Part shown: positions 1-45,809 of the stretch, piece by piece
Numbering within the stretch: position 1 is the stretch's first letter
Layout: each line of letters opens with the position of its first letter
DNA from: Chloroflexota bacterium
GTDB taxonomy: Bacteria > Chloroflexota > Dehalococcoidia > Lucifugimonadales > Lucifugimonadaceae
Direction of reading: 5' to 3'
Assembly: GCA_027623655.1 (NCBI GenBank)
Contig: JAQBVG010000009.1
Location: 1 to 45,809 of the forward strand
DNA length: 45,809 nucleotides
Program-made: the position numbers and the translations under genes
The notes under the pieces: model-generated
What the model was told of the DNA's origin: nothing
Seen by the model: only the letters and a program-made list of their open reading frames with translations
Database searches by the model: none

Positions 1-1069
1 CGCCCCTAGTCCGGTGAATGCAGGGACAAAGTAGACGCCCTCGTTCGACCCTGCCATCAATGCCAGATCTGATGTTTCAGCGGCGTTCGAGATGATTCCG
101 AGTCCGTCGCGCAGCCACTGGACCGTGGCCCCGGTGACGAAAACTGAGCCTTCGATGGCGTAGTGCCGTTTCGCACCGACCTGGAATCCAAGGGTCGCGA
201 GTAGCCCCGAGTCGCCGGGCCCCGATTCCTGGATCGGGGGTGTGGCGCCGCGATTGGCAAGCACGAATGCGCCTGTGCCGTATGTGCACTTGATCTGACC
301 GTTTTTAAAGCAGGCCTGCCCGTACAGCGCTGCGTGCTGATCGCCGGCCATCGCTGTAATCGGTATTTCGGCACCGAAAATCGATCTGTCAGTAGTTCCA
401 AAATCGTCGGCGGACCCGCGGACATCGGGCAGCATGGACTCGGGGATGTCGAACAGGTCAAGCATCTCAGGGTCCCATTGCAGGTCGTGCAGGTTTAGCA
501 GCATCGTCCTGGAGGCGTTGGTCGCGTCGGTTGCGTGCACCGCACCTTTTGTGAGGTGCCATAGAAGCCATGAATCGACTGTTCCGAAGCAGAGTTGGCC
601 AGCTTCGGCTCTTCGTTGACCTTCGGGGATCGTCGCCAGCAACCACATGAGCTTGGTGGCACTGAAGTACGAGTCGATCACGAGTCCGGTGACCTGCCGG
701 ATGTCACGGGCATGCGCACCACGGCCGATGTCGGCGCAAATGTCGGCCGTTCGTCGGTCCTGCCACACGATCGCATTCGCGACCGGTCTGCCGGTCGATC
801 TCTCCCAGACAATCGTCGTTTCTCGCTGATTCGCAATACCTATTGCAGCGATGTCATCCGGTACGAGCCTGGCGCGAGTGATCGCCTGCTTCGCAACGCT
901 GACGGCTGCTTCCGCTATCTCGATGGGATCGTGCTCGATCCAGCCGGGCCGGGGGTAGTGCTGCGATAACTCGACCTCTGCGGAGGCGACCGGAGTCGCA
1001 GACGAGTCGAAGACGATCGCCCGTGTTGAACTCGTTCCCTGGTCGATGGCTAGTATGTGTTCTGGCATC
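1..1069 (-). CDS. glpK: glycerol kinase, partial (C-terminus runs off the window start)
   Basis: Reverse translation from ATG at 1069 gives MPEHILAIDQGTSSTRAIVFDSSATPVASAEVELSQHYPRPGWIEHDP...MAGDQHAALYGQACFKNGQIKCTYGTGAFVLAN...YAIEGSVFVTGATVQWLRDGLGI; FGGY/glycerol kinase motifs. Open at the window edge, so not in the ORF track. Confidence 0.95.
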
Positions 1070-1201
1070 TGGCCGTACTTTACAGACTGAAATGCCTCAT
1101 GGCTTTATGAACGGGTGGCTCATCGAAAATGAGCGTTAAGGCTCATGCGGACGCGGGTATTCACTTATGTGAAATGCGCGTAGTAGCCCTATCGTCGAAA
1201 A

Positions 1202-1345
1202 ATGGTCAAAACGAAAGGCGTAACCCTGGTCGCTCTGGCAACCCTTCTCGCAGGGTTCGTAGCATCCTGCTCATCGGGCGATACCCCCACGTCATCTGAC
1301 CTCCAGTCTTTCGAGCCGCACATTCTGGTAGTCGCCGAAGACTAG
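1202..1345 (+). CDS. small predicted lipoprotein, 47 aa
   Basis: Own translation: MVKTKGVTLVALATLLAGFVASCSSGDTPTSSDLQSFEPHILVVAED*; basic N-terminus, hydrophobic stretch, lipobox-like VASC. Below the ORF-track length cutoff. Confidence 0.55.
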   Translation: MVKTKGVTLVALATLLAGFVASCSSGDTPTSSDLQSFEPHILVVAED

Positions 1346-1503
1346 GTAGCGGGTTCGGTATTTCCGGTTCACAGCAGCCGTTCGGTTCATCAGGTTCGAT
1401 ACAGATCTCGAACTCGCGAGTCGGTCACGAATCGGCTTTAGCCACCAGAACTCCGCAGCGCACGAAATCCTTCGAACTGCAGTTCAAGTGCCAGTGGCAC
1501 TGA

Positions 1504-2583
1504 CTACTCCTGGTGGAGTGTCACCGAGCGCATGGGCGGTGCGAACTGGTGCGGTTCAAGGTGGATGGCTTCCTTCTGATATACCTGCACTCGATACGAA
1601 CCGGTGTCCGTGATGAACAGATGGCCTTCAGCGTCTACCGCGATCGATTTCGGCTGACGCAGTAGTTTCTGGGGTTCCAGCACAGACATGTCGCGTATGC
1701 GGTTCGGGCTGGCGTTGGTCATCATGTATTCACGAGCGACCCTGGATAGCGTGGCATCTCCGATGAATTTCTCGACGTACCTCCCATGCGCGTTGAAGAG
1801 TTGGACACGGTTATTTCCACGATCGCACACGTAGATGTCGCCATCGAGATCGACCGCTACGTCGGTTGGTCGATTGAATTCACCGTTGGCAGAGCCTGAA
1901 CTGCCAAATTTCATGATGAATTCCCCGTGGGCGTTGAATTTTTGCACGCGATCGTTGCGCCAGTCAGCGACATACACGTCGCCAAGTTCGTCGACGGTTA
2001 TGCCCCAGGGCATGTCGAGTTGACCGTCGCCATCGCCGGAACCGCCCCAGCCAAGGATGAACTTCTCGTCTTTGGTGAATTTCTGAATACGGTGGTTCAT
2101 CGAATCGGCAATGTAGATGTTTTCATCAGCGTCGAAGGCCATACCGGCCGGTCGGTTCAGTTGGCCTGGACCCGAGTCGAACTCCCCGAAGCTTGCCAGG
2201 AATTCGCCTTCGCTGTTGAACGAGCTGATCCGATGTAGTGCCTCATCCGAGACATAAATGTTTTCTTCCGAGTCGGCAATTATCGACACAGGCCACTGGA
2301 ATTGGCCGTCGTCCTCGCCGACTGACCCAAAGTTTCCACCGTCTTCGTCATCAAACGAATATTTGCGTACCAGTGCAGCGCCTTCCTGACGGCAGAGGAT
2401 GTACATCCGACCTTCGGCGCCGAGGGCGATATCGACAGGAAAGTTGGTCAGACGCCGCATTCCGAGCGTCTTGAGGAACGGGAATCCTGCACGTAGAAGT
2501 CCATACGGTCGACCCATTACATAATCTCCAGTAGTACCGGCGAGAAATTCACTTCCTCCACCTTTTGAAAAGCCGTTTGCCAC
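1504..2583 (-). CDS. NHL-repeat (six-bladed beta-propeller) protein
   Basis: Repeated F-G-x-GQxxxPxGIAVDxxGxIYVADxxNHRIQxF units, e.g. WGITVDELGDVYVADWRNDRVQKF and DVAVDLDGDIYVCDRGNNRVQLF. Confidence 0.9.
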   Translation of the reverse strand: MANGFSKGGGSEFLAGTTGDYVMGRPYGLLRAGFPFLKTLGMRRLTNFPVDIALGAEGRMYILCRQEGAALVRKYSFDDEDGGNFGSVGEDDGQFQWPVSIIADSEENIYVSDEALHRISSFNSEGEFLASFGEFDSGPGQLNRPAGMAFDADENIYIADSMNHRIQKFTKDEKFILGWGGSGDGDGQLDMPWGITVDELGDVYVADWRNDRVQKFNAHGEFIMKFGSSGSANGEFNRPTDVAVDLDGDIYVCDRGNNRVQLFNAHGRYVEKFIGDATLSRVAREYMMTNASPNRIRDMSVLEPQKLLRQPKSIAVDAEGHLFITDTGSYRVQVYQKEAIHLEPHQFAPPMRSVTLHQE

Positions 2584-2596
2584 TCGGGCGCAAGCG

Positions 2597-3763
2597 TTAT
2601 GCGACCCGGAAGGGGTGCAGTTGTTCGTATTTGCCGCGAACGATGTCGACCGAGTCGACGCTCATCCACTGCTCCAGGAGCGTCGCGTAGACACCCCGGA
2701 AATCGAACGTATGCGCCAGGTCTTCGCCGTTTGCGAACGTTTTAGGACCGAGCGATTGGTAACCGGCGTACAGACCACCATCGACTCTTTCGCCGATGGT
2801 GAACGCACCACCGCCTGAGCCGTGATCGGTTCCGCTACCGTTGTCCTGGACCCTGCGTCCAAATTCGGTGAAGGCGTAGATGACGACTTCTTCCGCAGCG
2901 TCGTGCTCACGCAGGTCGTCCATGAAGTCTCGTAGCGCTCCCGATAGCTCCGCAAGTAGTTTTTCGTGCGCTGGCATCTCGACCGCGTGATGGTCGTACC
3001 CGGCGTGCTGGACGTAGAAGATTCGCGTACCCAGTCCAGCGATGTGGGTCCGTGCCACGTCGCGCAGGCTTTTTCCGATCGGGTTGTCTTCATATTCGAC
3101 TGTTGATTCGTACCTGCCGGGCACCGACTGCAACTGGTCAATGCCGTTCAAGACATCGTCACCGGTCTGCTTCAGGTAACTCATCGTTGCACCGGTACCG
3201 ATGGCGGGGGTGTAAAAGCGTTTGAAGATGTCCAGGGCCTCGGCGCGCTGTTCCTCGATTTCGACCGATGTCATCAGGCCGTAGGTGTCGAGGTCTCCGA
3301 CAGATGTCACTCTCACGCCCGGAGCTGCCATTGCGCGCGGCAGGCCTCTACCGAAGCTGACGCCGGTGAGCACGTTCTTCCCATCTGGATCGAGTTGCTT
3401 GATCGCTTTTGCGAGCCAGCCTTCGGTTGAGATTGTTTTAGGTTCCGCCGTGTGCATGATGTCCATGGCGCGGAAATGTGATCGGTTCGAGTTCTCGTAT
3501 CCGATGCCCTGGATGATTGCCACGTCACCCCTGTCGTACATCTCCTTCAAGGGAGCCGCGGAGGGGTGGAACCCCAGTTGATCGTTGAGCTTTATCACCC
3601 TGTCTTCAGTAATCCGCACGGTCTTCCTGGAGTCGTAGTAAAGACCGGATGTATACGGCACCAGCGTGTTCATGAAGTCGTTTCCGCCGGTCATTTGAAC
3701 TACGACCAGGACGGGCGCTTTACCGATCTTCTTTTCAGTTCCGTTGGTTGCCATTGAAGGCAT
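2597..3763 (-). CDS. DUF1501 family protein
   Basis: MTGGNDFMNTLVPY...LGFHPSAAPLKEMYDRGDVAIIQGIGYENSNRSHFRAMDIMHTA...FTEFGRRVQDNGSGTDHGSGG; located next to its usual partner DUF1800. Confidence 0.92.
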   Translation of the reverse strand: MPSMATNGTEKKIGKAPVLVVVQMTGGNDFMNTLVPYTSGLYYDSRKTVRITEDRVIKLNDQLGFHPSAAPLKEMYDRGDVAIIQGIGYENSNRSHFRAMDIMHTAEPKTISTEGWLAKAIKQLDPDGKNVLTGVSFGRGLPRAMAAPGVRVTSVGDLDTYGLMTSVEIEEQRAEALDIFKRFYTPAIGTGATMSYLKQTGDDVLNGIDQLQSVPGRYESTVEYEDNPIGKSLRDVARTHIAGLGTRIFYVQHAGYDHHAVEMPAHEKLLAELSGALRDFMDDLREHDAAEEVVIYAFTEFGRRVQDNGSGTDHGSGGGAFTIGERVDGGLYAGYQSLGPKTFANGEDLAHTFDFRGVYATLLEQWMSVDSVDIVRGKYEQLHPFRVA

Positions 3764-3831
3764 CTCCTTGGATTTCCCGGGGATTTTTTGTCTGGAGCAG
3801 GTTCAGGTTTGTTGTTAACTGAGCATGCAGG

Positions 3832-5224
3832 CTAGGCGTACTGGTATTCAGGAGTTGCGACAATAAGGCGGATCATTCGCACTGCCCGGGACCGATCGTC
3901 GTCGCCCTCACTCCTGGCAGCAAACTGGACCAGTGCTTCACGGGTGGGGTCTTCGACGTCGATTGGCCCCATCGCATCGAGGGCGGCGTCGACGAACGAT
4001 CCGTGAGACGTGAGCGAGTCACTTTCGATCATGCGGTCGACGATCTGCTTGATGCCGGGTGAACTGCCATCGCCAACCTCCCCGACCGCAAAGTTGACCC
4101 GTTCTGTAAGGTTCCCACCGTCGATCCACTCTTTTCCGGTGTGCCAGCCTTCGACGGTCGGTGGGTCGAGAAGTTTCTGTCCCATTACGACCATCACCGA
4201 CTCAGCATATTTCGCGAGGCCCGGGTGGAAGTAGTCGTGAGTGCTCACCATCTTCAGAACCCCGAGCACCAGTTCGACCGGGCTTTTCACTTTTTTGAAC
4301 CGGGCTTCCCTGAACGAGTCAGAGTTGAACATGACTCTCAGTACAGGTTTTATCTGGCCGTCGGAGTCGAGGAAGGCATCGGACATGTCTTCGATCAATG
4401 CGGGGTCGAGCGGTGGCAGGTCGTTCCACGTCGGTACCTGGGGTTCGTCGGCGACGAAGAAGTTGTAGAGATGACGTGACACGAATCGGGCGCAAGAGCG
4501 TTGTTCGACGATGATGTCGATGATGTCACCACCATCCAGATTGCCCCTGTGGCCCAAAAATTCTTTTTCACCGTTGTCGTGATCGTCAGCGTCGAAAAGG
4601 AACTCGCTGGCATAGTATCCATGCGGGTACAGAGGCGGCGACTGGGCGAATGTCCAGCCGGTAAATGCGCGGGCTGCGTTCTTGATATCGATCTCGGTAT
4701 AGTTGCCAACTCCGAGGGAGAAGAGCTCGAGCAGTTCTCGGCCGTAGTTTTCATTCGGCTCGCCGTTGTGGTTTTCGTTATTGTCCAGCCAGAAGATCAT
4801 TGCCGGATCACGAGACAGGTCAAGCAGAATCGTTCGCATATCGGACATGCCGTTGCGTCGGAACATTTCGAGCTGGATCGAGGCCGAGAGAATGTGCTCG
4901 TTCTTGGCAAGACCGGTGGCGAAGACGTGGTGCCAGAACAGCGCCATTTTTTTCCTGCAGCTGGTTCCGGGAATTGAGCATGCGGTACATCCATGTGGCG
5001 AGATATGCGTGCGGTGCCTCGCCGCCCATGTATCGGGCTATCTCGTCGTCCGGGACGCCGTTCTCAGGATCCGGGTTGAGCAGAAACTCGACCAGGTCGG
5101 CGTAGTCGTTCGCTGCAAGCTGGTCGACCTGATTGCGCGTTGCGCCAAAACCGGCTCGTCGATAGAGATGCGCCAGTAGCGCCGGATCGGTCTTTGCCCC
5201 AATCCCAATCGCGGTAGTGCTCAT
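3832..5224 (-). pseudogene. DUF1800 family protein, split into two reading frames (4820..5224 N-terminal part, 3832..4947 C-terminal part)
   Basis: N-terminal ORF MSTTAIGIGAKTDPALLAHLYRRAGFGAT...WMYRMLNSRNQLQEK loses frame in an A7 run; C-terminal ORF MALFWHHVFATGLAKNEH...NYGRELLELFSLGVGNYTEIDIKNAARAFTGWT continues in a +1 frame. Confidence 0.85.
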
Positions 5225-5444
5225 TTACCAGGACCTCCCAAGGCCAACCCGCCACGTCAAGGATTACCTTATGGCACACTCGACAGTTACGGTGTTTTAC
5301 TGCGATGCACGGTCGGATTCTGCCGTTACACACCAATTCCAGTTCGAAAGCTGACGGTATTCCCTGTGTCCGGGTCAGTTTAGAACTGACTGGCCTGCAG
5401 AGCAATTCGAAAATCGGGCGTTCCAAAAATATGGGCAAAATTAA

Positions 5445-5560
5445 AGGTAACGTTGCTTAACACCGCTGTTCCCCGGTGGCGATAAATAATGGTGAATAGA
5501 CGCGAATGTTTCGTTCTGTGTTCAGACAAGATCGACAATACGATTGCTGCAACGTTACCT
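5445..5560. repeat. inverted repeat AGGTAACGTTGC (5445-5456) / GCAACGTTACCT (5549-5560) upstream of the DUF5131 gene
   Basis: Perfect 12-bp inverted arms, 15/16 when extended by TTAn; the right arm ends 27 nt before the GTG start at 5587. Confidence 0.7.
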
Positions 5561-5586
5561 CTAATTTCTTCAGTGAGGGATCAAGC

Positions 5587-6291
5587 GTGGCTGGCAAAAC
5601 TTCAATCGAATGGACTGAAAAAACTTGGAACCCAGTAACGGGGTGTACGAAAGTGAGCGCGGGCTGCGACAACTGCTACGCGGAGAGGATTACTCGCCGT
5701 TTCGGGGGCGATTTCACGAAAGTTATTCTCCATCCTGAAAGATTGGATGCCCCTGTCAGGTGGAAAAATCCGACGACAGTGTTCGTAAATAGTATGAGCG
5801 ACTTGTTCCACTCCGGCGCGGTACCGTTCGATTACGTCGATCGTGTGTTCGATGTCATGGAGAAGTGCCCGCAACACACGTTCCAAATTCTGACGAAACG
5901 CCCAAGTCGCATGAAACACTTCCCGCGTGAATGGCCACGTAATGTGTGGGCGGGAACCAGTGTTGAAAGCACAGAAACTGCCTGGAGGATCGATCAACTG
6001 AGGCAGGTTGATTCCCATGTACGATTTCTGTCCCTCGAACCGTTACTTGGCGCCCTTCCGAATCTTGATTTGAACGGAATCGGTTGGGTGATCGTTGGTG
6101 GAGAGAGCGGTCCGGGCCATCGAGAGATCAGGGAAGAATGGGTACTCGAAATAAAAAGCCAATGTATCGACGCCGGTGTACCGTTTTTCTTCAAACAATG
6201 GGGCGGTATACGGCCCAAAACTGGAGGGCGCGAACTTGCCGGCAGGCTTTGGAGTCAAATGCCCCGGTCGCCTCAATTAGCAGCAGTATGA
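5587..6291 (+). CDS. DUF5131 / phage Gp37-Gp68 family protein (three-Cys-motif protein)
   Basis: GTG start at 5587 inside ORF 5506..6291: MAGKTSIEWTEKTWNPVTGCTKVSAGCDNCYAE...SMSDLFH...FQILTKRPSRM...GVPFFFKQWGG; C-x6-C-x2-C motif and FFFKQWGG signature. Confidence 0.93.
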   Translation: MAGKTSIEWTEKTWNPVTGCTKVSAGCDNCYAERITRRFGGDFTKVILHPERLDAPVRWKNPTTVFVNSMSDLFHSGAVPFDYVDRVFDVMEKCPQHTFQILTKRPSRMKHFPREWPRNVWAGTSVESTETAWRIDQLRQVDSHVRFLSLEPLLGALPNLDLNGIGWVIVGGESGPGHREIREEWVLEIKSQCIDAGVPFFFKQWGGIRPKTGGRELAGRLWSQMPRSPQLAAV

Positions 6292-6318
6292 GCGACAGGT
6301 GTAGATTTACTTGCATCA

Positions 6319-7428
6319 ATGCCGCAACACGACGACTTTTTTAATACCGAACTCGATGAAGAGTCACGGATAAAACTCGGGACTCTCAGTTGGTTTCTTG
6401 CTCCGTGGACCCAGAAACTGGGAAGTTGGGCTCGGCAGAACGGTCAAAATACCGTTTGGTACGTCGACGGGTTTGCCGGTCCAGGCAAGAACGAAGCTGG
6501 AGAGCGTGGATCTCCACTAATTGCTGCCACGCGAGCGGAACAGTTGGTGAGGCACGGTAATCCCTCGGAATTTGAACTCGCCTTGTTTAATGTGGAAAAG
6601 ATACCCGGTAACTTCGAAAAACTAGAGGTGAATTGCAAACCATTTATCGATGGCGGAACACGGATCATTAACGGTAAAGGGCTGTTCGCTGACCATGTTT
6701 CCGAAATCGTCGGTTTGACAGACGGACCTCCTGTCCTGCTATTCATCGATCCCTGGGGTTTTACTGGATTCGAGTTCGATACTTTAGTACCGCTGTTTGC
6801 AAGAAGCGCTCCGCTAGACATCGTCATGAGGTTGCACCACAGAGCAATCCCACGGCTCAAACCTGAGCGAGCCGCAATGGTGAGTGCGACGGTAGGTTCG
6901 GATCACTGGCAGGCAAATTGGGCTGATCTGAACATGGATCAAAAAGTACACCAAACATTGGATACTCTGAAGGATTCATACACGGCACGGGGCAGATTCA
7001 GTAGCGTCCTGTTTTATCCAGTTCGACTGCATCCCCAAGCCAAACCGGCTTACTCCTTAGGATTTGCGAGTCGACACATCGAGGCATTCCGGCTGTGGAA
7101 CGACAAAATCGGCGGTATTGAATCCGAAATTCATGAACGTGCCGATCATCCAGATTCAGGACAACAGGCAATGGAACTGACCGGGCTAAGTGACACCAGA
7201 TTCAACACGATTCGAGACGAAGTAACAAAATACTTTGAGCGGCATCGAGGAAATACTTGGCAAAACGCGTACGACTGGCTAATTTTCAACAGCAGCACCT
7301 TCGTGCGCGAAACCGAGCTCACGAATACTATTGACCAGCTTGTAAACATCGGCGTAGTCCGCCGTGTCGGGGGGCCAGGCCGAGGGACTCGCAAGGGAAT
7401 GTTTTCAGCCGTCAAGAATTCCGTTTAG
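6319..7428 (+). CDS. tcmP: three-Cys-motif partner protein TcmP
   Basis: FLAPWTQKLGSWARQNGQNTVWYVDGFAGPGKNEAGERGSPLIAATRAEQL...LLFIDPWGFTGFEFDTL; immediately downstream of DUF5131, its usual neighbour. Confidence 0.9.
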   Translation: MPQHDDFFNTELDEESRIKLGTLSWFLAPWTQKLGSWARQNGQNTVWYVDGFAGPGKNEAGERGSPLIAATRAEQLVRHGNPSEFELALFNVEKIPGNFEKLEVNCKPFIDGGTRIINGKGLFADHVSEIVGLTDGPPVLLFIDPWGFTGFEFDTLVPLFARSAPLDIVMRLHHRAIPRLKPERAAMVSATVGSDHWQANWADLNMDQKVHQTLDTLKDSYTARGRFSSVLFYPVRLHPQAKPAYSLGFASRHIEAFRLWNDKIGGIESEIHERADHPDSGQQAMELTGLSDTRFNTIRDEVTKYFERHRGNTWQNAYDWLIFNSSTFVRETELTNTIDQLVNIGVVRRVGGPGRGTRKGMFSAVKNSV

Positions 7429-8352
7429 CTCTTCCATTTCATCGTCGGAGAGCTCCCAGTCCGCTGCTGCCGCATTCTGGCGGATTTGATCGGGACTGCT
7501 GGCTCCCGCGATTACCGACCCGACCGATTTGCGACCGAGAAGCCATGCAAATGCCAACTCGACCATCGAGTGGCCGCGCTTTTCCACGAAGACCTCGAGT
7601 TGATCGAGAATATCGAAGTTCGCCTCCGATAGCCGCTTCTCCTGGGCTGCCGGGGTCAGAGCAAGGCGCGTGCCTTCCGGCACCGGTTTGTTTCTTCGGT
7701 ATTTGCCCGTCAGGAACCCGTGAGCGAGCGGGAAGTAAGGCAGAGTTCCCAGCCCAAAGTATTCGCACACCGGCAAAACTGCCTGTTCCACACCTCGTTC
7801 GAGCATCGAATATTCTGGCTGCGACGATATGAACGGGACGAACCCGTTGTGCCTGGCCGCCCACTGGGCGTCGGCGATACGCCAGGGATCAAAATTCGAG
7901 AGGCCGATGTACCTCACTTTGCCATCACGTACTACGTCGTCAAGCGCTCGAAGTGTTTCTTCAATCGGGGTGTCGGGATCCTGCCGGTGCATCTGGTACA
8001 GATCGATGTGGTCGGTCTGTAGTCGTCGAAGCGATCCTTCGAGTGCGTCCATGATGTGTTTGCGAGAGCCGCCTTTACCGTGAGGTCCGTCTTCCCAGAG
8101 CATGCCGAATTTCGTGGCTATCAGTGCTTCTTCGCGACGATCAGCGAGCGCCCGACCGATGATCTCCTCGGAATTTCCGTGGGAATAGATGTTCGCCGTA
8201 TCGATAAGATTGATGCCTTCGTCGAGGGCAGCGAAGATGACCTGCCGCGCTTCCTTGAATTCCATTCGACCGCCAAAGTTGTTGGTGCCGAGGCCAATAA
8301 CGCTGACTTCGAGTCCGGAATTGCCAAGGTGCCGGTATTTCATATTTTTCAT
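7405..8352 (-). CDS. aldo/keto reductase
   Basis: MKNMKYRHLGNSGLEVSVIGLGTNNFGGR...DEGINLIDTANIYSHGNSEEIIGRAL...LQTDHIDLYQMHRQDPDTPIEETLRALDDVVRDGKVRYIGLSN. ORF track start 8433; 8352 or 8343 is a more likely start. Confidence 0.93.
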   Translation of the reverse strand: MKNMKYRHLGNSGLEVSVIGLGTNNFGGRMEFKEARQVIFAALDEGINLIDTANIYSHGNSEEIIGRALADRREEALIATKFGMLWEDGPHGKGGSRKHIMDALEGSLRRLQTDHIDLYQMHRQDPDTPIEETLRALDDVVRDGKVRYIGLSNFDPWRIADAQWAARHNGFVPFISSQPEYSMLERGVEQAVLPVCEYFGLGTLPYFPLAHGFLTGKYRRNKPVPEGTRLALTPAAQEKRLSEANFDILDQLEVFVEKRGHSMVELAFAWLLGRKSVGSVIAGASSPDQIRQNAAAADWELSDDEMEELNGILDG

Positions 8353-8523
8353 TCTCTGGTTGTGAAGTGTTGAAAAGGCCGTGGATGAAACCGAACGCAA
8401 TCCGCGAAGATCGGCGCTGATTATAGACGGCAAGTCACGTCGGGGGCCGGGCGGACACTCGCACGTGAGAGTCGAGAGGATTTTTGGGTCCCGGGCGGTC
8501 CTGAGAACGAGTTTGAAGCGACT

Positions 8524-9066
8524 ATGACACTCGAACAGCTGGTGATCGGACTTATCAGGATCGCAGGATCGCTTCCTGTGCTCAGATGGGCGTTCGCGGG
8601 GGCGTTGATCGCGATCGTTGTCGACTTCTCAGACCTGTTCTGGATGGGCGTTCTCGATCTCGGCGGTTTACGCAACTACCAGGCCTTCGACAAGTGAGCC
8701 GATCTCGTCTACATGTTCACGTTCCTGTGGGTCGCCAACAGGTGGGTTGGACCCGAACGAACGGTTGCCCTGTGGCTTTTCGGATTCCGGATGATCGGAT
8801 TCGTCGCATTCGAAATAACGGGCAACCGTCCAGTTCTCCTGGTATTTCCGAACGTATTCGAGTTCTGGTTCGTGTTCGTGGCGATCAGGCTGCACTACTG
8901 GCCGGGTGCCGTGATGACCCGGGCGCGTATCGCGAAGTGGCTGGCCGCATGCCTTGCGTTAAAGCTTGGACAGGAATGGGTGTTGCACGGGGGCCAGTAC
9001 CTCGACAGCTTCACATTTTTCGAAGCAGTCGAGGCCGTTCGGGATTTCCTGGTCTTCTGGCGATAG
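8524..9066 (+). pseudogene. multi-spanning membrane protein with one in-frame TGA (8695-8697)
   Basis: Same frame throughout: MTLEQLVIGLIRIAGSLPVLRWAFAGALIAIVVDFSDLFWMGVLDLGGLRNYQAFDK-TGA-ADLVYMFTFLWVANRWVGPERTVALWLFGFRMIGFVAFEITGNRPVLLVFPNVFEFWFVFVAIRLHYW...FLVFWR*. Confidence 0.7.
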
Positions 9067-9079
9067 CGTCCGGCACGGC

Positions 9080-10795
9080 CTACCACACGAGGGCATCGCC
9101 TTCTCTTCGTGGGTCAGACGCCGCGAACAATGTGCCATTTTCGAGATCGACCTGGATTGCGCCAACGCTGCCCGCGCCACCCCACATCCCGCTGGATTCA
9201 ACCGGATGGCCGCGCCTGGCGAGGCCCGCAATTACGTCGTCCCCGGCCCTTTCTTCAATTTGCAATGAGTTCGTGTCGGGATGCGGGTAGGCAGAGCCGG
9301 TGCCGGGTTGGTTGTGGGTCCACCGTGGCCCGTCGATTGCTTCCGCCACGCTCAGGCCATAGTCGAACACACCGGTTACGACCTGCATATTCGTCTGTAC
9401 CTGGGTATCGGCTCCCGGAGTGCCGCATACCAGTTCCAGTCTGCCTCCACGATCGACCGGCGCCGAAAAAACCATTACAGGGTTCATGGTGTGACGAACG
9501 CGCTGGCCGGGCCTGAGGTAATCGATGTGGTCGGGATCGAGGTGCCAGTAGGTCATTCGGTTGTTGAGCAGGATCCCGGTCGATCCGGCGATTACGCAAG
9601 ATCCAAACATCGTCTGGATGCTCTGGAGTTCACCTACCGAATTGCCCCAGCGGTCGACAACACAGAAGTGCGTGGTATCGCTGCCGGATCCATGCAGGCG
9701 ACCGCCTATACGGTGCTTCTTCGCCATGTCGGGTGAGCGGTCCATGAAGGCCCAGGGGTCGCCTTCCGCCACGGATTCTGCCGACCGTTCGGCGTCGATG
9801 TTCCTGGCACGCTCCGCGAGATAGTCGCGGTTTAGCAATCCCTCAATTGGGACGTCGACGAAGTTCGGATCGGCCAGGTAGGCCTCGCGATCGGCGAACG
9901 CCAATTTTTTAGCTTCGACCATTAGATGAACCGACTCGGGCGTCATGTAACCGAACTCGGCGGGGTCGAACCGTTCGAACAATCCGAGTTCCTGCAATAG
10001 CACATGCCCGCTCGAGTTCGGTGGCGCTTCGTATACGGTCCGGCCCCGGTAGTCGATCGAAATGGGCTCCTGCCACGCGACTCTGTGGTGCTTCAGGTCG
10101 TCATAAGTCAGAAGACCGTCGTTTTGCTCTGAATAGCGGGCGATTTCGCGGGCGATGTCCCCTTCGTAGAACGCATCACGGCCCTGTTCGGCGATGAGTT
10201 TGTAAGTCCGGGCCAGGTCGGGATTACGGCGCATCTGTCCGGGCTTCAGCCAACGCCCGTCTGGTGCAAACACAGGGCTCGATGTAGATGAACTTTTCAG
10301 CACCGGATTCAGCGACGCCATCCGCGACTGAAAATCAGATACGGGAACCCCGTCTTCGCACAGTTCAATTGCAGGCTCCAGGCACTTTGCGAGCGACATA
10401 GTGCCGTATCGTTCGTGAGCGGACAGCAACGCATCGACGATTCCGGGTACCGAAGTGCCGAGAATTCCTGTTAACGGGATACCCGCGGAATATTTGTCGG
10501 CGGTCGCTGCCATCGGAGCTGCACCCGTGCCGTTTACGACCTCAACTGTCGCATTTGCGGCCATGTGGATCATCACGAAGCCGTCTCCGCCGATCGAGGA
10601 TCCCTGTGGTTCGGATGGACCCAGCGCGAATGCGACCGCGATTGCGGCATCAACGGCGTTGCCTCCCTGGTGGAGGATTCGCATCCCCGCCTGCGCCGCC
10701 ATGGTGTGATTTGCGACTACTGCCCCCTTGCTGCCGATCCTTGGAGGTCTGTAGGCCTCACCAATCGAACCGTGGGGGGAGTTGCTGGTTTGCAT
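9080..10795 (-). CDS. ggt: gamma-glutamyltransferase family protein (Ntn hydrolase)
   Basis: GAVVANHTMAAQAGMRILHQGGNAVDAAIAVAFALGPSEPQGSSIGGDGF...DTTHFCVVDRWGNSVGELQSIQTMFGS...GTPGADTQVQT. Confidence 0.93.
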   Translation of the reverse strand: MQTSNSPHGSIGEAYRPPRIGSKGAVVANHTMAAQAGMRILHQGGNAVDAAIAVAFALGPSEPQGSSIGGDGFVMIHMAANATVEVVNGTGAAPMAATADKYSAGIPLTGILGTSVPGIVDALLSAHERYGTMSLAKCLEPAIELCEDGVPVSDFQSRMASLNPVLKSSSTSSPVFAPDGRWLKPGQMRRNPDLARTYKLIAEQGRDAFYEGDIAREIARYSEQNDGLLTYDDLKHHRVAWQEPISIDYRGRTVYEAPPNSSGHVLLQELGLFERFDPAEFGYMTPESVHLMVEAKKLAFADREAYLADPNFVDVPIEGLLNRDYLAERARNIDAERSAESVAEGDPWAFMDRSPDMAKKHRIGGRLHGSGSDTTHFCVVDRWGNSVGELQSIQTMFGSCVIAGSTGILLNNRMTYWHLDPDHIDYLRPGQRVRHTMNPVMVFSAPVDRGGRLELVCGTPGADTQVQTNMQVVTGVFDYGLSVAEAIDGPRWTHNQPGTGSAYPHPDTNSLQIEERAGDDVIAGLARRGHPVESSGMWGGAGSVGAIQVDLENGTLFAASDPRREGDALVW

Positions 10796-11056
10796 GTGTT
10801 CCTGGCAGTCCTTGGGAATCGTCGAAATCGTCGGCTGAGTTACCGGTCGTCCGGGTCAAATTATCCGAGGTATGGCATCGGATTCGGGCAGTCTAGCAGC
10901 ATGAATTTGAATACATCCAGAGTCTCCGACCGCGGCTTACGAAGCTCGACCACGTGTACCTCGAGTTTCATGTGTAAACCGCGCCGGTAGTACAATCGGG
11001 TGTCCGGCCAGTTAACTGCATTTGAATAGTCAACGCCAAATGGGGAGTTCGCTGGA

Positions 11057-12136
11057 ATGATCGTAGTCGCCCGTGGCAGACATGTCGTGTTCGGCACTGG
11101 CCCGGTCGGGGTCGCCCTTGCCCGCCTGCTGCGCGGCACCGGTCGTTCGGTCGTTGCGGTTCCCGTGAACGAATACGGATCAGATCCTGTCGACACGGAT
11201 GTCGTGCGCGGAGACCCGACCGACTACGAGTTCGTGTCCCGAATTTGCGAAGGCGCCGAGGTCGTATATCTCTGCCTGAACGGCCCCCCTGCCGAATGGC
11301 ACTTACAGTTTCCTCCTGTTGTCGACAATGTCATCAAGGTGACGGCAGCAGTTGGTACGAGGCTTATTCTGTGGGATCTCGCCCACATGTACGGTCCCAC
11401 GTATGCGCCCGTTAGCGAGTCGACTCCAAACACGGCCAGGTCCGACCCGGCCAGGGTGCTGTCACAACAGGCCGACAAAGTGATTGATGCAACGTGGACC
11501 GGGAAGATCGATGGTGCGGTCGGTCGGTCAGCCGACGTTTTCGGCCCCGGTGCGATAAATCCCGAGTTTGGATCGTCATTCGGGGACCGTGTGTTCTGGC
11601 CGGCTATCGATGGCACGGAACTGACACTGGTTGGGGATGTCCACTCACCCAGATCGCTGGCGTTCGTCGATGATGTTGCGAACGGTTTGATCATACTCGG
11701 CGAAATGCTTGAAAGTTCGGGGCACATCTGGCACCTGCCGTGTGCTGCTCCGATTACGCCGTTCGAGCTTGCGTCGATGGTGGTCGGGCAGGCACGCTCG
11801 AGCGCAGAGGTGGGCACGACGCCTCGACACTTACGGGGTTGCGCGTTGATGCAGCTGAAGATCCTGCGGGCCGATATCGAAGAAGTGCAGCACGAGCTTC
11901 ACGCACTCGACAAGCCGTTCGTCCTGGAGCACTCAAGATTTACGACTGCGTTCGGTGAGACCGTTACACCACACAACGAAGCAATCCGAACGACGCTTGC
12001 CTGGTACAACGCACACCCGCGTCCGATTGAAGTTCCGGTTGCGGACCGATTGATCGAGCGGTTGCCCCAGGTTGCCCGTACGTCGCGGCTGGCGCGACGG
12101 TTGGGGTCAGGTGCACTGGGGCTGGCAAAGTCGTAA
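11057..12136 (+). CDS. NAD-dependent epimerase/dehydratase family protein
   Basis: HVVFGTGPVGVALARLLRGTGRSVVAV N-terminal Rossmann motif; extended-SDR-like body with DVFGPGA and LAFVDDVANGLIILGE. Confidence 0.8.
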   Translation: MIVVARGRHVVFGTGPVGVALARLLRGTGRSVVAVPVNEYGSDPVDTDVVRGDPTDYEFVSRICEGAEVVYLCLNGPPAEWHLQFPPVVDNVIKVTAAVGTRLILWDLAHMYGPTYAPVSESTPNTARSDPARVLSQQADKVIDATWTGKIDGAVGRSADVFGPGAINPEFGSSFGDRVFWPAIDGTELTLVGDVHSPRSLAFVDDVANGLIILGEMLESSGHIWHLPCAAPITPFELASMVVGQARSSAEVGTTPRHLRGCALMQLKILRADIEEVQHELHALDKPFVLEHSRFTTAFGETVTPHNEAIRTTLAWYNAHPRPIEVPVADRLIERLPQVARTSRLARRLGSGALGLAKS

Positions 12137-12160
12137 AGTCCGTATTTGCCTGACAAAGAA

Positions 12161-12185
12161 TCGGGAGGGCTGTTCACCCTCCCGA
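12161..12185. terminator. hairpin between converging genes
   Basis: TCGGGAGGG-ctgttca-CCCTCCCGA, perfect 9-bp stem, in the gap between convergent CDSs 11057..12136 (+) and 12212..13192 (-). Confidence 0.75.
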
Positions 12186-12211
12186 TAATTGGTTGTTTGG
12201 TTGATTCGCCG

Positions 12212-13192
12212 CTAATTAATTGCGGCGTTGTAAGTGCTCTCAGCAACGGGGCCAAATACTGGACCGAACAGAACACCCTTCAACGACCGGTACGAGTAAC
12301 TGGTCACTCCGTTGATTCTTCCGGTTCCGTTCGACTGAATGAAATCGACCATCCACGGCCCACCTGACGATCCGGGGGTCATCTTGCAATCAATCCCCCT
12401 CGGAGTGCCGCCGTTGGGGTCCGCTCCGTCTCTACCGGAACAGTAGACCAGATCACTCCCGTTGTACTTGCCCGCCGATGGATATCCGAATGCAAAGATA
12501 TCGCGTTGAATCGATTCATTGAACGAGATTAACTGACCGCCTCCGACTGCATCATCGAGAAATTGTCCGGTGGAATTACCAGTATTGAACACGGCGAATC
12601 CAAAGTCGTTGTCGTAGTTATCGCCTGCGGCTCTCCACTCGGCAGGCGCAATTAGCTCATCCGCGACCCAGCAACTATTCGTTTCGGTCTCACATCCGGC
12701 AAATGTTCCGACCGCGTCATAGTTGGAAACGAATGCCCAGTTGGTGGCATATCCGATGACGTCGTCCCACAGGCAGTGACCGGCTGTGACAACGATAGCC
12801 TTGCCTGCGATCTCACCGTCATTCACGACAGAGCCCGAACACACGTAATTGTTGGTTCCAAGGGTGAACAAGACTCTGCCCGTTGTTTTGACAACAGCGC
12901 CGCCGCCATTCCATGAGGCACCGTTCACGGCACCACTGGTTCCGCCACCGTCGTTACCACCTGGCTTGGCCTTTTCCGCAATATCGCCAGGGCGACCCTC
13001 GAGGACGATATCTCTGGCCTTCGCGCCTGCTACCCGTTCAGCAGTCCAGTATGACAGGACATCGTCATGTTTTGACTTGCCGTTGCCTTTGCCATTTCCG
13101 CTTGACGCCGCAGATGCCACGTTGGCCAACAGAAGGCCAGAGAGCATCGCTATTGCAAAGGCAAGCACAACTGTTTTGTTTCGCCCTAACAT
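12212..13192 (-). CDS. secreted trypsin-like (S1) serine peptidase
   Basis: Signal peptide MLGRNKTVVLAFAIAMLSGLLLANVASA; catalytic motifs VVTAGHC, NDFGFAVF, TPGSSGGPW. Confidence 0.88.
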   Translation of the reverse strand: MLGRNKTVVLAFAIAMLSGLLLANVASAASSGNGKGNGKSKHDDVLSYWTAERVAGAKARDIVLEGRPGDIAEKAKPGGNDGGGTSGAVNGASWNGGGAVVKTTGRVLFTLGTNNYVCSGSVVNDGEIAGKAIVVTAGHCLWDDVIGYATNWAFVSNYDAVGTFAGCETETNSCWVADELIAPAEWRAAGDNYDNDFGFAVFNTGNSTGQFLDDAVGGGQLISFNESIQRDIFAFGYPSAGKYNGSDLVYCSGRDGADPNGGTPRGIDCKMTPGSSGGPWMVDFIQSNGTGRINGVTSYSYRSLKGVLFGPVFGPVAESTYNAAIN

Positions 13193-13506
13193 GTCAATCC
13201 CTCTTTTCTATGGATATTTGGGACTTCAGCCCATTGGACAGATGCACCTGGATCTGGCTAGAGTCAGATTGGTATTCCCTCAGTGCAAAATCCAGGAATT
13301 AATGCCGCAACTCTAACGCGACTAACTATCCAGATCAATCTGCGCGGGATGCCCGTTCGGGCCAAATCACAACTCGCTGAACGACCCGATCGGGTCACAA
13401 TTTCGCTCTAGACGAGTTCAACACTCCGAATTGGAGCGACCGCGTCGGCGTCAAGGCAAGGACGCAGCCAGGGGGCGTCGGTCGTCCGTAAGCCGAGACC
13501 TGTGAG

Positions 13507-14052
13507 CTACTGGGTGTATCCGGCCGCGGCGTGGGCTGCAATAACCGTTTCAGCGACGGCTCTGAGTTCGACCTTCGCTGGCTCTCCAACATTGCAATTA
13601 GATGCGAGTATGCAATCTCGCCCAAAGCGGCCCTGGATCTCAGCCATCGATACGCATGCCTGTTTCATTGAGTCGGTGTATGGCCCCGGGGCCATGTCGG
13701 CCAGGTTTTCTGCAAGACATGGACCGACTCTGAAGTTGGCGGCCTTCCACCCGAGCGGGCCTGTTGAATCAATCATTATCTGGGTCTGCTCAACGAACCA
13801 CGGAGCGACCTCAGCATCCTTCAGATCGTTTTCCGGAAGCTTGGATGCCCTGTCCAGATCGTGTCCTTCGGTCACTTCACCGATGCCCGACTTCGTCTGA
13901 CTGAACCAGGTTGGTGCGAAGGGCGCTGATGCAATGATGACCACGAGAACTATCACAATTGCGATGGAACGCATCGACGGATTGCGAATCTCTCTTTTCA
14001 AACGCGCTGACAGCGATCTATCTTCTTCGTACTGTAGGCCCATTCTGAACAC
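13507..14052 (-). CDS. single-pass membrane-anchored protein, tandem 4-Cys paralog A
   Basis: RLKREIRNPSMRSIAIVIVLVVIIASAPFAPTW then GPC-x20-C-x13-C-x5-C (GPCLAENLADMAPGPYTDSMKQACVSMAEIQGRFGRDCILASNC). Confidence 0.8.
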   Translation of the reverse strand: MFRMGLQYEEDRSLSARLKREIRNPSMRSIAIVIVLVVIIASAPFAPTWFSQTKSGIGEVTEGHDLDRASKLPENDLKDAEVAPWFVEQTQIMIDSTGPLGWKAANFRVGPCLAENLADMAPGPYTDSMKQACVSMAEIQGRFGRDCILASNCNVGEPAKVELRAVAETVIAAHAAAGYTQ

Positions 14053-14232
14053 TTCCTGGAAATGCCGATTCTCGGTTAACCATCACAACATACACGCGGC
14101 GGACGGTAATTGAATAACTTTTTTCACCGATCCAGAGGCCTGAGACGGCAAATTTCACGGCTCCAGATACCGGCGGGTGAGGTGGAGGGGCAGGGTTCGT
14201 CGATCACCGGCTCAAATCCGCCGATGCCTGCG

Positions 14233-14802
14233 TTACGGAAGTACTTGCTGCTCGACCAAATCGTGAGGAAGGACGAACCCGGCGTCTGAAAAGGCATCCC
14301 AGACAGCGTTCATCGCTTCGTCGATCTCTGTCCTGGCAATTTCAGGAATTTCGCAGGTCGATGCACGCACACAGTTGCCAGAATACCGCAGCTGGATATC
14401 GTCGAGCGAGACGCATGCCTGAGCTATTGCCAGTGAATACTTCCCGGCCGGCAGTTGAGACAGGTTTTCTGCGTTGCAAGGACCGGTGCGGAACGAAACG
14501 ACCTTCCAATCGAGTGGCCCTTTCGCATCCTTCATGGTCTGTGCCCTGGACGCCATCCACGGAGCTATCTGGCTGGGCACGATTGCGCTCAGCGTGCTCA
14601 TGCTTGCCTCGTTGAGTTCCTTCTGCTGGGCCATCGCCTTGAAGCTGCCCTTTGTAGTCGTAACCCAACCGGGGGCGAACGGGGCCAGAACGATCGTTAG
14701 CACACCGACAAGAATGAGGATTATCGTCAGCATCGAGGGGTTTCGCAGCTCCCGTCGGAGTCGGGCGCCGCGCGATCTTTTGTTGTCGAAAGAAAGATCC
14801 AT
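14233..14802 (-). CDS. single-pass membrane-anchored protein, tandem 4-Cys paralog B
   Basis: RLRRELRNPSMLTIILILVGVLTIVLAPFAPGW then GPCNAENLSQLPAGKYSLAIAQACVSLDDIQLRYSGNCVRASTC. Confidence 0.8.
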   Translation of the reverse strand: MDLSFDNKRSRGARLRRELRNPSMLTIILILVGVLTIVLAPFAPGWVTTTKGSFKAMAQQKELNEASMSTLSAIVPSQIAPWMASRAQTMKDAKGPLDWKVVSFRTGPCNAENLSQLPAGKYSLAIAQACVSLDDIQLRYSGNCVRASTCEIPEIARTEIDEAMNAVWDAFSDAGFVLPHDLVEQQVLP

Positions 14803-14951
14803 ATTTGTGGAAAAGTTGAGTCTTTGTATCAGAAACCGTTAGCGGTACAGAGAAGCCAGACGGTAGAAGGCTGGTGCTCCGCCAACATGTTCATATGCTA
14901 CGCCCGTATCGCGGGAGAGCGTGCACGTTTTAGTGATCGATTAACGGTGGG

Positions 14952-15590
14952 CTAATCGCGAAGTTGACCGGCATTTTCAGGATAGCGATCTACAAGGTTG
15001 GCGTCGGAAAACGCCACCCTCAATCTGTCCAGCACCGCCTGTAGTTCGATCACAGCCTGATCGGGAATATCGCATGCTGCGGTCTCGGCGCAATCAGGAG
15101 CGTAGGTCGTCTGTATGGTGTCGAGGCTGTTGCATGCTGTTTCGATTGCGTATGTGTACTTTCCTGATGGCAACTGTTCCATGTGTTCAGGAAGGCACGG
15201 TCCGTTCTGGAAGGAGACACCCCTCCACTCGCTTGGAACCGTTGCGGTTTGCATTCGTTCGGCCTGTCGCCGCAGGAAAGGGTAGATCCAACTGGCTGCT
15301 GTGACATTTACGAAATGTCGTTCTCTGGCAATTTGAACGTCTTGCCAGTTTTCGCGGGCCACGCTCGATACCTTCGGGTAGGCGACACCGACCGGGATCG
15401 CAATTACGAGGAACACAACCAGCAATATCGTACGCAACGGAGGGTTGCGAAAGTGTCGTCGTAATCGACCTCTTACGGAGATATCGTCGGTGGCGTACGT
15501 GATCCGGGAGAGCCCGGGATGGCGATTCTGGAATTCGCGGTCCCTGTGGCGTGAATTATCTTGCGTTTGTTCGTTTTTTCTTGTGCTCAC
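14952..15590 (-). CDS. single-pass membrane-anchored protein, tandem 4-Cys paralog C
   Basis: RLRRHFRNPPLRTILLVVFLVIAIPVGVAYP then GPCLPEHMEQLPSGKYTYAIETACNSLDTIQTTYAPDCAETAAC. Confidence 0.8.
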   Translation of the reverse strand: MSTRKNEQTQDNSRHRDREFQNRHPGLSRITYATDDISVRGRLRRHFRNPPLRTILLVVFLVIAIPVGVAYPKVSSVARENWQDVQIARERHFVNVTAASWIYPFLRRQAERMQTATVPSEWRGVSFQNGPCLPEHMEQLPSGKYTYAIETACNSLDTIQTTYAPDCAETAACDIPDQAVIELQAVLDRLRVAFSDANLVDRYPENAGQLRD

Positions 15591-15614
15591 CGCTATGTTT
15601 GCCGGGTGCGGTAG

Positions 15615-16817
15615 TTAGTAGGGGTCGACCCTGAACTCAGCAATAACGTCTTCATTGAGTTCGAAACCGAGGCCGGGCCGGTCTGGAACCTCGATCGTTC
15701 CGTCTTTTGAGATTACGAAGCCGGGTAGCAACAGGTTCTCGACCAGCGGCGACGGTGGGAATGCGATCGGAAACTCGAAATAGGGCATGTTTGGCGTGAC
15801 GGCTGCAAGGTGAAGCTCTGCCGCAACCCCGATCACGTGGCACCATGTGTGTGGTACGCACAGCGCGCCAAACCGATATGCGTCCTCGGCAACATTCAGG
15901 ATTTCGTGCATGCCCCCGGCTCGGACTGCGCTTGGTTGAACTACGTCAAGGCGTCCCCTTCTGAGCAGATCGGCAAATTCGTGTCGGGTGCTGAACCCCC
16001 AGTCGCCAACGGCTATCCGAACGCTTGTTGCTTCGGCAAGTCGCCGATATCCCTCGATGTTGTCGGCAGGGAGCGGTGCTTCGATAAAGAACGGATTGAA
16101 CTGCTCGATCGCTTCGATCGTTCGCAGCGCCTGACCGACGTCTCGCCAGCGGTTCTGGACATCGATCATCAGGTCGCGTTTAGGCCCCAGTATTGACCGC
16201 GCCTTTTCGATGACCGCAACATCGGTATCGACATCGACGTTGCCGAACTGACCGGGCCATTCCTCGATTTTTACTGCCTTCGCTCCCTTCGATATGGCGA
16301 TGTTCAATCGCTCTTCCAACTCGTCGAGGTTAGCGCCTGGCGGATAGACGGTGGCGTAAGGAGTGACCCGTTTCAGCGGCTCGGTATCGCTGGCTGTGGT
16401 TGCAAATGATCGCCAGATTAGCTCGTGGACCGGCTTGCCCTGCGCTTTGCCGGTGATATCCCAGAGGGCGGTTTCTACCGCGCCAATCGCACCAATTACA
16501 ACGCCTCTGCGGCCATAAACTCCGGTCGCGTTGTACATTTTTTGCCACAGACGCTGTACCCGGGTGGGATCTTCGCCAAGCAGCAACGCCTCGAGACCAA
16601 GAGAAGACCGAATTATCGCGTCGATCACGAGACTCGGTGCCTCGCACTGGCCTATACCGCTTATTCCCTCGTCGGTATGGACGCGAACGACGGTGATGTC
16701 GTATCCCCCCGTACTCGCTGGCGAGTCGGCCGATTCACCAAACGAGGGGTTCCACGAGGTGACCGTACCATCGGCCGCATCACGTAGAGCGATTGTTTCG
16801 ATGCGTGTGATCTTCAT
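15615..16817 (-). CDS. mandelate racemase/muconate lactonizing enzyme family protein (enolase superfamily)
   Basis: MKITRIETIALRD...AIGAVETALWDITGKAQGKPVHELI...KAVKIEEWPG...DLMIDVQNRW...FIEAPLPADNIEGYRRLAE...VGDWGFSTRHEFADLL. Confidence 0.92.
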   Translation of the reverse strand: MKITRIETIALRDAADGTVTSWNPSFGESADSPASTGGYDITVVRVHTDEGISGIGQCEAPSLVIDAIIRSSLGLEALLLGEDPTRVQRLWQKMYNATGVYGRRGVVIGAIGAVETALWDITGKAQGKPVHELIWRSFATTASDTEPLKRVTPYATVYPPGANLDELEERLNIAISKGAKAVKIEEWPGQFGNVDVDTDVAVIEKARSILGPKRDLMIDVQNRWRDVGQALRTIEAIEQFNPFFIEAPLPADNIEGYRRLAEATSVRIAVGDWGFSTRHEFADLLRRGRLDVVQPSAVRAGGMHEILNVAEDAYRFGALCVPHTWCHVIGVAAELHLAAVTPNMPYFEFPIAFPPSPLVENLLLPGFVISKDGTIEVPDRPGLGFELNEDVIAEFRVDPY

Positions 16818-16819
16818 GT

Positions 16820-17326
16820 CTACAAGAGGGGAGCCTGTTGTCCTGGCAGCTCAACTTTCTTCACGCCATCGGGAAAGTAGTTCTGCAGCCGGGCGTATTC
16901 GTCGCGCAACTCCTCCCGAGGTTCCCAGTCACGACCGTATCGCACACCGAGGACACCGGCCTGGAGCATTTCTTTCGTGCAGCCGAAACATGGACGCCAT
17001 GTGGAGTAAAGGACAGATCCTTCCACGGCGATTCCGAAGCGAGCCGCCGAGAGCAGTGCATTCTGCTCGGCATGTACGCAAATGCAGAGATCGTAGCCCG
17101 TACCCGATGGGTAGTCGTCTCTATTGGAGCAGCGATCGCAGCCGCCCTCGTCGCAGTTCGTGGTTTTGTGAGGGGTCCCGTTGTAGCCGGTCGAAACGAT
17201 GTGGCCGTCACGTGCCAAAACCGCTCCAACGTGTGTGCCCTTGCAGTTGGCTCTCGCACGAACGCCAACGGCAATCGCCATCATGTATGCGTCCATATCC
17301 GGTCGTTTTTTTGGCGACTCTGCCAA
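16820..17326 (-). CDS. dCMP/deoxycytidylate deaminase family protein
   Basis: GTHVGAVLARDGHIVSTGYNGTP...CVHAEQNALLSAARFG...WRPCFGCTKEMLQAGV zinc deaminase motifs HAE and PCxxC. Confidence 0.93.
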   Translation of the reverse strand: MAESPKKRPDMDAYMMAIAVGVRARANCKGTHVGAVLARDGHIVSTGYNGTPHKTTNCDEGGCDRCSNRDDYPSGTGYDLCICVHAEQNALLSAARFGIAVEGSVLYSTWRPCFGCTKEMLQAGVLGVRYGRDWEPREELRDEYARLQNYFPDGVKKVELPGQQAPLL

Positions 17327-17454
17327 CTGGTATTTTACCCTTGCTCTCTGAATATCCTGGAATGTTGGAGCGACGTTATTTTGCTCCTGTCGGTGTGGAA
17401 TTACAGTCGCATACGGAGAGCGATCAGTCCATCCGCTGATATCCTAGCCTGCGA

Positions 17455-18780
17455 TTGATCGGTATGCCCTGGTTTCGAGCTGGAAATCAGGTCTGCTGCT
17501 CAGTAGATCGCGGCCCCATCGGACTTACACCCGCCGAATATTTGATGACTCCAATTCAATCGACTGCTGATTCTGACGACTCGACTGGATCGGGCTCGCT
17601 GCCTGATCGCCAGGGGCGGTTTGGGCCGTATGGCGGCAAGTTTGTTCCAGAGACGCTTATGGCGGCTCTTTCCGAACTGGAAACCGCCTACGAAGCTGCC
17701 CGCGCCGACGCCTCGTTCTGGGCGGAGTTCAAGGATCTTCTGACGAACTATGTTGGTCGGCCTACGGCGCTGTATCACGCGAAAAACCTTACCGAGAAAC
17801 TCGGCGGACCGCAGATCTACATCAAGCGAGAAGACCTGAACCACACGGGCGCTCACAAGATCAACAATGCGATCGGCCAGGGATTACTTGCAAAACGTCT
17901 CGGCAAGAAACGGATCATTGCCGAAACAGGTGCGGGCCAACACGGAGTGGCAACCGCTACGGTCTGTGCACAGATGGGCCTCGAGTGCATCGTCTACATG
18001 GGCGAGGAGGATATTCGGCGCCAGGCACCAAACGTGTACCGGATGCGCGAACTTGGCGCGACTGTCGAGTCGGTTACATCTGGCAGTCGTACGCTGAAGG
18101 ATGCCATTAACGAGGCCATTCGCGACTGGGTGTCGAATGTTGAAACGACCCACTACATCATTGGGAGCGTTGTCGGTCCCCATCCCTACCCCAGGCTGGT
18201 CCGTGACTTCCAGTCGGTGATCGGCACAGAGGCGCGGGAACAGATCATCGAGATGGCGGGGCGCCTGCCGGATTATGTGGTTGCGTGTGTGGGTGGCGGC
18301 TCGAATGCCATTGGTATATTCTCGGGTTTTCTCAAAGACGCGGGTGTTGGACTCGTCGGTGTAGAGGCAGCCGGTGAAGGGCTGGATGGCCGCCATGCTG
18401 CCACGATGTCGAAGGGCAGGCCGGGTGTACTGCACGGATCGATGAGCTACCTGCTGCAGGATGAGCACGGGCAGGTGACCGAGGCGCACAGCATATCCGC
18501 AGGCCTGGACTATCCCGGAGTGGGGCCGGAACACAGCTATTTGAAGGACACCGAGCGGGCCACCTACGTTTCGGCAACCGACGCCGAAGCACTAGCAGGT
18601 TTCAGACTTCTTAGCCGTTCCGAGGGAATAATTCCGGCCCTGGAGCCGTCTCACGCCATCGGTCACATGATGAAATGGGTCCCGACGTTGCCGAAAGATC
18701 AGATCGTTTTGCTGTTACTGAGCGGTCGAGGGGACAAGGATCTCGAAACAGTCGCCGCGGCATCAGGACTCGACCTCTAG
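17455..18780 (+). CDS. trpB: tryptophan synthase beta subunit (likely start 17545)
   Basis: [22 protein letters not shown]...[48 protein letters not shown]...[10 protein letters not shown]. No trpA adjacent. Confidence 0.97.
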
Positions 18781-18898
18781 TCAGGATTCCGGGTGGGCAC
18801 CCCCGGTTCATGGGCTTCCGCCTAAGTGGCAGTATTTCGGCAACCGAGTGTGTTTCACCAGTTGGTCGTATTGCGCCAGCCCACGGGCCAGACGAAGG

Positions 18899-19330
18899 CT
18901 ATCCCAGGGACTTGAGGTACGCGATCAGGTCCTCGATATCTGATTCGGGCAGTGACGCAAACGTTGTGGGCATGAGATTGGCAAAGCCATCGGTGAGCAC
19001 TGCTGCGGGATCCTTGATCGACTCACTGATGTAGTCATCGCCCTTTGCGTTTATCCCCGCAAGGCCCGGTCCTACAAGCTTGGTCGTATCGGTTTTGTGA
19101 CATGCGCTGCAACCGAGGCTTTTGAATTTACTTTCGCCATTGGCGATGTCAGGTCCGGAATTTTCCGGTGCGCTGCCTCCACCGTTCCCTGCCAGTACAG
19201 AGCTATCGCGGGTCGGGACCGGGGTAGTTGTCGAGAAGGGCGACTCGCTGTTATCCGAGCAGGCAACAACAGTGAACAGGGTGAGTGCGGCAAGGATTCC
19301 AATAAAAGCGGTTGTTGAACGGTTGGTCAC
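18899..19330 (-). CDS. lipoprotein-type c-type cytochrome
   Basis: MTNRSTTAFIGILAALTLFTVVACSD (lipobox-like), haem motif CSACH, distal Met in NLMPTTFASLPESDIEDLIAYLKSLG. Confidence 0.92.
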   Translation of the reverse strand: MTNRSTTAFIGILAALTLFTVVACSDNSESPFSTTTPVPTRDSSVLAGNGGGSAPENSGPDIANGESKFKSLGCSACHKTDTTKLVGPGLAGINAKGDDYISESIKDPAAVLTDGFANLMPTTFASLPESDIEDLIAYLKSLG

Positions 19331-19560
19331 GTATCAGGTCCCACGAATTACTCGGTGAAAAGTTAAAAAAACACCGCACCTACGAGGACCGTAGCTGCGA
19401 TCGACTGCGAACGATAGGCGAAAAATCTCCGTCCATAGTACGACTCCATGTGAGATTTGCGTGATGGCGCGATCGCACCAATCTCTCGCGAAATTCTCAC
19501 CCTGACGCTGCCTGTGTCGACTTATATTCGTTTGCGGGTTAGCCGTATGGCATCCCGGAA

Positions 19561-20301
19561 TTGGTCTTGTGTAAGCGATCCGGCAATCTACCTCTTTCGT
19601 CGCTGTGGAGGCCGGGGGTCATGGGAATAAGTCGCTTGGAAAAACAGGTTGACAGGCCGCGAACGAGAGGTGGGTTTAATACTGCGGACGGCATGTTTTC
19701 CGTTGCCGGAGATCAGCGGATCATCACCTGGAACTCTGCGGCTGAAAAGCTGCTTGGCTATACGGAACAGCAGGTGGTCGGCAAGAAATGCTACGACGTC
19801 CTGTGTGCCGGCAACAGTCATGGCCGGGTTCGGTGCAGGCGCGAGTGCGTGGTGGTGACAAACGCCGGGAAGGGTCGAGTAACGCGAGATTTCGATCTCG
19901 AGTGCAAAACGTACGACGGGGCGCCCGTACTGCTGAATATGAGCGTGTTGCTTCTGCGAAGTGGCCCTTCACCACGGGAGGTACTGCACCTGTTCAGGGA
20001 CGTGACCGACAGGCGAAGCGTTGAACGGGCGTCGTCCCCCGGAAGATCGGCAGTGAACGGGGAGCTGGCAGTGACGAACGGGAATTCGACAGTCGTTCAA
20101 TACAAACTTCCACCGCTCACAACACGCGAAGATCAAGCGCTCCGTTTGCTGGCTGCCGGCAAAAACACGACGGACATTTCGGAGATCCTGGCGATACGCC
20201 CACTGACGGCGAGAAATCACGTAAGTCGATTGCTGGCCAAGCTCGGGTGCAGATCGCGACTCGAAGCCGTCGCCCTTGGCACCAGGTCAGGTCTTCTTTG
20301 A
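19561..20301 (+). CDS. PAS-domain LuxR-type transcriptional regulator
   Basis: PAS: ITWNSAAEKLLGYTEQQVVGKKCYDVLC...; C-terminal HTH LTTREDQALRLLAAGKNTTDISEILAIRPLTARNHVSRLLAKLGCRSRLEAVALG. Confidence 0.88.
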   Translation: MVLCKRSGNLPLSSLWRPGVMGISRLEKQVDRPRTRGGFNTADGMFSVAGDQRIITWNSAAEKLLGYTEQQVVGKKCYDVLCAGNSHGRVRCRRECVVVTNAGKGRVTRDFDLECKTYDGAPVLLNMSVLLLRSGPSPREVLHLFRDVTDRRSVERASSPGRSAVNGELAVTNGNSTVVQYKLPPLTTREDQALRLLAAGKNTTDISEILAIRPLTARNHVSRLLAKLGCRSRLEAVALGTRSGLL

Positions 20302-20457
20302 TTTTTCCTGTCACACCTGCAATCGATCGTTGGTGAGATTGCACCTGTTTGTGGCAGCAGGGGCTGGCTACTCTCGACCCTTGTTTGCAAAACCGGGATC
20401 AATTCTGAGCCAGATGTTGCTTGAGTTCCGAGGGAGATTGAACTGAACAGAGACACA

Positions 20458-21189
20458 TTGACGGCAGCGTTCATCTGGATACTGCTCACGATCATCAGCG
20501 AAGTGTTGTTCCTGTCGTTCGATATTTTCGGCGATGCTGTAACCGAGCAGGGTGTCTTCATCGATGAGGCGTTCGTGCTACTCGTGGTACTGGCAATCCC
20601 GATCTTTACGTTTGTGATCACCACCCTTGGTTACGTACTGGTCAAATTCCGTGCAAAAGGCGACGAGCTGGAAGATTCCGCTCCGGTGAGGACCCACGAC
20701 AAGTGGGCCAGGTCGTGGCTTGTGTGGACAACTGTTCTGTGCCTGGTGGTGATCGTTCATCCGGGCTACACCGGACTGCTCGAACTCCGCAAAACGAACG
20801 CTGAGGAGCCTGACCTGACGGTGAACGTTACCGGACGGCGCTGGCAGTGGTCGTACGAATATGAGGGTCGTGGCGTCCAGTTGTTCGCGATGGACGAGAT
20901 GCTCATTCTCCCGAACGACTCACTCATTCGTTTCATTATTACGTCTGAAGATCAAGACGTAATTCATTCGTTCTGGATTCCGGCATTCCGAATGAAGATC
21001 GACGCTGTCCCCGGTCTGACTACCTATTTCGACGTCAACACTCTCGAGATTGGCCACTTCAACGACGATGTCAACTTCAGGGTCCAGTGCGCCGAACTTT
21101 GCGGTACCGACCATTCGCTGATGTTTACAAGAATCGCTGTTGTTGAGCGCGCTGAGTTCGAACAGTGGATTGCGGAGAAAGCGGCCTAA
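20458..21189 (+). CDS. coxB: cytochrome c oxidase subunit II
   Basis: CuA motif CAELCGTDHSLM; HSFWIPAFRMKIDAVPG; two N-terminal TM segments. Confidence 0.95.
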   Translation: MTAAFIWILLTIISEVLFLSFDIFGDAVTEQGVFIDEAFVLLVVLAIPIFTFVITTLGYVLVKFRAKGDELEDSAPVRTHDKWARSWLVWTTVLCLVVIVHPGYTGLLELRKTNAEEPDLTVNVTGRRWQWSYEYEGRGVQLFAMDEMLILPNDSLIRFIITSEDQDVIHSFWIPAFRMKIDAVPGLTTYFDVNTLEIGHFNDDVNFRVQCAELCGTDHSLMFTRIAVVERAEFEQWIAEKAA

Positions 21190-21199
21190 AGGCCAGAAA

Positions 21200-23062
21200 G
21201 TGCAAGAGGACCGGCAATTGGCAGCGTTTTTTCCGTTAGTTAGAGGCCTGGTTTACGCCGCTGTTGGCTTTGCAATTGGTGCTGGCATATCTCTCGGCAT
21301 AACCGGCCTGACCGGCGAGCCAGCAAAAGAGCCGCTGATTGTGCTCGGGTACGTATTCGCCGTGATCGGTTGGCTCATGGGCGTCGGGATGTGGAAAGCC
21401 TGGGGCCGGGAATGGTTTGGTAAATCCACATCCAACAATCCATCCGGCGGGTGGGAGCGGTATCTGAGGTTCAACACCGATCACAAGGTGATCGGGATCC
21501 AGTACCTCACCTCGCTTGCAGTAGTTTTCTTACTCGCTGGCCTGCTCGCGATGGTGATCAGGGCTGAACTCGCCGACTCCGGGCAAAACCTGCTTACGAA
21601 GACCGACTACAACACCACCATGAGCCTCCACGGCATCATGATGATCGCGGTCGCTGTGGCGGCGGTGATGGGAGGATTTTCGAACTTTGTCCTCCCGTTA
21701 ATCATCGGTGCGGAGGACGTGGCGTTCCCAAGGATCAACGCGCTGAGCTTCTGGATCGTGCCGCCGGTGGTAGTCATGCTGCTGTTGTCGCCGCTCTTTG
21801 GAGGGTTCGACACCGGCTGGACGGCATATCCGCCACTCGCAACACAGGCTGCCACTGGCGCCCTGCTGTTCGAACTGGCGTTCCTGACGTTTGGAATCTC
21901 GTCGATTCTTGGTGGAATGAACTTCATAGCGACGATCATCACGCAGCGAGCGCCGGGAATGACCTGGGGGCGTTTGCCGATCTTCGCCTGGTCGGTGCTG
22001 GCCGCATCGGTAATTTCGCTCACTGCCACCCAGTGGGTCGCTTACGGCCTGCTGATGATCATCTTCGAACGCATATTCAACATGGTGTTCTTTTCGCCTC
22101 CCGGCGGTAACGCCCTGTTGTACGAGCACGTTTTCTGGTTCTACTCACATCCTGCTGTGTACATCATGATTTTGCCGGCGTTCGGAGCCGAACTCGAGAT
22201 CATCAGCCATTTCGCCAGAAAGCCGTTGTTCGCTTACAGATGGGTGGTGCGCTCGTTTGCACTGATCGTGTTCCTGAGCTTTATCGTGTGGGCTCACCAT
22301 CTGTTTACGAGTGGAATGGGCGAAAACCTTCACGGCCCGTTCATGATCCTGACAGAGCTGATTTCGATACCTACGGGAATCGTGTTCCTCTCTGCCCTGG
22401 GGACGTTGTGGCGAAGCAAGCTGAGGTTGAAGGTACCGCTGCTCTTTGCCCTGGGCGTCGTGTTCAACTTTACGATCGGCGGACTCACAGGAATATTCCT
22501 TGCAGACGTCGCAACGGATATTTCGTTGCAGGACACCTATTTCGTGGTTGCTCACTTCCACTACACGATCATGGGCGGCGAGATATTCGCAATTTTCGCT
22601 GCCGGGTACTACTGGTTCCCAAAGATCACCGGCCGTATGTACAACGAGACACTCGGGCGCATTCACTTTGGTCTGATGTTTGTGCTTTACAACATCACGT
22701 TCCTGGCGATGTTCATACCCGGTTCGGTCGGTATGAACCGTCGTGTAGCCGAATATCCTCCCCAGTACGAGTTCATGAACCTGATCGTATCGATCGCTGC
22801 GTTCGGGCTCGGCCTGGCTTTCCTGCCATGGATTTACAACATGCTCAATTCGTGGATCCGCGGAGAGAAGGCACCGGACAACCCGTGGGGAGCAAAGACG
22901 CTCGAATGGCAGACGAGTTCACCGCCGCCGCTTGAGAACTTCCACGAGATGCCGAAAGTCACCGGTGACCCGTACGGCTACGGCGACGAGACCGTGATTC
23001 ACGCACGCTTTGACCCTTCAACGACAGCTTCTCACCAACCTGCGCCGGCGGAAGGCGACTAG
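21200..23062 (+). CDS. coxA: cytochrome c oxidase subunit I (GTG start at 21200 proposed; ORF track start 21140)
   Basis: TDHKVIGIQYL, SLHGIMMI, EDVAFPRINALSFW, FYSHPAVYIMILP, WAHHLFTSGM, DTYFVVAHFHYTIMGG. Confidence 0.95.
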   Translation: MQEDRQLAAFFPLVRGLVYAAVGFAIGAGISLGITGLTGEPAKEPLIVLGYVFAVIGWLMGVGMWKAWGREWFGKSTSNNPSGGWERYLRFNTDHKVIGIQYLTSLAVVFLLAGLLAMVIRAELADSGQNLLTKTDYNTTMSLHGIMMIAVAVAAVMGGFSNFVLPLIIGAEDVAFPRINALSFWIVPPVVVMLLLSPLFGGFDTGWTAYPPLATQAATGALLFELAFLTFGISSILGGMNFIATIITQRAPGMTWGRLPIFAWSVLAASVISLTATQWVAYGLLMIIFERIFNMVFFSPPGGNALLYEHVFWFYSHPAVYIMILPAFGAELEIISHFARKPLFAYRWVVRSFALIVFLSFIVWAHHLFTSGMGENLHGPFMILTELISIPTGIVFLSALGTLWRSKLRLKVPLLFALGVVFNFTIGGLTGIFLADVATDISLQDTYFVVAHFHYTIMGGEIFAIFAAGYYWFPKITGRMYNETLGRIHFGLMFVLYNITFLAMFIPGSVGMNRRVAEYPPQYEFMNLIVSIAAFGLGLAFLPWIYNMLNSWIRGEKAPDNPWGAKTLEWQTSSPPPLENFHEMPKVTGDPYGYGDETVIHARFDPSTTASHQPAPAEGD

Positions 23063-23102
23063 GTCTCTTCATCAAGTAGAGAGCGCACATTAAAACTACG
23101 AA

Positions 23103-23363
23103 ATGCACAAAACACTTCAACAAACAATGAAAACAGGCTGGGTAGTGATTGGGCTTCTTGCCGTCATGACTGCCGTAGAGTTCGCCATCGCGGTGATGGC
23201 AAAAGACAGCCTTTTGTTAGCCCTTCTCCTGATAATCGCGCTCGCCAAGGGGTGGCTGATCATCCAGTACTTCATGCATTTCGGCCAGCTGTGGGAACAC
23301 GTTAGCGATGCCTGGTACGGAATGCTAAACGACGACCCTGCAGCGGACTCGGACGAGGACTAG
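23103..23363 (+). CDS. cytochrome c oxidase subunit IV (prokaryotic type)
   Basis: 86 aa, three hydrophobic segments, AKGWLIIQYFMHF typical of prokaryotic COX IV; between coxA and coxC. Confidence 0.85.
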   Translation: MHKTLQQTMKTGWVVIGLLAVMTAVEFAIAVMAKDSLLLALLLIIALAKGWLIIQYFMHFGQLWEHVSDAWYGMLNDDPAADSDED

Positions 23364-23367
23364 AACT

Positions 23368-23934
23368 GTGACTCAACACGTACCGAACGTAAACCACAGG
23401 TTCAACTCTCTGACCATCAACAGGCTCGGCCTGTGGCTGTTCCTGGTTTCCGACGCGTCTTTTTTCATTGCCCTGATTACATCCAGGTTCTTCGTCGAAG
23501 GGACCAGCCGGCCGGATCATGTCAACCAGGCCCTCGGTCTCGGCCTGACCGTTCTCCTGCTGCTGAGCAGCCTGACAGCCTATCGCGCAGAAGCTGCGGC
23601 GGAGCACGGCGATAGAAAGCAGGCGCAGAAAATGTTGCTGGCTACTATTGCGATGGGAGTGATATTCATCGTTGGGGTCGCTTTTGAGTGGTACGAGGCC
23701 CTGCAGCACTTCCCACCGTCCACCGGGTTTGGCACCATCCTTTTCACACTCACCGGGGTGCACGTAACACACGTTGCGACCGGTGTCCTGGCACTTGGCT
23801 TCGTGTATTTCCAGGTTCGAAGATCGGAGTCGGACGCCGACAGTCAGTGGGCCGTAGAAGGCGCAGTGAAGTGGTGGCACTTTGTCGACGTGGCGTGGGT
23901 ATTCATCTATCCAACCCTGTACCTCGTCGGGTAG
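23368..23934 (+). CDS. coxC: cytochrome c oxidase subunit III
   Basis: GLWLFLVSDASFFIALITSRF...FTLTGVHVTHVATGVLAL...WWHFVDVAWVFIYPTLYLVG. Confidence 0.94.
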   Translation: MTQHVPNVNHRFNSLTINRLGLWLFLVSDASFFIALITSRFFVEGTSRPDHVNQALGLGLTVLLLLSSLTAYRAEAAAEHGDRKQAQKMLLATIAMGVIFIVGVAFEWYEALQHFPPSTGFGTILFTLTGVHVTHVATGVLALGFVYFQVRRSESDADSQWAVEGAVKWWHFVDVAWVFIYPTLYLVG

Positions 23935-24218
23935 TCGTCACACATCGCGACCTTGCACTAACGAATTCGCCAGGCGCACAGGCTGTCGGACTCGGGATCG
24001 TTCGGCGGACCGTCGAATGCGATGATCTGGCGTCACCGGACGAATATCTCCGGATGCCCGCCTGTCGCAAGTTGTTTTCATTCTGCTGAATCCCCGTTCG
24101 TTCGTGAACCTCACATTTAATTCACTTCGCACCCCGGTAACTGCGCTCCGTGCTCACGCCACGTTCATATGCTGCGGGTAGTGTGTTTTACTCGGGGCAG
24201 CTATCTGAGGTGGAATGA

Positions 24219-25211
24219 ATGTTTAAAAAAATACTCGTGCCTTTAGATGGCTCAGAACACGCACGTAAAATTGTGGGCTGGGCTACGGGTTTAGCAGGGG
24301 CACTGAAGGCCGAAATAATTCTGCTTTCTGTGATCGATCCAGAAGAAATCGAGATACTCGAGGCGACGACGCGCGGCTTACGCGACGATGTCGAATCGCG
24401 TTCTGCGAGTGGAACGGGTGTAAGGACAAGGGTCAGAGCACCTGCCGAGGTGATTGAAGACGCGCTTGAACAGGCCGAAAAAGACCTTCGGGTCGAAGCG
24501 CAGAAAATCAGGGCGGCAGGCGTAAAGGCGACTGTCAGCGTCGGCGCCGGCTCACCGGCGGAGGTGATCGTTTCTGATGCACACAGGCTTGGAGCCGACC
24601 TGATTGCGATGGCTACTCGAAGAGAATCTGCCCTGGCACGCGGCGTGCTCGGCAGTGTGACTGACCGAGTGCTTCACTCGACGTCAACGCCGATCCTTAC
24701 GATGTACCCAGGTGAAATTCATGAGTCGGGAGATTATGGCGCCAGCAGCCAACCACCAACACATGTAATCGTTCCCCTTGACGGATCGACTCTGTCAGAA
24801 TCGGCGGTCAGGCCCGCGATGGAAATTGCGAAGGCTGCCGGTGCCGACATCGTGTTCACTGAAACGGTCAGATTGCCGTTCTTCGGGGTTGGAGTAGCGG
24901 GCATCGAGTATGGGGCAGGCGACTTCGCCGGTGATTACACGGTCGATACGCAAAAAGAAGAAGTGACGGAATATCTGGAGGAATTTATCACGGCGGCGAA
25001 GGCGGAAGGGGTTGCAGCTCGACTCAGCGTTCGCGTTGGAAGTCCGTCGCAACAGATAGTGGAAGAGGCTGCCGAAGTGGAGGGCAGCATCATCGTTATG
25101 GGATCCCACGGCTCGGGAGGTCTCAAACGATGGGTAGTGGGGAGCGTCGCCGACAAGGTGATCCGGTCTGCCCGTCGACCTGTGCTGGTGATTCCTCCGA
25201 AGACAGGTTAG
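24219..25211 (+). CDS. universal stress protein, two tandem USP domains
   Basis: MFKKILVPLDGSEHARKIVGWA...LGADLIAMATRR...LGSVTDRVLHSTSTPILT and second copy VIVPLDGSTLSESAVRPA...IIVMGSHGSGGLKRWVVGSVADKVIRSARRPVLVI. Confidence 0.95.
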   Translation: MFKKILVPLDGSEHARKIVGWATGLAGALKAEIILLSVIDPEEIEILEATTRGLRDDVESRSASGTGVRTRVRAPAEVIEDALEQAEKDLRVEAQKIRAAGVKATVSVGAGSPAEVIVSDAHRLGADLIAMATRRESALARGVLGSVTDRVLHSTSTPILTMYPGEIHESGDYGASSQPPTHVIVPLDGSTLSESAVRPAMEIAKAAGADIVFTETVRLPFFGVGVAGIEYGAGDFAGDYTVDTQKEEVTEYLEEFITAAKAEGVAARLSVRVGSPSQQIVEEAAEVEGSIIVMGSHGSGGLKRWVVGSVADKVIRSARRPVLVIPPKTG

Positions 25212-25232
25212 CCAGACGGCTCCCACAGCGAC

Positions 25233-25270
25233 CAACGCCCGACTCGCCAACCGGCGATGATCGGGCGTTG
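25233..25270. terminator. hairpin downstream of the universal stress protein gene
   Basis: CAACGCCCGA (25233-25242) pairs perfectly with TCGGGCGTTG (25261-25270), with an inner CGCC/GGCG stem; no strong T-tract. Confidence 0.5.
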
Positions 25271-25390
25271 TTGCGTTCGTGACTCGACCAATGACCGTAT
25301 ATGACGTAAATTGCCACGTACCGGTCCCTGAACAGCGGTAACATCTGCCGAGCGACTCGCGCATCCCAGGCACGGACTTTTCATCACGTC

Positions 25391-26719
25391 ATGTCTTCAA
25401 ATCAAGTCATCGGTAACGGCCAACAGCCCCACCCGCCTTCAGGATCAATGGCTGGACCTCTTGAAGGGGTTCGAGTTCTAGAGTTCGGCAGTTTCGTGGC
25501 GGGTCCGTGGGGAGGACAACTGCTCGCCGACATGGGCGCCGACGTCATCAAGATCGAGCCACCATCCGGCGATCCGTGGCGGCACGCATCCCCGTTCGCA
25601 CCGAACGAGAGCCGGGTTTTCGTACCGCTGAATCGCGGGGTACGGAGCATATGCCTCGATCTGAAGCAGGAATCGGCGCGGCATGCACTCCGAAAGTTGA
25701 TCGAATCTTCCGACGGAATTATTTCCAACAACCGGCGCGACACTGCACTGAAACTTGGTATCGACTACGAATCCGTATCAAAAATTAACCCCCGCCTGGT
25801 TTACGTCGATATCACGGCCTACGGCCCGAAAGGGCCACGAGCAGACATGCCGGGCTTCGACCTTATCGTGCAGGGCTACACGGGTGCGGTCGCAAGTGAA
25901 GGCAAGATCACCGGGGACGGTCAGCCAGAGGTTGTTTGGTCGTCTTCGTATATAGACTTTTCGACCGGATACGCGGCAGCAAACGGAATCCTGGCCGGGA
26001 TCGTCGGACGCAGTAAAACGGGCAAAGGCCAGCTCGTTTCGACAAGTCTGCTGGCTAACGCCATCGCGATGCAGACCCTCCGCATCGCCGATATCCAGGG
26101 GCTGCCAGCACCGGCGCGGAACTGGTACAACGAAGTTTATCCTCAACTCGTCAGGGACGGTATGAGCTATGAAGAGATACAGGACAGTTACCAGGGAACG
26201 GTCAGGCCGCTCATTTACCGGTGCTACTACCGCGCTTACAGGACCCTCGATGGAGGCCTGACACTGGGAACGCTGGCTGTTCATGCCCGGGCTCGATTGC
26301 TCAAGGTATTCGGGCTGGACGACCCGAGGGTCACCGATCCCGACTACGACCAGTCGACACCGGAGGCAACAGAGTTGGGGCTGCGGCTGGTAGCCGAATT
26401 CGAAAGAATCTTCGCCAGCAAAACGACCGACTACTGGTTCAAAGAACTCCGCTCGCACGATATTCCGTGCGATCCGATTCGATTCGTCGAAGAGATGGTC
26501 AACGACGAGCAGGCGCTTGCGAACGACTATGTCGTTCAGGTGGAACACCACACCGGACACAGGATCAGCACGTCGGGCCCGATCCTGACATTCGGAGACG
26601 GGATGCCCGTGCTGGCCTCGTCGCCGTCTCTGGGTCAACACACTGACGAGGTACTTGAAGATATCGGCTTCTCACCAGACGCGGTCAAGAACCTTCACAA
26701 CGAGGGGGCCGTCAGGTGA
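25391..26719 (+). CDS. CaiB/BaiF family CoA-transferase
   Basis: PLEGVRVLEFGSFVAGPWGGQLLADMGADVIKIEPPSGDPWR...DITAYGPKGPRADMPGFDLIVQGYTG. Confidence 0.95.
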   Translation: MSSNQVIGNGQQPHPPSGSMAGPLEGVRVLEFGSFVAGPWGGQLLADMGADVIKIEPPSGDPWRHASPFAPNESRVFVPLNRGVRSICLDLKQESARHALRKLIESSDGIISNNRRDTALKLGIDYESVSKINPRLVYVDITAYGPKGPRADMPGFDLIVQGYTGAVASEGKITGDGQPEVVWSSSYIDFSTGYAAANGILAGIVGRSKTGKGQLVSTSLLANAIAMQTLRIADIQGLPAPARNWYNEVYPQLVRDGMSYEEIQDSYQGTVRPLIYRCYYRAYRTLDGGLTLGTLAVHARARLLKVFGLDDPRVTDPDYDQSTPEATELGLRLVAEFERIFASKTTDYWFKELRSHDIPCDPIRFVEEMVNDEQALANDYVVQVEHHTGHRISTSGPILTFGDGMPVLASSPSLGQHTDEVLEDIGFSPDAVKNLHNEGAVR

Positions 26720-26760
26720 ACCTCGTGTCACACAGATGTGGCCTGACATAGGCGCGGCAC

Positions 26761-27555
26761 ATGCGAGCAATCTTGCGCTTTGTCATTCGGCCATTCACCT
26801 GGCTAGAAAGACGTGTTTTATTTGTGCCCGAGCACACGTTCCGCGGCACACCAGATCACGTCGGCCTCGGCTACGAAGATATCTACCCGATCACCGTGGA
26901 CGAGGTGACCCTGCACGGCTGGCATATTTTCGGTGAGTCTGATGTCGTCTGGTTGATATTTCACGGGAACGGCGGAAACATCAGCGTCCGGCTCGATCAG
27001 TACGTGGAGCTTCACCGTCGTTACGAGGCGTCAATAGTCGCTATCGATTACAGGGGATACGGGCGAAGTCACGGGACGCCGTCGGAACATGGCCTGTACG
27101 CCGATGCCTTCGCTACCTATGAATTCACTCGCAAACTGTATCCCGGCAGGAAGATCGTGGTGTTTGGACGCTCGATGGGTGCCGCTGTCGCTGCGCAACT
27201 GGCCAGCGTAATCTCTCCGGAGGCACTGGTGCTCGAGGCTCCCGTGTCGTCGATACCCGAGGTGATGCGAGAACATGCGCCATGGACCCGGTTCACCCCT
27301 TTACGGCTGATGATCCGCGCAAAGTTCGACACCGCCAGGTATGTGTCGATCATCCCGACTCCGGTGCTGCTGTTTCACGGCGACTCTGACTCGACCGTTT
27401 CCTTCAGGAACTCATAACGAATATTCGAGGCGGCTAGTAATCCCAAACGGCTTAAAATCATTCGCGGAGGCGATCACGACGGGCTGGACCTTGTTGATCC
27501 CGATACCTACCACCGTGTCCTGGGTGAGTTTCTACTCGAGAACGGTGCCCTATGA
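26761..27555 (+). pseudogene. alpha/beta hydrolase with one in-frame TAA (27415-27417)
   Basis: FHGNGGNISVRLDQY...AIDYRGYGRSHGTPSEHGLYADAFATYEF...VFGRSMGAAVAAQLA...PVLLFHGDSDSTVSFRNS-TAA-RIFEAASNPKRLKIIRGGDHDGLDLVDPDTYHRVLGEFLLENGAL*; the post-stop part supplies the expected terminal catalytic His (GGDHDG). Confidence 0.85.
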
Positions 27556-28302
27556 AATCTTTTCGGCGGTAAGAGCTGCACGTGGTCGGGGCAGGAAAGG
27601 CTTGCCTCGCACACCAGTTTCGTAAACGGGCCGTGCCGGTCGTTTCTGGGTAAACGAGGGTGTAGGTCCAGCAGGTCGAAACTCGTCGAGAACCGAGATA
27701 GTCACCGATTCCAGTCTGATTCCTTCTTCCCGTTGTTGTGCAAGGTTATCCAGCGCAACGTCGGAGAGACCAGATCCCGGGCGCCTGTCCTCGGGGAATT
27801 TTCGCAGGCAATTTCGTTGGCCGACGAGAGCCGGGCGCGGGGTCGCACTGCTGCAGGCGTGCGCCCACGGGCACATATATGCGATACAGAGAGTTGTTTC
27901 ACCCGACATGGGTGCGCCGGCGATCGATATTCCGATCCGGGCCATTGCGTCGCGTTGAATCCGACGTAGCTTTCGCCGTCGTTTATCGATCCATATTCGT
28001 GGCAGTCCCGGCAATCGAAGTCGTCTCAGAGAGGAATTTTGAACTTGAACGCTGAAATAGTGACATATCCCGCGGCCGAACCGCGGTGTCGATGTCAGTG
28101 TGTAAACGTAATCTACACGTAGCTGTATGGCCGGTCCCATGCCGCCAAACCCCTAAATTGCAGAATTTTTACGCACGTCGCGATAATTGAACTCGATAAC
28201 AAGCCACTCATGCTTCTACTCTGTCGGGGGCGGTGATAGCGGTTTCGGCAATACACTTACAGGCTGAATATCCGAAATACAGTTCATGTCGAGGTCGAAT
28301 TC

Positions 28303-28800
28303 TTGCCAGTTCCTGAATCACGCCCTGAACCGATCGACGTCCCTCGCTCAGTAATCGAGGAGATTTACCGGCACGCACGCGATTCGTTTCCGAATGAGTG
28401 CTGCGGTTGGTTGACAGGTGAGAGGGACTCAAACATCGCGGGTGGCGTCAGGCGTGCTGTTAATGCGTATAAACCCGGACTTCACCCGACCGCCAACGAC
28501 AGGACAGCCGAACGAGCATACGTGATCTCCGATGGCGACCTGCTCGAACTGGCACGTACCCTCGAAGACGATGTGCGCCCGAAGATCATCTATCACTCGC
28601 ACCCTATTGGTCAGGCGTATTTTTCTGAGACCGACCGTGCCAATGCCCGCGACCCCTGGGGTGAGGGGCCTGCCTACCCGGTTCAGCAGATCGTAATCGG
28701 CATAGATCGAGAACGTGTGGTTGTCGCACGCCAGTTTGCGTGGGACGACAAGGTCGATGATTTCGTGGAGATCGCCGTGTTCGATGGCGCCGATATCTAG
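28303..28800 (+). CDS. stand-alone JAMM/MPN+ (Mov34-like) metallopeptidase
   Basis: NECCGWLTG and JAMM motif IIYHSHPIGQAYFSETDRANA. Confidence 0.9.
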   Translation: MPVPESRPEPIDVPRSVIEEIYRHARDSFPNECCGWLTGERDSNIAGGVRRAVNAYKPGLHPTANDRTAERAYVISDGDLLELARTLEDDVRPKIIYHSHPIGQAYFSETDRANARDPWGEGPAYPVQQIVIGIDRERVVVARQFAWDDKVDDFVEIAVFDGADI

Positions 28801-29624
28801 CGCTCGGTGATCGAGCCGCCGTTCACGTTAATCGATTGACCGGTTATGTATGCCGCTCTCGGGCTGCACAAAAATCCGATCAGCTCGCCGACCTCTTCGT
28901 CAGTCCCGGCGCGCCGGAGCGGTACTTCCGCTATCCGCGCCGCCCAACGATCTGTGCGTCCCAGCGGATCGAGTCGTGAAGTCTCGGTCAGGCCGGGGCA
29001 GACGCTGTTCGCGGTTATCTGGTGTACGCCCAGTTCTTTCGCGAGTGCCTGGGTGAAGCCGTCGACTGCAAAGTTCGCAGCGTTGTATGCACTGGTGTTG
29101 GCCCGCCCGCTCTTGCCCATGGTCGAAGATAGATTGACGATTCGACCGCCATCGCCCTGCTTAACCATCTGTGCCGCGGCGGCTTTCGAACAGTAGAAAG
29201 TGCCCATCAGCTTCACATCGATAATTTTCTTGAACGCATCGGTGTTCATATCCAGCACGGCAACGCGATCGTCACCGTAGGGGGCCGCGGCGTTGTTGAC
29301 TATGATGTCGACCCTCCCGAACTCGGCAACCGTGGCGTCGATCATTTTCTTGACGTCGATCTGGTCAGCCACATTGGAAACGAGAGCCAGCGCACGTACG
29401 CCAAATGCCTCGACTTCCTGGGCTGTCGACTGAATGTCACGCCACCCCGCCTGTTTCTCGTCGTCCGGGAACGTATCGGGATTTCTTCCGGTGCCGGTCA
29501 CGACGACATCGGCACCCATCCTAGCAAGCACGTTTGCCGTGCCTCTCCCAATCCCGCGCATTCGGCCTGCTCCGGTGACGATTGCCACTTTCCCGTGGAG
29601 TTCAGAAGTTTCGTGACCGTTCAT
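28797..29624 (-). CDS. SDR family oxidoreductase (ORF track start 29666)
   Basis: KVAIVTGAGRMRGIGRGTANVLARMGADVVV; NNAAAPYGD; catalytic YNAANFAVDGFTQALAKEL; C-terminal SPRAAYITGQSINVNGGS. Confidence 0.93.
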   Translation of the reverse strand: MNGHETSELHGKVAIVTGAGRMRGIGRGTANVLARMGADVVVTGTGRNPDTFPDDEKQAGWRDIQSTAQEVEAFGVRALALVSNVADQIDVKKMIDATVAEFGRVDIIVNNAAAPYGDDRVAVLDMNTDAFKKIIDVKLMGTFYCSKAAAAQMVKQGDGGRIVNLSSTMGKSGRANTSAYNAANFAVDGFTQALAKELGVHQITANSVCPGLTETSRLDPLGRTDRWAARIAEVPLRRAGTDEEVGELIGFLCSPRAAYITGQSINVNGGSITER

Positions 29625-29816
29625 TGGGTTGTCCTTCGCTGGCAACTTCTTGTGAAGTCCGGACATTCTGCACGAATCTTTTCGCGCTGAGTAGTGCGAG
29701 CGACCGATCGTTCGCCGAGACTAACTTTCGAGTTCGCGCTGACACGACCGGATACGTAACGAGCTCGACTTCCCGGATTCTAGCGATGTCCGACAGGGCC
29801 GCGCTAAGGAATCGAA

Positions 29817-30956
29817 CTACTCGCCGGGTCGAGCGGTCAGGGTCGCCTCAAGAGTCACGAGAAATCTCGAATTTCGAACGACAGTAATCGTTATTTCGCT
29901 TCCACTCGGTTTCTCACGCAAGAAGTCGGTCAGGTCTTGCCCGTCGATGACCTCGACATTGTTCAAACGCACGATAATGTCGTCGAGTTTAACCCCGGCG
30001 ATGTCGGCCGGAGACCCCGGTTCGATCACGGTAACTCCAAATCCCTGTGCCACAGGCAGCCCGAGCGCGAATGCCAGTGCCCTGGTGACATCCACTCCAC
30101 CGACGCCGAGGAATCCCGGGGGAGGAACTGGGCCCTGCGCGATCAATTGCTCGGCCGCTGCCTTCGCTGCGTTGATGTTGATTGCAAACCCAAGCCGATC
30201 ACCAACGTTGATCTTGGCGGTATTGATACCGATCACCTCACCGCGCATGTTCAGCAGGGGGCCGCCTGAGTTGCCTTCGTTGATAGCGGCATCGGTCTGA
30301 ACGAGGCCGGTCAGGTTGCCGCCGGATTCTCCGACGATTGTCCTATCGAGTGCACTGACGACGCCTTTGCTGACTGTCGGACCGCCCCGCAAACCCAGGG
30401 CGTGCCCGATTGCCACGACATCCTCGCCAACTCGAAGCGTACCGGAATCTCCGAACATCGCCGGACGAACGTTTTTCTGATCGACTCGGACGATTGCCAG
30501 GTCGAGCTGCGGGTCTCGTCTGAACAACTCGCCTTTGACAACAGACCCGTCTTCGAAGGCAACAGTGATTGTCCTTGCACCTTCGACAACGTGCCAGTTC
30601 GTCAGGATATGTCCGTCGGAGTCGAAAATTACACCGGTACCCACGCCCTGACCGCGATCAAGACTGACGGCAATCTGAACAACAGAGGGAGTAAGCAGTT
30701 CGACCAACTCGGGAGTCGTCAGGACGCCCGGTCCGCCATCCGGTTTGCCGGGTGTCGCGGGAGCTGCGGTTGGAGCCGTCTTGACACTCGACACGGGTTC
30801 GACACTCTGATCCAATTGCGCAGTGGTCGGCTCGGCGCTGGCAGAATCTGAGGTCGGTGCCGCTGGCGAGGTTGTGGCGCACACGGCCGAAAGGCCGACT
30901 ATCAAGAAGACAGCGAGTGCTGTGATCGTATGTTTGAGTCGGGTCTGGTAAGTCAC
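29817..30956 (-). CDS. S1C (HtrA/DegP-like) serine protease with PDZ domain
   Basis: ILTNWHVVEG, QLDLAIVRV, AAINEGNSGGPLLN, PDZ-like GFGVTVIEPGSPADIAGVKLDDIIVRLNNVEV; signal/lipoprotein-like N-terminus. Confidence 0.93.
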   Translation of the reverse strand: MTYQTRLKHTITALAVFLIVGLSAVCATTSPAAPTSDSASAEPTTAQLDQSVEPVSSVKTAPTAAPATPGKPDGGPGVLTTPELVELLTPSVVQIAVSLDRGQGVGTGVIFDSDGHILTNWHVVEGARTITVAFEDGSVVKGELFRRDPQLDLAIVRVDQKNVRPAMFGDSGTLRVGEDVVAIGHALGLRGGPTVSKGVVSALDRTIVGESGGNLTGLVQTDAAINEGNSGGPLLNMRGEVIGINTAKINVGDRLGFAININAAKAAAEQLIAQGPVPPPGFLGVGGVDVTRALAFALGLPVAQGFGVTVIEPGSPADIAGVKLDDIIVRLNNVEVIDGQDLTDFLREKPSGSEITITVVRNSRFLVTLEATLTARPGE

Positions 30957-31161
30957 GGTGGTGGTAATGTCAGGGCCGAAAAGTCCGATTTCCGGATTGC
31001 CAGCGTATCAAGCGATTGTGTCGATAGCTTCAAGCCAGGATCCTAATAAGGGCATGTAGATCGCGGTCGAGCCAAAATTATCTGCGGCATATTGTGATAC
31101 TTCGAGAACGAATCTGAACCTGCTCCGGTTAATAACAAGGCGTGCCAGTACCGATTCCTGG

Positions 31162-34100
31162 ATGGTCATCGGCCTGGTGGTAGGGGCGTTGTTCGCAGCG
31201 GCAACGGCAGCCGGAATACCTCAGTACGGCCGTACCCTCGAGATCATTTCGATGCGAGCTGCGGTCGAAGATGTCGGGCCGTTCAACACGAATTTCCACA
31301 TCACAACATCCTGGGTCCCACTGAGCGTAGATGACAACCTGCGCTCTGACAACGCAGTCTTCTCAGCAGTTGATCGTCACGTGGGCGATATGGTGATCGA
31401 CACCGTCCGGCTCACACACAGCCGTCTCCACTGGTGGGGTCCGTATGGCGAGGGATTGCGGACCGACGAGCTGGCATCCCAGGCTTCGTTCCAGTACATC
31501 GAGCATCTCGACGATCACGTCGTTTATGTTACCGGGGTCGCTCCGACTGATGTGAAGACCGAACTGGACGGTGAGACGGTCATCGAAGTCGCTGTATATG
31601 GCGATCGCGCCATGTCGCTCCGGATCGAAGTCGGTGACGTGATCGATTCGCAGGCGGTCGATCGTGGTACGGGGTTGGTGAGGGCTCGCATGAGCGGCAC
31701 GTTCGACAGGTTGCAGGAGGACGATCCCTTCTGGATGGGTTTCGACACCGCATTCCTCGCACCTTCAGTACAGGGGCGTGAGCAACCTTTGATTATGTTC
31801 CCGACCAGCAACTCGTTATATACGACCGTTGCCGAAGCCGATGAAGGGCTCCCGGCCACATACGACTGGTTCGTATTCACCGACAAAACGGTAATGGCCG
31901 ACAAGACGATCGCGGAACTTGAAAACGCCCTCGAGGATCTAACAGCGGAGCTTGAAGGGACGATCACACGACCGTTCATCCTGACCGAAATGAAGTCGAA
32001 GCTCGCTTCAATGAAGCAGCGCGCTCTTTTTGGGAGTATCCCGTTGCTGCTCATGGCTCTGCTGATACTCGGGTGTGTCGGCTTTTACCTGACGATGGCT
32101 GCCGGTTTGCTTGCCCGACGACGAGTAACCGGCTACATGATGCTTCGGAGTCGCGGATTCAACATCAAGCAGCACCTGGGCATTCACATACTCGAGGCTG
32201 CAATCGTATCTGTACCGGCAGCCGCCATCGCTCCGTTGCTGTCGTTCGTCGTGATCGGAGCTCTTGGATACCTGCCGACTTACCGGGCAATTTCTGGGGA
32301 TGCGGCACTGCCTGTCGAGTTCGCGATCTCTGAGTGGATATGGTCGTTTGGTGCCGCTGCCGGAGTTACATTGCTCATAACTGTCGCCTCCTCATTCTGG
32401 GACCGGTCGACCAGGGCGGCATCTCGCTCTTCAGACTCCCGGCCCATCGGAGCTCCGTGGTTTCAGCGCTACTACGTCGATGCGATGCTGGTCGGACTCA
32501 GCGGCATACTCTGGTGGGAACTGGGCACTCGCAGCGGGGTGCTGGTTGCCGAGAGGGAGGGCGAGTTCACTCCCGATCTCAGTTTGCTGGCCGCTCCAAT
32601 TCTAATCGTGATAGCCAGTTCGCTGGTCGCACTCAGAATATTTCCGATCGCCACGAGATTTCTTGCAGGGATCGCTGTGCGCTCAAGTTCGACAGCTGTT
32701 GGCCTGGGCCTGGCAAGTGTTGCCCGTCGCCCGTTTTTTCATGGATGGCCAATGCTGGCCTTCGCACTGGCCATCAGTACCGGGATCGTGGCGGGGTCGG
32801 TGGTGTCAACGCTGGCACGTTCGAGCGACGAGCAGGTTTTTTACAGCACCGGCGCCGACATCCATGTCACAACGACGGGTTCTATCGGACAGGTGGACGA
32901 TGCACGGCTTCAACTTGTGAACGAATTGGAATTCGTCGATGTTGCCAGTCCAGCCCTGCGCACGGTCTCAACGGTCGGAACCACTTCTACGGGTACAAAT
33001 TTCACGCTCCTGGCCGTCGATCCCATCGACTTTCAACGTGTGGCATGGTTCAGGGACGATTTCACCGATTCCGACGCAACAATTACGCAACTGGTCGACA
33101 GGCTGGCGGTTCGGATCCTGCCAGAACCGATTGAACTCCCGACCAACACTACAAACATCTCGATCTGGTCGAAAGTAGAGCCGATCACACCAAATCATGA
33201 GTTCTGGTTGGTGGTCCGGGATGGCGTTGGAATCTCGCACACAGTGAACTTCGGTGAAATAGAAGAAGGCTGGCGCAACATGTCTGCAAGGTTTCCGAAT
33301 TTTGTCGAACCTGTCGCGATTACCTCGATCCAGACATTTCTCCAGGTTGGCCCTGATAGCGCGCCCCCTTCGACCCTGTACGTCGATGACCTGGTAGCCA
33401 CGACTGGCGACGGTTCGACGCACCTGATTCTCGATTTCGACACGCCTGATCTGTGGACCGGGCTTCCGACCGCCGAGGGCGAAGATACCGGCTTTACAAT
33501 CACCCCCGAGCCGGGACACCTTTCCGGTCTGGTGAGTGGCGATTCCGGATTCGGGATTGGCAATATCTCGCTTGGGAGAGGATCGAACCATGGTATCCGT
33601 GGAATTTACCGCCGGGCGGTTGACCGACCGATTCCCATGATCGCCAGCGAAAGTTTCATGTCTCTTACCAACGCCGGTATCAGGCGACCGTTCCTGATAA
33701 GCGTCCAGGGCGGGCTGGTGCCAGTCGAAGTGATCGATTCGATCAGCTACTTCCCGACGCTGGATCCTTCGCGTGGTGCGTTCGCTGTGGTCGATATCGA
33801 TGCAACCAGCGATTTTGTCGAACTGCGAGGGCGCCGACAGGTAGTCCCCAACGAGTTGTTCGCAAGTCTGAAATCGACTGAAGTGACAGCCGAAGATCTC
33901 GATGCCGATCTCCGCAGTATTTTCAGGCTCGCTCATATCGACTCACGGGCTCGACGAATCAACGACACGTTTGTCGACCCCGTCGCAGTCGCCGGGTGGC
34001 GAGGGATGAGCGTCATGGCAACGGCGGTTGCGGCGATCATCATCCTGATGGCGTACGCGGTATTCCTTGCAGCCTACGCCCGTAGAACGAGCGGCGATTC

Positions 34101-34431
34101 GGCCCTGATGCTGGCGCTGGGGGCGAGCCGACGTGATTACTGGGTGAGCATGGTCGCCGAACTTTCACCGGCGATCATGATTGGAATACTCGTCGGGTTG
34201 GGTACCGGAATCGTAGTCAGCTCCCTGATGGTTGGCTCGATGGCGCATACGGGGACTGGAGAACGACTTTTGCCGCCGTTCCTTTTGCAAACCAATTGGG
34301 CACTGCCTCTGGTTACAATTGGCGCAATATTCACGATTGTCCTGACCGGCGTGTATAACTCAGTCCGGTCATTCCACAGAATCCAGATCGCTCGGATGGC
34401 CCGTGAAGGGTTTTCCGCAGCCTCAACATGA
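31162..34431 (+). CDS. FtsX-like ABC transporter permease, large (>=1089 aa)
   Basis: Multi-TM with FtsX-type helices (LLARRRVTGYMMLRSRGFNIKQHLGIHILEAAIVSVPAAAIAPLLS; ARRTSGDSALMLALGASRRDYWVSMVAELSPAIMIGILVGLGTGIV). Confidence 0.85.
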   Translation: MVIGLVVGALFAAATAAGIPQYGRTLEIISMRAAVEDVGPFNTNFHITTSWVPLSVDDNLRSDNAVFSAVDRHVGDMVIDTVRLTHSRLHWWGPYGEGLRTDELASQASFQYIEHLDDHVVYVTGVAPTDVKTELDGETVIEVAVYGDRAMSLRIEVGDVIDSQAVDRGTGLVRARMSGTFDRLQEDDPFWMGFDTAFLAPSVQGREQPLIMFPTSNSLYTTVAEADEGLPATYDWFVFTDKTVMADKTIAELENALEDLTAELEGTITRPFILTEMKSKLASMKQRALFGSIPLLLMALLILGCVGFYLTMAAGLLARRRVTGYMMLRSRGFNIKQHLGIHILEAAIVSVPAAAIAPLLSFVVIGALGYLPTYRAISGDAALPVEFAISEWIWSFGAAAGVTLLITVASSFWDRSTRAASRSSDSRPIGAPWFQRYYVDAMLVGLSGILWWELGTRSGVLVAEREGEFTPDLSLLAAPILIVIASSLVALRIFPIATRFLAGIAVRSSSTAVGLGLASVARRPFFHGWPMLAFALAISTGIVAGSVVSTLARSSDEQVFYSTGADIHVTTTGSIGQVDDARLQLVNELEFVDVASPALRTVSTVGTTSTGTNFTLLAVDPIDFQRVAWFRDDFTDSDATITQLVDRLAVRILPEPIELPTNTTNISIWSKVEPITPNHEFWLVVRDGVGISHTVNFGEIEEGWRNMSARFPNFVEPVAITSIQTFLQVGPDSAPPSTLYVDDLVATTGDGSTHLILDFDTPDLWTGLPTAEGEDTGFTITPEPGHLSGLVSGDSGFGIGNISLGRGSNHGIRGIYRRAVDRPIPMIASESFMSLTNAGIRRPFLISVQGGLVPVEVIDSISYFPTLDPSRGAFAVVDIDATSDFVELRGRRQVVPNELFASLKSTEVTAEDLDADLRSIFRLAHIDSRARRINDTFVDPVAVAGWRGMSVMATAVAAIIILMAYAVFLAAYARRTSGDSALMLALGASRRDYWVSMVAELSPAIMIGILVGLGTGIVVSSLMVGSMAHTGTGERLLPPFLLQTNWALPLVTIGAIFTIVLTGVYNSVRSFHRIQIARMAREGFSAAST

Positions 34432-37400
34432 TCGGTAACTCACTACAACTGATCGTCAAACGAACACTGGCCCACTGGCGGCTGTTGTCGGCGGTTGTGG
34501 TCGGAGTCGTACTCGCGTCAACGATCATGGCGAGTTCGGTCATCTTCTTCGACGCGCTGCGAGACGTCGCACTGCAGCGTGCGCTCTCAAATCACGATGC
34601 GTCTGAAATCGACCTGCTGGTAGAAGCAGGACAGGTCCCGACGAACGCAGAAACACACGCGACTATCGTCGATGCGATGAACGGAACGATCGTCAAGAGG
34701 TTTACCCCATTTCTCGACGAGCACGAGTTCGCGGTAAAAACCTGGACTTTCTTCGTGGATTTGCCGCCCCCCATGGTGGCACCGGCCGATTGTCCCTGCC
34801 GTACCGCTGTAAATGTTGACCTCAACGACGCTAGCCTCTTAGTCGAGTGTGACTGCAGACGTGTCTCAATGATGACACTGCCTGACATCGATAACCGGAT
34901 TAATCTCGTCCACGGGACCATGCCCGGGGTTTCAGGCGACATCGGTCCGGGCGACACACTGCAGATTGAGGCGATCCTCGACGTTGAATCGGCAGAGTTA
35001 CTGGGTATCGCAGTCAACGATGTTTACCCGGCCAGACCGCACTGGGAGGACACACACAACCGCGTAGACGTGCTCGTCACGGGACTGTACGAGCGCGTCG
35101 ATCCCGAAAACGCCCACTGGAGGATTCAGGACGAAGGGTTCGGTTTGAGAACGAACACCCTTCAGTTCGCCCGGTTCGTCGTCCCCGAGGAGACGATCAT
35201 CGAAGGTCTGGGCAGCTACTTTCCCAATATGGGGACCGACTATGCGTGGTGGCTGGATGTAGACCCGGGGCGAATCAAGGCGTCTGAGACTGCAAACATC
35301 CGGAACACCATCGACTCGACCGAGCGCGAACTCAAAGCGATTGTCGACGGCTTCCTGCTGCGGTCAGATTTACCAGACGTGCTCAGGGCATTCGAGACCG
35401 ACCTGTTCTTCAACCGCCTCCCTATGTTCATCGTGTTGATCCTGATCGTTCTGGTCGTTCTCTACTACGTCATCACGCTTGCGTCGTTGCTGGTCGATGC
35501 TCAGCGCGGCGAAGTCGGGCTGTTACGCACTCGTGGTGCGACTTCACGGCAGATACTGGCGGTCTTCGTGATCGAGGCCGGGCTGCTTGCAGCTGTAGCC
35601 GCGATTGCGGGTCCGTTCCTCGCAATGTTCGGTGTGGGTTTTATAGGTATATTGCCTATCTACAGTGAACTGAACGACGGCGACCCACTCCCGGTGCGAC
35701 TTACTTTCGCCGCATTCCGGATGGCGATGTTCGGCGGGCTACTCGGACTGCTCGCACTTTTCGTCCCTGCCCTTCGTGCAACCCGCCTCGGACTCCTGGC
35801 CAGCAGGGTAACGCGCACGCGGCCGGCGCGGCTCGCGGTGGTCCAGCGCTACTACCTCGACCTCGGGTTCCTGGGCCTTGTGATGTTCCTGTTCTGGCAG
35901 TTGACGAAGCAGGGATCTTTCGTGGCAGTCAGCCTGTTTGGCGAAACGACCGTCAACCAGTTGATCCTCGGAGTACCCGCGATATTCCTCGTAGCGGCAG
36001 GTCTCGTGCTGCTGCGTGTCTTTCCGGTGGGTATGGACCTGACGGGGCGTGTGCTATCGAGACGGCCTCTATCAACGGTAACGCCCCCCGCACTGATCCT
36101 CGGAATATGGCAGATGGCACGAAACCCTGCCCACCACTCACGCCTTTCGCTTCTGTTGATCCTCACCGCGGCCCTGGGTGTATTTGCTGCCAGCTTCGGG
36201 GCAACGCTTGAGCAGAGCGCAATCGATCAGGCGTATTACCGCACCGGTGCCGATCTGAAGCTCACCTCCGTCAATTTATCGACGGGTGGTATTTCCACGT
36301 CTGTCACAGATCGACTGGCGGAACTTGAACAGGTTGAGGCAGTTACACCGATTTACCGGGAGTCGGCAACAATCACTGCGGGAATTGCGGTCGAACGGTT
36401 CCAGTTCGTGGGCGTTGATCTCCAAACTATCGAAGATGTTGCCTGGATTAGAGGTGACTTCGGCATATCGCCGTTAGAAAAGAAAGCGGCATCACTCGAC
36501 GTCGGGGGGTCGGCGGGGATCGTGCTGCCGGAGGAAGGCCGTTGGTTGACTGCCAGAATACTGCCACTCGTTCGCCAGCCTTCGACATTCCTGGTAGCCA
36601 GGCTCTCCGATTCGAACGGCCATTTCTTCTCGATTCCACTTGGCAATATGACCCCGCTCGCCACTGAACAGAACCGGTTTAGTTGCCCGCTTGCAATCGA
36701 TGGTGAACCGCCGGAGTGGTGCCGTGTGGGGGCAAGTTTGCAGGCGACCCGGTTCCGAGGCGTCGCCGGGCTGCTGCCCGTCCCACCAGTTCGTCTTCAC
36801 TCGATTGGAGTTATCGATTATGAGAACGGTATGGGTCCGGCTGCTTTCGATATTGACGACATAGCGGTGCTCAACGCCACCGGTACAGAGTTGATCGTTG
36901 TTGAGAATTTCGACACCGTGAACAACTGGCGGACCATGATTCCTACCCGGGAAGCCCTCGGAGACAGCATTAAGCTCGCAGCCACTCCTGACGGGACACC
37001 CATTAACGGAGTCGCCAGGTTCCGGTGGACAACATCTGCTCCAAGGGAGTTTCGAGGATTGGCGCACGGCTCGGAACTCACCGTTGTACCTGTCATTGCG
37101 AGTACATCGTTTGTAGAACAGTTCGGTGGTGAGGGCGGCAAGGTGATGGAAGTTGCGCTCGACGGAACTCCAATAAAAGTTTCAATCCGAGACACTGTCG
37201 AGTACTTCCCCACGCTTGCACTGGACGAAGAGCCCTTCCTGATCGCCGACTTCGATGCCCTGCACGAAAGACTGAACGTGGTACGAACGATCGGCGACCG
37301 ACAGCCCACCGAATTCTGGCTGGCAACCAGCCGCGGCACTGAGTTGCTGACGGCGAAAGCCGGGATCCTGGAGTCCGTGACCCCGGGTGATCCTGCAGTG

Positions 37401-37934
37401 CCGGAGGTCCAGCGGGAACTTGCATCCCTCAGGGTCAGGCCCGGCACCAACTACATTGACCGAACGGTCGAACTTTCAGACGTTGCGTTTGATCCGCTCG
37501 TTTCGGCCGGCTGGCGAGCCTTGCTGGGCATCGCATTTTTCACCGTGCTGGTCGTCAGCGCGGTCGGATTCCTCGTCCACGCCCGCGTTTCTTTTGACGG
37601 ACGCAGGGCCGAACTGGCGCTGTTACGCACGATCGGTCTGTCGATGAAGCAACTATTATTCCTCGTGCTGCTGGAACAGTTGCTGGTAATTGGAGTGGCC
37701 GTTGCCCTGGGTATATTCATGGGCAGCCGCATGGGCACCACCATAATGCCGTACCTGGCAAATTCAGGCGAAAACGCCGTGGTCGTGCCGCCCATGGTCG
37801 TGCAGATAGACTGGACCGGTTTTGGAATCACCTTCGGACTTTTAGGGGTAGTATTCCTCGTCGTGATCAGCCTGATCCTGGCGTCCGTCTACAGAATGTC
37901 GATACACCGGATAATGAGGATGGGCGAAGGATGA
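34428..37934 (+). CDS. FtsX-like ABC transporter permease, large (1168 aa)
   Basis: DAQRGEVGLLRTRGATSRQILAVFVIEAGLLAAVAAIAG and RRAELALLRTIGLSMKQLLFLVLLEQLLVIGVAVALGI; 4-bp ATGA overlap with the upstream permease. Confidence 0.88.
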   Translation: MIGNSLQLIVKRTLAHWRLLSAVVVGVVLASTIMASSVIFFDALRDVALQRALSNHDASEIDLLVEAGQVPTNAETHATIVDAMNGTIVKRFTPFLDEHEFAVKTWTFFVDLPPPMVAPADCPCRTAVNVDLNDASLLVECDCRRVSMMTLPDIDNRINLVHGTMPGVSGDIGPGDTLQIEAILDVESAELLGIAVNDVYPARPHWEDTHNRVDVLVTGLYERVDPENAHWRIQDEGFGLRTNTLQFARFVVPEETIIEGLGSYFPNMGTDYAWWLDVDPGRIKASETANIRNTIDSTERELKAIVDGFLLRSDLPDVLRAFETDLFFNRLPMFIVLILIVLVVLYYVITLASLLVDAQRGEVGLLRTRGATSRQILAVFVIEAGLLAAVAAIAGPFLAMFGVGFIGILPIYSELNDGDPLPVRLTFAAFRMAMFGGLLGLLALFVPALRATRLGLLASRVTRTRPARLAVVQRYYLDLGFLGLVMFLFWQLTKQGSFVAVSLFGETTVNQLILGVPAIFLVAAGLVLLRVFPVGMDLTGRVLSRRPLSTVTPPALILGIWQMARNPAHHSRLSLLLILTAALGVFAASFGATLEQSAIDQAYYRTGADLKLTSVNLSTGGISTSVTDRLAELEQVEAVTPIYRESATITAGIAVERFQFVGVDLQTIEDVAWIRGDFGISPLEKKAASLDVGGSAGIVLPEEGRWLTARILPLVRQPSTFLVARLSDSNGHFFSIPLGNMTPLATEQNRFSCPLAIDGEPPEWCRVGASLQATRFRGVAGLLPVPPVRLHSIGVIDYENGMGPAAFDIDDIAVLNATGTELIVVENFDTVNNWRTMIPTREALGDSIKLAATPDGTPINGVARFRWTTSAPREFRGLAHGSELTVVPVIASTSFVEQFGGEGGKVMEVALDGTPIKVSIRDTVEYFPTLALDEEPFLIADFDALHERLNVVRTIGDRQPTEFWLATSRGTELLTAKAGILESVTPGDPAVPEVQRELASLRVRPGTNYIDRTVELSDVAFDPLVSAGWRALLGIAFFTVLVVSAVGFLVHARVSFDGRRAELALLRTIGLSMKQLLFLVLLEQLLVIGVAVALGIFMGSRMGTTIMPYLANSGENAVVVPPMVVQIDWTGFGITFGLLGVVFLVVISLILASVYRMSIHRIMRMGEG

Positions 37935-37965
37935 TTTCGTTCCTGATGAACAGGGGTGGCGAGTA

Positions 37966-38844
37966 GTGACAACAAAGAGCTCGATTTACATCGAATGCAG
38001 CGGTCTGTTCAAAATCTACAAGGCGGCGGATCTTGAGGTTGTGGCCCTCCGCGGGCTGGAACTGACGGTCAACCGCGGTGAGATTATTGCTATTGTTGGT
38101 GCATCGGGAAGTGGAAAATCAACGCTTCTGAATATCCTGGCAGGTTACGACGCTCCTTCGGCAGGGACGATCAAGGTTGGTAACTACGACCTCCTCCAGA
38201 TGACGAACCGCGAAGTCGTTGAGTATCGCCGTCACGAGGTCGGGTTCATCTGGCAGGAAACATCCCGAAATCTGTTCCCGTATCTCTCGGCTTTAGAGAA
38301 CGTGGAACTCCCGATGGTCATTTCCGGTGCTCCCGGACCCGAACGCCGAAAACGGGCCCTCGAACTTCTTGACGTGGTCGGCCTGGCCGGTCGGGCCGGT
38401 CACAAGCCAGGGCAACTTTCCGGTGGTGAGCAACAGCGGGTTGCGATCGCCGTCGGACTATCGAATGAACCACCGCTCCTGCTGGCAGATGAGCCGACCG
38501 GTGAACTCGATGACGAAACGGGTGTCGAGGTGCTGGCACTTCTGAACAAGGTAAACGTGGACCTGGGCACCACGATCATCATCGTTACACACGACCCCGC
38601 CATTGCGACCAGCGTTGGCCGTGCAGTCGCTATCAGGGACGGAAAGACGAGTACTGAAACGACTCGTGAAGTTTCGTTCGAACGCAGACTCGGTGGAGAT
38701 GCTACCGGGACAGAGGAGTTTTTACTGGTGGACTCTGCGGGATCGGTGCAGATCCCGAGAGAGATGCTTGACGAGTTGCGAATTAATCGACGAGTTCGAG
38801 TTGGCGTTAAGGATGGAAAGGTGACTCTTGAGTCAGGCGACTGA
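37966..38844 (+). CDS. ABC transporter ATP-binding protein with C-terminal AbrB/SpoVT-like extension
   Basis: Walker A GASGSGKST, signature LSGGEQQRVAIAVGL, Walker B LLLADEPTGELD; tail LLVDSAGSVQIPREMLDELRINRRVRVGVKDGKVTLESGD. Confidence 0.93.
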   Translation: MTTKSSIYIECSGLFKIYKAADLEVVALRGLELTVNRGEIIAIVGASGSGKSTLLNILAGYDAPSAGTIKVGNYDLLQMTNREVVEYRRHEVGFIWQETSRNLFPYLSALENVELPMVISGAPGPERRKRALELLDVVGLAGRAGHKPGQLSGGEQQRVAIAVGLSNEPPLLLADEPTGELDDETGVEVLALLNKVNVDLGTTIIIVTHDPAIATSVGRAVAIRDGKTSTETTREVSFERRLGGDATGTEEFLLVDSAGSVQIPREMLDELRINRRVRVGVKDGKVTLESGD

Positions 38845-39670
38845 AGAAACGATGTCGGGCAAAGCACGCGCTGCTACGGCTCCGATTATCCAGGCGATCA
38901 ATGCATCCCGTGAATACCATCTGGCCGGTGAGGTCGTACACGCCGTCAGATCGGTGAATCTCAGCGTGCATCCGGGACAGTTCATCACGCTGGTTGGGCG
39001 GTCGGGTTCGGGCAAAACCACCCTTCTAAACATGCTGGCAGGCCTTGATCATCCGACGTCCGGGCAGGTTCTGTTCGAAGATATGGACATGGCCACGTTC
39101 AATGAGAAGCAGTTCATTCAACTGCGGAGACACCGAATCGGCGTGGTGTTCCAGTCGTTCGCTTTACTTCCGCTGCTCTCGGCATACGAAAACGTTGAAC
39201 TTCCGATGCGAATTGCAGGCCTAGGCGCATCGGAGCGCTCGAAGCGCACCCACGAAGTGCTCGAAATGGTAGGGCTCGAACGTCGCGCCAAGCACAGGCC
39301 GTACGAACTATCTGGAGGCGAGCAGCAGAGGATTTCAATTGCGCGTGCGGTCGCGATGCGCCCCAGCGTGATCCTGGCCGACGAACCTACAGGTGAACTG
39401 GACTCGGTGAACGCCGCTGCGATCTTCGGCCTGTTCCGGCAAATGGTGAGCAACGATGGCATGTCGATCGTCGCAACAACGCACGACCGTACACTTCTCG
39501 ACCTGGCGGACCTGATTTATACCGTGCACAACGGAGAAATCGACCTGAGCCAGGTGGGCGCGCATGTCGATACAGACGCACAGTTCAGGAGACCGGATGA
39601 CACCCCTGGTTCCGGATCTGACTCTGACTCTGGCTCTGGCACCGAATTAACCGGGACAGCTAAAACGTAA
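38828..39670 (+). CDS. ABC transporter ATP-binding protein (MacB/LolD-like)
   Basis: Walker A GRSGSGKTT, signature LSGGEQQRISIARAVAM, Walker B VILADEPTGELD; overlaps the end of the upstream ATPase gene. Confidence 0.95.
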   Translation: MSQATEETMSGKARAATAPIIQAINASREYHLAGEVVHAVRSVNLSVHPGQFITLVGRSGSGKTTLLNMLAGLDHPTSGQVLFEDMDMATFNEKQFIQLRRHRIGVVFQSFALLPLLSAYENVELPMRIAGLGASERSKRTHEVLEMVGLERRAKHRPYELSGGEQQRISIARAVAMRPSVILADEPTGELDSVNAAAIFGLFRQMVSNDGMSIVATTHDRTLLDLADLIYTVHNGEIDLSQVGAHVDTDAQFRRPDDTPGSGSDSDSGSGTELTGTAKT

Positions 39671-39673
39671 CTC

Positions 39674-40843
39674 TTAGGTGTTCTTTGAGCGCCGCCATGC
39701 TCGATCTCGGGCCTCTATTGCGGTGTACAGGGCATCTTCAACGGTTTCCGCAACAACGTTGATGTGCCCCATTTTGCGCCCCACCCTGGCCTCCGCTTTG
39801 CCATAAAGGTGCAAGCTCACACCCGGCAATCGCAGTGCGCCTTCCCAGTCGGGATTGCCATCTGTGTCTTCCCACACCTCACCAAGCAGGTTGACCATTA
39901 CTGTTGGTGAATGGAGCTTCGGTTCCGCTACTGGCAATCCCGCTAGCACCCGGACCAGTTGCTCGAATTGAGAAGTATCGCAGCCGTCCAACGTGTAGTG
40001 ACCGGAGTTGTGCGGCCTGGGGGCGAGTTCATTCACGACGATATCACCGTCTCTGGTAACGAACATCTCAACGGCGATCAGGCCGACGACACCAAGATTT
40101 TCTGCAATGTCGGCTGCAAGACTTCTTGCGTTAGCACGCACTTCGTCAGGGATCCGTGCAGGCACGATCGAGATGTCGAGAATGTGGTTGCGGTGGATAT
40201 TCTCTGACGGGGGGAATGTCGCAGTCTCTCCGGTTGCCGTTCGGGCGCAGATCACCGAAATTTCCATCGTAAACGGGACAAATTGTTCGACGATCAGCTC
40301 GGTTCCTGCTTTGTTCAACCCCCTGAATGAGCTCTCGATGCCTTCTGCCCGGGTAATTATCGACTGACCCTTTCCGTCGTATCCCTGGGTAGCCGTCTTC
40401 AGGACCATCGGATACCCGAGATCCACCGCTGCGGCATGCAGATCGCTCACCGATTCGATCGCCCGGAACGGCGCTACCGCGATTCCTGCTTTCAGTAGCG
40501 CGTTTTTCTCGTGCAATCGGTGCTGAGTCGTACGAAGTACGGAGGTTGACGGGTGAACGGGTTTCAGTTCACCGGCAATAGAAACAGAATCCGCATCAAC
40601 GTTTTCAAACTCGTAGGTGAGAACGTCGACGGCGCGGGCCAGGTCACGCGCTGCATCATGGCTTGCATATGCGCCAATCACCTGGCCGTCGGCGACCTGT
40701 GCTGCCGGACAGTTGGGGTCCGGATCGAGCACGATGGTCCTGTAGTCCATCTGGCGCGCCGCCAGCGCGAGCATTCTTCCGAGCTGCCCGCCACCAATGA
40801 TCCCTATCGTTGAACCCGGATTCAGCAGTGATTCGTTTTCCAT
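39674..40843 (-). CDS. purK: 5-(carboxyamino)imidazole ribonucleotide synthase
   Basis: GSTIGIIGGGQLGRMLALAARQMDYRTIVLDPDPNCPAAQVAD...TYEFENVDADS...VVNELAPRPHNSGHYTLDGCDTSQFEQLVRVLAGLP. Confidence 0.97.
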   Translation of the reverse strand: MENESLLNPGSTIGIIGGGQLGRMLALAARQMDYRTIVLDPDPNCPAAQVADGQVIGAYASHDAARDLARAVDVLTYEFENVDADSVSIAGELKPVHPSTSVLRTTQHRLHEKNALLKAGIAVAPFRAIESVSDLHAAAVDLGYPMVLKTATQGYDGKGQSIITRAEGIESSFRGLNKAGTELIVEQFVPFTMEISVICARTATGETATFPPSENIHRNHILDISIVPARIPDEVRANARSLAADIAENLGVVGLIAVEMFVTRDGDIVVNELAPRPHNSGHYTLDGCDTSQFEQLVRVLAGLPVAEPKLHSPTVMVNLLGEVWEDTDGNPDWEGALRLPGVSLHLYGKAEARVGRKMGHINVVAETVEDALYTAIEARDRAWRRSKNT

Positions 40844-40846
40844 CGA

Positions 40847-41347
40847 CTACTGGTCGTCGCTCTTTACAAAAGTTCCAGCCTCTACTTCGGCTGCCGTTCG
40901 CTCGCGTCTCTTCGCTAAGTTCGCCTGAATCCCTGGATCGGTCAAACCGATTATCTGTGCCGCAAGGATTCCGGCGTTCACTGCACCGGCCTGCCCAATA
41001 GCCACTGTGGCAACCGGAACACCCCGCGGCATCTGTACGATCGACAGTAGAGAGTCGAGACCACTCAGGCTGTGTGCCTCGACCGGTACGCCGATCACCG
41101 GCAGAAGTGTTTTGGCTGCGACCATTCCCGGCAGGTGAGCCGCCCCTCCCGCTCCAGCGATTATTACCTTGATTCCCCGGCCAATCGCTTCCTCTGCAAA
41201 GCGGAACATGAGGTCAGGTGTGCGGTGGGCCGAAACAATCCGGATTTCGTGGGGCACACCCAGTTCTTGCAGTAAGTCGGCTGCGTTCTGCATTACTGGC
41301 AGATCAGAGGTGCTTCCCATGATCACAGAGACGAGCGGTTTTGCCAT
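40847..41347 (-). CDS. purE: 5-(carboxyamino)imidazole ribonucleotide mutase
   Basis: [49 protein letters not shown]...[30 protein letters not shown]. Confidence 0.97.
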
Positions 41348-41446
41348 TTTTATGAGGCTCCGGCTGAGGACTTTTATTACGACCTGAAGAGTTTACAGCC
41401 GCCCCACTCCCCGGCATGGATTGATCCACACAACTAAAATTGCCTG

Positions 41447-42202
41447 ATGCCAGTATTGAACTTCAATTCACTCGACATCAACTACGAGATTTCAGGGTCG
41501 GGGCCACTTCTTATATTTCATCATGGATTCGGCTCCTGGGGGCGGGATTGGAACCGTGGCGGGTGGCTGGATGCGCTGCGCAATCACACAACCATGTTGA
41601 CTTTTGACGCAGTAGGCCACGGTCTGTCGACACGGTCACATGTTGTTAGCGATCACACTGTTGAACAACGCGCCAGGGTCGTGACAGCCCTCGCCGACGC
41701 AGTGAATGTCGAACAGTTCGGGTTCCTGGGCTTCTCGCTTGGAGGTCGAGTGGGATTCGAACTGGCGGCTTCGTGCCCTCAACGGCTTTCGATGCTGGCT
41801 ATCGGCGGGATGCACCTCCTCCCACCCTCGATCGAGTCGGACCGGTTCAATCGACGGATTCGCGTTTTGAAATCAGGTCGGGCCAAATCGGTTGAACAGC
41901 CCGACGGTGAACGCCCCGGTAACGATCCGCTGGCACTGGCGGCATCCCACGAAGCCCTGTTGCGATGGCGCGGCGCTGAAGGACGACTTGGCGGTCACAC
42001 CGCTCCAACACTGATGTTCTGTGGAGAAGAAGATTCGTACTACGCGAATGCGAGCGAAACGGCAGTTTCAATGGGATTTACGTTCATAGCTCTCGCCAGT
42101 ACAGATCACGACGACACGTTTTTCTCGTCCACATTCGCTGTCGAATCCGTTGTCGGTTTCGCGAGGACGCACCTCAGGCAATCAGCGGGGCAGGCGCGTT
42201 GA
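41447..42202 (+). CDS. alpha/beta fold hydrolase
   Basis: LLIFHHGFGSWGRDWNRGGWLDALRNHTTMLTFDAVGHGLSTR...FGFLGFSLGGRVGFELAASCPQRLSMLAIGG; terminal DHDDTF. Confidence 0.9.
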   Translation: MPVLNFNSLDINYEISGSGPLLIFHHGFGSWGRDWNRGGWLDALRNHTTMLTFDAVGHGLSTRSHVVSDHTVEQRARVVTALADAVNVEQFGFLGFSLGGRVGFELAASCPQRLSMLAIGGMHLLPPSIESDRFNRRIRVLKSGRAKSVEQPDGERPGNDPLALAASHEALLRWRGAEGRLGGHTAPTLMFCGEEDSYYANASETAVSMGFTFIALASTDHDDTFFSSTFAVESVVGFARTHLRQSAGQAR

Positions 42203-42275
42203 GCGGTGCTACCATCTTCAACTGTGCGCGGCGAACTCGGTCCAATTCCGACATCTGACGAGGGCAATTTAATTC

Positions 42276-43007
42276 ATGACGACCGATAACGGTTCTACGG
42301 ACGATTTCAAACGCGCGATGGTGGTTACAGCTCATCCCGACGACGCCGAATACGGCTGTTCGGCCACCGTCGCAAAATGGTGTCGGCTTGGCTGGGACGT
42401 CGTATACGTCCTGTGCACCGACGGTTCAAAGGGATCAGAGGACCGAGAGATCAGTTCCGAGGAACTCGCGAGGATACGTGCAGAAGAACAAGTTGAAGCT
42501 GGAAAGACACTCGGACTGAAAGACGTGGTGTTCCTGGGTTACCCAGATGGCTATCTGGAGCCGACTCTCGAACTCAGGAGAGACATTTCACGTGAGATTC
42601 GTCGATGGAAGCCCGATGTGTTGATTACCACGAACCCGACGCGCGACCTGATGAGTTCCGAATACCTTGGGCATCCCGATCACTTCGCGGCTGGCGAAGC
42701 GGCACTTTCGGCGGTGTTCCCGGCGGCACGAGACCACCTTACCTTCCCTGAGTTGTACACGGAGGAGGGCCTCGAACCGCATAAGGTGAGAGAAGTCTGG
42801 ATCATGAGTTTCGGGACGACAGCGAATTTCTGGAATCCGCTGGAAGAGCAGGATGTCGATACATCGATCACAGCACTGAAGCAGCACGTCACCCAGGTGA
42901 AAAATCCGGAAGACGCCGAAAAGTGGATGAAACAGCGTCGTGCGGAAACGGGCAAGAAGATAAGCGCCAATTACGCTGAGGGGTTCCGAAAGTTCACGCT
43001 CAGCTAG
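42276..43007 (+). CDS. PIG-L/LmbE family deacetylase
   Basis: VVTAHPDDAEYGCSATVAKWCRLGWDVVYVLCTDGSKGSEDR...GYPDGYLEPT...LGHPDHFAAGEAAL. Confidence 0.95.
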   Translation: MTTDNGSTDDFKRAMVVTAHPDDAEYGCSATVAKWCRLGWDVVYVLCTDGSKGSEDREISSEELARIRAEEQVEAGKTLGLKDVVFLGYPDGYLEPTLELRRDISREIRRWKPDVLITTNPTRDLMSSEYLGHPDHFAAGEAALSAVFPAARDHLTFPELYTEEGLEPHKVREVWIMSFGTTANFWNPLEEQDVDTSITALKQHVTQVKNPEDAEKWMKQRRAETGKKISANYAEGFRKFTLS

Positions 43008-43045
43008 GCACTCCGACGCACACCCGGTACAAGCTCGGGTAACCA

Positions 43046-43072
43046 AAAAGCCCCGTCCTGTGCGGACGGGGC
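43046..43072 (-). terminator. rho-independent terminator reading on the - strand
   Basis: GCCCCGTCC-tgtgc-GGACGGGGC (43050-43072), perfect 9-bp stem; on the - strand the stem is followed by TTTTT (complement of 43045-43049). Confidence 0.85.
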
Positions 43073-43125
43073 CTCTCGGTGGTTCCGGTCAATCGCCCGG
43101 CAATTACCAGTGTGGGCGATGCGGC

Positions 43126-43524
43126 TTACTGCTCGGCCGGGTCAGAGGCCCCGATGTTGAGCACTGCAGCCTGTCCAGAACCGGCTGGGGTGGAGTCATC
43201 AGATGTCACCACTGCCTGAACCTTCGCCCGAGGAACTGAGCCTTCTTCGTTCTCATCGCCGTTGGCGATGGTGAAGTTGGAGTAGTCACCCTGAGGTGCC
43301 GAGGGCATGTCGCTGTCGTCACCAGCACCGATGTTGAGCGGTTGCGTGGGCTGACCGATGATCGCCAGCGGCTGGACTTTGACCTGGGCAGTTACGCCTT
43401 CTTCATTCGGGTCACCGTTGGCGATTGTGAAGTTGTCGTATCCAGTAGCGGCGCCTGCGATTGATACGAGGCTGAGGGCTGCGAGGGCTGAGATCGTGAT
43501 TGCGGTCGTGATTTTCTTGAACAT
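43126..43524 (-). CDS. small exported protein with two NFTIANGD-type repeats (start at MFKKITT; ORF track start 43731)
   Basis: Signal peptide MFKKITTAITISALAALSLVSIAGA, then YDNFTIANGDPNEEG...LNIGAGD and YSNFTIANGDENEEG...LNIGASD. Confidence 0.8.
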   Translation of the reverse strand: MFKKITTAITISALAALSLVSIAGAATGYDNFTIANGDPNEEGVTAQVKVQPLAIIGQPTQPLNIGAGDDSDMPSAPQGDYSNFTIANGDENEEGSVPRAKVQAVVTSDDSTPAGSGQAAVLNIGASDPAEQ

Positions 43525-43783
43525 TTCGTTTCCCCTGTGAATCTTGTTATCGACTCGTTTTTTTTGTGTCCACACCCCGGTGGACTTGATGGACTCAACT
43601 ATGCGGCGGGGAGAAACCGCTGCCATCGCGGAGTCTTGTGATCTTTTGAAATCGGCTTTTCCAGGCGCGTATAGCAAGGTCTTGCCATGCGCGTGTTTGT
43701 GCAACGTTGCAAAGAGGGCCAGAAGGGGCAAGCAGACATGCGGTGACTGGAAATTCTTGCTCCAGCCGGAATTCTGAATTCTT

Positions 43784-45809
43784 CTAGTTTTGATCGATCA
43801 ACACGCGGCGAAGAGCGTACGCCGTGGCTTCCACGCGATTGGTGGCACCGATCTTGGAGAAGATGTTGGCAACATGGCGGATCACCGTGTTCTCGGTGAT
43901 AAACAGTTCGGTCGCGATTTCTCGGTTCGATTTGCCTGACGCCAGTTCCTTCAGCACTTCGACCTCGCGGACCGTCAGCCCGTCCGGGCGCTCGTGGAAT
44001 CTATTCGCAGCTTGCTCGCTTGCATATACCGCGGCCTGGGCACGGTTTGAACTTCCAGTCTTGGAAAAGACATTGGCGAGGTGTCGTTTGACCGTATTCT
44101 GTGAGATAAACAGCTCGTCTGAGATTTCTCTGTTCGATTTTCCTGCAGAGAGCAACTCAAGAACTTCGAGTTCTCGATCCGTAAGGCCATCAGGTCGGGT
44201 GGAATTCGGTTCGTCGACCGTGCGCATCCCGCCAATCTGATTCAACAGGTTCGAAAGCCGTATGTTTACAGCAGCGAGGCCAACCCGTTCGGCAATGTCG
44301 ATGCCTTCGTTGAGCAGCCGTCCAATCTCCGAACGTTCAAGTGGTAACTTCGCCTCGAGTACGTGCGCTAATCGGTCGTGATACGACCAGGCAGCTTCTG
44401 GCATGTAGCCGGCACCGACACAAAAGTCGATAGCGGTTTCGAAGCGCCGCACTGCTGATTCGTGGTCGCCAGTGGCGGCATACAACCGACCTACCACACG
44501 GTCGAGCGATATCGGGAAGAATTGCACCGGACCGCCTGTGTCAGGCACCAGGAGTCGCTGATATCTGGAAAGCACTCCAAGTAACCATTGGTTCCGTTCA
44601 GGAATGCTGTGCGCGGCTATCAAGCCCTCCATCGCCAGAGTTCGCGAACATGTTAGGCGGGATTCTGTTCAGATCGAATACCCGGTCTCGTCGATCCGCC
44701 GCGAGATTCTCGATCGGCTGCCAGCTTCTGTCCAGCACAGCGCGGGCCTGCCCCACAAACCTGCTGTCACCGGTTATGTCGAAGAACCGCAAACTGGCCA
44801 TGGCTTCGGTTAGTAGGCCTGTATCAGCCTCAACCCTCCCATTCACACCTGACCAGGATTTCGACAGCAACACCGCCGCTTGATCCTGCCGACCCTGTTC
44901 TGTCCATGTGATGGCCTGCACCGAAGGCGCGTATTGGCTGGAGGTAACGCCCAGTTGTTGTACCCTGTCGAACATCGCGTCCAGATGCTCAAATTGGCCA
45001 AATGCATTTGACGCGAAAATCGATGCACGCACGGATTGGAACTGTCGTATCGCGCTGCGCGACCTGTCGGCCGCCTCCCTGATCGCTATTACATGTCTCT
45101 TTAGTTCCTCAGAGCGACCGAGCGCACCGCAGGCAAGCGCAGCCCAGGAATGAATATGCGTTTCGGCCTCCGGGTCGCGAGCGAGGGGTGCCAGTGCAAC
45201 GGCTCTGTCCAACTCCTCGATCGCATGCTCATAGTGCCCGGGAGCTACCGAAAGTCCGCCCCATCGACCCCGGGTCCACATTTCTACACCGGGAGCATCG
45301 TGTTTGCCGAGAATTTCGATCGAATTCTCAAAATTACGGCTTTGGACCTCAATACTGCCGGGCGTTAACCAGATCCACCGCCCAAGCAAACGAGCCTTGT
45401 CCAACGAGTCGGGTTCGGCCAGTTCGAGCGCCTGGGTGGTCATGTCTTCAATTGATTTACCGCCTGAACCCGCGATAGGGTACGAAGCAGTGCGCACGGC
45501 ATCCTGATTACGACCCGTCGAAACCCACAAATCGAACGCGCGACGCTGGTATTCAAACGCAGAAAAAGTATGCCCGATCGACATCTTCGCCCGGCTTAAC
45601 CCTTCGAAGACCTCGGCTGCCTGCTGTGAACTCGAGTCCGGCAACAGTTCTTCTGCCAAAAGCAAGTGCCTGTGCGCGTCCGCAAACGCCTGACTGCGAT
45701 TCGCGTGCTGGCCTGCAATCAGCGAGTACTTGAGTACAGGCTCCGGCCCACAGAGTGGTTGCGCCTGTCTGAAATGGTGCGCAATCTCTGCGGCCACGTG
45801 AGTGTCCGA
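43784..45809 (-). pseudogene. TPR-containing LuxR-family regulator with two tandem C-terminal HTH domains, frameshifted; N-terminus runs off the window end
   Basis: ORF 44598..45797 (TPR-like; frame stays open to the window end) and ORF 43784..44632 (TPR + two LuxR HTH) are consecutive pieces offset by one frame near 44640; joined reading ...RIPPNMFAN-LAMEGLIAAHSIPERNQW.... Confidence 0.75.

Follow-up and report, generated by a model that had tools for sequence, protein, structure and literature searches.

Organization of the locus and gene assignments

The window analyzed here, a 45,809-nucleotide stretch of DNA from a Chloroflexota bacterium, contains two plus-strand genes, which encode a DUF5131 (Gp37/Gp68) protein and TcmP. 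They are flanked by a minus-strand DUF1800-DUF1501-NHL operon (the NHL identity was assigned by eye) and by a minus-strand aldo/keto reductase gene. The features of the cassette are as follows.

5587..6291, plus strand: DUF5131 (Gp37/Gp68), predicted radical-SAM-type protein of 234 aa, GTG start, PF07505
about 5644-5676, plus strand: sequence encoding the DUF5131 Cys cluster, CTKVSAGCDNC
6319..7428, plus strand: TcmP, predicted RlmJ-like class I SAM methyltransferase of 369 aa, TIGR04474, with a C-terminal helical winged-helix-like extension
7405..7428, no strand: 24-bp tail-to-tail overlap of the TcmP and reductase genes, from the sequence
5407..7408, no strand: inserted segment, approximate and with an uncertain left edge, from blastn/tblastn of 18 same-genus loci
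arms 5438-5456 and 5549-5567, plus strand: 19-nt inverted repeat in the DUF5131 leader, single copy

An earlier note on this DNA, made from the sequence by eye, had named both protein families and both sets of neighbors, and these assignments hold: DUF5131 hits Pfam PF07505 at 9.4e-91, and TcmP scores 105 bits with TIGR04474 (6.4e-30; cut-off, 53 bits). The two motifs it had pointed out in DUF5131, CTKVSAGCDNC (C-x6-C-x2-C) and FFFKQWGG, are both present, as are the 27-nt gap between the genes (6291 to 6319) and the 24-bp overlap with the convergent reductase gene. The start of the cassette at 5445 needs correction. ATG 5506 opens the longest DUF5131 reading frame; however, a GAGGG lies 7 nt upstream of GTG 5587 and homologs begin at this GTG, so the gene probably spans 5587-6291 rather than starting at 5506 or 5445.

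The cassette was inserted at this site

Comparison with same-genus genomes shows that the cassette at this site is an insertion and was horizontally acquired, because it adjoins the reductase gene in none of the 17 congeners with enough flanking sequence, and two of them (G004 and G008) retain an empty junction in which the DUF1800 operon adjoins the reductase gene with ~400 bp between them. The reductase ortholog itself is present in 18/18 genomes at 83 to 90% identity; DUF5131 is missing from 16 of these. The earlier note had named vertical inheritance in all relatives as incompatible with its reading, and the synteny comparison it had proposed instead reveals empty sites in congeners. Homology to the empty-site relatives restarts at about 7407-7409, where the reductase gene ends; therefore, the last TcmP codons and the stop codon lie antisense to the 3' end of the reductase gene itself. 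No tRNA that could serve as an attachment site was found within the window, and no long direct repeats were found flanking the insert.

The neighboring operon also varies. The NHL-DUF1501-DUF1800 operon (1504-5224) lies beside the reductase gene in 2 of the 17 resolvable relatives and is missing in at least 12 others, and in 12 relatives the neighbor of the reductase gene is the one found on the far side of the DUF1800 operon in the present genome. Hence, a few lineages have the DUF1800 operon at this site, and only the present lineage has the cassette there.

The base composition of the cassette is distinct from that of its surroundings. The AT richness that had been judged by eye was confirmed by calculation: GC content is 0.512 in the cassette versus 0.566 in the window, no 1.84-kb segment other than the cassette itself has a value this low or lower, and GC3 is 0.51 to 0.54 in the cassette genes versus 0.62 to 0.70 in their neighbors.

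DUF5131 and TcmP form a recurrent, mobile pair

The pair is recurrent and mobile. Among 60 related genomes, including that of the present organism, 12 carry DUF5131 and 11 carry TcmP, with 10 having both (Fisher p ~9e-9). TcmP lies within 400 bp, on either side or in convergent orientation, of 67 of the 80 genomic DUF5131 genes nearest to the present one and of 29 of 81 DUF5131 genes in viral contigs, both sets being the best-scoring matches rather than random samples. These figures bear out the statement of the earlier note that the two families are regular partners. One genome (G010) has TcmP without DUF5131; its partner may have been cut off, since the TcmP gene is close to a contig end. 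A same-genus genome (G015) has a DUF5131/TcmP pair of its own, at a different locus and with the opposite gene order. No DUF5131-TcmP fusion was found among 6,099 open reading frames.

DUF5131 occurs across many bacterial phyla, often with TcmP, and is also present in phages (161 records) and plasmids (403 records). The two proteins evolve at different rates, with a mean pairwise identity of 55% for the slow-evolving DUF5131 and 23% for the fast-evolving TcmP. Their distances correlate weakly but beyond what permutation produces (Mantel r 0.18, 0/2000).

DUF5131 is likely a radical SAM protein

Fold and profile comparisons make it likely, but do not prove, that DUF5131 is a radical SAM protein. 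Its AF2 model (pLDDT 93.5) has strands followed by the cysteines and then a helix. In a Foldseek search of the PDB with this model, the top five matches were all spore photoproduct lyase (probability 0.97 to 1.00), with moderate TM-scores of 0.43 to 0.49 and E values of 2e-3 to 2e-2, none of which passes 1e-3. Because the phylum has too few homologs of spore photoproduct lyase to build a profile from, PA0069-type proteins were used to make a radical SAM profile. The hhalign comparison of DUF5131 with this profile gave an E value of 5.7e-5 (2e-4 with a larger alignment) at a probability of 47 to 66%; the unrelated control profiles gave 0.46 (TIM barrel of the reductase) and 0.28 (TcmP). Searches of the PDB with the single DUF5131 and TcmP sequences gave nothing useful, and the DUF5131 profile found only chance matches among PDB sequences.

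Cys47, Cys54, and Cys57 (261-aa numbering) are kept in essentially all of 173 homologs, in which the GGESG, TKR, and EP motifs are also near-invariant. The profile alignment places WNPVTGC-x6-C-x2-CYAER of DUF5131 over INPYRGC-x3-C-x2-CYAR of the PA0069-type proteins, with WNPVTGCTKVSAGCDNCYAER aligned to INPYRGCR---HACVYCYAR. The CX6CX2C spacing of DUF5131 differs from the canonical radical SAM CX3CX2C and, as the loop aligns only with a 3-residue insertion, it can be read as CX3CX2C carrying three additional residues. DUF5131 thus resembles the spore photoproduct lyase/PA0069-type proteins in its fold match, an alignable Cys loop, and D-[LP]-[FY] and TK[RS] motifs, and differs from them in the Cys spacing and in a low overall similarity. 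In these comparisons, the Cys cluster is compatible with an Fe-S site, which would narrow the metal or Fe-S cluster of the earlier note to that of a radical-SAM-type protein.

DUF5131 also has significant homology to the NCBIfam family TIGR04471 (radical SAM mobile pair A), at 1e-27. The score of 97 bits is far below the equivalog cut-off of 355 bits, and no members above the cut-off were found in the phylum. The partner in TIGR04471 pairs is a second radical SAM protein, whereas the partner here is TcmP.

TcmP is a predicted methyltransferase nearest to RlmJ

TcmP is predicted to be a class I SAM methyltransferase whose nearest match is RlmJ, the 23S rRNA m6A2030 methyltransferase. A profile search with TcmP retrieved RlmJ structures first (2.5e-6), and in Foldseek its AF2 model (pLDDT 88.0) matched Escherichia coli RlmJ (6qe5) best, at 5.2e-6, with RlmJ and then Trm1 as the nearest structures. 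The VWYVDGFAGPG segment, which the earlier note had compared to a nucleotide/SAM-binding Rossmann loop, falls at motif I (DxFAGxG) of this predicted fold, so that reading now has the backing of both profile and fold. Motif I and the acidic motif II are well conserved, with D50 and G54 each in 96 of 98 homologs and E/D93 in 98 of 99.

K18 and D164 of RlmJ are essential for methyl transfer (PMC3814359). Their putative counterparts in TcmP are K19, which is K in 97/97 homologs, and D144, which is D in 103/103; D144 was equated to D164 by alignment, and K19 to K18 only by its position in the first helix. The likeness to RlmJ thus would take in the Rossmann core, the GSP loop, the acidic motif II, and the catalytic Lys and Asp. 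Unlike RlmJ, TcmP has a shorter insert between motif I and the GSP loop, a DUF5131 partner, and a C-terminal extension, winged-helix-like by eye, that is present here and in about half of TcmP proteins, the long ones. TcmP also differs at motif IV: most of 103 homologs have DP[F/Y]G, the present protein has DPWGF, and DPPY is absent. Its target atom may therefore differ from that of RlmJ and not be an exocyclic amine, or TcmP may be inactive.

Association of the pair with defense and phage genes

The pair is already known as an uncharacterized PADLOC candidate, and this study adds the predicted enzyme class of both proteins and a clean insertion. In PADLOC, DUF5131 matches M41B (8.8e-100) and M30B (9.6e-95), and TcmP matches M30A (7.6e-11), weakly and over part of its length (residues 5-155). 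The cassette has the two-gene layout of PDC-M30/M41, with adjacent A-type (TcmP) and B-type (DUF5131) genes, and differs from it in standing alone outside any restriction operon. PDC candidates derive from a guilt-by-embedding search (PMC10855318, PMC12988326). In the papers found, PDC-M30 appears only as a PADLOC call in Pseudomonas aeruginosa (PMC10855318, PMC11878078), and a TcmP gene was listed with the Hna defense gene in Sinorhizobium (PMC12445080). In the literature searched, we found no functional test or experimental validation of the pair, of PDC-M30/M41, or of either protein, no mention of DUF5131, and no paper combining RlmJ, radical SAM, and phage.

In three related genomes, one from the same family and two from the same order, DUF5131 lies between a type IIG-like methylase gene and a gene for a PLD-SNF2 helicase related to DISARM DrmD (loci L035, L038, and L039), and TcmP accompanies it at two of the three. 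This operon type is possibly a restriction-like system of its own. Genes for type I, IIG, and III modification are, together with MADS genes, among the PADLOC matches obtained for 121 genes flanking pairs in many phyla; most flanking genes are varied and often housekeeping, and the count is a raw tally of these flanks. Among the neighbors of viral DUF5131 genes without TcmP, DNA methylases are the most repeated Pfam matches, and in one annotated prophage a TcmP-less DUF5131 gene is close to RecE, RecT, and DNA methyltransferase genes. The PADLOC listing and the related loci among restriction-type genes would fit a role of the pair in conflict with phages.

A model for the function of the cassette

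From the computed folds, conserved residues, pairing, and mobility, we infer a horizontally mobile two-enzyme nucleic acid modification cassette that serves conflict with phages or mobile elements, a reading to which we give a probability of roughly 0.55. DUF5131 would be a radical-SAM-type enzyme of the spore photoproduct lyase/PA0069 branch, whose three cysteines would hold a [4Fe-4S] cluster, leading to cleavage of SAM and radical chemistry on a nucleic acid. The RlmJ-related TcmP would bind SAM as well and methylate the same nucleic acid, either at the base made by DUF5131 or at a nearby base. The shared substrate is ambiguous, since the target of RlmJ is RNA and that of spore photoproduct lyase is DNA; DNA would be the likelier one. 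The product could act as a standalone mark at the present locus and as part of restriction-like operons elsewhere.

In an alternative account, TcmP methylates rRNA or tRNA, as RlmJ does, and DUF5131 modifies the same RNA, which would protect translation from attack by a phage or toxin or alter decoding. Both tRNA and rRNA are targets of radical SAM enzymes, many of which are known, and the nearest structures to TcmP, RlmJ and then Trm1, are RNA methyltransferases. We nevertheless consider this account unlikely, as the closest matches of DUF5131 are to a radical SAM enzyme that acts on DNA, phage copies of DUF5131 lie near DNA methylase and recombination genes, and in some genomes the pair lies embedded next to genes for DNA methylases and helicases. 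The structural matches of DUF5131 could be taken to mean that DUF5131 reverses a DNA lesion in the manner of spore photoproduct lyase, the enzyme in all of its top five hits, with TcmP as a helper. A patchy, mobile distribution and a close tie to a fast-diverging partner (55% versus 23% identity) are unlike a repair enzyme, however, and a second SAM enzyme is not required for repair, which makes such a function improbable.

The compact, mobile two-gene layout would also suit a toxin-like abortive system, with one enzyme producing a harmful nucleotide or base under the control of the other. Such a system would loosely recall viperins, which are prokaryotic radical SAM defense enzymes. Viperins are described as antiviral systems (PMC12988326). 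DUF5131, however, aligns with lyase/PA0069-type proteins, no viperin structure is among the matches listed, and DUF5131 occurs alone in phages, which is unexpected for a strict toxin; we regard this as the faintest prospect of those considered.

The pair might together make a new hypermodified base, by a radical SAM reaction on a nucleic acid base followed by a non-DPPY methylation. This more specific proposal is tentative, and we would sooner expect it to be wrong than right. If true, it would be a new DNA or RNA marking chemistry spread by phages, plasmids, and defense operons; more generally, if the pair marks DNA or RNA, it would do so by a new two-step modification that serves in conflict with phages and plasmids. 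Casting the two proteins as radical-SAM-type and RlmJ-type enzymes turns an unknown function into specific, testable predictions.

Other features of the locus and its relatives

The arms of the inverted repeat in the DUF5131 leader are 95% complementary, with 92 nt between them, and the RNA fold has a z score of -2.2. We rejected the repeat as a general feature, whether a shared noncoding RNA or a mobile-element end, because other pairs show no excess over the control, Rfam gives no match, and the genome has no second copy.

In one same-genus genome (G005), phage-like contigs carry two TcmP-less DUF5131 genes (L031 and L032); the L032 copy is followed by genes that by eye resemble those for DNA methylases and an ASCH protein.

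A frameshift near 4946-4953, where seven consecutive T (A on the coding strand) occur, splits the DUF1800 gene beside the cassette in this assembly (4820-5224 and 3832-4947); the gene is intact in G004 and G008. Either an assembly error or a true pseudogene could account for the split.
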